NCBI GenBank assembly: GCA_003170295.1
Contig: PNAJ01000160.1
Coordinates: 1 to 64,000, forward strand
Length of the DNA: 64,000 nucleotides
Source: Bryobacterales bacterium
GTDB lineage: Bacteria > Acidobacteriota > Terriglobia > Bryobacterales > Bryobacteraceae
Direction: 5' to 3'
Positions 1 through 64,000 of the stretch are shown piece by piece. Below the pieces are notes generated by a model. The model was not told the DNA's origin. It made no database searches and worked only from the letters and a program-made list of their open reading frames with translations. The position numbers were made by a program, and so were the translations under genes. Position 1 is the first letter of the stretch, and each line of letters starts with the position of its first letter.

Positions 1-16
1 GCTTTAGCGGCTTAGT

Positions 17-1774
17 TCAATATCTCTTAACGACTACGCTTCGCCATCCGGCATTTCCCGCCGCATCGTACGCCCGGATCGTCACGACGTTCGACCCGAC
101 CAGCAGCGGAATCGATGCCGACCAGTTCGTCGTCCCGCTCGCCATCCCCGATGAACCTGTGTTGGTCGACCACCTGACTGCGGTCACTCCCACGTTGTCG
201 CTCGCCGTTCCGCTAAAAGCGATCGTCGACACCGACGTGGAAACCGAAGTACCTCCCGGTGATCCGATCGTCAACGATGGAGCCGTCGTGTCTGTGCCGC
301 CGGTCGTCGGAGGCGCGGCCTGCCTCGTGACCGTCACCTGTTGCGAAACGTGACTCGACCCTGCCGACGCCGTCATTGTGATGGTATTCACACCCATCGC
401 GAGTGCGACATTCGAGATCGTCCACGACACCGCGGTGCCCGTCGCGCTTCCCGAAACCCCCATCGACGAATTAGACCAACTCACTGAAATCGCGCTCGAC
501 CCGCCCGACGCCACCCCAGACAAACTCACCGTCGACGCCGTAGTCGTTGCCGCGGTCGCGTTCACCGTCAGTGTCAATGGACCAACTGTGGGCGGAATCG
601 GAGTAGGCGTCGGCGCCGGTGTTCCGACACTCGTCTGTGCCGCATACAATGTCTGGACCGCCGCCACGTCGCCCGCCGCCAGCCCCGAGACCATCTTGTA
701 GTACGGATACATCACGTCGTTCGGATTATCGGAATGACCCAGCCCCAGCGCATGACCCAGCTCATGCAGCGTCACACTGAATAAGTCGACATTCGTGCCA
801 ATGTGCCAGTTCTCCGAATCGTCCAGATGCATGTCGCCCGCAATCGGCTCTGGATTCGGATTCACTGGATAGAACGTGTGCGCAAGCACTCCTCCCGGTC
901 CATCGAATGGACTCGAATCGCCATGCGCGTAAGTGGCCCACAGAATATTCACCGTGCGTGGCGCAGTCGCGCTCGTCCCCGCCGCCCATGTGACCTTCAC
1001 GACATTCGCCCATTGTGCCATCGCCCGCGCGATCTCAGCCTTCGCCGACGCTGCGTTCAACTGGCTGGTCACGTTGCTGTAGTAATAGAACACCGTCGCC
1101 GCGCCCAGCCCCGGCCCGTCCCATCCATAGCCATACGTCGGAATCGATTGCGTCGTCGCGCCATTGGTCGTCAACGCGCCCGAGCACGGACGCACCGGCA
1201 ATCCCTGCGCCAATTCATCCGATGCCGGAAAAATATATGCCACCGCATCCAGACCCGCCAAATTCTGAATCAGCACCGCATCACTCGTACGGATCATCAG
1301 TACGAGCGGCCCCAGATCGGGATTCTCGCTCAACACCGCGCCCGCATTCAGCATCATTCCCCGAGCGTCGTCCAAATTCACATCGGGATAAAACTCGACT
1401 AGCAGATGACCGTTAACATTCGCCGCAGCCAGCGGACTGATCTTATCGGACGCCGGAATCGGAGCCGCATAACGAACCCCGAGCCCCCCCAGCATCACCG
1501 GACTTGTCACAGAAACCAACAAACCGTCCTCCGGCACGTCGGCCAAAACGGTAACCCCGCGCGACGTCAACTCGCGGATGTGCTCGGCCGATGGCGGCCG
1601 GTTGAATTGCATCAACAGATGCCCGGCGCCCGATAATCTCGGCCCCTGCGCCTCGAGAACCACCTGCGACGGTTCCGTCGCAACGCGGCGTGTTTTGAGA
1701 ATCAAAGAGGTCTGCGCGAGGGCGACCCCGGATAGGAGGATTGAGGTCAAAAACGACCGGCGAATAGTAACCAC
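17..1774 (-). CDS. Secreted metzincin-type zinc metalloprotease with C-terminal Ig-like domains
   Basis: Predicted exported endopeptidase of 585 aa. A signal peptide covers about residues 1-20. The zinc-binding motif HELGHALGLGH (His337, Glu338, His341, His347) is followed within a few residues by the Met-turn sequence DVMYPYY, the arrangement of matrixin-like (M10) metzincins. Residues 395-585 are Ser/Thr/Gly-rich and hold two Ig-like/Big-type repeats ending in motifs such as GSNVVTIRAYDAAGN, typical of adhesive or substrate-binding tails. It is monocistronic here, reading toward the left edge of the window and ending at 17. Motif evidence for protease activity is strong; the substrate is unknown. 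It is a plausible client of the type II secretion system at 47.7-58.4 kb, which is inference. Confidence 0.88.
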   Translation of the reverse strand: MVTIRRSFLTSILLSGVALAQTSLILKTRRVATEPSQVVLEAQGPRLSGAGHLLMQFNRPPSAEHIRELTSRGVTVLADVPEDGLLVSVTSPVMLGGLGVRYAAPIPASDKISPLAAANVNGHLLVEFYPDVNLDDARGMMLNAGAVLSENPDLGPLVLMIRTSDAVLIQNLAGLDAVAYIFPASDELAQGLPVRPCSGALTTNGATTQSIPTYGYGWDGPGLGAATVFYYYSNVTSQLNAASAKAEIARAMAQWANVVKVTWAAGTSATAPRTVNILWATYAHGDSSPFDGPGGVLAHTFYPVNPNPEPIAGDMHLDDSENWHIGTNVDLFSVTLHELGHALGLGHSDNPNDVMYPYYKMVSGLAAGDVAAVQTLYAAQTSVGTPAPTPTPIPPTVGPLTLTVNATAATTTASTVSLSGVASGGSSAISVSWSNSSMGVSGSATGTAVSWTISNVALAMGVNTITMTASAGSSHVSQQVTVTRQAAPPTTGGTDTTAPSLTIGSPGGTSVSTSVSTIAFSGTASDNVGVTAVRWSTNTGSSGMASGTTNWSASIPLLVGSNVVTIRAYDAAGNAGWRSVVVKRY

Positions 1775-1854
1775 AATCTCCCATCGACCCTCGATGAGAA
1801 AATCCCGGCACCATTACACCTGAGACAGTATACGGTTAACTCACTACTCCTATG

Positions 1855-2700
1855 CTATTTTGAGGGTGGCCCGCTTGGACGCCCGCATCCCCCAATACTG
1901 ATCAGTAGTTCCTTTACCGGTCGCCGAAGATCCGAGCGGGGGGTAACTGTGCTCATTCGCGCAAGCGTTTCGATGGAAGCGCCTCGATAAAGCTCTCTTA
2001 CCGACCGATGATGGGCGTTGCTCACCAATACCATCGCTCCACGATCAGCGGCCCTGAAGGCGGCACTCGCGAGCCGTTCTTGGTCAGACCATGAGAAATT
2101 GCGCTCGTTGTACCTAATGAATCCATTGTTGTCATGCGCTACCGTGTAAGTGGGGTCACAGTAGACAACATCCCCAGTTCCAGCTGCTTCGATTACTGGT
2201 TCGAAATCGCTTACTATCAGCTTCGCCCTACGAAGCGCCCTCGACGCTAGCCTCAATATTTCGGTTTTCCATAGCACCTCAGGAGTGCGGTCACCACCGC
2301 CGTATGGGACATTGAACTTGCCCGCCATGTTAAGGCGGTAGATACCCCCGAAGGCCGTTCTATTCAGATATAAGAAGCGTGCCGCTCTTCCTGCGGCATC
2401 CTTCGGTTCATCGTCTCTAACCCGATAGTACATTTCCTCCGTTACCGCCCGACGTCGTAGAACCCGAATGACCCGAGCGGGATCGTTCCGAATCGTCCTG
2501 TAGGTGGCAATGAGGTCCTTGTTGATGTCGGCCAGAACGGCACGCCGCGGCAGTCCATGAAAAAAAACAGCGCCGCCTCCCAAAAAGGGCTCGTAGTAGG
2601 TGCCTGAAAGGCTGGATGATATCAACTCGCTAATCTGCAAGGCGGCCCATCTCTTGCCGCCGGGCCACTTGATGAACGGACTTAGCGGACCTCGCAGCAT
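1855..2700 (-). CDS. D12-class (Dam-like) DNA N6-adenine methyltransferase
   Basis: Site-specific adenine methylase of 281 aa. SAM-binding motif I appears as PFLGGGAVFF near residue 40, preceded by the family's FIKWPGGKRW at the N-terminus. A YLNRTAFGGIYRLN block follows in the middle. The catalytic motif IV reads DPTY where most Dam enzymes have DPPY. The start is the ATG at 2700, one base after the TGA of the upstream adenylyltransferase gene; a longer in-frame start at 2775 would overlap that gene by 74 bp and add residues with no family resemblance. It is the last gene of a four-gene cassette. No restriction endonuclease is adjacent, so it is either an orphan methylase or the modification or self-marking arm of the cassette. 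The recognition site cannot be read from sequence. Confidence 0.9.
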   Translation of the reverse strand: MLRGPLSPFIKWPGGKRWAALQISELISSSLSGTYYEPFLGGGAVFFHGLPRRAVLADINKDLIATYRTIRNDPARVIRVLRRRAVTEEMYYRVRDDEPKDAAGRAARFLYLNRTAFGGIYRLNMAGKFNVPYGGGDRTPEVLWKTEILRLASRALRRAKLIVSDFEPVIEAAGTGDVVYCDPTYTVAHDNNGFIRYNERNFSWSDQERLASAAFRAADRGAMVLVSNAHHRSVRELYRGASIETLARMSTVTPRSDLRRPVKELLISIGGCGRPSGPPSK

Positions 2701-2701
2701 C

Positions 2702-3313
2702 TCACGTTCGGTCCTGTCCTGATTCAGCGCTGCTTGCCTGTATTCCCGAGGGAAACCCGCCCTCGAACTGCCCAAGCGTGATCAGCCTGGTCCGAAGGTT
2801 AAGTTTCTCTACGGCTCGTGCGGTAGCTCTTGGAACCATGCTTTTCCAGGAGTCCGCTCCCGCAGCGATATCCGCCCGGATTTTCGCGCCGCTTACCTTC
2901 TTAACGTCCCGCTCGTATAAGACCCTCACATCATAGCCAAGATTCTTTAGAACCTCGATTTTCTCTCGATTCCAGTCCTCACATACGGTCGTATAGCAGG
3001 GAATCGTTACGGGCATGAACGCTGGGAGCCTCTGCGGCGTCTCGATCGGAAACGGGACGAAGCCAAATCGCGTACGATCGATACCCTCATCTGACAGCGC
3101 ATCACCAACGATGTTTATCCGCTCGAAGAACGTCAGCGGGTTACTCTCTGGTCGCTCGCGATGGCGCCCAAGCGGGTTGGAATCGATCCGGGTTATGTCA
3201 TATTTTGTGATCCCGATCCAGAGATAGTCACAAAGTTTGCTTGCGGCAAGAACATATTCGAGGTGCTCATTGTGAAATGGCTGAAATCGACCGTGAACGG
3301 ATCCCGTTGTCAC
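2702..3313 (-). CDS. NadM-like nicotinamide-nucleotide / cytidylyl-type adenylyltransferase
   Basis: Nucleotidyltransferase of the HxGH superfamily, 203 aa. The N-terminal GRFQPFHNEH motif and the C-terminal SGAKIRADI motif (counterpart of ISGTKIR) are the two ATP-binding signatures of NadM-type NMN adenylyltransferases, which make NAD from NMN and ATP. Length is close to the usual 170-200 aa. The start is a GTG at 3313 forming a GTGA overlap with the stop of the upstream membrane-protein gene, so translation is probably coupled. The substrate may be NMN or a related mononucleotide. Its place between a membrane protein and a DNA methylase, with a Nudix gene upstream, suggests a conflict-related or regulatory role rather than housekeeping NAD synthesis; that is inference. 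Confidence 0.82.
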   Translation of the reverse strand: MTTGSVHGRFQPFHNEHLEYVLAASKLCDYLWIGITKYDITRIDSNPLGRHRERPESNPLTFFERINIVGDALSDEGIDRTRFGFVPFPIETPQRLPAFMPVTIPCYTTVCEDWNREKIEVLKNLGYDVRVLYERDVKKVSGAKIRADIAAGADSWKSMVPRATARAVEKLNLRTRLITLGQFEGGFPSGIQASSAESGQDRT

Positions 3314-4149
3314 AAGTATTCCTTAAAATCCCAATCGTCGGAGGCGTTCCACATTTTGGCAAAATATTCGGTAAAAGCAAAATAGAGAGAATCTATATCT
3401 CTTGAACCTGCGGTCTTAATTACATGCAACTGGGGGAGATTTGAACCATCCCCCTTTCCCATCAAGTAGTAGCTCATCAAGCAGATTGAGTCATCTATGA
3501 ACATCAGTCGGAACGCTGGGATCGTCTGATAGAAACGAACGCTGATGTTTTTCCTCTCATTGTTGCGCAGTTCAGCGACGAATCGCAGGGACTCGGTAAC
3601 TGCATGCTGATAGGAAGCCTTGTCCTTATTCGCCATTTGAGCAAATTTCACCAGTTCGTCCGAGTTCGGACGGCCGAGTAAAAGCTTGACTGGCGACCCG
3701 TCGCGACTACAACGACTGATCGCATCGCCAAAAGCCTCTCTATCTCGGGTCAACTTTGACGCACCAATACCTAGGAAATGAAACGAGTGATGGCACATCC
3801 CGAGCGCCGTCCGATAATCCACCCCCGTCCCAACCTGGCGATCAGCGCCTACGATCCCAATTTGCCAAAACTGATTCAGTTCCTTGTAGATCACTAAGGC
3901 TAAAACGACAATGGTGAAAAGAACAGGCAGAACAAGGGACCAATGCGTAAGAAAGAATGCGCAGCAGATGTCCAGAAGCACACCCACGGCTACAGTTATT
4001 AGAAGTCGTATCCTTCGAGACAGCGGATTTCGCTTGGCGCTAGTCTTTTCGTAATAGTCCGCGAGGAAGACTGCGAGTCCATACACGAAATTCGCGACGA
4101 GGCTAATGACTAGTGAGTAGTCTGAAGAATCCGCGCTTGCTCCCTGCAC
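3310..4149 (-). CDS. Membrane protein with three N-terminal TM helices and an unassigned soluble domain
   Basis: Protein of 279 aa. Three hydrophobic segments lie in roughly the first 90 residues, followed by a soluble domain of about 185 aa with the motifs FLGIGASKLTRD, PVKLLLGRP, SVRFYQTIPAFRLMFIDD and an ending FTEYFAKMW. This pattern resembles a PLD-fold-like sensor/effector domain found in bacterial conflict proteins, but no HKD catalytic motif is visible, so I leave it unassigned. The start chosen is a GTG at 4149, because a strong GAGGAG ribosome-binding site sits five bases upstream; a TTG at 4182 is the longer alternative. The gene overlaps the upstream Nudix gene by 40 bp and the downstream adenylyltransferase by 4 bp. 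A membrane-effector role is inference. Confidence 0.7.
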   Translation of the reverse strand: MQGASADSSDYSLVISLVANFVYGLAVFLADYYEKTSAKRNPLSRRIRLLITVAVGVLLDICCAFFLTHWSLVLPVLFTIVVLALVIYKELNQFWQIGIVGADRQVGTGVDYRTALGMCHHSFHFLGIGASKLTRDREAFGDAISRCSRDGSPVKLLLGRPNSDELVKFAQMANKDKASYQHAVTESLRFVAELRNNERKNISVRFYQTIPAFRLMFIDDSICLMSYYLMGKGDGSNLPQLHVIKTAGSRDIDSLYFAFTEYFAKMWNASDDWDFKEYL

Positions 4150-5021
4150 TTGAGCTCCTCGTTCATGATCAAAAGCGACCAATTTTCGAACTCACCACTG
4201 CGGCGCTGGATTTCTTCGAGCGTCTCGTATTTGGCGTCCATCAAGAAGCCTCGCTCACCGATTTCAAACATCTCCGAATCCGATAGCACCTGGTAGGTCA
4301 GCCCGAGATGCTGCTTGCTTACTTCGCGAGAATCATCGTAGAGCAGCCCTCTGTACTCGATGACTGGGGAGCGCAGCGATTTGATTTTGATTTCCTCCCA
4401 CAACTCCCTCTCGAGTAAAGGATCTCCGACCGCTGGATCAAAAATATTCAGCAGCGGCGCCGAATCGGTGGGATTGAGATGCCCCCCAAATCCGATCGAA
4501 TAGACGCCGTGAAGTCGGCTTTCAGGCAGCCGTTTCGTGCGCTTGTAGGTCAGGTATCGATCTCGGTGGCGTATGATGAAAACCGATACCAACTGAATGA
4601 CTGAGAAGTCCTCCTCCGCTGATCGTCTCTGCATCGGCCTACACTCGTCCAGCAACGCTGCCTTGTCAAATTCTCCGGAATAAAGGCCAACTCCTGGAAC
4701 GTAGCGCTTAAGAGAACGCGCGGGGAAAACAAGAATGTCCTCGTCGAAAAGCGCCTTCTGATATCGGTCTGCGATGTGCTCCGGATAAATTCTCTGCCAC
4801 TCCCGCAACGCGAACTTTCCTTTATCGACCCGCATAAACACCGAACGCTCGCGCTGTTTGAGGATATTCGTCGATAGCTTCGACTTCATCGTTTGCCATG
4901 GAGTCTTGCCGGCTGAAGCCAGCAGCTTGCGCTCTTGCGCCAGTTGAGTTATCTCCGCTGCACCGAGGGGCACCTGCTCCGCCTGAAGAACTGCGCACGC
5001 GGCTTTGAGAAACACTCCCAT
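4110..5021 (-). CDS. HARE-HTH / Nudix-like fusion protein
   Basis: First gene of the four-gene cassette, 303 aa. Residues 3-75 match the HARE-HTH pattern (FLKAACAVL, then ITQLAQERKLL, GKTPWQTMKSKLS, FMRVDKGKFAL), a winged helix often attached to restriction or DNA-modification proteins and thought to sense DNA modification. Residues 125-260 look Nudix-like: GFGGHLNP, then LLERELWEEIKIK, which fits the REUxEE core of the Nudix box although the spacing from the Gly part is longer than normal. A nucleotide-diphosphate hydrolase acting on NAD- or ADP-ribose-type compounds would fit the NadM-like gene in the same operon. ATG at 5021. Domain calls are from motifs; the pairing and function are inference. 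Confidence 0.75.
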   Translation of the reverse strand: MGVFLKAACAVLQAEQVPLGAAEITQLAQERKLLASAGKTPWQTMKSKLSTNILKQRERSVFMRVDKGKFALREWQRIYPEHIADRYQKALFDEDILVFPARSLKRYVPGVGLYSGEFDKAALLDECRPMQRRSAEEDFSVIQLVSVFIIRHRDRYLTYKRTKRLPESRLHGVYSIGFGGHLNPTDSAPLLNIFDPAVGDPLLERELWEEIKIKSLRSPVIEYRGLLYDDSREVSKQHLGLTYQVLSDSEMFEIGERGFLMDAKYETLEEIQRRSGEFENWSLLIMNEELKCREQARILQTTH

Positions 5022-5100
5022 TGCTGTTTTCGCTCCATCTTCGGGGGAGTCCTCCAGTATAACCGTAACCGGTTCGCACTGCTCCCGGGACAGCCGCCGT

Positions 5101-5299
5101 TCACACCAGATGCTCCAGATCGACCTTAAAGCGCCCCGGCGAGCTTCTTCAGCGTCTCAGTCCCGCCTTTTTTGTGCCTCGCCTCAATGGCCGCAATCAT
5201 CGGCCGCGACACCTTGGACGCCCTCGCCAGACCTTCCTGGGTGAGCCCGCGATGCTCAGGACTGGAAATGGAACTGGTGACAGCCCGCGTGTTTACCAA
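5101..5299 (-). pseudogene. Decayed Xre/HTH_3-type antitoxin fragment
   Basis: Minus-strand reading frame from about 5299 (TTG) encodes EHRGLTQEGLARASKVSRP and then MIAAIEARHKKGGTETLKKL, the second half of a lambda-repressor-like helix-turn-helix. A TAA at 5126-5128 stops it. Reading on in the +1 frame restores KVDLEHLV and a TGA at 5101-5103, the usual end of this family, so a single extra T in a short T run has shifted the frame. The first helix of the domain is missing and no good start or ribosome-binding site is present. It lies directly downstream of the PIN gene. The most likely reading is a remnant of a toxin-antitoxin partner gene. Confidence 0.55.
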
Positions 5300-5312
5300 G
5301 TTTCAAGGTTTC

Positions 5313-5726
5313 CTATTCCGGCGGCCGCCTCTTGAAATATCCCGCGGGCGAAAGGATCAACACACCTTCGACGATCTTGTCATAGTAAGGACCGAAATGC
5401 CTCAAATCGCTGGTCAGCAAATGCGTCGCATTCGCAGCGATGGCGGCCAGCAGAATCGGCGCGTCCTTCGCCGGCAAATCGACTCCTTCCGGCAATGCCT
5501 TACCCGGCATAGCCGAAATCAGCTCGACAGACTGCAACAATTTTTCGAGGCGCTCGCGCTGCTCCGGTTTCTCCAGATTGCGTCGCGCCTCCTCGGCTGC
5601 GTACGGGGACGTGACAAGATTCACGTACCGCATTTGCCAAAGCTTCAGGAACTTGGCTTCAGGCCTGTAGGCAGCGGAAAAAAGCACGCTCGCATCCAGG
5701 AATACGATGTCCCTCGAAAGTGTCAA
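5313..5726 (-). CDS. PIN-domain toxin (VapC-like RNase)
   Basis: Type II toxin of 137 aa, predicted Mg-dependent ribonuclease. The acidic PIN residues are visible in order: LDAS near residue 11, AEEARRN near 44, KDAPILLAA near 89 and LTSDLRHFG near 105. Length and order fit PIN_3-type VapC homologues. The ATG at 5726 overlaps the stop of the upstream AbrB-type gene by four bases, the usual antitoxin-toxin arrangement, so the pair is co-translated. A broken Xre gene follows it. Function is well supported by motifs; the RNA target is unknown. Confidence 0.88.
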   Translation of the reverse strand: MTLSRDIVFLDASVLFSAAYRPEAKFLKLWQMRYVNLVTSPYAAEEARRNLEKPEQRERLEKLLQSVELISAMPGKALPEGVDLPAKDAPILLAAIAANATHLLTSDLRHFGPYYDKIVEGVLILSPAGYFKRRPPE

Positions 5727-6028
5727 CGCCGGCTCGGAGAAAGGTGCTCGATCCGGTCAGGGTCAAGCCCCATCTTGCGCACGGCCTCGCGTGCCACCCT
5801 GTAGTCTTCTTTGTCCACCGCGCTTGACAGAATGAACTCGGCTTTGCGTTCAGGCGTGTAGATTTCGATCGGATAAGCGACGGCGGGCCGGATCAAAATA
5901 CCATCCTCTCGCTCTTCCGCGATGACCAAACTGCCTTCTTCAATACCGAACTTGCGGCGCAATCGCGCAGGCATGACCACCGTGCCACGCTTGCCGACCT
6001 TGCTGGTTTCGATAGCTGGGCTTTTCAT
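5723..6028 (-). CDS. AbrB/MazE-family antitoxin
   Basis: Antitoxin of 101 aa for the downstream PIN toxin. The N-terminal swapped-hairpin AbrB fold is evident in KVGKRGTVVMPARLRRKFG followed by EEGSLVIAEEREDGILIRP. The C-terminal 50 residues, rich in charge, are the likely toxin-binding tail. Start taken at ATG 6028, immediately before the conserved AbrB segment; an in-frame ATG at 6142 would add 38 residues without family resemblance and run into the upstream gene. It overlaps the toxin by four bases. Such proteins bind operator DNA near their own start and repress the pair. Confidence 0.87.
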   Translation of the reverse strand: MKSPAIETSKVGKRGTVVMPARLRRKFGIEEGSLVIAEEREDGILIRPAVAYPIEIYTPERKAEFILSSAVDKEDYRVAREAVRKMGLDPDRIEHLSPSRR

Positions 6029-6095
6029 AAGGTGCCTGATTGTCTGAATATCCGGCGTCCTTTTTAGTCTATCCCAACTCATCCTGTGCGGGCTG

Positions 6096-6410
6096 CTACG
6101 GCCTGGACTTGGCTCGCCCCGAACTAGCCCGAACGTTTCCAAATTCCACGCCGAGCGCCTTGAGAATCCCGAAGAAGTTTCGGTATGTTGGATTTCCCGA
6201 AGCGGAAAGCATCCGGTAAAGGCTCTCTCGACTGACGCCCACCCTTTCCGCGATCTTCGCCATTTGCCGCGCCTCCGCCACGTCCCTCAATGCCACCAGA
6301 AGGCCTTCCTCTGAATCGCGCAGGGCCGCGTTTAAATAGTGAGCGGCTTCTTGAGGATCCTTCAAGTCATCGAGGAGGGCGCTCCGGTAATCGGTTGTTC
6401 GTTTAGGCAT
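6096..6410 (-). CDS. HigA-type addiction-module antitoxin (HTH)
   Basis: Antitoxin of 104 aa. KRTTDYRSALLDDLKDPQEAA at the N-terminus is characteristic of the DNA-binding antidote proteins paired with RelE/ParE-like killer proteins, and RVGVSRESLYRMLSASGNP is the helix-turn-helix. Start taken at ATG 6410 (MPKRT); upstream in-frame codons lie inside the toxin gene. The first eight bases overlap the end of the toxin gene, so order is toxin then antitoxin, as in higBA. Cognate toxin is the gene at 6403-6726. The 16-bp palindrome ahead of the toxin gene is the probable operator. Confidence 0.88.
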   Translation of the reverse strand: MPKRTTDYRSALLDDLKDPQEAAHYLNAALRDSEEGLLVALRDVAEARQMAKIAERVGVSRESLYRMLSASGNPTYRNFFGILKALGVEFGNVRASSGRAKSRP

Positions 6411-6726
6411 TGTAGTCTGTCCAGTATTCCTTTGCCCTTTGGATGTCACGACTCTGGGAATCCTTATCCCCGCCGTTCAGTAGCACCACGACGTTGCCAT
6501 CGACGCCAAAATAGACGCGATACCCCGGGCCGAAGTTAATTTTCAACTCGTGCACTCCTCCTCCAACGGATCGGCAGTTCGCAAGGTTGCCCGCCGCCAC
6601 TCGATTGAGCCTCGTCCGAATGACGGCTCGACCCTCGGCGTCCCGCAGTCCCGTGAGCCACCGACGAAAAGGCTCAGCCCCTTCTTCAGTTTGGTACTGG
6701 CGCAGGATTCGCGGCGTGCCTTCCAC
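6403..6726 (-). CDS. RelE/HigB-type addiction-module toxin
   Basis: Toxin of 107 aa, probable ribosome-dependent mRNA endonuclease. Features of the 'addiction module killer protein' branch of RelE/ParE: RRWLTGLRDAEGRAVIRTRL, then HELKINFGPGYRVYFGVDG and LLNGGDKDSQSRDIQRAKEYW at the end. Length is typical (95-110 aa). The ATG at 6726 lies 25 bp from a perfect 16-bp palindrome that probably serves as the operator of this operon. The antitoxin gene follows with an 8-bp overlap. Confidence 0.88.
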   Translation of the reverse strand: MEGTPRILRQYQTEEGAEPFRRWLTGLRDAEGRAVIRTRLNRVAAGNLANCRSVGGGVHELKINFGPGYRVYFGVDGNVVVLLNGGDKDSQSRDIQRAKEYWTDYNA

Positions 6727-6750
6727 TGGCCGTCCAAGCCCCCTCGCCTT

Positions 6751-6766
6751 GTGATTTATAAATCAC
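6751..6766. promoter_or_regulatory. Perfect 16-bp palindrome, candidate toxin-antitoxin operator
   Basis: GTGATTTATAAATCAC is a perfect palindrome 25 bp upstream of the RelE-type gene start. Its AT-rich centre could be part of a -10 region read toward the toxin gene. Type II antitoxins commonly bind such palindromes for autoregulation. The position is clear; the function is inferred. Confidence 0.6.
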
Positions 6767-6876
6767 AATCGATGATAGCACGAATCGTATGGGCTCCAGT
6801 TGTCTCATAAAATCCCCTTGAGAATATCCCTCAGCTAGTAGCACTCAGTGAATTCAGGGGTATTCCGTCAACTTTC

Positions 6877-9309
6877 ATGCGGTTTCTCTTCTTCTGCCTG
6901 CTGCCAGCAGCCCTCGCCGGCTCTTACAATATCTCCACCATCGCCGGCAGCGATTGGGTCGGCGAAAACGTCCCCGCGACCTCCGCCATTCTGATGCAAG
7001 CCCAAGGAATCGCCGCCGACAATTCAGGCAACCTTTATATATCCGACGCCACTAATCACCGCGTCCGCTGCATCGCCCCCAACGGCCTTATCCACACCAT
7101 CGCCGGAAACGGCGTCGCTGGTTTCGCGGGCGATAATGGACCAGCCTCGTCTGCGCGGCTCAGCTCCCCCTACGGCATGGCGTTCGATTTTGCCGGCAAT
7201 CTCTATATCGCCGACCTCGGCAATGCGCGCATCCGCCGCATCACTCCCGCCGGAACAATTACCACCATTGCGGGAGGAGGCTCTCTATCCGCGGGAGGCC
7301 CGAACGAGGGCAGCATGGCGACCTCTGTCTCCCTCATCTCGCCCCGCAATATCGCAGTCGATGGCAACGGCAATCTCTACATCTCCGACTTCGGAGCCCA
7401 CCGAGTTTACAAAATGGCGGCCGATGGAACGCTCACCACGCTCGCCGGAACCGGATCGCTTGGATATTCGGGCGATGGCGTCGCGGCGCTCAACCAGTTG
7501 AACTTTCCCACCGCGCTCGCCGTCGATCATCAGGGAGCCGTGTACATCGCCGATAGCGGGAATCATCTCATCCGCAAAGTATCCGGCGGACGCATCGCGT
7601 CCATCGCGCGCGCCGCTCTTCCCACCGGCCTCGCCTTCGATGGAGGATCGACGCTCTTTGTCGCCGACCATTCCGCCGCGCAGATCCTCGAAATCCCTCT
7701 CTCCTCCGGAACAGCGACCGCCATGAATGTTTCGGTCAGCGACGTCGTCTATGGCAACGACGGCAATCTCTACGTCGCCGACGGCACTGTCGTCCGCCGC
7801 GTCAGTCTTTTTGGATCGTCCTCGAAAGTCATCGCCGGTGGAGGAAATCTGGCCGAAGGCGACGGTGGACCCGCCATCCAGGCACGCCTCAATCACCCGA
7901 CGGGATTCGCGCTCGATTCGCTCGGAAACTTGTACATCGCCGATCACGATAACAACCGTATCCGCCGCGTTGGATTGGACGGCACCATCTACACCATCGC
8001 CGGGACCGGAGCATCCGGAAATACCGGCGACGGCGGACCCGCCACTATCGCCACCTTCAATGGTCCGACGTCCTTGATTTTCGATTCCAACGGCAATCTC
8101 TACATCGCCGATACCGGCAACTCCCGCATCCGCATGATCGCGCCGGGAGGCCTCATTTTTCCCGTCACGACCGGAGCCTTGTCGGCGCCGGCGTACATGA
8201 TGTTCGATCAAGCGCAGAATTTGTACATCGCCGATGCCTCCGCCATTTTCAAAGTCACCCCAGCGGGCGTCACGACCATTATTTTCGCGGGCCTCCAATC
8301 GCCGCGCGGAATGGCTTTGGATGCCAACGGCAACTTCTATTTCTCCGAGCCCAAAACCAAGCAGGTGTGGCTGCTTACGCCATCCGGAAATCAGGCGTTA
8401 ATTGCTCCCGGTTTGTGGAGTTCGCCCCAAGGCATCGCCATCGATGCAGCAGGAAATCTTATCGTCGCCGATAGCGGCTTAGCGCAAGTGCTCAGCATCA
8501 ATTCGTTCGGCCAGGTCTTCCCGGTTTCGGGCACCGGATCGGCAGGATTTGCGGGCGATGGAGGCTCTGCTTTGCTGGCTCAACTGAACGCGCCCACCGA
8601 TGTTCTGCTGAGTTCGTCAGGTGCATGGAACGGCTCGATTTATGTGGCGGATTCCGGGAATAATCGCGTGCGCCAACTCGTGCCTTCGGCATCGCAAGTC
8701 ACCGTCGCGCCGATTCTCGTCGTCAGCGCCGTCAATGCCGCCAGCCTCACACCGGGGCCGATCGCACCCGGCATGCTGATGGCTCTCCTCGGTACTGGAT
8801 TGACAATCAACGATGTTGCGCAAACACAAGTGTTGTTTAACACCCTCTCCGCGCCGATTCTCGCGATCACTCCTACTGAGGTGCTGGTGCGCGTTCCGGT
8901 CTCGGTTGCCGGAACGGTGCAGATCACGCTAAATAATCAGAGTGCGCAGATCGCGCAAATCACGGCGAATGTTGTGGATGCCGCTCCCGCTTTGTTCGCG
9001 AATGCGAGCGGCCAGGCCTCCGCCATCAATCAGGAGGGGACGCTGAACAGTCCTTCCAATCCGGCCACACGCGGCAGCATCATCGCTCTTTTCGGAACAG
9101 GCGAAGGTGTCACGGGATTGCCGTTTTCAGTCTCGATCGGAGGCTATGCTGCCACCATTATTTACGCCGGCCCAGCCGGTAACTACCCGGGAATGTTCCA
9201 GATCAACGTGCAAGCGCCCTCCGGCTATTTTTCAGGAGGCACTCTGCCGGTCATTGTCAGCGTCGGCGCATTTACTACGCAGGCGGGCGTGACGGTCACG
9301 GTTTTCTGA
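6877..9309 (+). CDS. Secreted NHL-repeat beta-propeller protein with Solibacter-type C-terminal domain
   Basis: Exported protein of 810 aa. A short signal peptide ends near Ala14. From residue 18 to about 600 there are about ten NHL-type repeats, recognisable by recurring NLYIADTGNSRIRMI-like blades alternating with TIAGTGSLGYSGDG motifs, which should fold into one or two six-bladed propellers. Residues 610-810 carry the repeat-rich C-terminal domain (NAASLTPGPIAPGMLMALLGTGL, shown here in part, with GTGEGVTGL and GMFQINVQAPSG) seen in many very large Solibacter secreted proteins. Likely cell-surface or extracellular, with protein- or glycan-binding function. It converges with murB; the 3' ends overlap by 14 bp. 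No catalytic motif is seen. Confidence 0.85.
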   Translation: MRFLFFCLLPAALAGSYNISTIAGSDWVGENVPATSAILMQAQGIAADNSGNLYISDATNHRVRCIAPNGLIHTIAGNGVAGFAGDNGPASSARLSSPYGMAFDFAGNLYIADLGNARIRRITPAGTITTIAGGGSLSAGGPNEGSMATSVSLISPRNIAVDGNGNLYISDFGAHRVYKMAADGTLTTLAGTGSLGYSGDGVAALNQLNFPTALAVDHQGAVYIADSGNHLIRKVSGGRIASIARAALPTGLAFDGGSTLFVADHSAAQILEIPLSSGTATAMNVSVSDVVYGNDGNLYVADGTVVRRVSLFGSSSKVIAGGGNLAEGDGGPAIQARLNHPTGFALDSLGNLYIADHDNNRIRRVGLDGTIYTIAGTGASGNTGDGGPATIATFNGPTSLIFDSNGNLYIADTGNSRIRMIAPGGLIFPVTTGALSAPAYMMFDQAQNLYIADASAIFKVTPAGVTTIIFAGLQSPRGMALDANGNFYFSEPKTKQVWLLTPSGNQALIAPGLWSSPQGIAIDAAGNLIVADSGLAQVLSINSFGQVFPVSGTGSAGFAGDGGSALLAQLNAPTDVLLSSSGAWNGSIYVADSGNNRVRQLVPSASQVTVAPILVVSAVNAASLTPGPIAPGMLMALLGTGLTINDVAQTQVLFNTLSAPILAITPTEVLVRVPVSVAGTVQITLNNQSAQIAQITANVVDAAPALFANASGQASAINQEGTLNSPSNPATRGSIIALFGTGEGVTGLPFSVSIGGYAATIIYAGPAGNYPGMFQINVQAPSGYFSGGTLPVIVSVGAFTTQAGVTVTVF

Positions 9310-10240
9310 TCGATTGCACTTCTTCTTCCAGGCGCACACCGAACTTTTCCCAGACGCCAACCTTCAAGGTTTCAATTAGATCCCACAAATCGCGAGCGGT
9401 CCCGCCGCCCTGGTTATAGATCAGATTGGCGTGATAATCCGCTACCCGGAGCCCCCCAACGCTCAAGCCTTTCGCGCCTGCCGCTTCGAGAAAATAGGCC
9501 GACGGAACCTTTCCTTCGCGGACAATTTTCGCCGGAACCTCCACTCCGGAGGGCAATTCGGCCAGCAGCAGGTTTTTGAAGATGCTGCCGGCGCATTTCA
9601 TCGTGGGAGGGTACTTTTCATTGCGTATTTTGAGGATTCCGTCGGCCGTCGAGCGCAATTCCGCGGAATCGGCCTGATCGAGCCTTAAAGTGGCATCCAG
9701 CACAATCCAGTCCTTAAATGACTTAAAAATGCTCTTCCGGTAGCTGAAATCTACCTTCTCTGACCTTAATTCGCACGTTTTCTCACCATTGAAAAAACGC
9801 ACGCTTTCGACGCATTCCTGAATGGAGCGCCCGTATGCACCCGCGTTGCCGTAAATCGCGCCGCCCACCCAGCCCGGAATCCCCGTCATCGTTTCGAGAC
9901 CGCGCAAACCGGCATCGATTGTTTTGTCGACCAGCTCTTGCAGCACCGCGCCTGCTTCGACACGCACATGGCAGCCGTCGATTTCTATTGCGTTCGCTAC
10001 GTAGCGAATCACGACGCCGGGGAATCCTTCATCGTCGACAATCAGGTTGGTGCCACCGCCAATGATGGTGTGCGGCGCGCCGCTTGCTTTGACCAGCCGC
10101 AATGTTTCCGCGAGCGCATCGACTGTCGAAACATTGGCCAGCATGCGCGCGGGTCCGCCGATTTCAAAGCGCGTATACTGCGCTAGCGGAGCGTTCACAA
10201 AAAGCTGTACATTGGGAATCGCCGAAAGGCGAAAGAGCAT
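9296..10240 (-). CDS. murB: UDP-N-acetylenolpyruvoylglucosamine reductase
   Basis: Cytoplasmic FAD enzyme that reduces UDP-GlcNAc-enolpyruvate to UDP-MurNAc in peptidoglycan synthesis; 314 aa. The FAD-binding segment shows IGGPARML and IIGGGTNLIVDDEG, then GIPGWVGGAIYGNAGAYG and YRKSIFK. The catalytic serine loop is CAGSIFKN and the closing acid lies in the final RLEEEV. The pattern with a short middle loop fits type II MurB. ATG at 10240. It is separated from the normal mur cluster here and is divergent from a DUF2461 gene with only 13 bp between starts, so promoters must lie in or overlap the opposite gene's 5' region. Confidence 0.95.
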   Translation of the reverse strand: MLFRLSAIPNVQLFVNAPLAQYTRFEIGGPARMLANVSTVDALAETLRLVKASGAPHTIIGGGTNLIVDDEGFPGVVIRYVANAIEIDGCHVRVEAGAVLQELVDKTIDAGLRGLETMTGIPGWVGGAIYGNAGAYGRSIQECVESVRFFNGEKTCELRSEKVDFSYRKSIFKSFKDWIVLDATLRLDQADSAELRSTADGILKIRNEKYPPTMKCAGSIFKNLLLAELPSGVEVPAKIVREGKVPSAYFLEAAGAKGLSVGGLRVADYHANLIYNQGGGTARDLWDLIETLKVGVWEKFGVRLEEEVQSIRKP

Positions 10241-10253
10241 CAGTTCTAATTAT

Positions 10254-10913
10254 ATGTTCCCACCGGAAGCCATCACATTTTTAAAAGCTCTCGAGAAAAA
10301 CAACAATCGCGACTGGTTCCAGCCGCGAAAGGAGATTTTCGAATCGAAGGTGAAGGCTCCGATGCTGGAACTGGTCGAATCGATGAACGCCGAGCTGCTA
10401 AAGTTCGCGCCGGAGCACATCACGGAGCCGAAGAAGGCCGTCTATCGCATTTATCGCGATACTCGTTTCAGCAAGGACAAGACGCCTTACAAAACTCATC
10501 TCGCCGCTATCTTTCCGCGCCGCGGTCTCGGCAAGGATGCGGCCGCGGGATTCTATTTTCACTTATCCGCAAAAGGAATTGGAATCGCGTGCGGAGCGTA
10601 TGCGCCGGGGCCGGAGCAGTTGCTCAAGATCCGGCGCTTTATCGCTGAGAATCACAAATTGTTCCGCACGACGAATAAGCTGATGGGACCGTTACAAGGG
10701 TCGACGTTGACGCGCGTGCCGAAAGGTTTCGATCCCGCGCATCCCGCCGTCGATCTCATCAAAATGAAGCAGTGGGTCTGGTGGGTGGAACTGGACGCGA
10801 AGCTCGCGACATCGCCCAAGTTGAAATCGGAAATCGCCAAACGATTTCGCGCGATGGCTCCGATGGTGGAGCTGCTGAACAAGCCTCTGTTGGGAAAGCG
10901 ACCCTCCGACTAG
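10254..10913 (+). CDS. DUF2461 (TIGR02453-type) family protein
   Basis: Cytoplasmic protein of 219 aa of unknown function. FPPEAITFLKALEKNNNRDWF followed by KEIFESKVKAPMLELVE, and RIYRDTRFSKDKTPYKTHL in the middle, are the family's hallmark sequences. Start taken at ATG 10254; the reading frame is open further upstream but that part lies on the opposite strand of murB and precedes the conserved domain. No enzyme activity is known for the family. Its TAG stop lies at the left terminus of the inverted-repeat element at 10912-11049. Confidence 0.88.
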   Translation: MFPPEAITFLKALEKNNNRDWFQPRKEIFESKVKAPMLELVESMNAELLKFAPEHITEPKKAVYRIYRDTRFSKDKTPYKTHLAAIFPRRGLGKDAAAGFYFHLSAKGIGIACGAYAPGPEQLLKIRRFIAENHKLFRTTNKLMGPLQGSTLTRVPKGFDPAHPAVDLIKMKQWVWWVELDAKLATSPKLKSEIAKRFRAMAPMVELLNKPLLGKRPSD

Positions 10914-11049
10914 TAAGCTGTCCCAGCTGTTAGCGCGGATTATCACACCTGTCCGCATGCTTACGCATGGCGGTTCCGTGTCGAGACTGGCCTAAGCAGT
11001 GGACAAGGATCGGAACACTGTGCTAACGAACTAACCGGGACAGCTTACT
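10912..11049. repeat. 138-bp MITE-like element with 13-bp terminal inverted repeats
   Basis: AGTAAGCTGTCCC at 10912-10924 is repeated exactly inverted at 11037-11049. Further weak inverted similarity continues inward (GTTAGC against GCTAAC). The element fills the whole space between two convergent genes and contributes to both stop codons: TAG at 10911-10913 and TAA (minus strand) at 11045-11047. It could be a non-autonomous mobile element or a REP-like structure acting as a bidirectional terminator. No coding capacity. Confidence 0.65.
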
Positions 11050-13324
11050 GGCGACTGGCAGCGGCGTAAGTTTCGCCGTGCGGCGGCTCGACCGTGAGCG
11101 AGAGCGCCATAGTGGCCCAGGTTGTTCCGGCGGCGGAGATCCACTGGTCGGTGCCATACGGGAATCCGCTGTCGAAGTAGGGTTGCAGCCAGATGGAACG
11201 CGATTTCACGTGCCAGGAGCCGTCGGCGGCTTGGGTGTTCAGCAAATACTTCACTCCCTTGGCGTAGACCGGATCGGTTGCGAGCATCCGTCCGGCGGCG
11301 TTGAGCGCATAGAGCGCTTCACCGGTGGCATAGGCATCCGAGCCCATCGACGGCAACTGGCTCCAGCCTCCATCCGGGCGCTGCGATGCGGCAAGCGCCT
11401 TTTGGGCGGCGGCGATCGAAGCGGGTTTTGCATGCGCCCACGCCAACCCCATCAGGAGGAAAGCACGGTCCTGATTGTTATCCGGCTTAGAGGCTTCGAG
11501 CCATGCGGCCGCCCGTGCGAGCGCTTTATCCGTGTCCGCCTTCTCAGCCGGTGGTCCATAAATCTTGAGCGCATAGATCGACATGGCGGCGGCTTGATAG
11601 ACGCCCGAATTCATCGGCGGCCGGCGGCTTTCGAAAGCATCCCAATTGCCCGCGGCAGTTTGCATCGACTTGATGTACCGCACGGAGGCATCGGTGTATT
11701 CATCTCTCGGGACGCCGTTGTTTCCGAAATCGAACATCTCCCAACCGAGGCCAGTCGTGGAGATGACGGCGAGGTCCAGGATACGTTCCGGATTCAGCGC
11801 ATGCATGCTTTGCGGAAGCTGCGGGATTTCCTTCGGAGCAGGGAGCCCATGCTGATGGGCGATGGCTGTCGCGGCCGAGGGCAGATCCTGCGCGTGGCAG
11901 GAGTTGCAGCCGCCGATGCGGATAAAGTTATGGCTCTGCTTTTCGAGCAGCGCGAGCGCAGGACCGACCGATGCAGCGATGGACCTTTCGCCTCCGCTGC
12001 CGCTGGGAGCCGGCGCGACGCCAAGCTGCATCCGTTCTTCCTCCGGAACTCCGAGCACGCGCGCCACCTCCGTATCGCCACGCTTGGCGGCGAGCATGCG
12101 GGCGGTTTCGCCGTCGCCTTTCGCATCGAGGTCGGCGCCCTTGGCGAGAAACATCTTCACGACACCGGCAGGCATGGTGTCCGATCCGGCAGCGTACAGT
12201 AACGGCGAGTAGCCGCGAATATCCTGGACATTCACCTCCGCGCCGCGATCGAGCAGGAGCTTCACAGCTTCCTCGTTACCAGCCGTGGCCGCTTCAGCCA
12301 GCGCGGTTTCGTTCCGCTTAGTCTTCACATTCGGATCGGCGCCGTTTGCGAGCAGAAGGCGAACAGCTTGAGGCCTTCCGGTCTGCGCGGCTGCCATCAG
12401 CGCGGTGCCGCCCGCTCCGTTCCTTGCGTTCACATCGGCTTTCCTGTCGATCAGGAGTTGCATCGCCTCGATTGGGCTATGGGAGGCGGCGATCAGCGGC
12501 GTCATTCCATTAATCGTTTTCGAGTTGGGATCCCCGCCCTTATCGAGCAGCAGGCGCAGGACCGCTAGGGCGTTGGCCATGGAAGCGGCCTGGTAGACCG
12601 GAGTGCGCCCATCCACCGTTCTGGCGTTGACGTCGGCGCCGTGCTCCAGCAGCAATCGAGCTTTGGCAACGTCGTGCAGGCTCCAGAAGAGCGGCGTGGA
12701 TTTTCGTTTGTTGCCGGCCTTCGGGTCGGCCCCATGTTCGAGGAGCAGCCTCATCGTCGCGATGTTGCCGAACCCGGCCGCGTGCTGCAGCGGCGTGTTC
12801 CCGGCCCGATCGTGTTCATTGACGAGCTCAGGAGTCGCCGCGATCAGCTTTCCCACGGCTTCGGTGTCGCCGGAGCGGACCGCCGTAATGAGCGCCGCGA
12901 GTTTCGGATTTACGGGCTTCGGCGGCGCGGTATCCTCGACTTGAATGCGGAAATCGGCGCCCTGGTCGATCCAGGCGCGGAAAATTCCGATCTCCTCATC
13001 CGAGAGAGCACCAGTGGGAGGCATCTGCAAGCCTCCGTCGCCATTGACAAGCCGGCGGATAAGCTTGCTTTCGGCGCTGTTGCCCGGATTGATGACCGGC
13101 CCATAATCGCCTCCGCGAAGTGCGTTCTGACGCTTGTCGAGGCGGAGTCCGGACTGCTGAGCTTCTTCACCGTGGCAGGAGTAACATTTCTGCGAAAGGA
13201 CCGGCTGGATGTCCTTTTCAAAATCGATTTTCCTGTTAGCGGCTGGCGGCAGCTTGGTCTCGGCGAACGCCAAGGAAGCGGCGGCCAGTAGAAGCGCCGC
13301 GGCCAGTATAAATGTCACACGCAT
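11045..13324 (-). CDS. Secreted cytochrome c - ankyrin - terpenoid-cyclase-like fusion protein
   Basis: Protein of 759 aa with signal peptide (about residues 1-21). Residues 30-130 form a planctomycete-type cytochrome c: haem site CYSCH, then GGDYGPVINPGNSAESKL and a distal MPP motif. Residues 135-430 are about eight ankyrin repeats (AGNTPLQHAAGFGNIATMRLL-type units). A second haem motif CNSCH follows near residue 475. Residues 515-745 carry repeats of the squalene-cyclase/prenyltransferase alpha-barrel kind (AAGNWDAF, RPDGGWSQL, AADGSWHV). No DxDD cyclase motif was seen, so this part may be structural. Likely periplasmic, combining electron transfer with a protein-binding scaffold. Each module is clear; the combined role is unknown. 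Confidence 0.85.
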   Translation of the reverse strand: MRVTFILAAALLLAAASLAFAETKLPPAANRKIDFEKDIQPVLSQKCYSCHGEEAQQSGLRLDKRQNALRGGDYGPVINPGNSAESKLIRRLVNGDGGLQMPPTGALSDEEIGIFRAWIDQGADFRIQVEDTAPPKPVNPKLAALITAVRSGDTEAVGKLIAATPELVNEHDRAGNTPLQHAAGFGNIATMRLLLEHGADPKAGNKRKSTPLFWSLHDVAKARLLLEHGADVNARTVDGRTPVYQAASMANALAVLRLLLDKGGDPNSKTINGMTPLIAASHSPIEAMQLLIDRKADVNARNGAGGTALMAAAQTGRPQAVRLLLANGADPNVKTKRNETALAEAATAGNEEAVKLLLDRGAEVNVQDIRGYSPLLYAAGSDTMPAGVVKMFLAKGADLDAKGDGETARMLAAKRGDTEVARVLGVPEEERMQLGVAPAPSGSGGERSIAASVGPALALLEKQSHNFIRIGGCNSCHAQDLPSAATAIAHQHGLPAPKEIPQLPQSMHALNPERILDLAVISTTGLGWEMFDFGNNGVPRDEYTDASVRYIKSMQTAAGNWDAFESRRPPMNSGVYQAAAMSIYALKIYGPPAEKADTDKALARAAAWLEASKPDNNQDRAFLLMGLAWAHAKPASIAAAQKALAASQRPDGGWSQLPSMGSDAYATGEALYALNAAGRMLATDPVYAKGVKYLLNTQAADGSWHVKSRSIWLQPYFDSGFPYGTDQWISAAGTTWATMALSLTVEPPHGETYAAASRQ

Positions 13325-13373
13325 TGTAGCCTCCGAAATTGCATTTGAGTATAGCGCAATAGTCCACTCTAAA

Positions 13374-14216
13374 TCAGACGTTCTTAGTTGCCCTGACGAT
13401 AAGAACTTCAGCCGGGAAACTCATCCCGCTGCCGGTGGAGTACTCGCGTAGCGCTTCGAGCGCCTCACGCGTTACTTCAATTAACTGCTCCTTTGGAAGC
13501 GTCGCGATCTTCTCGCGAAGCTTCTCAGACATCTCGCGTCGCAGTGTCCAGAAGTCTTCGACCGGGAGCGCCGCTTGTATCGTGAATTGCAGCACGCGCT
13601 CGCGCGGAGCCATCGCGCCAGCCTCGGTGAGAACGTCGCGTAACTTGCCTGGACTTGCAAAGCGGAATGCGTCGGGAGCATCGGGCGCAGGTGGAGGCGA
13701 ATCGACATACCGGTCGATGACTCGCGCGAGCGAGTAGTGAAAAGGATTTCTGTCGGCGAAATGCCAGACCGCGAGCGCCAGTCTCCCTCCTGGCTTAAGT
13801 ACTCTCAACATCTCGCGAACCGCGCCCACGGGAGATGGAAAGAACATCACACCGAAGCGGCTTATTACGACGTCGAAGGTATCGTCTGGGAACGGCAGAC
13901 GGTCCGCAGGGGCGACTTCGAATTGTGCATTCCCGACGCCAAGACGGTCTGTCGCCCGGCGAGCGGCTTCTACCATCTCCGGCACCACATCGATCCCGAC
14001 CACCTTGCCTTCGGGGCCGACCAATGCGGCTACGGTCAACGCCGGTTCTCCGGGACCCGTGGCGATATCCAGCACCGCGTGCCCACTGGCGATCCGCCCG
14101 TCATCGACCAGAGCTTGCGAGACCGGCGCAAACATCTGCCGGATGATTTTGCGGTGCTTCTCCCAGTACGGCGCGGAACCGGTCCATCCGCTGATAACCT
14201 CTTGGCCGGGTTGCAT
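13374..14216 (-). CDS. Class I SAM-dependent methyltransferase (UbiE/Methyltransf_11 type)
   Basis: Cytoplasmic methyltransferase of 280 aa. Motif I is VLDIATGPGEPALTVA near residue 46; the acidic residue binding the SAM ribose is in GKVVGIDVV; motif post-I/II is FDVVISRFGVMFF; the following LRVLKPGGRLALAVWH is typical of ubiquinone/menaquinone-type and small-molecule methyltransferases. The substrate cannot be deduced. Monocistronic; its promoter region faces the promoter at 14294-14322 in divergent orientation. Confidence 0.9.
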   Translation of the reverse strand: MQPGQEVISGWTGSAPYWEKHRKIIRQMFAPVSQALVDDGRIASGHAVLDIATGPGEPALTVAALVGPEGKVVGIDVVPEMVEAARRATDRLGVGNAQFEVAPADRLPFPDDTFDVVISRFGVMFFPSPVGAVREMLRVLKPGGRLALAVWHFADRNPFHYSLARVIDRYVDSPPPAPDAPDAFRFASPGKLRDVLTEAGAMAPRERVLQFTIQAALPVEDFWTLRREMSEKLREKIATLPKEQLIEVTREALEALREYSTGSGMSFPAEVLIVRATKNV

Positions 14217-14293
14217 TAAAAGGAAGTATACCTGCCGCGCGGTTGAGCGCGTACACTAGTCCTTCTTAAGTAGAAGTCCTGGTCCGCCAAGTA

Positions 14294-14322
14294 TTGACAC
14301 GTTGTGCCGTGCCCATTATACT
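14294..14322 (+). promoter_or_regulatory. Near-consensus sigma-70 promoter
   Basis: TTGACA at 14294-14299 and TATACT at 14317-14322, separated by exactly 17 bp. Transcription would start near 14329, about 20 bases before the ATG at 14349. This rules out the upstream in-frame start at 14304, which lies inside the promoter. Confidence 0.75.
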
Positions 14323-14348
14323 TCTCGCCATTGGGGACAAGACCGCCT

Positions 14349-15230
14349 ATGAAACCTTTTGCACCAAAATTATTTATTGGGATCGCCATTTTCGGATTCA
14401 CCGGTGTTACGCTGCTCGCCGACGACCAGCAAGACAAAAACACCGTTTACTACGACTGGGCCAAGGACGCGAAGCCCGGCGGCCAGACCCAAAGCCCGCT
14501 GATGACCTACCACGGTGGCAAGATCCTGCCCACAGCCGCAATCACAGCGATCTTCTGGGGACCGAGTTGGGCCTCGAATACTTCGGACGAGATCAGCGGC
14601 CTCGATCTCTTTTACACCGGCCACAGCAACTCCAACTACTCCAAGACGGTGGACGAATATACGGGATTGGGGCTGCAGGTGGGCGCCGCGACTTCCTACA
14701 CCGGACACCTGCTGGATGGCACCGCGGCCGCCAACGGCAGCCGCCCTTCCGAGATACTCGCCGAAGTCTGCAAGCTGGTTGGTCCTGGGAACTCCAGCGG
14801 GAACGGCTACTATCCGGTGTATACCGACGTTCCGCGAGGACACGCGAAGTACTGCGCGTATCACAGCGCGGGCACTTGCCCGAGCAGCTCGACCGTGGTC
14901 CAGTTCGCGTTCTTCTTCAAGCTGGATGGCGATGCGGGCTGCGACCCGGTGGACACTCAGACAGGTCACTCGCAAGGCTTGGCGGCGCTCGCGAATGTCA
15001 GCGCTCATGAGTTGTCGGAATCTCGCTCGGATCCGAACTCGGGAGGGTGGTACGACTCTCGGGGCGCGGAGAATGGCGACAAATGCGCTTGGACGTTTAA
15101 CGTGCCTTCTGTCGCGTTCACGGGCGGGACCATGTGGAAGTTGCAAGGAGAATGGTCGAACGCGGCGTACACCGCGGGAACCGGGTATCCGAACAGCAGC
15201 GGCCAAAACGGCTGTCTCGACGGGCACTAG
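14349..15230 (+). CDS. Secreted EXORDIUM-like protein
   Basis: Exported protein of 293 aa. A signal peptide covers about residues 1-24, ending near LLADDQQ. The body contains ITAIFWGPSW near residue 60 and, toward the C-terminus, ANVSAHELSESRSDPNSGGWY followed by GAENGDKC, the pattern of EXORDIUM/phosphate-induced-type secreted proteins, where the HEL(S/V)E segment is the conserved core. Several cysteines suggest disulfides. The start was chosen because a strong promoter ends at 14322. The family has no established enzyme activity; the His-Glu motif could bind metal, which is inference. Confidence 0.75.
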   Translation: MKPFAPKLFIGIAIFGFTGVTLLADDQQDKNTVYYDWAKDAKPGGQTQSPLMTYHGGKILPTAAITAIFWGPSWASNTSDEISGLDLFYTGHSNSNYSKTVDEYTGLGLQVGAATSYTGHLLDGTAAANGSRPSEILAEVCKLVGPGNSSGNGYYPVYTDVPRGHAKYCAYHSAGTCPSSSTVVQFAFFFKLDGDAGCDPVDTQTGHSQGLAALANVSAHELSESRSDPNSGGWYDSRGAENGDKCAWTFNVPSVAFTGGTMWKLQGEWSNAAYTAGTGYPNSSGQNGCLDGH

Positions 15231-15240
15231 AGTTCTTGTG

Positions 15241-15293
15241 GGGCGGACGCCCTCGTCGCGACATCCCGCCGACGCACCTGAGGGTGCGCGTCG
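15241..15293. repeat. Tandem short hairpins after the EXORDIUM-like gene
   Basis: Two GC-rich hairpins follow the stop at 15230: GGGCGGACGCCC (15241-15252) and an imperfect stem at 15270-15293 (CGACGCACC against GGTGCGCGTCG). They could act as a terminator or belong to a dispersed hairpin family like those at 58592 and 62507. No T run follows. Confidence 0.35.
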
Positions 15294-15317
15294 TGATGTA
15301 CAATTTACTCACAAGAG

Positions 15318-16157
15318 TTGGGCGATGCCTTGAAGCCTGAATCCGAACAAAACAGTCCGTTCGCTCATTACCCACTGAAGCACCGCATAATCGCATGGGT
15401 CAGCAGCAATCTTTTCGACTCGGCGGTCTACACCGTTCGCCACGGCTTATTGAGGGGCATGAGGAGAAAGGGCGGATTAGGGTGGGCTCCCGAGAAGCTC
15501 TCGCGCAATTCAGTGACGGCAGAGCAGAACTTTTGGGAAAGACTCGATCTTAGCGGAAAAACCGTTTATGACGTGGGAGCCTTTCACGGCCTGCTGACTC
15601 TCTTCTTCGCTTCAAGGGCTAAAGCGGTCGTTTGTTTTGAGCCGAACAAGCGAAACCGCGAGCGCCTGATGGAGAATCTGGCATTGAACGGCATTGAGAA
15701 CGTTGTCGTCCGCGCAACCGGAGTTGGCTCCAGGCGCGAGACGCTGAAGATGGTCGGTGATCCGCTTATGCCGGGAGGCTCAAGCGTGGACGGCAAGATG
15801 GTTGAGCATCTGGAGCGGACTGGGGTGGGAGTGGTGACCGAGGAAATCCCGATTATCGCGCTCGACGAAGAGATCCGAGACGCCAACCTGCCAGCACCGG
15901 AGTTCATCAAGATTGATATCGAGGGCTGGGAACTGGAAGCTCTCCGAGGGGCTCGCGAGACGCTGAAGCTGCATAAACCGGCGCTATTCCTGGAGATGCA
16001 TGGTCAGACGATGCAGGAGAAAGAGCGCAAGGTGGGCGAAATTGTTTCTTTTTTGTGGGAGCTTGAATACAAACGAATCCGGCACATCGAAACGGACGCT
16101 TGGATCACTCCAGAAAACGCTTCTGTTGCGAGGCAGGGGCACTTGTATTGCATATGA
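15318..16157 (+). CDS. FkbM-family methyltransferase
   Basis: SAM-dependent O-methyltransferase of 279 aa. Motif I is TVYDVGAFHGLLTLFFA near residue 75, followed by VVCFEPNKRNRERL. The FkbM signature APEFIKIDIEGWELEALRGA is near residue 195, and the ending KPALFLEMHG is also typical. Members methylate sugars, polyketides or lipids. The start is a TTG at 15318 preceded by a weak AAGAG; another start inside the first 30 residues is possible. The neighbours give no pathway. Confidence 0.85.
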   Translation: MGDALKPESEQNSPFAHYPLKHRIIAWVSSNLFDSAVYTVRHGLLRGMRRKGGLGWAPEKLSRNSVTAEQNFWERLDLSGKTVYDVGAFHGLLTLFFASRAKAVVCFEPNKRNRERLMENLALNGIENVVVRATGVGSRRETLKMVGDPLMPGGSSVDGKMVEHLERTGVGVVTEEIPIIALDEEIRDANLPAPEFIKIDIEGWELEALRGARETLKLHKPALFLEMHGQTMQEKERKVGEIVSFLWELEYKRIRHIETDAWITPENASVARQGHLYCI

Positions 16158-16194
16158 AGTTCATCGATGCAAGTGGCGCATATGAACGCTACGG

Positions 16195-16375
16195 ACTAGG
16201 GGCTCCGCCCCACCCTTGAACCAGCACGCCAAAATTCCCAGTGCCAGCAGCGCTGTGTAAGGGTGGGGCGGACCCCCCTGGTCCGTGCAATCCCCCGATC
16301 GCGCTCTTGACCGATAAAACCAGGCCTGCTGACGGACGAACAGGCGGACCAGGAGGTCCACCCCACTTGGTTTCC
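16195..16375. repeat. GC-rich multi-hairpin intergenic repeat
   Basis: Imperfect inverted repeats fill this stretch. GGGGCTCCGCCCCACCCTT (about 16199-16217) pairs with AAGGGTGGGGCGGACCCCC (about 16259-16277). The second arm also pairs partly with a copy around 16347-16370 (CGGACCAGGAGGTCCACCCCA). No coding evidence. It resembles the dispersed non-coding repeats common in large acidobacterial genomes. Confidence 0.5.
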
Positions 16376-16440
16376 GAAGGTCATCAGAGTTTTCTCTTGC
16401 AGCCTGCCGAGGGTTGATAGCCCGCCTTGAGGGGATTCGC

Positions 16441-16644
16441 CTACTTCGTAGCCAGCGTCACGCCCGGCTGCGTCTGCTTGTCTTCGACCTGGACCAGCAC
16501 CGGGACATTGGCGTTATGGCGCACGCCCGCCGGAATCCGGAACAGGAGACGGGCGCGTCGGGCCCAATCGAACACGCAATCGAGCAGGAGGCCGACAACG
16601 AGTTCAGTGACGCAGGACCCGCGCGGCACACGCTCAAACAACAT
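16441..16644 (-). pseudogene. Remnant of a Solibacter-type (TIGR03437) C-terminal domain
   Basis: The last 35 codons of this minus-strand frame read FRIPAGVRHNANVPVLVQ and then TQPGVTLATK before the stop at 16441. That is the typical ending of the repeat-rich C-terminal domain found in the giant secreted proteins here (PAG..GNAVPV.V..GG..SQPGVTLAV). The 30 residues upstream do not resemble the domain, and no signal peptide or start exists, so only the 3' end of a former large gene survives, about 16441-16550. Similarity judged by eye. Confidence 0.5.
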
Positions 16645-16785
16645 TGGGAAATCACGCGCTCCCGGACTCGCTCGCGCTCATGCGTGCCTCTCGATTCATA
16701 TTGCAATGGTTCTTTAATTCGTGCATGATACTTACGGATCGATGGCTTCGTGACGTGAAGTACGAGGTTAGGAGGGACCCAGTTC

Positions 16786-19700
16786 ATGACAACTCGGCTA
16801 ACCATTTCTGAACGCGCGGTTTTTCTTGCCGTTCTGGCATCGCTGTTTTTCTTTTTTGCTCCTGCGGGAGTTGCACAAGTGGTCATCAACGAAGTCCTCT
16901 ACCGGGTAGACCCGGCAAACAGCGACCCGCTGAAGACGCAGCAGTGGGTGGAGTTGGTTAACAAAGGGGCTGCACCCGTCAATCTGACCGGCTGGAAAGT
17001 TTCCGGGAGGGACGGAGCGTCGGGCGCGTCGGCACGCCCTCTGCCGGCGGTAACGCTGGCCGCGCAAGGGTATCTCGTGCTCCATCTGTCACAAGGAACC
17101 AATGGCGCCAACGACTTCTATACGCAGGATGCCAACCAGGTGTGGAACCCCAATATGGATGAGGTTGCGCTCTACGCAACGGCTGGAATCGTGGACTTCA
17201 TCGCCTGGGGCAGCCAATCCGTGCCCTACTCACCCGGCACGGCTCACAACGACGCGGTAACGGCAAACATCTGGACGCCGAATGCGGCGCTGGCGAGCGA
17301 CGGCGTGCAGGTTCTGGCCTTTGAGAAACCAAGACCGGTCGCGCTGGGCATGTCGATCGGGCGCGATCCCGATTCCACCGATACCGACACCACTGGGGAC
17401 TTCGAACCTCACGGGGGAGTTGGTGCGCTGGACAATTCGCCGAACCGGCAGAATCTGGATCAGATTACGATCGTCGAGGTGGACCCTCCGGCTACGCCTG
17501 CCTTTCATGCATTGGCTACGCCAAGTCAAAAAAAATGGACCGTCATGTTTTACTTCAACGCGGATAATAGTCTCGAAAAGTACATTTACGATAATGTTCA
17601 GGAAATCGAGAGGAGCCTGGGATCCGACAACAATGTCAACTATGTCGTGATGTATGACGGAAAGCGCTTTAGTAAAGGCACACAACGTGGTTTGATCCCG
17701 GCGGGGGGCGGGGACCCAACCAAACTGACACTCGAGCGCTTGGCGGGAGTCACCGTGCAGATCGGTGAGCGCGATATGGGAGACCCGAACGAACTGGCCG
17801 GATTTATTAGTTGGGTGAAGGCCAATTATCCGGCCGACCACTACGCCCTGATCCTTAGTGCGCATGGTGATGGGTGGAAGTCCTACGGCCCTGACGAGAC
17901 TTCGCAAGGGACCCACGGCCCCGATTACCTTTATATGGGAGAACTTCGGACGGCTCTTGCCGGCCAATACTTCGACCTGATCGGCTTCGATGCTTGCATG
18001 ATGGCCGGGATCGAAGTCGCGGACCAGTTACATGGTTTTACGTCCTACTTCGTGGCGTCCGAGGAAGTGATTCCCGGTTATGGCTTCCCTTACGATACGT
18101 TCACGGCAGCGCTGAAGAGCAATCCCACATGGACCGGCCTCGATCTCGGGAAGAATATTGTAAAGCTTTATGCCTCTCGCTACCAGAATCTTACCAACTG
18201 GACCTTGTCGCTCATCGATGAGCAGCAGTTGACAAGTCTCGTCCAACAGATGAATACGTGGTCCGGACTATTGAAGATTGGTGCGGGACTCTTTCAAGGA
18301 AGGGACGATCCGAATGACAACGTTCAGGTATTGCTCAAGTACGATCGTGCGGCAACGAAGCAGTTCAGCGATAAGAACTTCGTCGATCTGTATGACCTGG
18401 CTCAGCGCATTAACAACGACGGGAACCTTCCCGGCTGTATCAAGACTCCCATTCCGGCGATTCTGAATCTGCTCAACGGAATGGTGGTGGTAACGGAAGT
18501 CCACAGCAGCGAAATTCCCATAGCAAAGGGGATGCATATCTATTTTCCGCGGAATCGCAAGCAGGGGCCGGAATCCTATGATGACTACGACTTGCCCTAC
18601 ACGCGCCAAACCAACGGGAACTCGCACTTTGCCATCTATGCGGAGAATCACGATATGCTCCCGCTGAAATCGAGAGATCGAGAAGATGGAAGCGCCCTCG
18701 ACCCGGCGACAGAGTGGCCCGAACCGGTGACACCGGGTCTGCAGTTCACTAAGGATACAGATTGGTCTAAGTTCCTGGAACGCTACTATCACCCCGTTGC
18801 CGATAACCACATCCTTTACGGGATTGCGCCGTCCGGCATGAGAATCTACCCGGCTTCGAGCGGCGGAGGAGCATGCAGCAACCCCACCGATTCGATTGCC
18901 GTGCCCACGGGATCCACTGTCTATTTTTCGGCCTTCGGATCTTCTGACGCGGATCAGGCTGACTTTCAAGTTGTTCCTCCCGCGCCCGCCCCCCCAATTG
19001 TGTTCCCGATAGTGTTCCCGAGCTATTACTTCTGGGACCTGAACGGAGCGGTAGGTTGTACTTCGAATTGCATCGAGCCCCAGACCGTGCCTCCGGGATC
19101 CGATGCCGCACTGGCGGCAACCACCAACATGGACGCCGACCGCGATCTGATCAATACTACCTTCGACCAGAAGGATGCGGCCGGGCCCACCACATCGTGG
19201 ACCTGCGCGATTGCAGGAACAAATGTAGTGACTCTGATGGTGTGGGACGACAATCATTTGAAGAGATATCACGACACCAACCCGACCGCGCTCTACGTCC
19301 ATCCCCAGACGGATAGCCATCAGGCAACAATTTCTTGCAGCGACCTGCCCCCGGTGACCTACACCGGATTCCCCACTTCGATGACCTTGAATATGAACTT
19401 TACCGTAACGTCCGATCCGTTTGACAGTGCATCGTTTGTCGGACTGTCCTCCGGTAATGCAACTGCCACCTTCTCCGGACTTGGAGGGCCGACGGGACCG
19501 TCGAACCAACCGCTTGCGAGTGCGCCGACCGGCCCGCAGGTTTCTTTGACGGGGGATCGCTCGCAACTGGTTCCCGCAACCGGACCGTTCGATACGGTGC
19601 ACAATTCGTTCAGCATTCAGGGAACCAGCACGAGCCCGATCGCCGGTTTTCAAGCCGTGCAGGCACTCTATACGCTGACGCTGGGGGGCGCCAATCTGAG

Positions 19701-20562
19701 TACCGTGACCGGCACCTACCAAGTCGGTTTGAACAGCACCTTGAATAACGAAGCGCAGCCGGTGACTTACAACGTCACGGGAACCATCGCCAATAAGAAA
19801 TATCCCGCGGCGGGAGCGACCATCACCGCCGTCAATACAGCGGGCGCGGCGGGGGCCATCGCTCAAAATACATATATCGAAATCCACGGAACCAGTCTGG
19901 TCCCGGCCACCACCCCAGCGGGCGGCGTGAATTGGAACAAAGCGCCGGAGTTTGCCACCGGTCACATGCCCACTCAACTCAACGGAGTGAGCGTCACGGT
20001 GAACGGAAAACCGGCGTTCGTGTATTTCTACTGCAGTGCAGCCACAACTCCGGCCTGTAAAACCGACCAGCTCAACGTGCTCACTCCGCTGGACGGCACG
20101 GTGGGCACAGTTCCAATCGTGGTCACGAGCGGCGCTACTTCCAGTGCGCCGTTTATGGTGAAGATGCAAGCCGCCGCGCCCTCCTTCCTGCTGTACGGTG
20201 CGGACGGTTACGTAGTAGCGACTCACCTGGACAACACGCTGGTTGGTCCCACGACGTTGTATCCGGGGTACACGACCCCAGCCAAACCGGGCGAAACGCT
20301 GGTCTTTTACGCGGTGGGTTTTGGACTGCCTTCCACGCCGCTGGTCAATGGCTCTTCCACACAGAGCGGAACTCTGGCATCGATGCCGGTGTGTCGGATG
20401 GGAAGCTCGCCGGCGATCGTGTCGTTTGCGGGTTTAATCGGGCCCGGGCTTTACCAACTCAACATAATCGTTCCGGCGAACGGAGTGAGTAGCGAGCTTA
20501 GTTGCACATATCAAGGAGTGACAACGCCCGCCGGTGATCTGATTACAATACAACCTCAGTAG
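16786..20562 (+). CDS. Secreted lamin-tail / clostripain-family (C11) protease with Solibacter-type C-terminus
   Basis: Exported protein of 1258 aa. Signal peptide about residues 1-30. Residues 31-185 form a lamin-tail domain ([27 protein letters not shown]). Residues 245-620 are a C11 cysteine peptidase: [16 protein letters not shown], catalytic His360 in SAHGDGW and catalytic Cys404 in FDACMMAG. C11 enzymes cut after Arg or Lys and are usually activated by self-cleavage. Residues 700-1050 are Ig-like spacer sequence; the last 220 residues match the repeat-rich C-terminal domain of Solibacter giant proteins. A good AGGAGG ribosome-binding site precedes ATG 16786. Presumably extracellular or surface bound. 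Confidence 0.88.
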
Positions 20563-20584
20563 GAAAAGAACTAGAATAGCCCGC

Positions 20585-20715
20585 ATGACGTCTAAGATCG
20601 CGCTGGTAACTGGCGCCGGAAGCGGAATTGGTCGTGCCGTGAGTCTTGCTCTGCACTCCGCTGGATTTTCTCTGGTGCTCGCGGGACGCCGCGCGGAGGC
20701 GTTGGAAAAAACTGC
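20585..20715 (+). pseudogene. Truncated copy of the SDR gene 5' end
   Basis: About 43 codons, from the start through [20 protein letters not shown] and [15 protein letters not shown], closely match the intact SDR gene beginning at 22594, at both DNA and protein level. Similarity stops near 20713, and the frame then runs into unrelated sequence and a stop at 20779. The catalytic half is absent. With the intact gene it brackets the multicopper oxidase/cytochrome pair in direct orientation, suggesting a partial duplication or an insertion event. Confidence 0.8.
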
Positions 20716-20772
20716 GGGCAGCCGCCCTTTCAGGTGGCTCTTCGATGGTTGCCCCACCGTCAACAAGGGACA

Positions 20773-22065
20773 ATGCTAAACGTGACCCGCCGGCAGCTTT
20801 TCTCTCTGGCAATGTGCGCGAGCGCCCGTCCGCAGCCCGCTCCGGCCGACATTTCCCTTCGCATCGGAGAGATCACCCTCGATCTGGCACCGAAGCGGTC
20901 CGTCCGAACGATCGCCTATAACGGCCAGGTGCCCGGCCCGCTCCTTCGCGTGAAGGAAGGCCAGAAGATCACAGTCGATGTTTCGAACGACACCGGCGAG
21001 CACGAGATCGTTCACTGGCACGGGCTCCATATTCCGCCGGAGGTTGACGGCTCGCATGAGGAGGGCACGCCTCCCATTCCCGCTCACGGCAGCCGCCAGT
21101 ACAGTTTCACCGCGACCCCCGCCGGAACGCGTTGGTATCACAGCCACATCATGGCGGGCAAGAGTCTTACGCGCGCCACCTACTCCGGTCAGTTTGGGAT
21201 GTTTGTGATCGAGCCATCGAGCGGCGCGGCCCGCTATGACCTGGAAGTGCCCATCCTGTTACATGAATGGGAACCGCGCGTTGTCCGCGACGACGTGGAA
21301 TACAACTTATTTTCGATCAATGGCAAGATGCTGGGTGCGGGGGAACCGGTCCGCGTGCGCCCATCGCAACGCATCTTGTTCCGGATCGTGAATGCGAGCG
21401 CGACCCTGACGCATCGGCTCGCGTTGACGGGGCACAGTTTGGAGGTGATCGCGATGGATGGCAACGCGGTCTCGAATCCGGGCAAGGTGCGGTCGGTCGA
21501 GTTAGCTCCCGGAGAGCGAATCGACGCGATCGTCGAAATGAACAATCCGGGTGTGTGGATCCTGGGCGAGATGGACGACCGGCAGCGCACGCGCGGCATG
21601 GGCATCGTCGTTGAGTATGCGGATCGCAACGGACCGCCGCGATGGGTTTCCGCGCCCGACGTCCCTTGGGACTATACGGCGTTCGGCGGCGCGGAAGCGG
21701 CGGCTAGTCCCGACGCCAGGATTCCACTCGAGTTCAAGCAAAAAGGCGACCGCTGGACCATCAACGGCAAGTCCTTCCCGCATACTGACATTCTGAAAGT
21801 GCGGCTGGACCGGCGCTACCGGCTTGTCTTCGATAATCAAAGCGCGATGGCGCACCCGGTGCATCTGCATCGGCATACGTTCGAGATAGTCCGGTTCGCC
21901 GGGAAGCCGTCATCGGGCGTGCGGAAGGATGTCGTCGTGGTACCAGCCTGGAGGCAAGTCGAAGTGGACTTCGTCGCGAACAATCCCGGCGCTACGCTGT
22001 TCCACTGCCATCATCAGCACCACATGGACATGGGATTCATGACCCTGATGCAGTATGCATCGTGA
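20773..22065 (+). CDS. Multicopper oxidase
   Basis: Exported copper oxidase of 430 aa. The N-terminus [13 protein letters not shown] looks like a short Tat or Sec signal. All four copper-ligand blocks are present: HWHG and HSH in the first cupredoxin domain, HPVHLH and [12 protein letters not shown] at the C-terminus; the final HCH with Met marks the type 1 site. Start at ATG 20773, with AAGGGA seven bases upstream; the longer frame at 20734 begins inside the SDR remnant. Laccase-like or metal-oxidising activity is expected; the substrate is unknown. It converges with a cytochrome c gene, the stop codons being three bases apart. Confidence 0.92.
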
Positions 22066-22068
22066 CCC

Positions 22069-22473
22069 TTATTTCGCGGCTTGCAGCGACTTAATATAAT
22101 CGGTGAGATTCGCGACGCGCATCCTGGTAGTAGCGCTGCCGCCTGCCATGGACTTAAAGATACTCCCCCAAATAGGCATATCGCGGGTGCCATGGGCGTC
22201 GAGCTGATCCTCGCCTTCGATATAGCGGGCGACGCGGGTATCCGGAAACTTGCCGCTGTTGTGAACGGTGAGCTGAGTCAGATCCGCGGGCTTCTTCTTC
22301 AAGGCCGTGGCTGCGGGGCCACCGCCCTGGCCGTCCTTGCCGTGGCACACGGCGCAGTACTCATTGAACATTTCCTTGCCGGACGTTGGCGAAGTCGGCT
22401 TCGTTGGAACGGTCTTAATCGTCTGGCCGAGACCAACAACCGCCAGCGCGAAAATAGTAAGCGTGATGCGCAT
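22069..22473 (-). CDS. Exported mono-haem cytochrome c
   Basis: Periplasmic electron carrier of 134 aa. Signal peptide MRITLTIFALAVVGLGQ; haem site CAVCH near residue 44; the distal ligand is probably Met in TRDMPIWGS. Start at ATG 22473, immediately before the signal peptide; the frame is open upstream to 22557 but those residues are not signal-like. It may pass electrons to or from the convergent multicopper oxidase. Class I small cytochrome c (cytochrome_CBB3/cytC_6 type). Confidence 0.9.
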   Translation of the reverse strand: MRITLTIFALAVVGLGQTIKTVPTKPTSPTSGKEMFNEYCAVCHGKDGQGGGPAATALKKKPADLTQLTVHNSGKFPDTRVARYIEGEDQLDAHGTRDMPIWGSIFKSMAGGSATTRMRVANLTDYIKSLQAAK

Positions 22474-22593
22474 GAGCATGCATGAGGAGGAGCACGCATG
22501 CAGCCAAAGATAGTGGCCGTGGATTGAATCAGTTTCCACAGCGCGCCTGCGCTTCATCGCGCAACATTGCGCGTTTAGGCGACAATGGTCCGC

Positions 22594-23295
22594 ATGACCC
22601 CTAAAATCGCGCTTGTCACCGGCGCGGGAAGCGGAATTGGCCGTGCTGTGAGCCTTGCTCTCGAATCCGCCGGATTTTCGGTGGTGCTCGCGGGCCGGCG
22701 CGCGGAGGAGCTGGAAAAAACGGCGTCGCTTGGAGCGGGAAATATGCTGGCCGTTCCAACCGATGTGACCAATCCGGAAAGCGTCAAAGGATTGTTTTCA
22801 AAAATCAAACGGCTGGATCTTTTGTTCAACAACGCAGGCATGGGCGCACCCGCGGTTCCGATGGACGAGTTGACCTTCGAGCAATGGACCGCCGTCGTGA
22901 ACGTCAATCTCACGGGCTCGTTTTTGTGCGCGCAGCACGCCATGAAACTCATGAAAACGCAGGACCCGCGCGGAGGCCGCATCATCAACAACGGCTCGAT
23001 TTCCGCGACGACGCCGCGCCCCAACTCGGCGCCTTATACTGCAACAAAACACGCAATTACGGGCTTGACGAAGAGTATTTCTCTCGATGGACGCCCGTTC
23101 GATATCGCCTGCGGGCAGATCGACATCGGCAATGCCGCGACGGAAATGACGGCGCGCATGGCGAATATCGAGCCTCGGATGGACGTGAAACATGTTGCCG
23201 ATGCAGTGGTTTACATGGCTAGCTTGCCGCTCGACGCCAACGTACTGTTCATGACGGTGATGGCGACGAAAATGCCGTTCATCGGACGCGGCTAG
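22594..23295 (+). CDS. Short-chain dehydrogenase/reductase
   Basis: NAD(P)-dependent oxidoreductase of 233 aa. Rossmann motif [10 protein letters not shown] near residue 9, NNAG near residue 79, catalytic Ser in NGSISATTP and the YTATK pair (Tyr and Lys) follow in the classical order. Start at ATG 22594 by comparison with the truncated paralogue at 20585, which has the same CCGCATGAC context; an ATG at 22585 is an alternative. Classical SDR length is about 250 aa, so the protein is slightly short at its C-terminus. Substrate unknown. Its stop overlaps the next gene by four bases in convergent orientation. Confidence 0.9.
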
Positions 23296-23657
23296 ATTTG
23301 GTCGCGATCGAGGTTGAAGGTTTCGATCATGTACTCGTAGTAGAGGCCATCTTGTAGAAAAACAAGGAAGACCTCGTGCATGAGGTTGATCAGCTTTTGG
23401 GTGGCATATTCGTAATCGCGGTCCTTAGCTATGAAAAGAAGCGAGATGTTGCCGTTTTTGAGCGAACAGGAGATCCGGACCTTGCTCGGGTCGATACGGC
23501 GATGCGCTACAACCTCTTCGGATTGACGACCGGCGACGAATTCCTTGAAGGCTTCATACATCGGGCGCGGCACTTTCGGCAGCACTACGGGAAAACGCAG
23601 GGAGTGTTTCGCTGCGTCGAAAACCAGGTCGTAAAACCGGTTTTTGTGCCACTGCAT
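23292..23657 (-). CDS. Conserved hypothetical protein
   Basis: Small cytoplasmic protein of 121 aa, not assigned to a known enzyme. It begins [21 protein letters not shown] and has the motifs [35 protein letters not shown] and a strongly conserved-looking ending [12 protein letters not shown]. Charged, without signal or TM segment. Start set at ATG 23657, where the well-formed sequence begins. The neighbouring exported oxidase begins on the same strand 101 bp upstream, so co-transcription is possible. No function is proposed. Confidence 0.65.
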
Positions 23658-23757
23658 GCGGTAATGCGAGGCCTTATTCGACCTTAAAGTGCAAGAGAAC
23701 GATCTGAAAACACCCTTAGCGGCGTATAATTCGAGCGTTCTTGTTACTAAATCGATC

Positions 23758-25683
23758 TTAGTGCGCAAAGGCTCCCGCACCCGGTTCCACCGGCAGAGCG
23801 ATACCCGGCGCGAACTTCGAGCCGTCCGTGAATTCCTTCAGCGCCTGGACGTTGATCAGGGTAGAGATATTCTCTTTGGCCGCGATCTGATAACTGCGCT
23901 TGAGTGCGGCGCGCAGCTCTTCCGGCGTTTGCACGTATTCGCCGCGCGCGCCGAGGCCTTCCGCCATTTTGTCGTAGCGGAGGTTTTCCTGGAACAGGTA
24001 CATATGCAGCGACCGGGGCGAACCATTCGCGGCCGGAAACATGCCCCAGGAGTTGTTGTTGTAAACGACCGCGATGATCGGGATTTTGTACTTGGCCGCC
24101 GTATCCAATTCGAACATGCTGTAGGCGATGCCGGCGTCGCTGGTTACAACGAGCGTCGGTGCGCCTTTATACGGAGCTTGCGGACCGATGCCGCGCTGCA
24201 CTGCTGCGCTCGCGCCGATCATCATGGCCATATCTGGGCCGATCGCACCGTACTGATAAACGCAGGCCACACTTTGGCCGGGGCGATTCGCGCGGAGCCA
24301 GCGGCCGGTGAAAATTCCGGTGGTCCAACCGCCGACGCCGGTTACGGTTTGCTTGGGATCGATGTCGCCTTTGTACAGAAGGTCGTGAACTTCCTTCGCC
24401 ATGACGGCCGGGTGGATGCGATTGGTTGCGGCGCTGTGCTTCAACCCGAGCTCATAATGATCGAGATCGCGCTTTTCGGTTTTGGCTTTCGAAGCGGCCA
24501 GTTCGGCGACCCAGGCATCACGCTTTTTACGCGGGATTTCGCTGGCCAGGATGTCAAGAAATCCTTTTTCGTCGCCGACGATACCGAGTTCGATCGGCCA
24601 GTTGCGGCCGATGTCCTCCGCCACGGGATGAACACGGATGGTCTTGGCGTCGGGACTGAAATGGTATTCGGTGCGGCCGGGCATGGCGTATTGACCGATG
24701 AAAACTACGAGGTCCGCGCTCATCAAGGCATCGTGAGCGAGGCTCGCGGAAAGGCGATGATCGTCGGGGAAATGGCCGGAGGTCGGGCCCGAAGTGACAA
24801 CCGCGATTTCATTTTTCTCGGCCGCCACTTTCAATTGGTCCCAGGCTTTGCGCTGGAACACACCCTGGCCCGCGACGATGATCGGCCGTTCGGCCTTGTT
24901 GATCATGTCCATGGCCTGCTCCACTTCCTTGCGGGTGGGCTGCGCGCGGGATTCGGTGCGGTATTTGTCCTTGGTGTAATAGTCGGTGAGCTTGGCTGAA
25001 TCGGTGAATCGTGTGCGAGCCACTTCGGTGGGAAAATCGAGGTGCACCGGGCCGGGAATACCGGTCTTGAGATTGCGGAATGCGTAGGCGCCGTATTCCC
25101 AAACACGACTCGCATCGATCATCCGCTTGCCGTACTTCTTCATGCCGGTGGTGGTGGGCTGCTGATAGCCGGTCTGAATGAATTTCTCGCGATCGTCGCC
25201 GGCGAGCTCCATGTTGCTCGCGAGCACCAACAGAGGAGTGCGCGCGGCATTGGCGGCGGCGATATTCATGATCATGTTGGTGAAGCCGGGGCCTTCGGTG
25301 CCGGAGCAGGCGGTTACTTCACCGGTGACGCGGGAGAATCCGTCGGCGGCGGCGCACATGGAGCCTTCGGAGCGTCCGCCGTATGCGGGGACGCCCGCGG
25401 CGGCGATGGCATTGATCACGGTGTAATTGCCGGGGCAGCAGAACAGGGCCGCGAGATCCTCATCCTTGCAGAGCTTGGCGAAGATTTCCGCGCCGGTCAT
25501 GCCACGGCCCTCGAAGGTGCCGACCTTGGGGTTTTCGCCGAGGGATGTGGGCAGGTCCTTCGGGATGGTGATGGAGAGGATGGGTGGAGCGGCGCTCAGC
25601 TTGGCTTGGGGAAGGAAGGCTGCGGCGGCTGCGCCGGCGGCTACGGGACGGAGGAAATTCCTGCGCGAGGGTTTGATCGACAT
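23758..25683 (-). CDS. Tat-exported thiamine-diphosphate-dependent enzyme (acetolactate synthase / oxalyl-CoA decarboxylase superfamily)
   Basis: Enzyme of 641 aa with a twin-arginine signal (SRRNFLRPVAAGAAAAAF). Three TPP-enzyme domains follow: the Pyr domain with ALFCCPGNYTVINAIAAAG and the likely catalytic Glu in RSEGSMCAAADGF, a central domain (AERPIIVAGQGVF), and the PP domain with TSDAGIAYSMFELDTA and YNNNSWGM, which replaces the classic GDG..NN with SDA..NN. Acetolactate synthases and relatives are normally cytoplasmic, so a folded, cofactor-loaded export through Tat is unusual. A cytochrome c gene lies five bases upstream in the same operon, suggesting oxidation of a 2-oxo acid or acyl substrate with electrons passed to the cytochrome; that role is inference. 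Confidence 0.85.
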   Translation of the reverse strand: MSIKPSRRNFLRPVAAGAAAAAFLPQAKLSAAPPILSITIPKDLPTSLGENPKVGTFEGRGMTGAEIFAKLCKDEDLAALFCCPGNYTVINAIAAAGVPAYGGRSEGSMCAAADGFSRVTGEVTACSGTEGPGFTNMIMNIAAANAARTPLLVLASNMELAGDDREKFIQTGYQQPTTTGMKKYGKRMIDASRVWEYGAYAFRNLKTGIPGPVHLDFPTEVARTRFTDSAKLTDYYTKDKYRTESRAQPTRKEVEQAMDMINKAERPIIVAGQGVFQRKAWDQLKVAAEKNEIAVVTSGPTSGHFPDDHRLSASLAHDALMSADLVVFIGQYAMPGRTEYHFSPDAKTIRVHPVAEDIGRNWPIELGIVGDEKGFLDILASEIPRKKRDAWVAELAASKAKTEKRDLDHYELGLKHSAATNRIHPAVMAKEVHDLLYKGDIDPKQTVTGVGGWTTGIFTGRWLRANRPGQSVACVYQYGAIGPDMAMMIGASAAVQRGIGPQAPYKGAPTLVVTSDAGIAYSMFELDTAAKYKIPIIAVVYNNNSWGMFPAANGSPRSLHMYLFQENLRYDKMAEGLGARGEYVQTPEELRAALKRSYQIAAKENISTLINVQALKEFTDGSKFAPGIALPVEPGAGAFAH

Positions 25684-25687
25684 TTAT

Positions 25688-26104
25688 TTATTCCTTTTCT
25701 TGTAACGGGGGCTGCGACTCTGGCGGCCACAGGCTATGGATGAAATTGACCAGATGCCATAGGTCGGCTTCCTTGTCGATCTGGGACCTAAAGGATGGCA
25801 TGCTCGCGCCCGCGCCATCGCGGATGCTGCGGAAAATCTCGCCGTCGGAGAGGCCGTCGCGGAAGGCTTTGGGGTCGGTCAGATCGGTGGCGTCGGCGAC
25901 TACGTCGATGAGCGCTTTCCCGTTATCTCCGTGGCAGCCGACACAGTTTCTTAGGAAAATGTCGCGGCCTTGGGAGATGGATTTCTTGGTGAAGGCGATG
26001 GGGTTCTTTAGTTTTTTGGCCTCTTCGGCGCTGAGTTTGCCATCTTGGCCGGAGAGGGTCCATGCGGCCACAAGGAGAACGAGCCCAGACTTGACGTAGT
26101 CCAC
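25688..26104 (-). CDS. Exported mono-haem cytochrome c
   Basis: Periplasmic cytochrome of 138 aa. Signal peptide SGLVLLVAAWTLSGQ; haem motif CVGCHGDNGK near residue 54; distal Met in GAGASMPSF. Its stop is four bases before the start of the exported TPP enzyme gene, so the two form an operon. It is likely the electron acceptor of that enzyme, judged only from context. Different in sequence from the cytochrome at 22069. Confidence 0.9.
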   Translation of the reverse strand: MDYVKSGLVLLVAAWTLSGQDGKLSAEEAKKLKNPIAFTKKSISQGRDIFLRNCVGCHGDNGKALIDVVADATDLTDPKAFRDGLSDGEIFRSIRDGAGASMPSFRSQIDKEADLWHLVNFIHSLWPPESQPPLQEKE

Positions 26105-26206
26105 CGTGCATCAAAGCTATCAAGCGCGGGGGTGGTTGTCAACCGGATTTACATGGGGTTACGAGGGTGGCGGAGAGGTTGATGAAAACGGTAGTGGGTC
26201 TATTTT

Positions 26207-26232
26207 AAAAACTGGCCTTCGGCCAATTTTTT
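26207..26232. terminator. Rho-independent terminator, usable on both strands
   Basis: TGGCC-TTC-GGCCA stem flanked by an A run on one side and a T run of six on the other, in the 168-bp space between the membrane-protein gene (ends at 26273) and the cytochrome promoter region. Read on the minus strand it ends the 26701-26273 transcript. Confidence 0.65.
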
Positions 26233-26272
26233 CAGTTGGCAATTTGATGCGCTGCACCGACCGCGGACAGCG

Positions 26273-26701
26273 TCAACGGAGAAGGCGGTTTCCGAGAACG
26301 ACCGCGACTACAGTTGCTAAGAACGTTCCCAGAATCGCAGCCACTACCTCATGGCCTTGGGACGAAAGGAACACCACTCCAATTATTCCGACTATGGCGA
26401 TTGCACCGCCAATGGCCATAGCTCGGTATTGATTCTTCTCCGAACGACCAGCGCGGTCCATCGCCCACTGAAAATGCCGTCGATCGATTTTGTCCACTTG
26501 ATCGATGATGGTTTTTGACAGATCGACGATCTGATCTGGCGACAGCCGGTCCCATGCCTGGGACGGAATGTTTTGAATGTTGACCTGCTGATTGAAGGTG
26601 AAAGGCGTTTTCGTATCGGGCGGCACCACCGGAGGAAGCAACTCGGCATCGGTGGGTTGCGAGAGATTTAACTTAGATTGCTTCTCTTCATCATCGGGCA
26701 T
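26273..26701 (-). CDS. Small membrane protein, unknown function
   Basis: Protein of 142 aa. The first 90 residues are soluble (LSPDQIVDLSKTIIDQVDKID), followed by two TM helices (AIGGAIAIVGIIGVVFL and VVAAILGTFLATVVAVVLG) joined by a short loop, and a basic end NRLLR. Start at ATG 26701, overlapping the upstream gene's stop by 11 bp, so the two are translationally coupled; an open frame upstream to 26761 lies inside the other gene. Base composition is lower in GC than the neighbours. I do not recognise the family. A two-helix membrane protein coupled to a small soluble partner could be a conflict module, but no motif proves it. Confidence 0.65.
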   Translation of the reverse strand: MPDDEEKQSKLNLSQPTDAELLPPVVPPDTKTPFTFNQQVNIQNIPSQAWDRLSPDQIVDLSKTIIDQVDKIDRRHFQWAMDRAGRSEKNQYRAMAIGGAIAIVGIIGVVFLSSQGHEVVAAILGTFLATVVAVVLGNRLLR

Positions 26702-27020
26702 AGTCAAGAGTAAGTTGCTGCCACATCTCACCCTCCAGTGCTTGCGTGGCCTTCGCCACATCAGCAGGGGTGTCTAGTTGGTGAATTTCCACGAAGTAAG
26801 CTCGGTCTGTCGCTCGGAAACGCGTGTTCCATCGAGGATGCCTAATGCGTACCTGGTTCGCGTACGAATCGAGCCACGTCAAAACCTTAATTCGATCCGT
26901 AGAGGGTACCCTTTTGGGAAGTTTTGCTTCGATACGCCAGCCCGTATCAGTCTTTAATACATTGTAAACAATATCTTTACTGTCTCCGGCCGTATACCGG
27001 TAAGCGTTGGCCCATGTCAC
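26691..27020 (-). CDS. Small soluble protein, unknown function
   Basis: Protein of 109 aa from a GTG start at 27020. Sequence is compact and charged (DIVYNVLKTDTGWRIEAKLP, ending ATQALEGEMWQQLTLDYAR) with no signal or TM segment. It overlaps the downstream membrane-protein gene by 11 bp. Lower GC than flanking genes suggests acquisition. Family not recognised. Confidence 0.55.
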   Translation of the reverse strand: MTWANAYRYTAGDSKDIVYNVLKTDTGWRIEAKLPKRVPSTDRIKVLTWLDSYANQVRIRHPRWNTRFRATDRAYFVEIHQLDTPADVAKATQALEGEMWQQLTLDYAR

Positions 27021-27367
27021 GAATACAGATTATCACAGTGTTCCTAGGTCTGACCGAGTGAAGTTCCTGCGCATCTGAAATTTTATCGCTCAACTTTCAT
27101 AGGTCTAGAGAGACGTGGTTTCCCAGCGTTTGAGACTTCACGCCCTTCCCGCACGACGCGTCACCGATCAGGGTGTCGGTTTGTTCGATCCGTTTTGCAA
27201 GTGGCCTCTCTCTATCGCCAGTTTCTCGCCCCGGCATTTCTCCCTAGCCTTTTTCGCAATAGTCTTGCGCTCCGTAGGCGTGAGAGACAAGGTCTTCGGC
27301 CAGGGCATGGCCCGTGCCCACGCCCCGCATCTAAAATCTGTGCCCACTGCGCTGCACAATCTAAGTG
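27021..27367. other. 347-bp intergenic stretch with a possible gene relic
   Basis: No convincing gene. A minus-strand frame at 27168-27308 could encode 46 residues with LTPTERKTIAKKAREKCRG, reminiscent of short Lys/Arg-rich proteins, but there is no clear ribosome-binding site. The stretch also holds the probable promoter of the GTG-start gene at 27020 and the 3' flank of the permease gene. Confidence 0.3.
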
Positions 27368-29791
27368 TCAGTCCCTCAATGCGCGGACTGGATCGATGCG
27401 CGTTGCGCGCCAGGCGGGGAGGAGGCATGCTGCCAGCGAGGCGATGGCCATTACCAGGAATGCTAATCCGAATGCCGCGGGGTCGCGCGGACTCACCTTA
27501 TAGAGCAGATCGCCCAGCAGACGAGTTAATCCCAGCGCTGCTGCGGCGCCGACGAGGATGCCGCCCGCGGTTAACGCGAAGCCGTGCGACATCACGAGGC
27601 GCAACAGATCCGATTGATCCGCGCCTAGCGCCATTCGAAGGCCGAGCTCGCGGGTGCTTTGGGACACCGAGTAGGACATCACGCCGTACAGGCCGATGGC
27701 TGCTAATACCACGGCCAATCCACCGAAGATGAAAAGTAAAATTACCGCGCCGCGTTCGGTCCAGGACATGCGGTCGACTTGTTCGCGCATGGTGATCACT
27801 TCGCTGGGGGCCAGATTTGCGTCTAACGCTTTCACTTCTCGGGTCAGGACTGCGGCCATCGTCTCCGGGCCTAGGGGCGTGCGGATTTCCAGATTTTGGC
27901 CTAGCTCGTTCTGGCGCATCGAGACGTAGAAGAACGGCTTGGGGGTTTCGATCAGACTTCGGTACTTGGAATTTTTCGCTACGCCGACGATTTGCATCCA
28001 GCGGTCCTTTACGCGAACGCGCTTGCCGACTGGGTTTTCACCGCGCCAGAACTGGGACGCCATGGCCTCATTCACGACGGCGACTAGTGGAGCCGCTTCA
28101 TTGTCGGCGATGGTAAACTCGCGGCCGGAAACCAAGGGGATTCCCATGGTGGCGAGATATCCGGGACCGACCTCATGGAAATCGACGGTGGGCTGCTCGC
28201 CGGGCACGGTTTCATAGCCTTCGACCATGACTGGAGACGAAGAGTAGCTACGATAGCTGAACGGAGTGCCGCGCGCGAACGCCGCCGATTCCACGCCGCC
28301 GGTAGATTGGACGCGCTGGAGCAGTGCGTCCTCAAAGGTCTTGATGCGCTGCGGATCGTATCCGGCCGATACCAGGTCGATTCCGGTGGTCAGCACGCCT
28401 TTCGTTGAAAAGCCCGTGTTGGTCTCCTGCATCGCTTGCAGACTCTTGAGGAGCAGGCCCGCGCCGACTAGAAGAACAAAGCTTAGCGACACTTGTACGA
28501 GGATCAGGCCGGAGCGGATCCACGCTTTTCCGCGGCCCCCGACTACGCTACCGGATTCGGATTTCATGGCCGAGGCAAGATCGATCCGGCTGGCTTGCAG
28601 TGCGGGTACCAGGCCGAACACGAGCGTCGACAAAAGGCAGACACCGGCGCTGAGGGCGAGTACGCGCCAATCGAGTTCGGCGGGGAGATTCACGATGACT
28701 CCGGGTCGCGACGGGTACATCAGCATGATTACGTTGCGGCACCAATTCGCCACGAAGAGGCCGCCGATAGCGGCTAGCGTCGACAGAATCAGACCTTCGG
28801 TGAGAAGCTGCTTCAACAGGCGGCCGCGGCCTGCGCCGAGAGAGAGGCGCACCGTCATTTCATGACGTCGCGCGAAGGACCGGACCAACAGCAGATTGCC
28901 GACATTCGCGCAGGCGATGAGAAGCACAAAGCTCGCGACTACGAGCGAGACCCGGAGCGTGGGAAGCAGAGTGCCCGCGCCGTTGAAAGGCGTCTGCCAT
29001 AAGGGGTAAAGTTTGATATCGCGGGCGCGATTGGTTGCCGGATAATCGTTTTCGAGCCTCTTGGCAACGGCCGAGATCTCGGCTTGCGCCTGTGCGATGG
29101 TGACGCCGGGTTTGAGTTTTGCGAAGCCTTCAATCCAGCGGGCACCGCGATTTTCCAGCTTGTATCCGCCGGCGTCGAATACTTCCTCCATGGACGCAGG
29201 GACCCAGAATGCAAACGCGTAACCCACGAAGGTCCCGTAAAATCCTTCGGGTGCGACGCCGACGATGGTGTGCTGGACGCCGTTGAGCATTTGCGTTTTG
29301 CCGATGATGGCGGGATCGCTCGAATAGCGCTGCTTCCAGGTCAGATAGGCGATCACGGTCACTGGATGGGCGTTGCGTCCGGAGTCTTCACCCGGCTGGA
29401 AGGCGCGACCCATGACAGGATGGACTCCCAGTGCGTCGAAATAATTGGCCGATACTACGCTGCCGGTGGCGCGCTCGGCGCGATCGCCGATACTGAGCGT
29501 GGTACCCATGATGCGGTCGGCGATGAAGGCGTCGATGAGCGTGCAGTTCTTCTGAAAATCCTGGAAGTCAGGCCAGGAAACGTTGGTGCGCGTGCCGCGA
29601 TCCATTCCGGAGACGGCGACCAGACGGTCCTGCGCAGCGACCAGGGGGAACGGACGCAGCAGGATTCCTTCGATCCAACTGAAGACGGAGGTGGTCGCGC
29701 CGATCCCGAGGGTCAGGCAGAGGATCGCCAGGATCGTGAAGCCCGGGCTACGCCGGAGCATGCGGATGCCGAAGATCAGGTCTTGGAGCAT
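27368..29791 (-). CDS. ADOP-type (acidobacterial duplicated orphan) FtsX/MacB-like permease
   Basis: Inner-membrane permease of 807 aa. It starts with the FtsX-type leader MLQDLIFGIRMLRRSPGFT and TM1, followed by a periplasmic MacB-like domain, a TM set near residues 275-430 (RSFARRHEMTVRLSLGAGRGR loop), a second periplasmic domain, and a last TM set (STRELGLRMALGADQSDLLRL). The duplicated layout without a linked ATPase gene defines the ADOP family. Role is presumed export or signalling, unknown in detail. No ABC ATPase gene is nearby. It is divergent from the broken methyltransferase and resembles the second permease at 31318. Confidence 0.9.
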   Translation of the reverse strand: MLQDLIFGIRMLRRSPGFTILAILCLTLGIGATTSVFSWIEGILLRPFPLVAAQDRLVAVSGMDRGTRTNVSWPDFQDFQKNCTLIDAFIADRIMGTTLSIGDRAERATGSVVSANYFDALGVHPVMGRAFQPGEDSGRNAHPVTVIAYLTWKQRYSSDPAIIGKTQMLNGVQHTIVGVAPEGFYGTFVGYAFAFWVPASMEEVFDAGGYKLENRGARWIEGFAKLKPGVTIAQAQAEISAVAKRLENDYPATNRARDIKLYPLWQTPFNGAGTLLPTLRVSLVVASFVLLIACANVGNLLLVRSFARRHEMTVRLSLGAGRGRLLKQLLTEGLILSTLAAIGGLFVANWCRNVIMLMYPSRPGVIVNLPAELDWRVLALSAGVCLLSTLVFGLVPALQASRIDLASAMKSESGSVVGGRGKAWIRSGLILVQVSLSFVLLVGAGLLLKSLQAMQETNTGFSTKGVLTTGIDLVSAGYDPQRIKTFEDALLQRVQSTGGVESAAFARGTPFSYRSYSSSPVMVEGYETVPGEQPTVDFHEVGPGYLATMGIPLVSGREFTIADNEAAPLVAVVNEAMASQFWRGENPVGKRVRVKDRWMQIVGVAKNSKYRSLIETPKPFFYVSMRQNELGQNLEIRTPLGPETMAAVLTREVKALDANLAPSEVITMREQVDRMSWTERGAVILLFIFGGLAVVLAAIGLYGVMSYSVSQSTRELGLRMALGADQSDLLRLVMSHGFALTAGGILVGAAAALGLTRLLGDLLYKVSPRDPAAFGLAFLVMAIASLAACLLPAWRATRIDPVRALRD

Positions 29792-29898
29792 ATTGTGGTG
29801 ACAGACGGGCCAACATTGGAATGGTTAGACCGTTAGTGCTGCGAATCTCCTTTGAGCATTATCCCTAAAAGCCGGGGATGCAGTATGATGGCCGCGTC

Positions 29899-31281
29899 AT
29901 GAGCGCCTACAATCAAATTCGTTATATTAACTCGCCCTATGCGCAGACGCATCCGAGCCGGTTGTTCGTGATGGGACGGCTGGCGGGGCTCGATCCGCCG
30001 GCGGTGGAGCGATGCCGGGTGCTCGAAATAGGGGCGAGCGAAGGGGAGAATCTCGTCGGGATGGCGATGGTGCTGCCGTCGGCCGAGTTTGTGGGGATCG
30101 AGCTGGCGGAGGTTCCAGTTGCGCCGGGGGCAGAAGACGATTTCGGATCTGGGGCTTGGCAATGTCCGGCTGCGGCAGATGAATGTTCTCGAAGTCGACG
30201 AGGGGTTCGGGGAGTTCGATTACATCATCGCGCACGGATTGTATTCATGGACGCCGGTGGCGGTGCGCGATAAGATACTTGCCATCGCCAGGGCGCACAC
30301 GCACCGGCAAGGCGTCGCGTTCGTGAGCTACAACACGATGCCGGGCGGGCATGTGCGAACAATGGTGCGGGAGATGATGCTCCATCACATCGGGGGCGCG
30401 GAGGATCCGGCGATCCACCTCGAGAAGGCGCGAGAATTGCTGCGGCTGATCGCGATGGGGCGGCCGGAGCCCGATACCCTGGAGGCGGCGGTGGCCACGT
30501 ATGCAGTCGAGCTGCTGGAGCGGACCGACAGCGCGCTCTATCACGACGATCTGTGCGACATTTACGAGCCGGTCTATTTTCACGAATTCGCGGCGCATGC
30601 GGCGGGGCACGATTTGCAGTACCTGGGTGAGGCGAATCCGCAGGAGGCGTAGCCGCGCAATATTGCTCCGGAGGCGATTGCGCGGGTGCGCGAAATGGCG
30701 GCCGGAGATCGCATCGCCGAAGAGCAGTATTTCGATTTTGCGCGAACACGGCGTTTCCGGCAGACGCTGTTGTGTCATGCCGGAAATACGTTGCGTGAGG
30801 GAAGCGCGGCGGGGTGTAGCGCGGCGAGCTCCGCTCAAGAGAAGGAAGACGGAGTGTTCGTCGGTGCGTCGGGGACGCGGATGACGACGAAGCATCCGGC
30901 GCCGGTTCAGTATTTGCGACGCTTGATGGGCTTGTGGCCGCGCTCGGAAACAGTAACGGCAGAGGATGCGGGGCTGGCTCGGGAACTGCACCGGGTTGGG
31001 ATGATCGAGCTGCACGGGTTTGAAGGGGTCGCGCGGCTGGCGGGCGAGCGGCCGAGGGCGAGCCGGTTTGCGCGGTATCAGGCGGGGCGGGGGGGATGCG
31101 CGGGTGACCACGCTGGGGCATCGCACGATAGAACTGGCGGATGAGGCGGCGCGGAAACTAATCACGCTGCTCGAAGGGAGCCGCGATCGCGCGGAGTTGG
31201 CTAGGGAGATGGATTGTTCTATAGAGTTGCCTCGACGGGGCGCTGGAGGGGTTGGGGCGGCGTGAGCTGCTCACGGAGTAG
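29899..31281 (+). pseudogene. Broken methyltransferase with 'regulatory domain' (PKMT type)
   Basis: An intact homologue would be about 460 aa. Frame 1 from ATG 29899 gives SAYNQIRYINSPYAQTHPSR and motif I VLEIGASEGEN; a one-base insertion near 30113 shifts to the frame carrying QLRRGQKTISDLGLGNVRL and YIIAHGLYSWTP. A TAG at 30650-30652 interrupts that frame, which then continues with IARVREMAAGDRIAEEQYF and RRFRQTLLCH. A G-run near 31087-31095 shifts the frame again, giving VTTLGHRTIELADEAARKLI, and a fourth shift near 31229 restores LDGALEGLGRRELLTE and the natural stop. Four lesions make a functional product unlikely, unless some are sequencing errors in homopolymers. Confidence 0.85.
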
Positions 31282-31317
31282 CCAGTAGCCAGTAGTCGGC
31301 TATGATGTTGCTTATTG

Positions 31318-33759
31318 ATGGAAGCGCTGTTGTTGGATTTGAAGTTCGGTGCGCGGATACTGCTGCGGTCGCCTGCCATGACGCTCGCGGTGATTGTGGC
31401 GCTGGCTCTGGGGATCGGGGCCAATTCGGCGATGTTCAGCGTGGTGGACGCACTGCTGCTGAATCCTCTGAGATATCGCGATCCGGCGTCGCTCGCGATC
31501 GTGTGGGATAAAGACCCGCAGGCCGTGACTTGGAGCGCTTCGCCGGCAAATTTTATCGATTGGCGGAAGCAGTCGAAATCGATCGAGGAGTTCGCAGGGT
31601 GGACTCCGACGTCCTATGTTAGGACCGGCGTCGACCGGCCGGAACAGTTTTCCGGAGCGGCGGTAACGGCGAATTTCTTCCACTTGCTGGGCGTAAAACC
31701 GGCGCTGGGCCGCACGTTTCTTCCGGAGGAGGACGGCATCGAGGTTCCGGGGGCAGCGAGAAAGGTCGCGGTGATCAGCGATCGGATGTGGCGCGAGAAT
31801 CTGGGTGCGGATCCGAACGTGCTGGGTCTGCAACTGAAGCTGAATTCGGCATTGTATACGATTATTGGCGTGATGCCGCCTACGTTTCAATTTATTTCCC
31901 GGCCGCACCAGATATGGACTCCGGCGTCGTTGAATAAGCAGAATCGCGATTTTCATTCGCTTACGGTTGTCGCGCGATTGGCGAAGGGTGTTACGCGCGC
32001 GGGTGCTTCGGCGGAGATGGCGGGAATCGCGGGCGCGCTGGCGGAGGCTTATCCGAAGAGCAACAAGGGCTGGACGGTCGAGGTGGACGATTTTCAGGAG
32101 TGGCTGATCAATCGAAGCTTCAAAACGCGGCTACTGTTGCTGTTCGCAGCGGTGGGACTGGTGCTGCTGATTGCGTGTACGAACGTGGCGAGTCTGCTGC
32201 TGGCTCGATCGTCGGGGAGGAGCCGCGAGATTGCGGTGCGGTTGTCGTTGGGTGCGACGAGTGGCCGCGTGGTGCGTCAACTCTTGACGGAGAGCGTACT
32301 GCTATCGGTGATGGGCGGAGCGATGGGGCTGCTGCTCGCGTGGCAGTTGATTCTCCTGGCGCCGAAGTTCGTGCCTCCGAACGCGATTCCTGCGGCTGCG
32401 CCGATCGAGTTGAACATCGCGGTGGTGCTGTTTACGCTGGCGATCAGCATCGCGACGGGAGTGTTGTTCGGGCTCGCGCCGGCCTTGGCGGCGACCAAGC
32501 CGGATGTGCAGGAGACGCTGAAAGATTCTGCGAGAGGGACGACGGGAGGCCGCGGACGGCAGAGGTTCCGGCAGGCGATGGTGGCGGTGGAGGTCGCAGT
32601 GGCGCTGATGCTGGTGGCGAGCGCAGTGTTGATGATCGAGAGCCTGCGAACGTTGACGAGCACGGAGTTGGGGTTTAATCCGAAGAACGCGATGTCGCTG
32701 CGCTTGTTTCTTCCCGTGGCGAAATACGACGCAGTGCGCGCGCTCCAATTTCACCGGCAGGCTCTGCTACGCCTGGCGGGGCTGCCGGGTGTGAAGAGCG
32801 TGGCGCTGGGCACCAATTTGCCGCTTCAGAAAACATTGATGGGTGCGCCGTTCGATTTGGAAACGGAGTCGGCTCCGAGGGAGCAGGCGGAGAGGCCGGA
32901 CGTGAACTACATCACGGTGAGTCCGGCGTATTTTAGCGCGCTCGGGATCATGGTGAAGCGCGGGCGAGCATTCGAGGAGTCGGACAACGAAACCGCTCCG
33001 CCCGTGGCGATTGTGAACCAGGCGTTCGCGGATCGATATTCTCGCGGCGAGAATGTGGTGGGAAAACACATTCTGTTGGACCGGCCGAAGCTGCCGAGCG
33101 GGTTTGAGGATACGATTCACCCAGAGATCGTGGGGATTGTCGCGAATGTGAAGACGTCCGATCTGGCGGCTGCGGGCGATCCGATTCTTTATGTACCGCA
33201 TGCGCAGAATGTGTGGTCTCCGGCGGTGTATTTCACCATGCGATCGCAAATGGATCTTACAGGGTTGACGGCGGCGATCCGGCGGGAGTTGGCGACGCTC
33301 GACCCGGAGCAGCCGATCAGCCAGGTAGGATCGCTGGAACAGACGCTGGTGACGCGGTCGGCTGAGCCGAGGTTTCAGACGCAGTTGATGGGCGCGTTCG
33401 CGGCGCTGGCGCTGGTGCTGGCGGTGGTGGGGATTTACGGCGTGAACGCGTACGCGGTGTCGCAAAGACGGCATGAGATCGGCGTGAGGATGGCGCTGGG
33501 CGCTACGCCGGCGATCGTGCTGCGGGAGATGATCGGGCAAGGGATGAAGCTAACGGCGGCCGGGATCGCGATCGGGATTGGCGGGGCGCTGGCGATCGCG
33601 TCCTTGCTGAAGAGTGTGCTGGTGGGCGTGAGTGCGACCGATCCGGTGACGCTGGGCGGAGTGGCGCTGACGATCGCGATGGTGGCGGCGCTGGCTTGCT
33701 ATGTTCCCGCGAAGAGGGCGACGCGGATCGATCCGGCGATTGCGCTGCGGGGGGAGTGA
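31318..33759 (+). CDS. ADOP-type FtsX/MacB-like permease
   Basis: Inner-membrane permease of 813 aa, same architecture as the gene at 27368: N-terminal LLLDLKFGARILLRSPAMTLA, TM1, MacB-like periplasmic domain, middle TM bundle with LLARSSGRSREIAVRLSLGA, second periplasmic domain, C-terminal TM bundle with RRHEIGVRMALGATPAIVL and the typical ending PAKRATRIDPAIALRGE. ATG at 31318 preferred over a TTG one codon upstream. The upstream leader carries short repeats of TAGCCAG. Its last 150 bp are duplicated exactly at 34105-34257. No ATPase partner gene nearby. Confidence 0.9.
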   Translation: MEALLLDLKFGARILLRSPAMTLAVIVALALGIGANSAMFSVVDALLLNPLRYRDPASLAIVWDKDPQAVTWSASPANFIDWRKQSKSIEEFAGWTPTSYVRTGVDRPEQFSGAAVTANFFHLLGVKPALGRTFLPEEDGIEVPGAARKVAVISDRMWRENLGADPNVLGLQLKLNSALYTIIGVMPPTFQFISRPHQIWTPASLNKQNRDFHSLTVVARLAKGVTRAGASAEMAGIAGALAEAYPKSNKGWTVEVDDFQEWLINRSFKTRLLLLFAAVGLVLLIACTNVASLLLARSSGRSREIAVRLSLGATSGRVVRQLLTESVLLSVMGGAMGLLLAWQLILLAPKFVPPNAIPAAAPIELNIAVVLFTLAISIATGVLFGLAPALAATKPDVQETLKDSARGTTGGRGRQRFRQAMVAVEVAVALMLVASAVLMIESLRTLTSTELGFNPKNAMSLRLFLPVAKYDAVRALQFHRQALLRLAGLPGVKSVALGTNLPLQKTLMGAPFDLETESAPREQAERPDVNYITVSPAYFSALGIMVKRGRAFEESDNETAPPVAIVNQAFADRYSRGENVVGKHILLDRPKLPSGFEDTIHPEIVGIVANVKTSDLAAAGDPILYVPHAQNVWSPAVYFTMRSQMDLTGLTAAIRRELATLDPEQPISQVGSLEQTLVTRSAEPRFQTQLMGAFAALALVLAVVGIYGVNAYAVSQRRHEIGVRMALGATPAIVLREMIGQGMKLTAAGIAIGIGGALAIASLLKSVLVGVSATDPVTLGGVALTIAMVAALACYVPAKRATRIDPAIALRGE

Positions 33760-33761
33760 GG
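33609..33761. repeat. 153-bp direct repeat, copy 1 (3' end of the ADOP gene)
   Basis: Covers the last 50 codons, stop and two bases after the ADOP permease gene. By reading base by base it is identical to copy 2 at 34105-34257. The two copies flank the inverted-repeat element at 33773-34091. Confidence 0.9.
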
Positions 33762-33772
33762 AAGAAGGAAGC

Positions 33773-34091
33773 CAGCCTGACGTGACTCCTTCCCGATTCG
33801 CGCGAAACAAGCAGACTGCTCTGCCCCCTTCGTCATTTTCGGCCTTTTGCTCCGTCTTTAGGTGCCAGATCGTAATATCCTGTTTGGGAACCGTCCCGGA
33901 AGGGCAGACCATCACGGAGATCCGCAGCCACACTCCCGTTTCAACGCTGAATTTGCGGCTGGATGATAGGAAAAACCTGTAGGATTGTGTTTGCCGAGCT
34001 TGGTGAAGCATCGCCGATAAGCCGAAAACGGCGAAAGGGACAGAGCAGTCTGCTGGTTTCGTACAATTAAGCAAGGAGTCGCGTCAGGCTG
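33773..34091. mobile_element. 319-bp MITE-like element with long imperfect terminal inverted repeats
   Basis: The ends are CAGCCTGACG at 33773 and its inverse CGTCAGGCTG at 34082-34091. Inverted similarity extends about 60 bp inward, including AGCAGACTGCTCTG on the left and its inverse CAGAGCAGTCTGCT on the right. There is no coding capacity. The sequence differs in character from the flanking high-GC permease gene. Direct repeats of 153 bp flank it at 11 and 13 bp distance, far longer than a normal target duplication. Class unknown; a transposase would have to act in trans. Confidence 0.65.
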
Positions 34092-34104
34092 TCCCTGTGG
34101 CCCC

Positions 34105-34257
34105 GAAGAGTGTGCTGGTGGGCGTGAGTGCGACCGATCCGGTGACGCTGGGCGGAGTGGCGCTGACGATCGCGATGGTGGCGGCGCTGGCTTGCTATGT
34201 TCCCGCGAAGAGGGCGACGCGGATCGATCCGGCGATTGCGCTGCGGGGGGAGTGAGG
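34105..34257. repeat. 153-bp direct repeat, copy 2 (isolated ADOP 3' end)
   Basis: Exact copy of 33609-33761. It encodes only the last TM region and the ending ATRIDPAIALRGE followed by a stop, with no start, so it is a non-functional gene tail. The lack of any substitution implies a recent event or gene conversion, or an assembly artefact. Confidence 0.9.
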
Positions 34258-34303
34258 CAGATGTAGCCAGTGGCCAGACGGACATGGAAGGCGTGAACGA
34301 TTA

Positions 34304-35182
34304 TTATTCCTTGCGGCGCGGTGAGTGCCCGTCATTTGAGGCGCGCGCATCCTTGGCGACATGTGCTCTCCCGGTTTCATCCACGTCGAAGCTAAGCTCA
34401 TTACTAACGAGCGGGCGCGTCTCGTGAACGCCGCCACCGTAGCCTGCCAGAAACTCATATTCGCCGGGCGAGAGTTCGAAGCGCAGAGGTATCTGAATCG
34501 TTCCCCCAGGATCGAGGGTCACGCGCCTCGAGACGGCAGCTCCGGCTACTACGAATAGCTTGACGGTCCGTCCCTTTCCGTTCACAAGGCACGATCCTCC
34601 CCCGGGATACTCGTTCAGGAGATCGACATTGGTCCGGGTAAGAGCGGCATATGAGGGGCCGTCGCTGGGATCCCACGGGCATTCCAGTCCTTGCTTCTTG
34701 GACAACAGCGTGAGGCCAAGCAGGCTCAGGTCGATCTCGCGACTGGTGTGATCGTCGTTGCGCAGTTCCAAGATCAGCTCATCTCTACCGTCTGGCGGGA
34801 AGCTTGCCTGGACGCTCAGGCTTAAGCGCTGCACACTCGGGGGCGTTGCACGGTGCGATCCATCTGCTTCTTTAGCGGGTCCTAAGACCTGAGCGGGTCC
34901 TAAGACCTGGAGCTTCGTGATTAGAGCGTCACCCGGATTCATCGGCTGGTAGACTTCCTTCACGTCGATCAATACGGCTTGATTCTGGAAGGAGCGGAGG
35001 GACTCCTTCACCTTCTCCGAGATCTCCATGAGGTAAATACCGCTGTAGAGGTGGCATGAGCCCCACCGGTCGAAGATTACGACACCGTTGTACTTCCCAG
35101 GCCCCCTAATTCCGCCGAAAGCGATAGCGATGACCAGAAACAAGAGCAATACAGCGGCCTTCGGTGCTTTTCGAAGAGTCAT
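34304..35182 (-). CDS. Membrane-anchored or secreted protein of unknown function
   Basis: Protein of 292 aa. A hydrophobic N-terminus (AAVLLLFLVIAIAFGGI) is a signal anchor or signal peptide. The body is predicted beta-rich with SLSVQASFPPDGRDELILEL and PLRFELSPGEYEFLAGYGGG, an Ig-like or intermolecular-binding pattern. An 18-bp direct tandem repeat at 34874-34909 (AGCGGGTCCTAAGACCTG twice) encodes the doubled peptide VLGPAQ-VLGPAK, a recent in-frame slippage. Family not recognised. Confidence 0.65.
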   Translation of the reverse strand: MTLRKAPKAAVLLLFLVIAIAFGGIRGPGKYNGVVIFDRWGSCHLYSGIYLMEISEKVKESLRSFQNQAVLIDVKEVYQPMNPGDALITKLQVLGPAQVLGPAKEADGSHRATPPSVQRLSLSVQASFPPDGRDELILELRNDDHTSREIDLSLLGLTLLSKKQGLECPWDPSDGPSYAALTRTNVDLLNEYPGGGSCLVNGKGRTVKLFVVAGAAVSRRVTLDPGGTIQIPLRFELSPGEYEFLAGYGGGVHETRPLVSNELSFDVDETGRAHVAKDARASNDGHSPRRKE

Positions 35183-35194
35183 CGGCTCGATGAT

Positions 35195-35440
35195 CTATTG
35201 CCCCGCACTGGCGATCGGATTATCGCGGTAGTGGAGCGGAGGTTTTTGGAATCCGGCCGCGCGAAGTTCACTCGCGAGGAGCGCGGAGCTCTTGGTTTCC
35301 TTATAGCCGCCCTCGGCGAATTCCCAGATGCGGCGGAGCGTGCGTATCGACGTCGTCGCGGGTGGAAGAGTGGTCGGCGGCGGAGAGAATTGCGATGGAG
35401 AAAAGAACGAGACCAAAAGGGCGCATCGTGAGTCGATCAT
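35195..35440 (-). pseudogene. Truncated M20-type amidohydrolase remnant
   Basis: The 81-codon frame begins with a hydrophobic leader and then reads IRTLRRIWEFAEGGYKETKS and SALLASELRAAGF. This is the start of the catalytic domain of M20/M20D amidohydrolases (IW.FAE.GYQE.KSS..L...L...GF). After that the frame diverges into HYRDNPIASAGQ and stops, so about 80 percent of the enzyme, including the metal site, is missing. The 5' end of the remnant lies just before the tRNA gene. Confidence 0.6.
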
Positions 35441-35460
35441 AGTATGATGAAGAAGAATAC

Positions 35461-35534
35461 TGGGAGATCGTCTAATGGTAAGACTGCAGCCTCTGGAGCT
35501 GCGTATCGGGGTTCGAGTCCCTGTCTCCCAGCCA
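35461..35534 (+). tRNA. tRNA-Gln (anticodon CTG)
   Basis: 74 nt including an encoded CCA. Acceptor TGGGAGA pairs with TCTCCCA; D stem GTCT/AGAC; anticodon stem GCAGC/GCTGC around the loop CTCTGGA, whose bases 34-36 are CTG, reading CAG codons; T arm CGGGG-TTCGAGT-CCCTG. All stems are intact. Single isolated tRNA; such genes are frequent integration sites, but no integrase is seen here. Confidence 0.95.
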
Positions 35535-35572
35535 CAGCTTCCCAGCGTATTTCTCTCACGGAGCGATTTTCA

Positions 35573-36397
35573 ATGATTTCACGTACGTGTCTGCTATTTC
35601 TGCCCGTTCTTGCGTTGGCTCAACCACAGGCACCCCCCGAAGTGGATCAGGAACTGCGCGCGAGAGTGAGCGCGTTTTATCAAAACTTTGTGGACGGTAC
35701 GCCGCGCAAAGCGGAGCCTTTCGTGGCCGAGGATACGAAGGAGTATTACTACAATGCCGGCAAGAGACACTATGAGTCGTTCAAGATCGGCAAGATTACG
35801 TATTCGGACAATTTCACGAAGGCGGTAGTCACGGTGGTGGCGAAGATGGAACGGCTGATTGCGGGCCAAGTAGTGATGATGGATGCCCCTGACGATAACC
35901 ACTGGAAAATTGAGAATGGCAAGTGGTGCTGGACTTATAATCCCGCTGACGTTAGTATCACGCCGATGGGTGGAGCGAATCCTCCGCGCGCGACGGAGAC
36001 CGGAACCGCCGCGGTGAAACCCAAGGATGTCTCACCGGAGGCCATTCGGATCGCTGGGTTGTCTGTTCTGGAGCAGCAGACGATGGGTCTCGATAAGTCC
36101 TCCGTAACGATGAGCGTGGACCAGGCGTCGTCGATCCAGGTGGTGTTTACGAACGGAGCCGACGGCGAGATTCAAATCGCGCTGGACGGGCCGGTGGTCC
36201 GTGGTCTGACGACGAAGCTGGATAAGACCACAGTGCCGGGGCACGGTACGGCGACGCTGACCTTGCACTACGATCCATCCGATAAGAGTAGCCCTAAGGA
36301 TGTGTGGGAGCCGAAGGGGAGTATTCCGTTCCGTATTTTTGCTGCGCCGTTCAACCGGGTGTTCCCTCTGTACGTTGAGTTCACGGCAGCGAAATAG
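35573..36397 (+). CDS. Secreted protein of unknown function
   Basis: Exported protein of 274 aa, signal peptide ISRTCLLFLPVLALAQ. Residues 25-125 are predicted alpha/beta with RVSAFYQNFVDGTPRKAEPF and KWCWTYNP, suggestive of a SnoaL/NTF2-like fold. The C-terminal half (from VLEQQTMGLDKSSVTMSV to FPLYVEFTAAK) looks like an Ig-type beta domain. ATG at 35573 chosen because the signal peptide starts there; the frame is open upstream through the tRNA, which is not coding. No catalytic motif seen. Confidence 0.7.
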   Translation: MISRTCLLFLPVLALAQPQAPPEVDQELRARVSAFYQNFVDGTPRKAEPFVAEDTKEYYYNAGKRHYESFKIGKITYSDNFTKAVVTVVAKMERLIAGQVVMMDAPDDNHWKIENGKWCWTYNPADVSITPMGGANPPRATETGTAAVKPKDVSPEAIRIAGLSVLEQQTMGLDKSSVTMSVDQASSIQVVFTNGADGEIQIALDGPVVRGLTTKLDKTTVPGHGTATLTLHYDPSDKSSPKDVWEPKGSIPFRIFAAPFNRVFPLYVEFTAAK

Positions 36398-36456
36398 CGC
36401 GTCGCTTTGGATTGGCGCTCGGGTTGCTATTCCTAACCGCGGGAGTCAACAAGAGC

Positions 36457-37245
36457 ATGGTTTCTTCAAATATGAGGGTGGAGGCGGCGAGTCCGCTGAC
36501 CAGTCCTACGCTTAGCTCGTCAAGCGCGAGCATCACAACGAATTCCTTTGCGCAGCAACTGGCTACAGCGCTCGAGGGGTACCTCAATCAATCGAAAAAC
36601 GGGTCCCAGCTTGATATCAAGGTGAGTGAAGTTGCGGGACAGAATTCTGGCGGTAGCCAATTTCTTGTCACCGTGACGCCGGGTGCCGCGGGTGCGGTGA
36701 CGACGAGCACAGGCTCGACTGGCGGTTTCAGACCTGGCCCGATTGTGCCTTCGGTAAGACCGCCGGCGCCCGCGACTCCGGCTGGGATTCCGACGATGTT
36801 AGGGATGGGGCCGGTGGCGGGAACAGCTCCGGTCGCACGGCAGGTGACGAACCCGCAGCCGCTGAATGCCGCTCCCCTATCTGAAGGGGATGCTTATTGG
36901 GCCGAGCAGCCTTCCGCCGTGCAGGCGCTCCGGCACATGCCGGACGGCGAAGCAAAGGACAGGCTTGCGCTGAACCTGGCGAATCAAGGCTATTCCATCG
37001 ACACGCAGATCATGGTGTGGGGCTGGGATCCGCAGATGACGATGACGGTCCGGGAAAATCAGGGATATGCCTGGGTGCCTTCTTATGGGCAGAGCAACAT
37101 TGCGGTCGGACCGGGCCTCAGTATGCCGAATAATCCGAACAGCTACAATCCCGCGAGTCCGCCGCCCGGGTCGATTCAGGTCTCTACTGCTTTCGCCGTT
37201 GGTACGATTCAAAATCCTCTGGTGCAGACGGACTCGGCGACATAG
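36457..37245 (+). CDS. Hypothetical protein with disordered Pro/Ala/Ser-rich middle
   Basis: 262 aa from ATG 36457 (a TTG 15 codons upstream would add a hydrophobic stretch that might be a signal segment). A helical N-terminal part (ITTNSFAQQLATALEGYLNQ) is followed by a low-complexity Pro-rich linker near residues 95-160 and a more ordered C-terminal part, QALRHMPDGEAKDRLALNLA and DTQIMVWGWDPQMTMTV. Family unknown. A perfect palindromic terminator follows within 5 bp of the stop. Confidence 0.55.
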   Translation: MVSSNMRVEAASPLTSPTLSSSSASITTNSFAQQLATALEGYLNQSKNGSQLDIKVSEVAGQNSGGSQFLVTVTPGAAGAVTTSTGSTGGFRPGPIVPSVRPPAPATPAGIPTMLGMGPVAGTAPVARQVTNPQPLNAAPLSEGDAYWAEQPSAVQALRHMPDGEAKDRLALNLANQGYSIDTQIMVWGWDPQMTMTVRENQGYAWVPSYGQSNIAVGPGLSMPNNPNSYNPASPPPGSIQVSTAFAVGTIQNPLVQTDSAT

Positions 37246-37249
37246 AAAA

Positions 37250-37271
37250 GGCCGGATCTTAAGATCCGGCC
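37250..37271. terminator. 22-bp perfect palindrome between convergent genes
   Basis: GGCCGGATCTT followed by its exact inverse AAGATCCGGCC, located between the stop at 37245 (+) and the stop at 37289 (-). A strong hairpin in both directions, with no T run, so bidirectional termination is likely but not proven. Confidence 0.7.
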
Positions 37272-37288
37272 GTTCGATCGCAAAGCGA

Positions 37289-40200
37289 CTACTGGACTGA
37301 GGGCAGATAAACCACGTTGAGGAGCGTTTGTCCGGGCAGTGTGACTCCCAGTGTCAACGCCTGGTCGACTCCAGTTGGGCTCGTCAACGGAATGGTAAAG
37401 CCGATGACGTACACACCAAACTCTCCTGGTTGATAGATCTGCTCGAAGACCGGAACGCCAGAGCCCGAGACTCCGACGATGATCGGCAGGTTTACACTCT
37501 GACCGTTGACTCCCACCCTGTCCGTAGCAGTCGCAGGGGTCACTTGCCCCAGACCAGTCGCGATCAGGTAGTAATTCCCGCCGCGCTTGGCTGGGTTCAA
37601 TGCTGTGACGTAGTTTCCGGTGGAGTCGATGACTTGGCCGTAGGCTGTGCCATTCGAACCGGTGTAGTAGAAGATTCCGGGCTGGGCCTGGACGATCGTA
37701 ACGCCACTCACGGTGGTAACACCTCCGTTGAGCTGGATCACGACAGTGCCGCTGCCGGGTGAGACCTCACAAGGAGTCTGGAAGGTCACCTGCTGCTTCC
37801 CGCTGGTGTTGCTGAGCTGGTAGATCGGCGCGGGCACGCCATTCACGCTTAAAGAAAGGCCCTGAAACTTATAGGGTAAGGGTCCAACCCTGGGGGGGGA
37901 GACGGTGTCGGTGATGCCCGGAGCCAAATTCGAGCCGGTCGCGGTCGCCAAGCCGCAGGGGACCAATCCAGTTTGGAAGCTCGCGGCATTTTGGAAGTTT
38001 GCCGCTGTTACCACGGGTCCCTGCGGAACCGCGGTGAGCGAGAAGGGGATGCTCACCGATGCGTACGACGCAGTGACGACGATCGATCCAGCGTTCTGTG
38101 ACGCAGTGGCGATGGTGGAGGCGCGGCCCTGCGAATCGGTCACAGCCGATGTCGGGTTGATGCTGGCGTTTCCGGAAGTGACGGCAAAGTTGACGCTCAC
38201 ACCGGTGATGGGATTGTTACTCGCGTCCTTGATCTGAATGGTGAGCGACTGAGGGAACGCGCTGCCCACCGTCACGGTCTGATTATTCCCGTTAAGAATA
38301 GTTATCGTACTCACCACTGCCTGGTTGGTTAACGTGAAGGTGACGATGGAACTCCCAAATGTCGCGGTCACTTGCACGGGTCCCGCGGCCGATCCGAAAG
38401 TCACATTGGCGCTGACATGGCCGCTGGATCCTGAGGTATTTACCACCTTCGATAGCGTCGCGGAGCCCTGCGTGACGGCCCAGGAGACCGGCGCTCCTGA
38501 GGCGGGGCTTCCGCAACCATCTGTGACGGTCGCGACGAGCGGGGATTGCAAAACCTGGCCAGCGGGACCGCTCTGATTATTTCCAGATACGATCGACAAC
38601 GTCTGTCCAGTGCCGGGCGTGATGATAACAGTGCCGCCGAAGGAGACCTGATCTCCGATCATGTACGCCACGGGGAAGCTTCCGAGCCCATGGCCACAGG
38701 TAGCGACAACGTCGCAGTGCGCAGTGCCGGTCTGATCGGACAGAGTATTGTTATTGCAGCTGGCGTAGGGAGACTGGTTCGGGATGTTGTTGGGATCGAC
38801 GATGCGAATCGCGACTCCGGGGATAGGGCAGCCATACCCCGGCACAGGATTCGGACAGTTGAGCTGAGGGACGGAATTGGCTAGCAGGAGGGCGGTCACG
38901 GCGTTCGACGCAACGCCTCCTTCAGCGACCGTGACGGTGCGGCTCGAGTCGACCGTCGGAGTCAGGAGAACAATCGTTGGGGCAAATTCCTTGACGGAAG
39001 TGTTCTGACTAAAGGCGTATTCGATTTCTGTGAAGGTCACCGAGCCATACGGAGTGCTGGCGACGATGGTTTCGGTTTCAAAGTCAAAGTTCCCGGCCGG
39101 AAGCTGGCCGACAAAGTCGGTTCGAGCAAGCCCCTTGGCATCCGTCGTGTTGAGGAGGGTGTTGCTGTTGTCGCAGTTGTAGTACGTCGCAAGATTTCCA
39201 GTGCCCGATGTGACGGCAAAGGTAACGGCGACACCAGGAAGGGGCACGCCGTTGACGTCAGTGACCAGGACCGTGAGGGGATCTCCGAGGCAGCCGTTGC
39301 TTGTGGAATATCCTTGCGGAATCAGTTGCCCGTTTCCGCTCACGATGAAGACCTGGGTGACGCCGCCGGGGCCGGGCCCGCCGGTTCCACCCGCGCCGGG
39401 CACGGTGATAATGAAGCTGGTGTTGGCGGTACCTGCGGTGAGAGTGATGGTGTAGGTGCCTTGCACAGCGGGCGCGACGATGGTGGTCTGAACGAAGCCG
39501 TTGGCGTTGGTGGTCGGGTTCGGAGTGTTAATTACGATTCCGTTGCCTGCGGTGGTGCTGAAGCTGACCGGCAGGTTGAAAACAGGGCGTCCCGTGAGAT
39601 CGAGGACTTGGGCCATGAGGGGAAGTGAGGTGGCGCCCTGCGCGACGGTTAGATTACTGTTGTACTGGATGAATGCACCCGCGCCCGTCTGCGGAGGGAC
39701 TCCGACAAATTCCAATATTCCGCCCGATAGTTGGGCGTTCACTTGGGTACTCACTTGGTTCGTGGCGAGAGTGATCCGATAGAGACTGTTCTGTCCGCCG
39801 GTGGCAATAACAAGATAGAGATAGAGGGCGGAAGGAAGCTCGTTCGAGATGGCCGCGGCCACCACACTTTGCGCCTGATTGTTAAGAACGCTATTTAGCG
39901 AACTCACCGTCAAGCCGAGGGGCGAGGTTGAGACGTCGAAAAGAGTCGTGGTGGAGTAGGAAATCGCGAAGATTCTCCCGCTGCCAGCGATCAAAACATC
40001 GTCCAAGGGTATGGCGGTCGTTCCGAATGTGTTAGGCCATGCTACCAATGCGTAAGTGGCGAGAGTGATTTGAACGATCGATCCGCCGGTGACGTTCGAG
40101 GTCTGATTTACAAAGTATAGATAGGCTCCATCGGGCGTGAATCGAAGCTGTCCCGGCGTGGCGTTCGGAGTCATGGTGCCGTTGGCCGTCACAGTAAGCG

Positions 40201-40846
40201 TCGTTGGATTGATCTCGAAGATGCGGTTGACAGCGCCCACATAGAGCAATCCAAGTGGGGAAAACGCGATGGAGGTTGCGCCACCGGTGAGCTGCAGCGG
40301 GGACTGGGGAGACGCTACTTTGGTGCGGGTAGTCAGATTAATTTGCGTGACTAAACTACCGAAAGGAGCGTTGCTCAGGACGTAGGCGAACTTGGAATCG
40401 GGACTGATTGCGATGCCGACGATCGTTCCGCCGGTGGTCGTATCCAGCAAAATCTGGTTCGACGAGGCGGAAAGAATGTACACATCGCCCGCGCCGACGA
40501 CGACAAAGTTACCGTCCGGAGAAGCCGCGACCGCGGTGGGCGCATTGCCGATCCCGTTGATCGTGGTGAATGTGGTGAAGGCAGGGTTGGCGATTTGAAG
40601 CGTCGCGCCCAGAACGTAATACCCCGTGCCGTCCGGCTTGGCCACGATCTGATAAGTGCCGTTGGGACCGAGGGTATTAATGCTCGCGGTAAGTGGATTG
40701 GCGGCGTACGGATAGCCAACGATCTGTGCGTTGGTGGTATTTTGGCCAGGCAACTGGAAGACATAGCCTGCGCCTGGCTGGCCAAACGCGGCCACGCTCG
40801 CGGCGAGGCACACACTAACCGCAAGGGTTAAATTTCTAATAGACAT
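37289..40846 (-). CDS. Giant secreted YVTN-propeller / Big-domain protein with Solibacter-type C-terminus
   Basis: Exported protein of 1185 aa, signal peptide MSIRNLTLAVSVCLAASVAA. Residues 30-380 contain YVTN/lactonase-type propeller blades (TAVAASPDGNFVVVGAGDVYI, AISPDSKFAYVLSNAP). Residues 400-960 hold about four bacterial Ig-like (Big_1/invasin) modules recognisable by VTFAVTSGTGNLATY and VNFAVTSGNASINPTS. The last 215 residues are the repeat-rich Solibacter C-terminal domain (NAASFQTGLVPCGLATATGSNL). Start at ATG 40846 with a GAGG site; the upstream open frame to 40978 precedes the signal. Likely cell-surface adhesin; a candidate type II secretion substrate by location, inferred. Confidence 0.85.
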   Translation of the reverse strand: MSIRNLTLAVSVCLAASVAAFGQPGAGYVFQLPGQNTTNAQIVGYPYAANPLTASINTLGPNGTYQIVAKPDGTGYYVLGATLQIANPAFTTFTTINGIGNAPTAVAASPDGNFVVVGAGDVYILSASSNQILLDTTTGGTIVGIAISPDSKFAYVLSNAPFGSLVTQINLTTRTKVASPQSPLQLTGGATSIAFSPLGLLYVGAVNRIFEINPTTLTVTANGTMTPNATPGQLRFTPDGAYLYFVNQTSNVTGGSIVQITLATYALVAWPNTFGTTAIPLDDVLIAGSGRIFAISYSTTTLFDVSTSPLGLTVSSLNSVLNNQAQSVVAAAISNELPSALYLYLVIATGGQNSLYRITLATNQVSTQVNAQLSGGILEFVGVPPQTGAGAFIQYNSNLTVAQGATSLPLMAQVLDLTGRPVFNLPVSFSTTAGNGIVINTPNPTTNANGFVQTTIVAPAVQGTYTITLTAGTANTSFIITVPGAGGTGGPGPGGVTQVFIVSGNGQLIPQGYSTSNGCLGDPLTVLVTDVNGVPLPGVAVTFAVTSGTGNLATYYNCDNSNTLLNTTDAKGLARTDFVGQLPAGNFDFETETIVASTPYGSVTFTEIEYAFSQNTSVKEFAPTIVLLTPTVDSSRTVTVAEGGVASNAVTALLLANSVPQLNCPNPVPGYGCPIPGVAIRIVDPNNIPNQSPYASCNNNTLSDQTGTAHCDVVATCGHGLGSFPVAYMIGDQVSFGGTVIITPGTGQTLSIVSGNNQSGPAGQVLQSPLVATVTDGCGSPASGAPVSWAVTQGSATLSKVVNTSGSSGHVSANVTFGSAAGPVQVTATFGSSIVTFTLTNQAVVSTITILNGNNQTVTVGSAFPQSLTIQIKDASNNPITGVSVNFAVTSGNASINPTSAVTDSQGRASTIATASQNAGSIVVTASYASVSIPFSLTAVPQGPVVTAANFQNAASFQTGLVPCGLATATGSNLAPGITDTVSPPRVGPLPYKFQGLSLSVNGVPAPIYQLSNTSGKQQVTFQTPCEVSPGSGTVVIQLNGGVTTVSGVTIVQAQPGIFYYTGSNGTAYGQVIDSTGNYVTALNPAKRGGNYYLIATGLGQVTPATATDRVGVNGQSVNLPIIVGVSGSGVPVFEQIYQPGEFGVYVIGFTIPLTSPTGVDQALTLGVTLPGQTLLNVVYLPSVQ

Positions 40847-40990
40847 GAGGGGACCTCTCGGAGACAAGTTGGACGCGGGAGGAACAACATCGAGTGTACC
40901 ATACCCGTAAGTACTTAAGGATAGCAAAAAACACGGCAAGTGAAAAATGTCTGTTACAGAAAAGCTGGAGGGACACAACGGACCAAAAGC

Positions 40991-41019
40991 AAAAAAGGGA
41001 GGAGCCGAAGCCCCTCCCT
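40991..41019 (-). terminator. Strong rho-independent terminator with UUCG loop
   Basis: On the minus strand: AGGGAGGGGC-TTCG-GCTCCTCCCT, followed by a T tract (40995-40991). A ten-pair stem with one mismatch, a UUCG tetraloop and a U tract, 24 bp after the stop of the 41043 gene. One of the clearest signals in the window. Confidence 0.9.
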
Positions 41020-41042
41020 CTCTGATTTACAACCAGGCAGTT

Positions 41043-43382
41043 TTAGTGGCCTAAGTTCTCACCCGCCGTACCGCGGCAGCACTTGGTGTTGTCATCAAGT
41101 ATGAGCGCCAGATAGCCTTCCGACAATCCGTTGGTCGAGGAGTTGACGGCCGGACCGCCGCCGAGACCGCCGATGAAGGCGAACGCGTGGCAGTATTGGA
41201 ACTGCGTTTGGACAATCATGTAGCCAGTGAAGCTGGCACCACGATTATCAAGACCCCACTGAGCGCTGCCATTGTACAGCGTATAAGTGAGGACCTGACC
41301 AGCAGCGACGGTCGTCGTGCTGGGGCAAGTACCGGGGCTGGCAACGTTGGTACATTGCGTACCCGGAGCAGCTCCACCATTACTGAGAGTGCCGTAATAC
41401 CACATCTGTACGCCGCCAAACTGGTTGGCGGTTCCGTATGGATCAGCTGTAGTATTCGCGACCGCGATGCCAGTATCATAACCCGGCGCCTGCGTCACGT
41501 ACGGGAAGAGCAGGTTGCAGGAGCACTTCACGATGCCGAACAAGTTCGTGGCAGCGCCCGTGAACACGAAGCGCGGAATCGGCAGACTGCTGGATGCCAG
41601 TGTTGCCGCCGAAGTGCTATAGAACGGCGCGAAGCCGGCTGCATACGTCGCAATCACGCTCGGTTGCGGCAAGCCAATCGGCGCATTCGCGGAGAGATTC
41701 GCCGCATACGACACGACAAACGGAACGTCGGCGTATTCGAGCGAGAACGGATCCGTAAAGAGGATCTCGTAGACCACCAGGGCCGCGCCGTTGGTGATGC
41801 TAACCGGCTGTAGGACCTGAGTGCTGTAGGCAGAGGTAACGCCCGAGGGTGGGTTATAGCTGCCCGAACCGTCAGACGCAGTGTTGGTCAGAACCATTAC
41901 ACCGGTGGCTCCAGCCCCACTATTAAGGTTCGTCTGAACGTACGTGGTGCCTTGCCGGAAAAGGAAGATGACCGGCGCGACAAAGAGCGAGAGTCCATTG
42001 GGAATATTGGATAGCGAAGTGGCTAGCCGAGTGCCCTGGTTTGCGAGCCCCGCATTGTTGATACCCGTCCCTGCCGCATCCTGGAAACCGCCGGCAACAC
42101 CACCCTGGGTATCACCCGTGACAGTCACAGCCGCCTGGAAGCCCGGGGGGGGATTTGGCGCTGGGTTCTGAGCAACCGACTGGAACTCAAAACTGCTCTC
42201 CGTGAAGTAACTCACGCCAGGCACGTTCTGATTCAAATCCGGCACCGTAGTGCCACTTGGGTTGATCGGGCCACCGGTTGTTGCGCTTATTGCAGTTGTG
42301 TACACGTAGGGGTTTGCTCCACCGAAGCCGCCCGTGTATTGACCATTGCTAAGCGTGTAGGCGACGTTCTTAACCTTCCACGAACTGGCAAATCCCTCCG
42401 AGAAGCGAATCGTTGGAGTCTTGCCGGTGCTAAAGTCGAAACCGGTGGTACTCGAGCTTGATCCCGTGCTACCGAAAGGCGGCAGCGAATTCGACAACAA
42501 TCCCGACGACACGCTGTTGCACTGCGAGAAGCTCAGGTTCGAGGACACCGTGCTGCTGGTGAGACCCTTCTGAACCGTCGCAACCGCTTGCGCCTGGACG
42601 GCGATCTGAAGAGTGCTGTTACCCGCGGAAGCGATGCTCATGGTGATCAGCGAGGTCTGGTTGGCCTGCGCAATACCAGCTCCATTCGCGTTCACACGGA
42701 TGTTGGTGAAACGCAGAATACGCGTCGTGGTTCCGGGAGGATCCAACGGCACGCCATGGAACACGATGGAATTGGCTGTCTGCCCCAGGCGGCCCTGGAA
42801 GACGTTCGGGTGGCCCGTGCAAACAGAAGCAGCAGCAGTACCCAGAATAGTCCCGGCACCCGGCGCGCACGCTGCAACGGCTGCCGACGGGACGCCATTG
42901 TAAGTGGACGGCGAGGAATTGCCGGCCGTGGGACCTGCGGAGATAATTTCGCAGACTCCCGGACCAGCGTTGCCCACAACACTGTTCTCGACCGCGCCTG
43001 GCGCACCGCAGTTCAAGATTTGAATTGCCGAGTTGGCCGCGATCTGCGACGAGTTCGGCTCATCGATGATCAGCAGCGCGTCCAAGAAGGTGCCCGCACC
43101 ACCGCCGCTTCCGGTGATCCTGCTGGTCACGTTCTGCGACATGAACACGGTGATATCGGCCTGTGGAACCGGTTGGCCCGCAGCCGTCGGACTCCCACCC
43201 GTGCACGTCACGATGAGGTCGCCAACCTGCTCCGTGTAACCTTCGGCGCGAGCCAGGTAGTTGGTCGCCACCTGAGAGTTACATACGGGCGTTGACTGAA
43301 TCTGAGCACTGGCCGGAACAGTGAGCCCTGCGAGCAGCACTACTACGGCAAGTGCGAATAACCATTTACGAAAATCTGCCAT
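41043..43382 (-). CDS. Large secreted surface protein, unknown family
   Basis: Exported protein of 779 aa, signal peptide WLFALAVVVLLAGLTVPASA. The rest is rich in Gly, Ser, Thr, Ala and Asn with few charges, predicted beta-rich, and has scattered cysteines (FGIVKCSCNLLFPYV). No known catalytic motif or repeat domain. Start at ATG 43382 with an AAGGAG ribosome-binding site six bases upstream; a strong UUCG terminator follows the stop. These expression signals and the composition suggest an abundant surface or matrix protein. It lies between two other giant secreted proteins, near the type II secretion operon. Confidence 0.8.
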   Translation of the reverse strand: MADFRKWLFALAVVVLLAGLTVPASAQIQSTPVCNSQVATNYLARAEGYTEQVGDLIVTCTGGSPTAAGQPVPQADITVFMSQNVTSRITGSGGGAGTFLDALLIIDEPNSSQIAANSAIQILNCGAPGAVENSVVGNAGPGVCEIISAGPTAGNSSPSTYNGVPSAAVAACAPGAGTILGTAAASVCTGHPNVFQGRLGQTANSIVFHGVPLDPPGTTTRILRFTNIRVNANGAGIAQANQTSLITMSIASAGNSTLQIAVQAQAVATVQKGLTSSTVSSNLSFSQCNSVSSGLLSNSLPPFGSTGSSSSTTGFDFSTGKTPTIRFSEGFASSWKVKNVAYTLSNGQYTGGFGGANPYVYTTAISATTGGPINPSGTTVPDLNQNVPGVSYFTESSFEFQSVAQNPAPNPPPGFQAAVTVTGDTQGGVAGGFQDAAGTGINNAGLANQGTRLATSLSNIPNGLSLFVAPVIFLFRQGTTYVQTNLNSGAGATGVMVLTNTASDGSGSYNPPSGVTSAYSTQVLQPVSITNGAALVVYEILFTDPFSLEYADVPFVVSYAANLSANAPIGLPQPSVIATYAAGFAPFYSTSAATLASSSLPIPRFVFTGAATNLFGIVKCSCNLLFPYVTQAPGYDTGIAVANTTADPYGTANQFGGVQMWYYGTLSNGGAAPGTQCTNVASPGTCPSTTTVAAGQVLTYTLYNGSAQWGLDNRGASFTGYMIVQTQFQYCHAFAFIGGLGGGPAVNSSTNGLSEGYLALILDDNTKCCRGTAGENLGH

Positions 43383-43861
43383 TTCCTTCTCCTTGTGAAT
43401 TTTTGGAATTGAATTGATGGAAGTTCTTTTTTTCAACCTGAGCCTCAATTTGCAATCCCCTCAGCTTTAAAGAACCTCGGGAACCGAGCTTCCCAGCCGC
43501 ACCGCTTCACTCTGGCTGATCTTCGCTCGACTACTGTGTTAACTAAGCTCATCGTTACTTTAAGACTTCTCGTTTCGACTTCTTTTTTCTAGTGCTCGCG
43601 GGACTCACGGTCAATGAATCCGCCTAAACTGCTTCTAAACCCTGGACGCAGTCAAATCATTGATACCACTCTCCGCCCGATCAAGTCAAGCATAAAGTGG
43701 TAGTTGCACTCCAAAAGCTACCCACGATTCTCCCACTGGGGTTCTCTTATTCGAGCACGTCCGGCCGCCTCAGGTCAAGCGCCAACAGGGAATGGAGGCA
43801 AATTCAACCTGAATGGAGAATCAGAGGGCCTGAGCGGATGATTCCTCCGCGTCCGCTGCGG
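43383..43861. other. 479-bp intergenic region
   Basis: Holds the promoter and leader of the surface protein gene at 43382, including the AAGGAG site, and the 3' flank of the next gene. A 71-codon plus-strand frame at 43697-43912 has no ribosome-binding site or family resemblance. No riboswitch pattern was recognised. Confidence 0.5.
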
Positions 43862-46800
43862 TTACTGGATAGCCACTGTCACGATATTGCTGACGGCGGC
43901 TCCTTGTTTTAAATAAAGGGGAAGAGCCAGGCCGGGGGGAAGCGTTACAGGTAATGCGACGTTGGCCTGATACAATCCGATGGCTCCGGGAGTGAGTCCG
44001 GCAAACACCGGAGTCAGTTGAATACCTGAGATTTCCACCGAAAGGGGCGTCTTCACGGGACTCAGACCGCCGGAAGCGCCGACCGCGCCAAAGCCGGTCC
44101 CATATATAACGATGAATGTCCCTCGTGACGCAGGATTTGATGTGGCGTTAAGTGAGTTGTCCTGATTAGTGATCGCGGCCTGGGTGGAGGAGAGGATGGA
44201 CGAGAGGACAAAAGTCTCCGGCGCCACCGCGGCAATCGCAACCTGCGCCGAAGCGCTGCCGACGGCCGAGGTGACGGCCACGGTAGCGGCGCCCGCGGCG
44301 ATATCGAATGGAATTTGCGCGTTGATCTGGAAGGGAAGCGCAGCGAGAATTTTCGCGGCTTCGCCATTTATGGTCACGGAAGACAGCGCGAGGCCCGCGC
44401 CAAAGATCGAAATAATGCCGCCGGGCGCGAGATCGGCGGTTAAGCTGGCCGCATTGACGATGCCACCGTTAAACAGCATGGTCGTGAGCGGCGAGATGGT
44501 CCAGGCTCCGGCGGCACCAGCGATTTGTTGCGCCGCGGAGGAGCCAGAAAAAGCAACGTGGGTGCTCGCCGTAGTCAGATCGTCCAAAAACCCCGCGCCG
44601 CTGCCGTCGAGCTCGTAGACAGAAGAGGCTCCGGCGCATGGGCGAAAGTATAGTGTGCCAGGAATCGTCGACGGAGGGACAGAGGCGACGGCCGCCGCAT
44701 CGGGAAACGCGAGCGTTGTGCCGCATGTCCCGGCAACCGATGAGAGTTGCATGGAAGCGTTGGAGACGATCACGAATCCACCTGGAAACACAGGAGCTCG
44801 CGGCAGCAATCGCACCGCCCCTACCAGCGTCGCCAAGCCGCTGAGATAGTCGTTCAAATTGGTCCGTCCAAACGATGGGTCTGGGTCGGCGATGAGCAGA
44901 CTGCCATCGGCGGCGATTCCGGTCGCGACCACGAAATGGGATCCCTGATTGCCGGAGATGGCGAGTGCGAGCAGCACGGGAGAGCCCGCGGCCACCAGAG
45001 CGCGTATCGAATTTAGGTCCGGTTGTTCGATACTCACGTCGATGTTCCCGGAAACGAATCCGCCAACGCGCCACAGGTTCACGGTCTGCTCCGTCGAACC
45101 GCTGAGCGAGACAAAACCGTCGCCCGATTGGAGAAAAACATTAAGCATGAGTGGATCGGCCAAACCATTGCGTGACGATAGCTCGCCGCGCGACTGATGA
45201 TATAGGATGATCGAGGCTGCGGCGGTGAGAAGCGATCCCTTGGCGCGGATGGTGTCTGTCCCATGGCCAAGAGTTCCCGCGACAGCTTGCGAGAGTGCCG
45301 GAAAATTGGTCAGCGAGAAGGCCGCGGCGCGCGCGCTGAAGGTGACCACCTGATGTGCGGCTTGGGCCGTGACCAGGGCCAGGCTTTCTGACGACGGCAA
45401 GCGGACCACCGCACTCGCCTGTCCGTTCGCGTCGGTAAGCGTCGAGGCCGAAACAAGCTGTGCTCCGGGCGACGCGGTGAATGTCACGACCTGTCCGGGC
45501 GCGGCGTTGCCAAGACTATCCTTTAATACGACGGTCAGCGGCGTCGCGAGCACCGCGCCAGGCGCGCCAGTCTGGCCATCTCCACTCGACACGGAAAGCG
45601 TCAGCGCCACAGAAGACGCCGCGCGAATTGTATACGACACTTGAGCGGCAAGAGCGCCGGAAACCTGCACGGCGCGGACCACCACGGTTCCGCTCGACGC
45701 GCTGGGAGGCACATAGACATCCCAGGTATACGCACCACCGGACAGCGTCGCGAGAAAATCCGGTTGACCGGTAATCGAGACACGCACGGAAGTATTGTTA
45801 TCGAAACCGCCGACGGTCAAATGAACGAAGGAACCGCTCAGCACCGACGATGGGGTCGCGGTAACGACGGGCACGCGCGGCGAAATCACCACGTTCGCCG
45901 ACGCGTCGCCCGGATTGTAGCTGGCATAACCGCCTTCAAAGTCCTGCCGGCGGAAACCATTTGAAGCGGTGTACTCGTCGCCGATGGGGGCGCCGAGATT
46001 CCCAGAGGCGTCACCTGCGGCGATATACTTCGCGAGAATCAAGCCGGTCACGGCGAACGTGTTCCCAGTCAATGAACCGCTGGTGTGGGTCAGGATCATC
46101 GCGCTCTGAAACGATTGCGACATCCCGGAGGTCGCGCGGAATGTCAGAAAATTCGCGGCGGGGCCGGTGGGCGAGCCCGCCACTCCGCCCTCAAACCCGA
46201 TAGCGGACCACTTGGTGAGAATGCCGCCATTGACCAACTGCACCGGTAGACCCGCAAGCACTCCGTGCTGAAAAATTTGCCGGCCGCCGGACGTTGCATC
46301 GGCAGTTGGGTAGCCGAGAGATCCCGAAGGTCCACCAAGATTCAAATACGAGGATAGAATCGCCCCTGCCACAACGTAACCAGTGCTCGATCCATCGGGT
46401 ACGGCCACAAGGTAAGGAACAGGCGTGGCGTCGGCGCTCTGAAGTTGCTGGACGTATCCATTGCCGACTCGCAGTGCGGCCGTTGCCGCGGGCAAAGCAA
46501 TGGTCAATCTGTCGCGCAGGATCGCATCTTGAAATGCACTTTGCAACGCCGCTGGCGCGCCTTCTCCAACCTGGCAGCAAGGAGCGGTAACGGTGACCGA
46601 CAGAGGCGCGCTGGTTTTCCCACCCGACGTTGCGGTGATCGACGCGACCCCTCCGCCGACGCCTTTAATTGTTGCGGTAAGGCCGGAGGCCGACGCAATC
46701 TGCGCCACGTTTCCGTTGGTGGTATTCCAGATCACGGCACGATCCGTAAGCGTCACGCCGAGCTTCGAAGTGACCGTCGCGGTGACGGTCAGCGTGTCCC

Positions 46801-47695
46801 CGAGGTTCAATCGTGCCGGGGAGCTGGGCTGAATCGACACCGATCCCACCGGAGAAAGCAGGACGGGAACTAACGTGGCCGGATCATACTCAATCGCGCC
46901 ACCTTCAAACAACTGCTCCTTCATCCCATTCGGCAGAATCAGTTCCTCGGTTGCAGGCAGACCGAGCAAACCTCCATGCAATCCGTTAACGACATAAAGA
47001 TCGTAGATCGGTTCTTTCACGGCAAGAAGGCGTCCATTCAAGGTACCGGAAGTGATGTTGTAGATCGCGCCGCGATCGTACGTCTGCAAGGTCGCCTTGG
47101 AACTGAACGAACTGGTCACTGCTGTCTGAGCCGTCAGGGGCGGCCCGAGCGCGAAGCCGCTGTTTGCCGCGACTCCGCCGAACGCCACCCACTTCGTGTA
47201 ATAAGGATCGGCAATCGAGAAAGTCTGGGAGTTGAGCAGCAGCAGGGCCGAGTACGTAAACAACGCGTAATTGCTGTCGAAAAATTGATACTGGCAGGAA
47301 TTGTTGCTGTCCTGGAATGTGATCAGCGCCGGACAGTTGGTGGTGTCAATGGTTGGATAACCGGCGGTCGCGGGAGTCGTTGTGTTGTAGAAAGCGTACA
47401 TCGCGGCCGGTTCCTGAAACGCGGCGTTGAGATTCGGGTTGTAAACAATCGCCAGCTTCGCGCTGGTCGATTGGAGTGCTTGTTGAAACTCCTGCACATA
47501 GCCGGCAGTTCCGAATTTCCTGACATTGCCGAGCGGCGGCAGGGCGACCAGCAGATTGAAGCCATTTCGAGCCCAAGCCTGAAGGAAAAGCTCCTGGATA
47601 GTGGGTGTGGGAGCGCCAGTTCCAACATCGATCGTCTGCGCGCAAGCGGAAGCGCAAAGCAGAGCGGCGATGGGAAGGCGCAGGCGCGATTGCAT
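43862..47695 (-). CDS. Giant secreted LGFP / Big / C39-like protein with Solibacter-type C-terminus
   Basis: Exported protein of 1277 aa, signal peptide SRLRLPIAALLCASACAQ. Residues 130-300 and 400-620 carry LGFP repeats (LGAPIGDEYTASNGF, RQDFEGGYASY type), with a Big_2 module between and Ig/Big_1 modules at 640-790. Residues 800-950 match the C39-like peptidase fold (PALSQAV, FVVATGI, IADPDPSFG), but the catalytic Cys is replaced: KGSLLTAAAS has Ser821, with His920 and Asp937 in place. The last 230 residues are the Solibacter C-terminal domain. It follows gspD by 54 bp on the same strand, so it may be co-transcribed and a secretion substrate. Confidence 0.85.
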   Translation of the reverse strand: MQSRLRLPIAALLCASACAQTIDVGTGAPTPTIQELFLQAWARNGFNLLVALPPLGNVRKFGTAGYVQEFQQALQSTSAKLAIVYNPNLNAAFQEPAAMYAFYNTTTPATAGYPTIDTTNCPALITFQDSNNSCQYQFFDSNYALFTYSALLLLNSQTFSIADPYYTKWVAFGGVAANSGFALGPPLTAQTAVTSSFSSKATLQTYDRGAIYNITSGTLNGRLLAVKEPIYDLYVVNGLHGGLLGLPATEELILPNGMKEQLFEGGAIEYDPATLVPVLLSPVGSVSIQPSSPARLNLGDTLTVTATVTSKLGVTLTDRAVIWNTTNGNVAQIASASGLTATIKGVGGGVASITATSGGKTSAPLSVTVTAPCCQVGEGAPAALQSAFQDAILRDRLTIALPAATAALRVGNGYVQQLQSADATPVPYLVAVPDGSSTGYVVAGAILSSYLNLGGPSGSLGYPTADATSGGRQIFQHGVLAGLPVQLVNGGILTKWSAIGFEGGVAGSPTGPAANFLTFRATSGMSQSFQSAMILTHTSGSLTGNTFAVTGLILAKYIAAGDASGNLGAPIGDEYTASNGFRRQDFEGGYASYNPGDASANVVISPRVPVVTATPSSVLSGSFVHLTVGGFDNNTSVRVSITGQPDFLATLSGGAYTWDVYVPPSASSGTVVVRAVQVSGALAAQVSYTIRAASSVALTLSVSSGDGQTGAPGAVLATPLTVVLKDSLGNAAPGQVVTFTASPGAQLVSASTLTDANGQASAVVRLPSSESLALVTAQAAHQVVTFSARAAAFSLTNFPALSQAVAGTLGHGTDTIRAKGSLLTAAASIILYHQSRGELSSRNGLADPLMLNVFLQSGDGFVSLSGSTEQTVNLWRVGGFVSGNIDVSIEQPDLNSIRALVAAGSPVLLALAISGNQGSHFVVATGIAADGSLLIADPDPSFGRTNLNDYLSGLATLVGAVRLLPRAPVFPGGFVIVSNASMQLSSVAGTCGTTLAFPDAAAVASVPPSTIPGTLYFRPCAGASSVYELDGSGAGFLDDLTTASTHVAFSGSSAAQQIAGAAGAWTISPLTTMLFNGGIVNAASLTADLAPGGIISIFGAGLALSSVTINGEAAKILAALPFQINAQIPFDIAAGAATVAVTSAVGSASAQVAIAAVAPETFVLSSILSSTQAAITNQDNSLNATSNPASRGTFIVIYGTGFGAVGASGGLSPVKTPLSVEISGIQLTPVFAGLTPGAIGLYQANVALPVTLPPGLALPLYLKQGAAVSNIVTVAIQ

Positions 47696-47749
47696 GAAGA
47701 CCCCTATTGTAGACGGATCTCGCGCCTTCCTGTTTCCAAAAACAGGTCG

Positions 47750-49930
47750 TTACAGACGGCGGATGGTTCGCTTCAGCATCTTGACTCGACCCTTGAGCTC
47801 ATCGCTCGCCTCGATGAGGTTACTTTCATCGAAGATCACGTGCGGCGTGAAAAACATGATCAACTCACTGCGCTCTTTGCTGACGGATTTGGAACCGAAC
47901 AGTCCGCCGATCCAGGGGATGCGGATCAATCCCGGAATGCCGGTGGTGGTGGTGTCGTACTTCTCGGAGATTAAACCTCCGATCGCGATGGTATCGCCGT
48001 CCATCATGGTGATCTGCGTTTGCACCACCTGTTGATCGAATGCAGGCGTGGCGGCATTCGACGTCGCGCTGCTATTTACATTGCTGATCTCTTGGTTGAT
48101 GATCAGTGTGACCACGCCGCTGGAATTCACTCGGGCATTCACTTGCAGGGTGATACCGGTGTTCTCCGAGGAGTAAGACGAGCTACTCGTGACGTTGCCG
48201 CCGGAGGGGATCACCGTCGAACCGGTGGTGACGGGAATCTGTGTGCCCACGTTGATGCTGGCTGGAATGCTGTCGGTGGCAATCAGGCTCGGCTCTGAGA
48301 GAAGCTTTGAGAATTGACGATTCTCGCTCGCCGCGAGCGTCAACAGCAACTGACGGCTCTGACCGACGATCGTACCGGCGGTGAGAGAGGGCGCGCTCGA
48401 TATCGTTCCCAGCAACTGGTGTGCGAACCCACCGGCGGCTCCGTTCTTGGCCAGCTGCGCCGTAATATTGCTGGTGAACGAATCCGATAGTGTCACCGAA
48501 TAAATCTTCGCTTCGAGCAGGATCTGGCGCGGGGGAACATCGAGCTCCTTCAGTATCTTCAAAATGTTCTGATACTGTTGCGCATCGGCCTGAATGATCA
48601 GCTTGTTATCGAGCGGATTGGCGATGATCCGCGGCGGGATTACAGCCGGCACTCCGGGAGTGGCTGGCGTTGCAGCGGTCGCCGCGGCGGCCGACCCAAC
48701 CGGCAGACCCGTAGCATTCGCGGCGGGTACCTGGGCGGCATAACCGCCAAACGTGGGAACCCCGTAGCTCTGAGCGGCGTTGTAACCCGAGCCGTAATTG
48801 CCACCTCCGCCCATTCCGTTCGCGCTGCATCCGCCGGCTCCACCGAATCCGCTATTGAAGCTGTTCTGATTGCCGTAGCCACCGCCGTTGCCGCCTCCTC
48901 CGCCGCCGTAGGTGTTGCCGTACGTCTGATTGCCGCCATAACCGTTGTTTGCGTAACCGTTGTTCGCATACCCGCCGTTGGCGCCGTTCCCGTAGCCACC
49001 CCCCCCATAACCAGGATTGAACAATTGTGTAAGCGCCTGGGCCAGACACTCCGCACGGCCGTAATACACCTTGTAAACATAATTCTCGATCGTACCGGCA
49101 GTGATTTTCACCGGAGTATCCAGTTTTTTCAGCCAATCCGCGATGGTGTCGAACACCCCAGGATTCGGAGCCACCGCGATCAACGTGTTGATGCGATCCA
49201 CCGGTAGAAAGTGAACGGTAGACGTCTTCGCGTCGAGAGAGATCGATTTGAGAATGTTGTCGAGGTCCTTCACTACATCGCTGGGCTTGACGTTCTTCAC
49301 TTCAAACAACCGGACGCGCTGATTGGCGAACGCATCGCTATCGAACTGAGCGATCAGTTCCATGGTGCGCCGCATATTCCGGCGGCTGTCGAGCAGGAAA
49401 AGAAGATTCGCGGGTGCGTAGGGAAACATCTGCGAGTTTTCCCCGCTAAACTCCCCCAGCACCTTGGTTAGCTCGTCTACGCTCACGTACTTTAGAAAAA
49501 CAAGATTGAGAATCGTCTGATCGTCTTCGGGAATATTCTTCGGGTTGATCTCGGGATGCATCGGTAGGTGCGAGATCGACTTGAGCGGGATGACGCGGTA
49601 CAGTTCGCCATCCTGGATCAATCCGAAACCGTTGATGCGCAGAATCATTTCGAGCAGGTTGCGCGGATCCAGGTTCGCGGTGTCGCCGTAGGTGTTGAGC
49701 GTGATGCTGCCTTTTACCGCGGGGTCGACAATGACATTCAATTTCAACAGTCGCGCGAGTTGATCGATCACAGCCGTGAGCGAGGCGTTCTCCAGATTGA
49801 GACTGCCCATCGGCGCTGGCTTCGGCGCAGCCTGGGGCGCGGTCGCGGCCGGAGGAGCAGCCGGCGCTTGCCCATTCACTAATACCGCTAACCCGAGGAG
49901 GGCGGTAATTATCTTGTTGCAATTCATCAT
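47750..49930 (-). CDS. gspD: Type II secretion secretin
   Basis: Outer-membrane channel of the type II secretion system, 726 aa. Signal peptide followed by a Pro/Ala linker; N-terminal periplasmic N0-N3 modules (VDPAVKGSITLNTYGDTANL, VFLKYVSVDELTKVLGEFSG, VKPSDVVKDLDNILKS). Residues about 305-410 are a Gly/Asn/Tyr-rich low-complexity insert inside the last N-module, longer than usual. The C-terminal secretin domain has IPVTTGSTVIPSGG and DGDTIAIGGLISEK then GIPGLIRIPWIGGLFGSK. Start at ATG 49930, an ATGA overlap with gspC. Last gene of the gsp operon. Confidence 0.93.
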   Translation of the reverse strand: MMNCNKIITALLGLAVLVNGQAPAAPPAATAPQAAPKPAPMGSLNLENASLTAVIDQLARLLKLNVIVDPAVKGSITLNTYGDTANLDPRNLLEMILRINGFGLIQDGELYRVIPLKSISHLPMHPEINPKNIPEDDQTILNLVFLKYVSVDELTKVLGEFSGENSQMFPYAPANLLFLLDSRRNMRRTMELIAQFDSDAFANQRVRLFEVKNVKPSDVVKDLDNILKSISLDAKTSTVHFLPVDRINTLIAVAPNPGVFDTIADWLKKLDTPVKITAGTIENYVYKVYYGRAECLAQALTQLFNPGYGGGGYGNGANGGYANNGYANNGYGGNQTYGNTYGGGGGGNGGGYGNQNSFNSGFGGAGGCSANGMGGGGNYGSGYNAAQSYGVPTFGGYAAQVPAANATGLPVGSAAAATAATPATPGVPAVIPPRIIANPLDNKLIIQADAQQYQNILKILKELDVPPRQILLEAKIYSVTLSDSFTSNITAQLAKNGAAGGFAHQLLGTISSAPSLTAGTIVGQSRQLLLTLAASENRQFSKLLSEPSLIATDSIPASINVGTQIPVTTGSTVIPSGGNVTSSSSYSSENTGITLQVNARVNSSGVVTLIINQEISNVNSSATSNAATPAFDQQVVQTQITMMDGDTIAIGGLISEKYDTTTTGIPGLIRIPWIGGLFGSKSVSKERSELIMFFTPHVIFDESNLIEASDELKGRVKMLKRTIRRL

Positions 49931-50688
49931 GGATTCACCAGCTGCCACATACACGTCTCTCCAAACATATTTGTCGTAACTACTTTCTTGTATCCGTCTT
50001 TGAGCGTGCCCGGAGGCGACTTATCTCCCGCCACACACATCCGGACCCCTCCGCCGTTATCCTTACCGATCAGGTCTGAAACCGCCGGCGCTTCGGTGGT
50101 CGGTCCGCTGAGGGACTTGACGTTCGATCCGCCAGTCACGGGCGCGACCGACGGCGGAGGATTCGGTTGCGTATCCTGAGGAGTGGACTCTTTCTCTTTC
50201 AGCTCCTCCGGCTTGCGTTCCACCGTCTTACCGTCCCAATCGAAAACGATCTTTTCGCGATCGAAGCTCACCAGCAGGAACGGACCAACCTGGTCTCCTG
50301 CATGGTATTTTTTCTGCGCTCCCTTCGGTACCTTGAGCAGAACCACTGGATCGCCGCCAAAACTCATACTGCCGAAGTAAGCCGGCAGCTCCGGCATCGG
50401 CGGAGGAGGAGGCAGCGGCTTCGGTGGAGGCGGCGGATCGATAATCACATTCGAATTGCGGTCTTTAAATAAGATGGCGTTCTGCGGAATTGCGATATAG
50501 TCGGTTGCCGCGATCTGCTTGACTATCGGCGTCGGCGATGGTGGAAACAGCGGGCCACCCTTGGGCCGCGACGCGATGACCGCACGCTCGTGCGTGTGCA
50601 GCTCGATCCACTTCAATCTCAGCATCCAGGAAAGCCAGCCCGCCAATGCCAGCAGCACAAAAGTTAGAAGGATCAGTTTGCGGTTCAC
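49927..50688 (-). CDS. gspC: GspC-like inner-membrane secretion protein
   Basis: 253 aa. One N-terminal TM helix (LILLTFVLLALAGWLSWML), a Pro-rich periplasmic linker, then an HR-like domain (DPVVLLKVPKGAQKKYHAGD and KIVFDWDGKTVERKPEEL) comparable to GspC/PilP, which links the inner-membrane platform to the secretin. The C-terminal PDZ of classical GspC is absent; the end is a Ser/Pro-rich and Cys-containing stretch. GTG start at 50688 forms a GTGA overlap with the stop of the upstream gspM-like gene; the open frame before it is not used. It overlaps gspD by four bases. Assignment rests on position plus weak similarity. Confidence 0.72.
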   Translation of the reverse strand: MNRKLILLTFVLLALAGWLSWMLRLKWIELHTHERAVIASRPKGGPLFPPSPTPIVKQIAATDYIAIPQNAILFKDRNSNVIIDPPPPPKPLPPPPPMPELPAYFGSMSFGGDPVVLLKVPKGAQKKYHAGDQVGPFLLVSFDREKIVFDWDGKTVERKPEELKEKESTPQDTQPNPPPSVAPVTGGSNVKSLSGPTTEAPAVSDLIGKDNGGGVRMCVAGDKSPPGTLKDGYKKVVTTNMFGETCMWQLVNP

Positions 50689-51287
50689 GATGTGCCCGCT
50701 CCTTTCTTCCCAGGGACCAGTTTTCGCGGCACGACGCCACTCACCGTCAATCGCACTCCAATCGTCTTTTCTTTCGGGTTCGCACTGGTGAGGCGCATAT
50801 CGTTGGAGGCAATCAGTTCCGGCCGCGCCGCAAGCCCAACCAGAATATTGACCAGTTGATCGATCCCGCACTCGATCTGCACCGAAACCAGCACCTCTCC
50901 ATAGACATCGCTCTTCTCGAGCAGCCGCACCGCGCCGATTTCCTGCGTCCGGAACTCCACCGGTGGACGCTCATCCTGGCCCAATTTGCGCAGCACCTGA
51001 ATGATTTGCGCTTGCGCCTGCTGCGCGGTATCGGCGTTGATGATTCCTTTTTCACGCAGCGCAAGATCGCCCGAAACCTGCTTGAGGATCTCCTGCTTCT
51101 GCGGCACCGTCGCAGCAGCCTCCCGAAGCTTGGCGAGTTGTCTTTCCGCCATCGTGACAGAATCGATCGGAGCGGCCACGACAACGGCAGGCTCGCTCGA
51201 TTGCTGCCAGTACGTGTAGATCCCCGTTACAATCAGGCTAACCACCGACCACCAGACAAATCGGCGATACCGAGGCGACAGCGTCAT
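50685..51287 (-). CDS. gspM: GspM/PilO-like secretion platform protein
   Basis: 200 aa. Basic cytoplasmic start, one TM helix (FVWWSVVSLIVTGIYTYW), coiled-coil-like segment (QLAKLREAAATVPQKQEILK) and a ferredoxin-like periplasmic domain with EVLVSVQIECGIDQLVNILV, the PilO/GspM pattern. Overlaps gspL by four bases and gspC by four. It stabilises the GspL/GspE platform in the inner membrane. Position in the operon strengthens a modest sequence match. Confidence 0.8.
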   Translation of the reverse strand: MTLSPRYRRFVWWSVVSLIVTGIYTYWQQSSEPAVVVAAPIDSVTMAERQLAKLREAAATVPQKQEILKQVSGDLALREKGIINADTAQQAQAQIIQVLRKLGQDERPPVEFRTQEIGAVRLLEKSDVYGEVLVSVQIECGIDQLVNILVGLAARPELIASNDMRLTSANPKEKTIGVRLTVSGVVPRKLVPGKKGAGTS

Positions 51288-52570
51288 TTCCCCGGCTCCC
51301 GATTCGTGCGGATGCGGAACACTTCACCCGCCCCGGTGCGCATGGGCTGCATCGAAAATTCGGACGCCTCAAAGAACGGAGACGCGTCGATCTGCTTCAG
51401 CAAGGGCGCGGCCTGATCCGTTTCCCCCGCGACCGAAACCTGCGCGCGGGTGATTTCGAGCGTGTTCAACCAGATCGGAGGCGGCAGGATTTTCGTCATC
51501 TCGCCGATAACGTCGATATCCGTTTTGGTGCGTCTCCGCACCTGATCGAGCAGGAAAGTCCTCTGCCTTGTGGTCCCAATATCTTTGTCCAGCTTCGCGG
51601 CCAGCATGGCCTGCGGCTTGATCTTCTCAATCTCCGCATTCAACGACCGAAGATACCGGCGATCCTCAATCTTCGGATAAGCCGCGAGCGCCGCAGCAGC
51701 CATCAGAACCAGCCCTGCGGCCACCGCAGTCGGGATCCACAGGGCTCGTGAGCTCGACGCCCGCAATTCAGCGGGCAACAAATTCAAAGGGAGGAATAAG
51801 TGCGGACAAGCCCCCGCCAGCGCCGCCGCATATGGCAATGCTGGCTCGGCTCCCAGCAACGCGTGGAACGATCGCGTCTCCGTCAATGGATCGAGCCGCA
51901 GCTCGGCGCAGGCAAGCGCGATCGCCCGCTCCGGTGTCGCATCGAAGGCCGCGGAAAACAGAGGATGCGACGGACTCTCCCCGTACAGTTCCACGCGGCC
52001 ATTTGTTTCCTCGAGCGCGAGAACCTCGGGGACCGGACCCGACGCGAATAAACGCCGCGCGGAATAGATCGCGGCCGGAGCACAAGTGAAGCTTGCAATC
52101 TTGATACCCGCTTCCGAGAACCACGCGTTATAACGTTCGAGCGCCGCGCGGCGCGCGATCGCCACCAGAACAGTGGACGTCGCCGGTATACGTGCCCAAC
52201 TCGAGACCACGTCGTCCTCTGCGTACGGATGCAAGCCGTCCAACTGAAAGCCGATTGCGGCCGGCAGATCCTTATCGGAGACGCCGGGTACAGTCACTTG
52301 CCGGAGAATCACGTCCTCGCGCGGCAGCAGCACTGTCGCCACGATATGCTTCAATCCGAGCTTTTTCACAAATGCGGAATATGCCTGTCCCCATTCCGCG
52401 GCTGGCTGCTGCGCGGCGTTCTCGATCGAGAATCCTCCCAGCACGCGCGCTCCCGTGGGACGAACCCGCACCGCCGAAATGCGGAGCGTCTCGGAGCCGC
52501 GTGCGCCGGTGATTTCAATGCCCACGCCGCTACCGAAGGCGAGAAGCTTTCTGAGGCTTGCGGGAATCAT
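51284..52570 (-). CDS. gspL: GspL (PilM/PilN-like) secretion platform protein
   Basis: 428 aa, joining an actin-like cytoplasmic domain (residues 1-270, with VTVPGVSDKDLPAAIGFQLD and VVSSWARIPATSTVLVAIA) to one TM helix near residue 285 (AVAAGLVLMAAAALAAYP) and a periplasmic PilN-like part with a coiled coil (LRSLNAEIEKIKPQAMLAAK) and GEMTKILPPPIWLNTLEIT. It would recruit GspE to the membrane. Overlaps gspK upstream and gspM downstream by four bases each. Confidence 0.88.
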   Translation of the reverse strand: MIPASLRKLLAFGSGVGIEITGARGSETLRISAVRVRPTGARVLGGFSIENAAQQPAAEWGQAYSAFVKKLGLKHIVATVLLPREDVILRQVTVPGVSDKDLPAAIGFQLDGLHPYAEDDVVSSWARIPATSTVLVAIARRAALERYNAWFSEAGIKIASFTCAPAAIYSARRLFASGPVPEVLALEETNGRVELYGESPSHPLFSAAFDATPERAIALACAELRLDPLTETRSFHALLGAEPALPYAAALAGACPHLFLPLNLLPAELRASSSRALWIPTAVAAGLVLMAAAALAAYPKIEDRRYLRSLNAEIEKIKPQAMLAAKLDKDIGTTRQRTFLLDQVRRRTKTDIDVIGEMTKILPPPIWLNTLEITRAQVSVAGETDQAAPLLKQIDASPFFEASEFSMQPMRTGAGEVFRIRTNREPGK

Positions 52571-53577
52571 GGTTGTGGCGAGACCAAACCAGGTGGACTA
52601 AGCGCGGACTCCGACCACGCATCGTCATACCACCGCAAAATATGGATCGGAACCTCAAATTTTCTGCGATCGAGCAGCTTCACTGTAGCCGAGGCCGTCC
52701 GCACCACCTCTGACGGCGTGCCGTCGGGCCGTCTCAACCGTGCGGAAGCGCGCAATGTCCAAATGACATTTCCGCCGACCCTCATCCGCCCTGTGGAAGC
52801 GCCCAGCGAATTCACCGCGTCCATATTTTTAAACGGTGCCGCGTTCCGGCGCGCGACAATCGCCGCCACGCCATCGGGCGGCACTCCGATCGCTGCCATC
52901 AGCGCCGGACTCACTGTGTTGACATCGAACGGCCCCATCGACCCCCACACAGACAGGCAATCGCGCAGGCCGCCGCTGGCATATAAAGCGTTCTGGTCGT
53001 CGGCGACAAAATTTCCGTAATACAGCTCAGGGGTCATACCGCGCACGAATAACAATTCCTCTATATCTTCAAAAGACGCGTGCCGGGCCCGAAAAGTCGG
53101 ACTGATGCTGAAGTAATATTGGTCGTTCGGCGAGGGACCCTGCGCGCCGCCCCGCCAATCGAGAATCGACGCGGTAATTTCGCGCGCGCGACCGGCATCG
53201 CCGCTAACCGCCGTAATCACTTTCGCCAGATCGTCGGGGCTCGCGTGGTTGATATTGAGCTTGGACGACTCCGGAATTATTTCCACCACAGCGTCGCCGC
53301 TGGGAAATGTCATCTTCATCCTCGGCGCACCGTACTGCCAGAAGCGCACTGAGCCATCCCCGTTGCGGTAGTCCTCCCCCCAATACATCCACTGAATGCC
53401 GCGCTCCACCGCGCCCGTCGCCAGATACCAGGCGCGCAGGCCATGCGAGCCCGCTTGTACGCGATCCGTTTCGGCGCGCACACTCGAGGATACGGAGAAT
53501 GCAATCGCGGCGAGACAGGCCGAAAGCCACAGCACCGTCAGCAACGCGCTGCCACGTCTGCTACAACGCATCGTCAT
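52567..53577 (-). CDS. gspK: Minor pseudopilin GspK
   Basis: 336 aa. A prepilin-like N-terminus (RRGSALLTVLWLSACLAAIAF) and the GspK body: SKLNINHASPDDLAKVITA and the repeated helical saddle ARHASFEDIEELLFVRGMTPE are characteristic. It caps the pseudopilus tip with GspI and GspJ. Overlaps gspJ by 17 bp and gspL by four. Confidence 0.93.
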   Translation of the reverse strand: MTMRCSRRGSALLTVLWLSACLAAIAFSVSSSVRAETDRVQAGSHGLRAWYLATGAVERGIQWMYWGEDYRNGDGSVRFWQYGAPRMKMTFPSGDAVVEIIPESSKLNINHASPDDLAKVITAVSGDAGRAREITASILDWRGGAQGPSPNDQYYFSISPTFRARHASFEDIEELLFVRGMTPELYYGNFVADDQNALYASGGLRDCLSVWGSMGPFDVNTVSPALMAAIGVPPDGVAAIVARRNAAPFKNMDAVNSLGASTGRMRVGGNVIWTLRASARLRRPDGTPSEVVRTASATVKLLDRRKFEVPIHILRWYDDAWSESALSPPGLVSPQP

Positions 53578-54241
53578 ACCAAGGCCTCACCTGTCGAGTA
53601 ATGTGAATCGGCACGGTGACGTTCATCACCGGCAGCAAAGCCGGGCTCGAATCGAGCGGCGTCATTTCAATGCGCACCGCCCCGGGCAGATCCGGCTTGT
53701 CCCACGATGTGAGCCATTTCGACGACGGAGGCTGATCGGGAAGCTGTTCGCGGTAAAAAAAACTGCACGAAGCCAGCCGGTCCGCCAAAATCCACGACTC
53801 CGGATTCGCCTGCCCCGGAGGGAGCAGCTCACCGCCGCAAAAAGGCTTGGTGCTCGACGGCCCCGTGTAAAGATGTTCGGTGACGATCAGCCGCAGACCA
53901 TTTTCGCCCTTCACCACTTGAAACTCGTCAAACTGAGGATAGCCACGCGCGCCCTCCGCCATCGAGTAACTCGACACCAGCCGAAGCGAATCGGGATTGC
54001 CCCGAAAAATGGGAACGCGCCCCGATCCGCAATCGCTGGTCACAGGCATCACGCCGCCAATCTGGCGCGTGAGGACGCGTTCCATCCCCATCACGCGGCG
54101 GTTGAATTGCAGCCGCGAATTTATTTTTTCGAGCGACAGCAGACTGGTGCGCATCGCCATCAGCATCCCTGTCGAAAGCGCAGCGACCAGGGTGATGGAG
54201 ATCATCAGCTCGATCAACGTGAACCCTTTTTGACACCTCAC
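53561..54241 (-). CDS. gspJ: Minor pseudopilin GspJ
   Basis: 226 aa. Class III prepilin signal QKGFTLIELMISITLVAALS with Gly before Phe and Glu at +5, followed by a large soluble domain (INSRLQFNRRVMGMERVLTR). It overlaps gspI by four bases and gspK by 17. A prepilin peptidase gene (gspO/pilD) is needed to process it but is not in this window. Confidence 0.9.
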   Translation of the reverse strand: MRCQKGFTLIELMISITLVAALSTGMLMAMRTSLLSLEKINSRLQFNRRVMGMERVLTRQIGGVMPVTSDCGSGRVPIFRGNPDSLRLVSSYSMAEGARGYPQFDEFQVVKGENGLRLIVTEHLYTGPSSTKPFCGGELLPPGQANPESWILADRLASCSFFYREQLPDQPPSSKWLTSWDKPDLPGAVRIEMTPLDSSPALLPVMNVTVPIHITRQVRPWYDDAL

Positions 54242-54660
54242 GGATGAGTATCTCCGTCCTGCAAAATTCCACGCCGGAACCCTTCGAGCGAGAAACTATG
54301 TTTCGTCGCACCATCCATCCAATCGATTTCGAGCTCGATGCGGTCGACGACCCAATATCCCGTAACCGCTCCTGGAGCGGTCTCAAAAGGACGGACCGTC
54401 GCTCGCCAGGAGCAGGGGACGCCGCCAGTCCGTACCGCATCGAATTCACCGGCCAAAGGAGCGTTGCGCTGCAACTTCGGCTCGGCAAGAAGCTCGTCCA
54501 TTTTCGACTTGGCGAGCAGCACCGCGCGATCGTACTGCGTCAGCCGCGCTGCATTGTGCGCTGCCGCCGATATCGTATTGAGAATCCCAGCCACGGCGAT
54601 CCCCATGATCGCCGTCGCGACCAGAACCTCCAACAACGTAAATCCACGTTCACTGCGCAT
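54238..54660 (-). CDS. gspI: Minor pseudopilin GspI
   Basis: 140 aa. Prepilin signal ERGFTLLEVLVATAIMGIAV and the GspI-type LAKSKMDELLAEPKL shortly after, then WVVDRIELEIDW. Overlaps gspH by 11 bp and gspJ by four. Confidence 0.9.
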   Translation of the reverse strand: MRSERGFTLLEVLVATAIMGIAVAGILNTISAAAHNAARLTQYDRAVLLAKSKMDELLAEPKLQRNAPLAGEFDAVRTGGVPCSWRATVRPFETAPGAVTGYWVVDRIELEIDWMDGATKHSFSLEGFRRGILQDGDTHP

Positions 54661-55141
54661 TTGACTGCGGAACTCCCGTTACTGGATCTATACTCACGAA
54701 ACGCTTTCGACCGTTCGAATTGCCGATCTCGATCGTAATTTTCGGCACCGAGCCTCCGGGATACACCAGGAATCTCCGCGTCTGGCCCTGCTCCTCTAGA
54801 TCGGCCGCCAACGCCGGTTGCACCGAGAGAATCTTCATTGGATTCGCAATCTCCAAGCTCTTGTAAAATCCGTGATCGCCGCTGCGCGCCGTCATCGCTC
54901 CGTCTGCCGGCGAGATCAGGATCTCGACCACCTGCTGCCGCGTCTCGGCGCGAGCAAGCGCCGTATTGAGGAATCCGATGATCGCATCCGATGTCGAGCG
55001 TAGCCGCAGCGAATCGAGCCCTGCGGAGACGGACGGATAACTCAGTCCCGCGAGCAGCGCGACGATCGCCATCACGATCAACATCTCGATCAGCGTGATG
55101 CCGCGCTGTTTACTTGTTACTCCAACTGACGATGTCGGCAT
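54650..55141 (-). CDS. gspH: Minor pseudopilin GspH
   Basis: 163 aa. Prepilin signal KQRGITLIEMLIVMAIVALL, GspH-type body with FLNTALARAETRQQVVEILI and an ending DPVTGVPQSNAQ. Start taken at ATG 55141 (overlap with gspG of 32 bp); a further in-frame ATG at 55177 lies deeper in gspG. Family membership is by position and leader; the soluble domain is divergent. Confidence 0.82.
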   Translation of the reverse strand: MPTSSVGVTSKQRGITLIEMLIVMAIVALLAGLSYPSVSAGLDSLRLRSTSDAIIGFLNTALARAETRQQVVEILISPADGAMTARSGDHGFYKSLEIANPMKILSVQPALAADLEEQGQTRRFLVYPGGSVPKITIEIGNSNGRKRFVSIDPVTGVPQSNAQ

Positions 55142-55544
55142 TATTCCCCTCTCCGCCCGGCTGCCCGTCGGCGCCAAGCGAAATCACGTCGGGATCGTCG
55201 CCATGCTCGCCCGGATACTTGTATAGATAAGGACGCCCCCAGGGATCGAGCGGAATATCCGACTTCAAATACGGGCCAGCCCATTGCGGCGAGTCCTCAG
55301 GCTTCACGCGCAATGCCTGCAGTCCTTGTTCGGTGTTTGGATAGGTCCCAGTATCGAGCTTGTAGAGACCAAGAGCCTGCATGAACGTGCTGATTTGTGC
55401 ACGCCCTGCCATGCGCTTCGCATCGTCGCCTTTCTTGAAAAGGTTGAGGCTCACCAGACCGACAAACAGCCCGATGATGACCATCACCACCAGCATTTCA
55501 ATCAGCGTGATACCGCGTTGAGATTTTGTTCTTCGATTGTTCAT
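55110..55544 (-). CDS. gspG: Major pseudopilin GspG
   Basis: 144 aa, the filament subunit of the type II pseudopilus. Prepilin signal SQRGITLIEMLVVMVIIGLF, then the conserved GTYPNTEQGLQAL and DPWGRPYLYKYPGEHGD and the Ca-binding tail. Very typical in length and sequence. Start ATG 55544, two bases after gspF ends. Confidence 0.96.
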   Translation of the reverse strand: MNNRRTKSQRGITLIEMLVVMVIIGLFVGLVSLNLFKKGDDAKRMAGRAQISTFMQALGLYKLDTGTYPNTEQGLQALRVKPEDSPQWAGPYLKSDIPLDPWGRPYLYKYPGEHGDDPDVISLGADGQPGGEGNNADIVSWSNK

Positions 55545-55546
55545 GT

Positions 55547-56758
55547 TCAGATCACCACGTCATTGATGCCAGTAATCGCCAGCATCATACTCAGAATGAG
55601 AGAGCCTACTAAAACACCCATCACCAAAATAATCACCGGTTCGAACAACGCCGTAAAGCGTCGAATCGCCGTCCGCGTTTCCGCATCGTAAATATCCGCC
55701 ATGCGTCCAAACATCGCTTCCAGATTGCCGGTTTCCTCGCCCACGCTCAATAAATGACTCGCCAACGGAGGAAATTGGCCAGCGCGCAGAATCGGTCCGG
55801 CGATCCCTTCGCCGCGCTTCACCCCTTGCGACACCTGTTCCAGCGTCCCCGCGATTCTCCGATTGTTCAAAATGCCGCGCGCGATTCCGATCGATTGCAC
55901 CAGAGGCACGCTCGCCGCGACCAGCGTCGCCATCGCACGCGCGAATCGAGCCGTCTCCGCTTTGCGCAGCGCATCGCCCAACACCGGCGCCCGCAGCCGC
56001 AAAGTATCCCACCACAGCGCACCAGCGGCTGTGCGAATAAACGCTTGAAACCCGATGATCAAAACAACCAGCACGATAAACGCCGGCAGTGAATAAGCCC
56101 GTACATAAGCGCTAGTCTGGATCAGCAACAGCGTCGGCGTCGGGATCTTCATTCGCGGATCGGAAAAAATCTGCGCAAACCGCGGCACCACAAAATCGAG
56201 CAGCACGAAAATCGAGCCCAGCCCCACTAGCGTCAGTAGCGCCGGATAAATCAAAGAGCTGATGATATAGCCCCGCAAATCGTCGCGCGTCCGCTCGAAC
56301 TCTGAAAGCCGCTCGAAAATCGTACCCAGCGAACCCGAAGCCTCCCCCGCGCGCACCATGTTCACATACAACTCCGAAAAATATTGCGGATAGGAGGCCA
56401 GACTGTCGGCGAAGGATTTCCCGCCCTTCAGGATTCTCATCACGTCGAGAACAATCGGCCGGAAACTGCTCTTCTCGGTCAGCTCCGCCGTAATTCCCAA
56501 CGCGCGATCAAGCGGCACGCCGGCACTCAGCAGCGTCGACATCTCTTGCGTGAAAAAAAGGACGTCCTTGCGATGCCCGCGCGCGAACGTCGGCATCTGC
56601 AACTCGAAATTCTTTTTCTTTTCGAAGCCGACGTAAACCGGAATCAGCCCCTGCCGCTTCAACTCCTGCGCGACCTTTTTCTCAGTCTCCGCGGTAATCG
56701 TGCCCGTCCGCAGCTTCCCATCGGAGGCGACAGCGCGGAAGAAGAACGAGGTCGCCAT
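55547..56758 (-). CDS. gspF: Inner-membrane platform protein GspF
   Basis: 403 aa. Two T2SSF domains: FTQEMSTLLSAGVPLDRALG and AMATLVAASVPLVQSIGIA mark the two copies, each followed by TM segments (LIYPALLTLVGLGSIFVLL; FEPVIILVMGVLVGSLILS). Start at ATG 56758, two bases after gspE ends; a longer open frame overlaps gspE. Cooperates with GspE in pseudopilus assembly. Confidence 0.95.
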   Translation of the reverse strand: MATSFFFRAVASDGKLRTGTITAETEKKVAQELKRQGLIPVYVGFEKKKNFELQMPTFARGHRKDVLFFTQEMSTLLSAGVPLDRALGITAELTEKSSFRPIVLDVMRILKGGKSFADSLASYPQYFSELYVNMVRAGEASGSLGTIFERLSEFERTRDDLRGYIISSLIYPALLTLVGLGSIFVLLDFVVPRFAQIFSDPRMKIPTPTLLLIQTSAYVRAYSLPAFIVLVVLIIGFQAFIRTAAGALWWDTLRLRAPVLGDALRKAETARFARAMATLVAASVPLVQSIGIARGILNNRRIAGTLEQVSQGVKRGEGIAGPILRAGQFPPLASHLLSVGEETGNLEAMFGRMADIYDAETRTAIRRFTALFEPVIILVMGVLVGSLILSMMLAITGINDVVI

Positions 56759-56760
56759 CC

Positions 56761-58398
56761 CTAAAACTCCTGCGTCACGCGCATCACTTCGTCCGCCGTA
56801 GTCACTCCGTTGCGGACCTTCAGCCATCCGTCGTCGCGAAGATTACGCATGCCATTGCGTTGCGCCGCGGCCGTGATCTTGGTCGCGTCCTCATTCCGCA
56901 TGATGATCCCGCGAATCTCCTCGCTCAATTCCATCAATTCAAAAATACCGATCCGTCCGCGATACCCGGTGTTGAAGCAATTCTCGCAGCCCTTGCCCCG
57001 AAACACTTCAATCAGGTCCCCATCCGGCGTAATCGCCGTCCCCGCCGGAGCCTTGCAATCCGGACAGATCATGCGCACCAGCCTCTGCGCCAGCACCGAC
57101 ACCAGAGACGACGTCAGCAAATAATTCTCGACCCCCATGTCAGTCAGCCGCGTAATCGCGCTAGGCGCATCGTTCGTATGCAGCGTCGAGTACACAAAAT
57201 GACCGGTCAGCGCCGCCCGAATCGCAATATCCGCCGTCTCGCGGTCGCGAATTTCCCCGATCATGATCACGTCCGGATCCTGACGCACAATATGCCGCAG
57301 CCCCGACGAGAACGTCAGCCCGATCGTCGTATTCACGTGGATCTGGTTGATCCCGTCCATCTGATACTCCACCGGATCTTCGATCGTGATAATTTTCTTA
57401 TCGCTTTGATTGATGCGCTTCAACGCCGAGTACAGCGTCGTCGATTTGCCGCTTCCCGTCGGCCCAGTAACCAGAAAAATTCCGTGCGGCAGCGACGTGT
57501 AATAGTGCATCCTCGACAACATGTGCGCGTCGAACCCCAGCCGTTCGAGATCGTAAAAATCCCCCGCCGACCGGTCGAGCAAGCGCATCACCACGCTCTC
57601 TCCATAAAGCGTCGGCAAAGTAGAAACGCGAAGATCCACCTCGCGCCCCAGCGTTTTCACCTTAATACGCCCGTCCTGCGGCAGCCTTCGTTCCGCGATG
57701 TTCAGCTTCGCCATCAGCTTCACGCGTGAAATAATCGCCGCCTTCATCTCGCGCGGCGGAGAATCCTGATTCACCAGCACACCATCGACCCTATACCGAA
57801 CCCGGAACTCTTTTTCGAACGGCTCGATGTGAATATCGCTCGCCCGCTTCTCGACCGCCTGCGCCACCATCGCGTTCACCAGTCGAATCACGGGAGCTTC
57901 GCTCGCCATGTCGCGCAGATGCTCCAGATCCTCCGCATCGCCGCCCGCGGTCGTTATCTCCGCGTCGTTCTCTTCTGCCCGGCCGTAAAACCGATCGATC
58001 GCGTCGAGAATCTCCTGCTCATTCGCGATCCCCGCGCGCACCGCGAGGCCCGTGCACGCCTCCACCGTCGACCGCGTCTCGAAATCCAAAGGATCGGCCA
58101 TCGCCAGCGTCACAGTGTGATCGTGCAGCGCCACCGGCAGGCATCGGAATTGCCGCAGAAACTTCGGAGAAAGCGTCTCCGTTTCAGGCGACATCGCAGG
58201 CGGCCCGTCGATCGCCAGCAGAGGAACCTGCAACTGCTCCGACAGTGCACTCAATACGTCGCGCATCGCTATGAAGCCAAGATCGACGAGAATCTTCCCG
58301 AGCTTTTCTCCCGGCCGCTCCTTCTGCAATTCGAGCGCGCGATCGAGATCCTCGCCGGTGATCAGTTTTCTCTCGAGGAGGATCTCGCCCAATCGCAT
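56761..58398 (-). CDS. gspE: Type II secretion ATPase GspE
   Basis: 545 aa cytoplasmic ATPase. N-terminal MshEN/T2SSE_N domain (RLGEILLERKLITGEDLDRA; LVDLGFIAMRDVLSALSEQL). Walker A GPTGSGKST at residues 312-320, Asp-box IITIEDPVEY, Walker B with DPDVIMIGEIRDRETADIA, His-box YSTLHTNDAPSAITRL, and a zinc-binding pair CPDC/CENC near the C-terminus. First gene of the eleven-gene gsp operon; start at ATG 58398. An inverted-repeat element and a hairpin repeat occupy the promoter-side gap to 58666. Confidence 0.97.
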   Translation of the reverse strand: MRLGEILLERKLITGEDLDRALELQKERPGEKLGKILVDLGFIAMRDVLSALSEQLQVPLLAIDGPPAMSPETETLSPKFLRQFRCLPVALHDHTVTLAMADPLDFETRSTVEACTGLAVRAGIANEQEILDAIDRFYGRAEENDAEITTAGGDAEDLEHLRDMASEAPVIRLVNAMVAQAVEKRASDIHIEPFEKEFRVRYRVDGVLVNQDSPPREMKAAIISRVKLMAKLNIAERRLPQDGRIKVKTLGREVDLRVSTLPTLYGESVVMRLLDRSAGDFYDLERLGFDAHMLSRMHYYTSLPHGIFLVTGPTGSGKSTTLYSALKRINQSDKKIITIEDPVEYQMDGINQIHVNTTIGLTFSSGLRHIVRQDPDVIMIGEIRDRETADIAIRAALTGHFVYSTLHTNDAPSAITRLTDMGVENYLLTSSLVSVLAQRLVRMICPDCKAPAGTAITPDGDLIEVFRGKGCENCFNTGYRGRIGIFELMELSEEIRGIIMRNEDATKITAAAQRNGMRNLRDDGWLKVRNGVTTADEVMRVTQEF

Positions 58399-58463
58399 AT
58401 TCTTAGTGTCCCCTGCCTGCCCGCGAGCACGTGGCGCGCGCACCCTCGAAAACAGTAGAGCCT

Positions 58464-58572
58464 GCGAAAAATTGGGGACTGCCTACTCTGTCCCAAGGCG
58501 CGGTCAGTCCCTGGAAAACCGCGGTCCCATTCGCCGCCGCGTGGACAGAGCGGGCTGTCCCCAATTTTTCGC
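58464..58572. repeat. 109-bp inverted-repeat element upstream of gspE
   Basis: Left arm 58464-58494 starts GCGAAAAATTGGGGAC and contains CTCTGTCCC; right arm 58541-58572 is its inverse with few mismatches, ending GTCCCCAATTTTTCGC. Small, non-coding, with a fold-back structure. Shares the CTGTCCC core with the elements at 10912 and 33773, so they may form one family. It may separate gspE from the hairpin repeat and the ECF operon. Confidence 0.65.
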
Positions 58573-58591
58573 CCCGTCGCATAATCCAGTA

Positions 58592-58641
58592 GCCTTGTGG
58601 CGCACGCCTCCAGGCGTGCCGCGTCGACATTCGTGTCGACG
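58592..58641. repeat. 50-bp double-hairpin dispersed repeat, copy 1
   Basis: GCCTTGTGGCGCACGC-loop-GCGTGCC, then a second stem GTCGAC-ATTCGT-GTCGAC. A copy at 62507-62556 has the same stems but a changed first loop (CTCCAG versus ACTCGT) and one base change in the second. Conserved stems with variable loops point to selection on structure. Confidence 0.75.
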
Positions 58642-58665
58642 TGAACTGAGGGGAGGTACGGACCA

Positions 58666-59199
58666 TTAGTTCTCGGTAACCGTCACAGCCTGCGCCAGCG
58701 CCGCACCACCCGCGCGCTTCGCGTCGATCAGCGCCTTCTTCTTACCCCGGAACGTCAACTGACCAGGCGTGTCACTCACATCTTCCCATTCATGGTGTGC
58801 CAGATAAACCACCAGCGTCACCTGCTCATCCGCCGGCATCGGATCAAGCGAAGCCGCCGCATCGGCAACCGCCAGCCGCATCGCCTGCTTCAACTGCGGA
58901 ATCCGCTCGACACGCACCTTATGAGCCTTCACGACCTCATCTTTAGTCGCCGTCGGATGCATCATCGAGGTCGTCGATAGCACCGGGCTCACGTCCACCG
59001 TGAACACCGCTCCGTAACCTTCTAAATAAAGGCCCCGCGCAGGTCTGATGATCGAGAAAGGGTTATCCTGCCATAGGCTTTTAATCCGGTCGTCAAGACT
59101 CGTTTCAACCGACTTCAGCAAATTTCCGCTCAGCCGCGGCGCAGTCGCAGCCGCACAAATGGCAGCAGCAACAAGAAGAAAACTCAATATTTTTTTCAT
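58666..59199 (-). CDS. Secreted protein of the ECF operon, unknown function
   Basis: 177 aa, signal peptide KKILSFLLVAAAICAAATA. Contains SLWQDNPFSIIRPARGLYLE, GYGAVFTVDVSPVLS, VVYLAHHEWEDVS and an ending TFRGKKKALIDAKRAGGAAL. It follows the anti-sigma gene with a 4-bp overlap, so it is transcribed with the sigma factor and may be its regulatory target or a periplasmic sensor partner. Family not recognised. Confidence 0.75.
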   Translation of the reverse strand: MKKILSFLLVAAAICAAATAPRLSGNLLKSVETSLDDRIKSLWQDNPFSIIRPARGLYLEGYGAVFTVDVSPVLSTTSMMHPTATKDEVVKAHKVRVERIPQLKQAMRLAVADAAASLDPMPADEQVTLVVYLAHHEWEDVSDTPGQLTFRGKKKALIDAKRAGGAALAQAVTVTEN

Positions 59200-59636
59200 T
59201 GTCGTACGATCCCCGTAGTCGCGACGTATAACGTCGTGACCTTTCTATCCAAATCCGCATTCCGCTGCTCCACATCGGCAACCGCTCTGCCGACTGCCTG
59301 ATCGACCCGCGCCTGAATCTCAGCGCTATCCACCGCCGGACGCATCATAAACCCATGCATCACGATCGCAGCCGCAATCACCAAAGCCGCTGCAAACGAC
59401 GGCCGCAGAAACATCTGCCACCAGCGCGGCTCAAAAACTTTATCCGATACAAACGCGATCCGCCGCGGGACTTCTTCCTCGCGCAACGCCGACAACGTGT
59501 CGATGGTCAGCCGCACATCCGCCAACTCCCCACGGCAGCCCTGGCAGCTGCCGGCATGCGCTTCGGCCTCGCGGCGTTCCTTCGCCGCCAGTTCCCCGAG
59601 CGCGTAAGCTTTCCAGTCGTATTGTTCACAACTCAT
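59196..59636 (-). CDS. Membrane-bound zinc-finger (ZAS) anti-sigma factor
   Basis: 146 aa. Residues 1-40 are a zf-HC2/ZAS domain (HAGSCQGC: His and two Cys in the expected spacing). One TM helix (FAAALVIAAAIVMHGFMM) is followed by a coiled-coil periplasmic tail (DQAVGRAVADVEQRNADLDR). It should hold the upstream ECF sigma factor inactive. Overlaps the sigma gene by 11 bp and the secreted-protein gene by four. Confidence 0.88.
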   Translation of the reverse strand: MSCEQYDWKAYALGELAAKERREAEAHAGSCQGCRGELADVRLTIDTLSALREEEVPRRIAFVSDKVFEPRWWQMFLRPSFAAALVIAAAIVMHGFMMRPAVDSAEIQARVDQAVGRAVADVEQRNADLDRKVTTLYVATTGIVRQ

Positions 59637-60168
59637 GTTTCACCTCGCAAAATTGCGTTTTCAGCAGCTCCAGCCCCGTATAAAGCCTCGATTTCACCGT
59701 CGAAACCGGGCAGCTCAGGATCTCCGCCATCTCTTCGAACTTGAACCCCTGATAAACCTTCAGCAGAACCGCCTCGCGCTGTTCTTCCGATAGCCGCCCC
59801 AGCGCCCTCTCGACCGCCAGCGACAGCTCGATCGGCAGCAACTCCGACCCGCGCACCGGATTGCCCCGCTCAAACGGCATCTCCCCCTCAGGCTTCCGCC
59901 GCCGCAGCATCGAAAACGCCTCGTTATGCGCAATCCGGAACAACCAAGCCCCAAACCGCCCCGGATCGTCGAGCTTACCGAGGCTCTGATAAGCCTTCAA
60001 AAACACGTCCTGACTAACGTCAAGCGCATCCTCACGATTCGCAACCAGCCTCAACAGGTAATTGAAGACGCGCTTCTCCCAACGAGAGACCAGAAGGTTA
60101 TACCCCTCCACATCCCCCTTTCGCGCCTTCGCAATCAGGTCCCGATCTTCAACCTCGCGGAAGATCAA
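59626..60168 (-). CDS. ECF-family RNA polymerase sigma factor
   Basis: 180 aa. Region 2 is clear: YNLLVSRWEKRVFNYLLRLV, DVSQDVFLKAYQSLGKLDDP and RFGAWLFRIAHNEAFSMLRR; region 4 shows LGRLSEEQREAVLLKVYQGF and AEILSCPVSTVKSRLYTGL. The start is a TTG at 60168: a stop codon precedes it directly and a GGAG site lies about eight bases upstream. Regulated by the adjacent anti-sigma factor; target promoters unknown. Confidence 0.93.
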   Translation of the reverse strand: MIFREVEDRDLIAKARKGDVEGYNLLVSRWEKRVFNYLLRLVANREDALDVSQDVFLKAYQSLGKLDDPGRFGAWLFRIAHNEAFSMLRRRKPEGEMPFERGNPVRGSELLPIELSLAVERALGRLSEEQREAVLLKVYQGFKFEEMAEILSCPVSTVKSRLYTGLELLKTQFCEVKHEL

Positions 60169-60334
60169 CTATGTGGCTCCGTTCATAAAGACGCAGTCTC
60201 CGTCAAAAAAGTCGGCACTCGTGTGAAAAACTTCGGTACCGATGCGCTCGGTGGCGCGAGCTTCAGCTTGCAGCGTCGGCTTCAGCCGACGTCCACTGAA
60301 CCGCGACCATCAGGGAGCGGATAGACGCGCCACC

Positions 60335-60544
60335 CTACAAAACTTCCTTCCCCACACGACGGCCCCAATTGACCTCGTCATGGCGATTCCTTTTCGTGAT
60401 GCCCGCGACCAGCTGTTCAAGCCGATATCGATGCCGCGTCGAGCCCGGCTTGTCTCTTTCGGGTGACCCACCACCTTTCACAGCCGTCGGAAGACCCAGG
60501 TCGAGACTATGGCCCAATTTGGAAAGTTTAGCCGCCATCGACAT
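60335..60544 (-). pseudogene. Degraded MazE-type antitoxin
   Basis: The frame reads MSMAAKLSKLGHSLDLGLPTA and then, after a gap in the middle of the AbrB fold, RYRLEQLVAGITKRNRHDEV followed by NWGRRVGKEVL. Both the start (..KWGNSL.LRIPKA) and the end (YSLDELL..IT..NRH.E.DWG..VGKEVW) of classical MazE are recognisable, but the second half of the DNA-binding hairpin (normally 'GLSEGD.VEL') is deleted, and no mazF follows. A solitary, probably inactive antitoxin. Confidence 0.65.
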
Positions 60545-60648
60545 ACCTACTTCGACTATACGTCGCCGCAACGTCTCCCGAAAGCTGCCAGAATTCGTGA
60601 ACTGCAAGACCAGCATCAAACGGGCTCTACTACACTCAGGCTGAAGCG

Positions 60649-61131
60649 ATGAAACACACGGCTCAAGCTGAGGCGTTTAACCTTAAGGTCGAGTTCTCCC
60701 GTGAAGACGACGGGCAGTGGATCACCGACATTCCAGCCCTGCCTGGAGTTACGGTCTATGGACGGACGCGCAAGCAAGCCCTGGCTTCCGCCGAGGCCCT
60801 CGCATTGCGAGTTATCGCGGATCGCCTCGAGAGCCAGTCGAAAGCATTATCGAATCTGAGCATGCACAGCCAGCGCCTCTCGCGTCAATTTGAAAGGACC
60901 GTGGCGCAGCTCCGCGACCTCCAGAAAACCCGTCTGACCCAGGAAAAGCACGATCTGAACGACGTTCTCGACGTCATCGAGATGCTTGAGTCCACAGGAG
61001 AACCCTACGATCCGTCGGAAGATGGCTTCGTTTTTCCAAAACCGCAAATCGACGCCGCCATACGCACCCGCAACCGCGAACGCCTGATCTCGGAAGCCTA
61101 CGAACACCGCTGCGAATCCGCCGCCGCGTAG
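60649..61131 (+). CDS. HicB-family protein with extended C-terminus
   Basis: 160 aa. Residues 10-60 match the HicB/UPF0150 half of an HicAB antitoxin: KVEFSREDDGQWITDIPALPG and RTRKQALASAEALALRVIA. The C-terminal 100 residues replace the usual DNA-binding end with a helical, charged region (LSNLSMHSQRLSRQFERTVA; DLQKTRLTQEKHDLNDVLDV) and RNRERLISEAYEH. No HicA toxin gene is adjacent. Probably an antitoxin-derived regulator. Start ATG 60649. Confidence 0.75.
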   Translation: MKHTAQAEAFNLKVEFSREDDGQWITDIPALPGVTVYGRTRKQALASAEALALRVIADRLESQSKALSNLSMHSQRLSRQFERTVAQLRDLQKTRLTQEKHDLNDVLDVIEMLESTGEPYDPSEDGFVFPKPQIDAAIRTRNRERLISEAYEHRCESAAA

Positions 61132-61157
61132 CATACGGTAAGATAAACTCCAAATGC

Positions 61158-62489
61158 ATGCCTGACGAGCCGCAGCCGCACCTCCGCCGCGAGCTCGGCC
61201 TCCGCGATCTCAGTCTCTTCCTAATCGCCGTCATGGTCGGCCCGCGCTGGATCTCGGTCGCCGCCCACGGTGGCCCCGGGACCATCATTCTCTGGATCCT
61301 CGCCGCCCTCCTGTTCGCCGTCCCTCTAGCCATCGCCGTCGCCACTCTCTCCGCGAAATATCCCGGAGCCGGAGGACTCTATCTCTGGGCCCGCCACGAT
61401 TTCGGACCCTGGCCCGGATTCCTCAACTTCTGGGTCTATTGGCTCGGCATCGCCTTTCTAATTCCGGGCGCAGCGGTCTTCTCTTTGGGAATCGGCGCCT
61501 ACGCCCTCGGACCTTCCTACGCCTACCTAGCCGACAATCGCCTTTACATGATCGGAGGCTCCCTCCTCCTCCTATGGACCGCCCTCATCACCAACATCAT
61601 CGGCCTCAACATCGGAAAATGGACCGAAAATGTCGGCGGCGCAATGCCCTGGATTCTCTGCATCCTCCTCTGCGCAGCGGCAGCCGTCGTTGGAACACGC
61701 CATGGCGCCGCGACCCCGATCAATCTCAAAACCATGTGGCCCGTCTGGAACTGGGACACCATGAATTCCTGGGCCGCCATCGCCTTCGGCCTCACCGGAA
61801 TGGAAGCCGCAGGCATGATGGCCGCCGAGATTCGCGATCCCACCAGAACCATCCCGAGAGCCGCGTGGATCAGCTCCGCCTTCGTCGCAATGTTCTATGT
61901 GTCCTCAACCATCGCCCTGCTAGTCCTGATGGCGCCACAGAAAATCAGTGAGATGAACGGACTAGCGCAAGTCAGCGCCACCGCGGCCCCCTGGCTTTCT
62001 CCCGTTGTAGTCGGCCTGATCCTGCTAATCGTCCTCGGCAGTTTCGGAGGCCTAGGATCCGCCGTCTCCCGCATGCCCTTCGCCGCCGGTGTCGATCATT
62101 TGCTCCCCGCAGCCTTCGGAAAAATCCACCCGCGATGGAACACCCCCCATGTCGCCATCCTCTCACTAGGCGCAGTCGCAACCCTTCTCCTCATCGCCTG
62201 CCAAGCCGGCGACACCATAAAAACCGCCTACCGCACCATCGTCGATCTGACCGTAATCGTCGGCTTCCTGCCCTACCTCTATATATTCGCCAGCGCCTGG
62301 AAAGCCCGAAAATGGTTCACTGCGATCTCCGGCACCGCCGTCAGCCTCATGGCGATCGCCTGTTCCATAGTGCCTCCTCCCGAGGTCACCAAATTCTGGC
62401 TGTTCGAAGGAAAACTAGCCCTAGGCACCGCCGCCGCCATAGCCTCCGGCTGGCTCCTATATCGACGAAACTCTCGGCCGCATGTATGA
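61158..62489 (+). CDS. APC-superfamily amino-acid permease
   Basis: 443 aa inner-membrane transporter with about twelve TM helices. The N-terminal RRELGLRDLSLFLIAVMVGPRWISV and GGPGTIILWILAALLFAVPLAIAVATLS, given here in fragments, and the SAKYPGAGGLYLWARHDFG loop are characteristic of the amino acid-polyamine-organocation family (APA/GABA-permease type). The unwound TM6 region carries AFGLTGMEAAGMMAAEIRDP. Substrate unknown. A 50-bp hairpin repeat separates it from folC. Confidence 0.88.
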   Translation: MPDEPQPHLRRELGLRDLSLFLIAVMVGPRWISVAAHGGPGTIILWILAALLFAVPLAIAVATLSAKYPGAGGLYLWARHDFGPWPGFLNFWVYWLGIAFLIPGAAVFSLGIGAYALGPSYAYLADNRLYMIGGSLLLLWTALITNIIGLNIGKWTENVGGAMPWILCILLCAAAAVVGTRHGAATPINLKTMWPVWNWDTMNSWAAIAFGLTGMEAAGMMAAEIRDPTRTIPRAAWISSAFVAMFYVSSTIALLVLMAPQKISEMNGLAQVSATAAPWLSPVVVGLILLIVLGSFGGLGSAVSRMPFAAGVDHLLPAAFGKIHPRWNTPHVAILSLGAVATLLLIACQAGDTIKTAYRTIVDLTVIVGFLPYLYIFASAWKARKWFTAISGTAVSLMAIACSIVPPPEVTKFWLFEGKLALGTAAAIASGWLLYRRNSRPHV

Positions 62490-62506
62490 CAAGACACGTC
62501 CCAGCC

Positions 62507-62556
62507 GCCTTGTGGCGCACGCACTCGTGCGTGCCGCGTCGACACTCGTGTCGACG
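62507..62556. repeat. 50-bp double-hairpin dispersed repeat, copy 2
   Basis: GCCTTGTGGCGCACGC-ACTCGT-GCGTGCC followed by GTCGAC-ACTCGT-GTCGAC. Same stems as the copy at 58592-58641 with different loops. Located in the 116-bp gap between the permease and folC; an additional palindrome CGAGATCTCG follows near 62570. Confidence 0.75.
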
Positions 62557-62605
62557 CCCCGGGACCATCGAGATCTCGGGAGGGGATAATAGCAGTAACC
62601 GCTTC

Positions 62606-63865
62606 ATGCTGACCTACCCCGACTCCGTGCGCTTCCTCTACGCACTGGGCAACGAAATCAAAACCGCGAAACTCGGACTCGATCGAATCCGTTTAGTTTT
62701 AGCGGCGCTGAACAACCCTCATCACTCCTTCCGCTCCATCCACGTAGCCGGCACCAACGGCAAAGGTTCCACCTGCGCCATGATCGAGGCTGGACTGCGC
62801 ACCACCGGCATCCGCACCGGCCTCTTCACGTCGCCCCACTTAATCGAACCCACCGAGCGCATCGCCATCGACGGCATGCCCGTCACCCCGCGTCAATTCG
62901 AACGCGCCTTCGACGCCGTCCATAAAGCCGCCACCGAGCTCGACCTCGATTGCCACCCCACGTACTTCGAAACCGTAACCGCCATGGGCTTCTGGCTATT
63001 TCGAGAGATGCATGTTGAGACCGCAGTAGTTGAAGTCGGATTGGGAGGACGCCTAGACGCGACCAACGTCCTCAACCCCATACTCACCGCAATCACGCCC
63101 ATCGATTTCGATCACGAGTCATTCCTGGGCGGCACCATTGAGGCGATCGCCACTGAGAAAGCGGGCATCCTCAAACCTGGCGTGCCCTCGATCTTCGCCC
63201 GCCAGCGCCCGGAGGCCCAGGCCGTGCTCGACCGCCGCGCAGCGGAACTTAAAATCCCTGTAAAGCACACCAGCGAGTTCCAGGTGCGCGACCTCCAAGT
63301 AACCGCGCGAGGCTCCGAATTCTCCGGCATCAAATGTCCCCTAGCGGGCGAGCATCAAATCGAAAACGCCCTAGCCGCCGCCCTCGCACTAGAAGCGCTC
63401 AGTATCTCTCCCAAAGGAATCGAAAACGCAGTATGGCCCGGCCGGCTGGAACGCATCTCTCCGAACCCCGACATCATTCTCGATGGCGCGCACAACCCCG
63501 CGGGCGCGCGAGCCCTGGCACGTTATCTCGAGCGCTTCTACGCGGGACGGAAAATCTGGATGATCTTCGGAGCCATGCGCGACAAGTCCGTCGATGAGAT
63601 CGCAGGCATCCTTTTCCCTCTCACCTCCCACGTGATTCTCACCGCACCGGACAATGCCCGCGCACTGCGCCCCGAAGCGCTCGCCGAACTTACCGACCAC
63701 GGCGGCGTTGCTCCAGATATCGCTGCAGCTCTCGAACGCGCTCGCCTGGAAGTCTCCGAAGACGACGTCATCGTCATCACCGGATCCCTCTTCCTGGTCG
63801 GCGAGGCCCGAGCGCTTTCGTACAATAAACACTCATGGCCTTTCTCTGGAGCGTGGTCTTCGTAA
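62606..63865 (+). CDS. folC: Bifunctional folylpolyglutamate synthase / dihydrofolate synthase
   Basis: 419 aa cytoplasmic ligase adding glutamate to folates. P-loop VAGTNGKGSTCAMIEAGL near residue 50, FTSPHLIEPTERIAIDG, VEVGLGGRLDATNVL, and the ligase-specific DHESFLGGTIEAIATEKAGI (Mur ligase family), then ILDGAHNPAGARAL. Start at ATG 62606; an upstream open frame to 62135 lies in another reading frame of the permease gene. The 3' end overlaps the next gene by 31 bp. Confidence 0.95.
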   Translation: MLTYPDSVRFLYALGNEIKTAKLGLDRIRLVLAALNNPHHSFRSIHVAGTNGKGSTCAMIEAGLRTTGIRTGLFTSPHLIEPTERIAIDGMPVTPRQFERAFDAVHKAATELDLDCHPTYFETVTAMGFWLFREMHVETAVVEVGLGGRLDATNVLNPILTAITPIDFDHESFLGGTIEAIATEKAGILKPGVPSIFARQRPEAQAVLDRRAAELKIPVKHTSEFQVRDLQVTARGSEFSGIKCPLAGEHQIENALAAALALEALSISPKGIENAVWPGRLERISPNPDIILDGAHNPAGARALARYLERFYAGRKIWMIFGAMRDKSVDEIAGILFPLTSHVILTAPDNARALRPEALAELTDHGGVAPDIAAALERARLEVSEDDVIVITGSLFLVGEARALSYNKHSWPFSGAWSS

Positions 63866-64000
63866 TCCCGCTCATTTTTCTTTCCACGCTTTTCTTCGGA
63901 GTGATCAGCCTGTTTACCTCGGGCAAGTTCATGATGAGGCCCGCCCGCCTGTGGGCCCGTTCGCTCCTTAGAATTGCCGGCGTCCGCGTGAAAGTCGAAG
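63835..64000 (+). CDS. 1-acyl-glycerol-3-phosphate acyltransferase (partial, runs off the window)
   Basis: First 55 codons only. AFLWSVVFVIPLIFLSTLFF is an N-terminal TM helix; the following RPARLWARSLLRIAGVRVKVE is the usual sequence ahead of the HX4D catalytic motif in PlsC-type acyltransferases, which lies beyond the window. ATG at 63835, overlapping folC. Assignment is from the N-terminal pattern only. Confidence 0.65.
   Translation, partial: MAFLWSVVFVIPLIFLSTLFFGVISLFTSGKFMMRPARLWARSLLRIAGVRVKVE

Follow-up and report, generated by a model that had tools for sequence, protein, structure and literature searches.

A duplicated gene end surrounds an inverted-repeat element

The window analysed here, a 64,000-nt (64-kb) stretch of a Bryobacterales genome assembly, contains a gene for an ADOP-family duplicated permease of 814 amino acids (31315-33759, + strand), identified from its ORF, a TIGR03434 score of 894 bits (cut-off 622) and its MacB_PCD and FtsX domains. 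The 3′ end of this gene was originally predicted to be present twice, as an exact 153-bp duplication, and direct reading of both copies bore this out, 33609-33761 being identical to 34105-34257; a repeat search returned a direct repeat of 157 nt at 99 % (33609-33765 and 34105-34261). The left copy (33609-33761, +) comprises the last 151 bp of the ADOP gene plus 2 bp, is continuous with the rest of the gene and represents its true end. The right copy (34105-34257, +) runs on into the downstream DNA and has no element of its own. Between the copies lies, again as predicted, the 319-bp core of an imperfect inverted repeat, whose arms (33773-33843 and 34021-34091) are 71 nt long, 82 % complementary and divided by a spacer of 177 nt, with 11 and 13 bp separating them from the copies. 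The left-versus-right flank direct repeat of the window scores 154 against a maximum of 14 in 400 mismatched left/right flank pairs from other elements, so the duplication is not a chance similarity.

The left terminal inverted repeat of the element (33773-33843, +) has a degenerate outer end, reading AGCCAGCCTGACG in place of the GGGACAGCCTGACG of other copies. The interior follows at 33844-34020; a 366-nt query (33750-34115) has a relative at C107 of the same genome (G000), which aligns with query positions 24-352 at 82 %. In the right terminal inverted repeat (34021-34095, - strand; arm 34021-34091) the end CTGTCCC is intact and the minus strand reads GGGACAGCCTGACGCGACTCC at 34075-34095.

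The short sequences joining element and copies hint at what was duplicated. The DNA 3′ of the right copy reads CAGATGTAGCCAG-TGGCCAGACGG, and that 3′ of the left copy reads AAGAAGGAAGCCAG before passing into the element. The 11-bp left junction, AAGAAGGAAGC (33762-33772), together with the next bases resembles CAGATGTAGCCAG behind the right copy, a weak likeness that 897 of 20000 random 20-mers score equally high. After the CTGTCCC of the element come TG-TGGCC-CC and then the start of the second copy; the 9-bp right junction, TGTGGCCCC (34096-34104), thus holds GTGGCC, which is also found directly behind GTAGCCA after the right copy. GTGGCC occurs 19 times on the + strand of the window and is present at both the right junction and the native insertion point, making the right-hand hint fairly specific and leaving the left-hand one weak. 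Provided that both hints are genuine, a native stretch of about 172 bp across the insertion point would occur twice, and of its two copies only the first would hold the element; the junctions are compatible with a tandem duplication of this stretch.

A tRNA-Gln gene (35461-35534, +) follows the ADOP gene in relatives and served as the anchor of an empty-site comparison, for which 11 relative loci were fetched and 8 inspected, the tRNA-Gln not being found within the locus in 4 of the 8. The other four (G001, G005, G012 and G021) show a single ADOP end with tRNA-Gln close behind and no element in the stretch displayed, and from these single gene ends both the element and the second copy appear to be recent additions to the lineage of the window. 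In the window, about 1.2 kb (34258-35460) separates the right copy from tRNA-Gln, compared with about 0.1 kb in G001. This interval contains an ORF of 292 amino acids (34304-35182, - strand) with no Pfam match at E ≤ 0.001, inside which lies a perfect 18-bp tandem duplication, AGCGGGTCCTAAGACCTG (34874-34909).

Relationship of the element to TIRtrons

The same ends recur in the genome at C107, C135 (two elements), C81, C27, C112 and C148, and in changed form at C151, C168 and C79. The elements at C81 and C27, with 841 and 845 bp between their outer repeats, contain an uninterrupted tyrosine-transposase ORF between ends matching those of the window element. The C81 protein matches Y1_Tnp (PF01797) with 53.2 bits (cut-off 23), its sole Pfam match at E ≤ 0.001, and contains NHVH and YVEQNP as read in the ORF. 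A ‘REP-associated tyrosine transposase’ model gave 71.3 and 69.6 bits for the C81 and C27 proteins, both below its cut-off of 80, and an IS200 model reached only 22.8 bits on the transposase against a cut-off of 55. A PDB sequence search with the transposase returned a single match, an MHC class I chain (E 0.0036), which was taken as chance. No transposase gene is found among the ORFs of the window element, which is why we call it non-autonomous and TIRtron-like. As single-stranded DNA it folds strongly (z -5.6, 0 of 100 shuffles as good). Two Rfam matches below the gathering scores, to the snoRNA family sR14 (22.8 bits, gathering 38, E 9.7e-4) and the lncRNA family WT1-AS_4 (17.7 bits, gathering 60, E 0.65), were also set aside as chance. 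A scan for the exact element end returned one locus, with the same printed sequence as a locus of G179, a genome belonging to the bacterial family of the window.

Koribacter versatilis is an acidobacterium. It is among the examples of TIRtrons, elements served by a TIR-associated tyrosine transposase (TIRYT), given in the parts of Di Nocera et al. (2013, PMC3733652) available to us, where a GGGGWSAS motif in the inverted repeats and repeats lacking a gene are also described. The elements studied here share all of these features, with a Y1 transposase gene between terminal inverted repeats common to gene-bearing and gene-less copies and with GGGGACAG, which fits GGGGWSAS, in the inverted repeats at C27 (left), C81 (right), C135 and C79; the window element reads AGGGACAG at its right end and is degenerate at its left. 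NHVH and YVEQNP in the C81 protein match the HUH motif and Y---NP signature of class 2 in the accessible text of Quentin et al. (2018, PMC6006769), in which nearly all RAYT group 1 sequences are assigned to subclass 2.1 and a C-terminal helix-turn-helix extension is reported for that subclass. The transposase is probably of subclass 2.1, and the window element is a non-autonomous relative of TIRtrons, that is, of terminal inverted repeats served by a REP-associated-type tyrosine transposase. The element thereby belongs to an already described kind, whose mobility is putatively driven by its transposase. The family shares the Y1 domain (PF01797) with IS200/IS605, but members of that group are described, in the portion of the literature seen, as having no terminal inverted repeats, unlike the window element with its 71-nt repeats.

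Duplications across and beside other elements

Among up to 51 elements tested, those with flanks under 200 nt being skipped, a long across-element duplication adjoining the element was found in the window only. One other element (L199) scored 17, above the 14 of mismatched pairs, with a 20-nt repeat some 280 nt away from each end. A smaller case, C79 in the same genome, fell outside the tested set; here an exact repeat of 29 nt, or of about 35 nt if one gap is allowed, occurs on both sides of a single-ended relative, beside a short array. Imperfect edge duplications were also identified in this genome, at C107 (L027, 2969-3064) as a 48-bp tandem at 98 % made up of flank and the outer 23 nt of the element end, and at C81 as repeats of 39-42 nt at 88-97 %.

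These observations bear on two readings of the window. In the first, a staggered cut about 153-172 bp apart would have produced a long target-site duplication, as the order copy, element, copy and the closeness of the element to both copies would suggest. However, none of the other elements tested had a comparable duplication next to it, the copies are set off from the arms by an additional 11 and 13 bp, and in the part of Nunvar (2010) available IS200/IS605 members are said to make no larger target site duplications. Target-site duplication as a rule for the class, that is, a set length at most copies, was tested on the same up to 51 elements and dropped, with only the window standing out. 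Since duplications of the target site are no rule at this element class, and a tandem duplication of about 172 bp offers another reading of the junctions, the window is probably not a case of target-site duplication, and a cut of this kind seems to us very improbable.

The second reading is an assembly join, in which the end of an element-bearing contig was connected to an empty-allele contig starting 153 bp before the alleles part. The source assembly is a draft of 168 contigs, 82.9 % complete and probably derived from a metagenome, the copies are exactly identical, and 153 bp is near common short-read lengths; a join would moreover produce the succession of gene end, element, a few bp, a second gene end and empty flank, with the GTGGCC hint included. 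Yet the window contains no N, no second high-identity contig for the region appeared among the matches listed in the assembly, we know of no common assembler with a k-mer length of 153, and joins would hardly explain the imperfect edge duplications at C107 and C81. We consider a join unlikely, though a good deal less so than a staggered cut.

To place the edge duplications in a wider context we collected relatives of the C81 transposase, which were found at E ≤ 1e-15 in 103 of 237 genomes of the same bacterial family, and fetched 60 loci from a longer list. Inverted repeats around the transposase genes were located by inverted repeats alone and direct repeats were then scored, the in-family count resting on 46 of 62 loci (12 were reported without repeat, 1 was too short and 3 scored below 14). 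The measure used first gave scores of at least 12 at 22 of 90 junctions, which belong to 18 of the 46 elements, and at 0 of 269 stretches further out. By a junction-touching measure, from which L029 and L030 were left out as they had been read before the other junctions, a score of at least 10 was reached at 28 of 86 junctions (21 of 44 elements) and at 16 of 1020 control positions (Fisher p 1.5e-22; the control positions overlap, which makes them non-independent, and some genomes supply several of the elements). Junction-touching repeats are rarer outside the family but within the same phylum, where they were found at 12 of 82 junctions (9 of 41 elements) and at 19 of 978 control positions (p 8.8e-7), in a count drawn from 41 of 48 loci (7 reported without repeat; the 48 came from a longer list, and L246, of the window's own genus, was omitted beforehand). 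The scores were devised after junctions had been seen, and the junction-touching measure after the looser first measure, which has no touching rule, had given only 8 of 82 against 5 of 246 at scores of at least 12 outside the family. Of 22 ends in the window's own genome, hand-listed and already read, 12 score at least 10. Since arrays also occur on contigs of 6.18 Mb (L160) and 6.69 Mb (L208), we do not attribute them to fragmented assembly.

The target duplications made by DDE elements are usually short and of a fixed length. MITEs of DDE insertion sequences resemble the window element in being short, in having inverted repeats and in looking like deletion derivatives of a transposase-carrying element, but DDE insertion sequences from the same bacterial family showed edge arrays at 0 of 40 junctions (20 elements passing the repeat filter, from 50 loci). 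Going by these comparisons of junction sequence, edge duplication is a property of the TIRtron-like element class. The same contrast bears on a slippage duplication of the gene tail unrelated to the element, which would have landed in it later by chance. Tandem duplications do arise without elements, but here the element sits where the two copies meet, and edge duplications, enriched in this class, were absent from the 40 DDE junctions scored, which makes a coincidence of this sort very doubtful. The original suggestion of an unusual insertion or a capture of flanking DNA was thus upheld in kind, by a transposase-associated family whose junctions are enriched for flank and edge duplications and by C79, with the assembly artefact it had also named keeping the low probability given above.

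Structure of the edge arrays

Some arrays are ladders, in which one short word alternates with element-end pieces of differing length instead of one fixed unit being repeated. At L123 (G179) the word AAAAACC occurs ten times, nine of these being followed by a piece of 6-32 nt before the array passes into longer sequence; every piece is a prefix of the same sequence (GGTGACAGGCTACGTG...), in some cases with one to three other bases at its end. At L125 GCGCGAA occurs ten times, accompanied by GGA, GGGA, GGGGACA, GGGGACGGA, GGGGACAGGA and finally the full end, and the arrays at L126, L180 and L194 resemble these two. The word probably includes the outermost element bases in some families, so that only part of it need be host DNA, as with AAAAACC at two loci and CGAA before GGGGACAG at many ends in the window's own genome. 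We read the ladders as repeated failed copying across the junction, and their varied pieces would fit failed extension better than expansion of a fixed unit. Neither end of the window element has a short array beside it (scores 6 and 4).

Arrays seem to arise separately at each insertion rather than to move along with the element, given that the two C135 elements, about 1 kb apart and 79-92 % alike in aligned pieces, have different right-end words (GGTTAAA and GGTCGAA). Four single element ends fold no better than shuffles (z -1.4 to +0.9), and this ordinary folding weakens a simple picture of stalling at a hairpin. In the parts seen of the two TIRtron descriptions (PMC3733652, PMC6006769) many TIR elements are reported in dimers or clusters, with no mention of flank duplication or stuttered edge arrays, and the available text of the wider literature searched, including PMC2817692, PMC3686654, PMC3116915 and PMC8266576 besides these two, yielded no description of truncation-ladder edges or flank duplication at TIRtrons.

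A number of loci showed further features of arrays and insertion sites. L117 (G179:C45) and L123 (G179:C154) have long irregular arrays on AAAAACCGGTGACAGGCTACG..., with 19 and 10 words, adjoining elements with GGGACAGCC-type ends. Apparently independent insertions, each with its own repeated word, lie directly behind the terminator hairpin of the same gene at L172 (G207) and L229 (G203). Behind the same terminator G202 has both flanks of the G207 element but no element or repeated word; in G206 the left flank alone was matched, with no element there, and G203 has its own element at the site. The intergenic DNA is too diverged for base-level reading, and in an empty-site search for G219 the two flanks matched different genomes. 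Judging from their flanks, TIRtrons of family f43 (L252, L264, L265, L279 and L280) seem to lie between the same convergent genes in several genomes, in the manner of a hot spot.

A proposed model for the duplication in the window

The reading that we favour, at a probability of roughly 0.55, is an insertion behind the ADOP gene accompanied or followed by template-leaving DNA synthesis that copied a native stretch of about 172 bp twice, only one of the copies holding the element. It builds on the duplication itself, the family with its transposase, the single-copy relatives and the enrichment of edge duplications; the order of events, the template switching and any part played by the transposase are what we infer from them. 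A non-autonomous TIRtron-like element, with ends matching two transposase-carrying copies, would have inserted just behind the ADOP gene. During or after insertion the growing strand may have quit its template near the element edge and restarted upstream, so that the native DNA around the insertion point would be copied twice. The second copy would have no element if the strand had copied an empty sister, if it had skipped the folded element, or if a duplicated second element had later been lost. The same faulty synthesis with short jumps could give rise to the stuttered edge arrays of many relatives; of the edge duplications, that in the window is the longest.

In the last of these routes flank, element and flank would have been duplicated in tandem and the second element then cleanly lost, a course of events with a precedent in REPINs. 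In the available part of Bertels and Rainey (2011, PMC3116915) the units of tandem REPIN clusters consist of 5′ flank, REPIN and a shorter 3′ flank, and REPIN excisions were found in read data, which provides a precedent for each step. These flank-containing clusters are, in the sources seen, the closest precedent for the window, whose order corresponds to two such units minus one element. REPINs also resemble the window element in being non-autonomous, folding back on themselves and being linked to a RAYT. Unlike REPIN clusters, however, the window has a second copy without an element, and the arrays of relatives hold truncated element ends of varied length; the ends read GGGACAG or are degenerate, with no GTAG tagging of inverted REPs in a hairpin. 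Against the route, an intermediate holding both elements together with doubled flanks was not seen at the ADOP gene, the two C135 elements differ in their right-end words, and the right junction retains 2 extra bases (CC). We hold duplication followed by loss only tentatively, as one way in which the favoured template-leaving synthesis may have ended.

Implications

If template-leaving synthesis lies behind both the window and the ladders, TIRtrons might spread by a replicative, host-primed reaction in which long jumps duplicate host DNA as in the window, a proposal that we regard as speculative. A nicked host 3′ end would copy the element edge, fall off, return to the same short word and try again, and such retries would leave a ladder of units of word and truncated end until one copy ran through. 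Were this so, the ladders would be a genomic record of a RAYT-type transposase moving its elements, and TIRtron elements would locally generate tandem repeats and partial duplications of genes. Arrays of word and end piece are a footprint to be expected from a model of this kind and can be counted in any genome, and if the case in the window is real the same process would be able to double upwards of 150 bp of a host gene in a single step.
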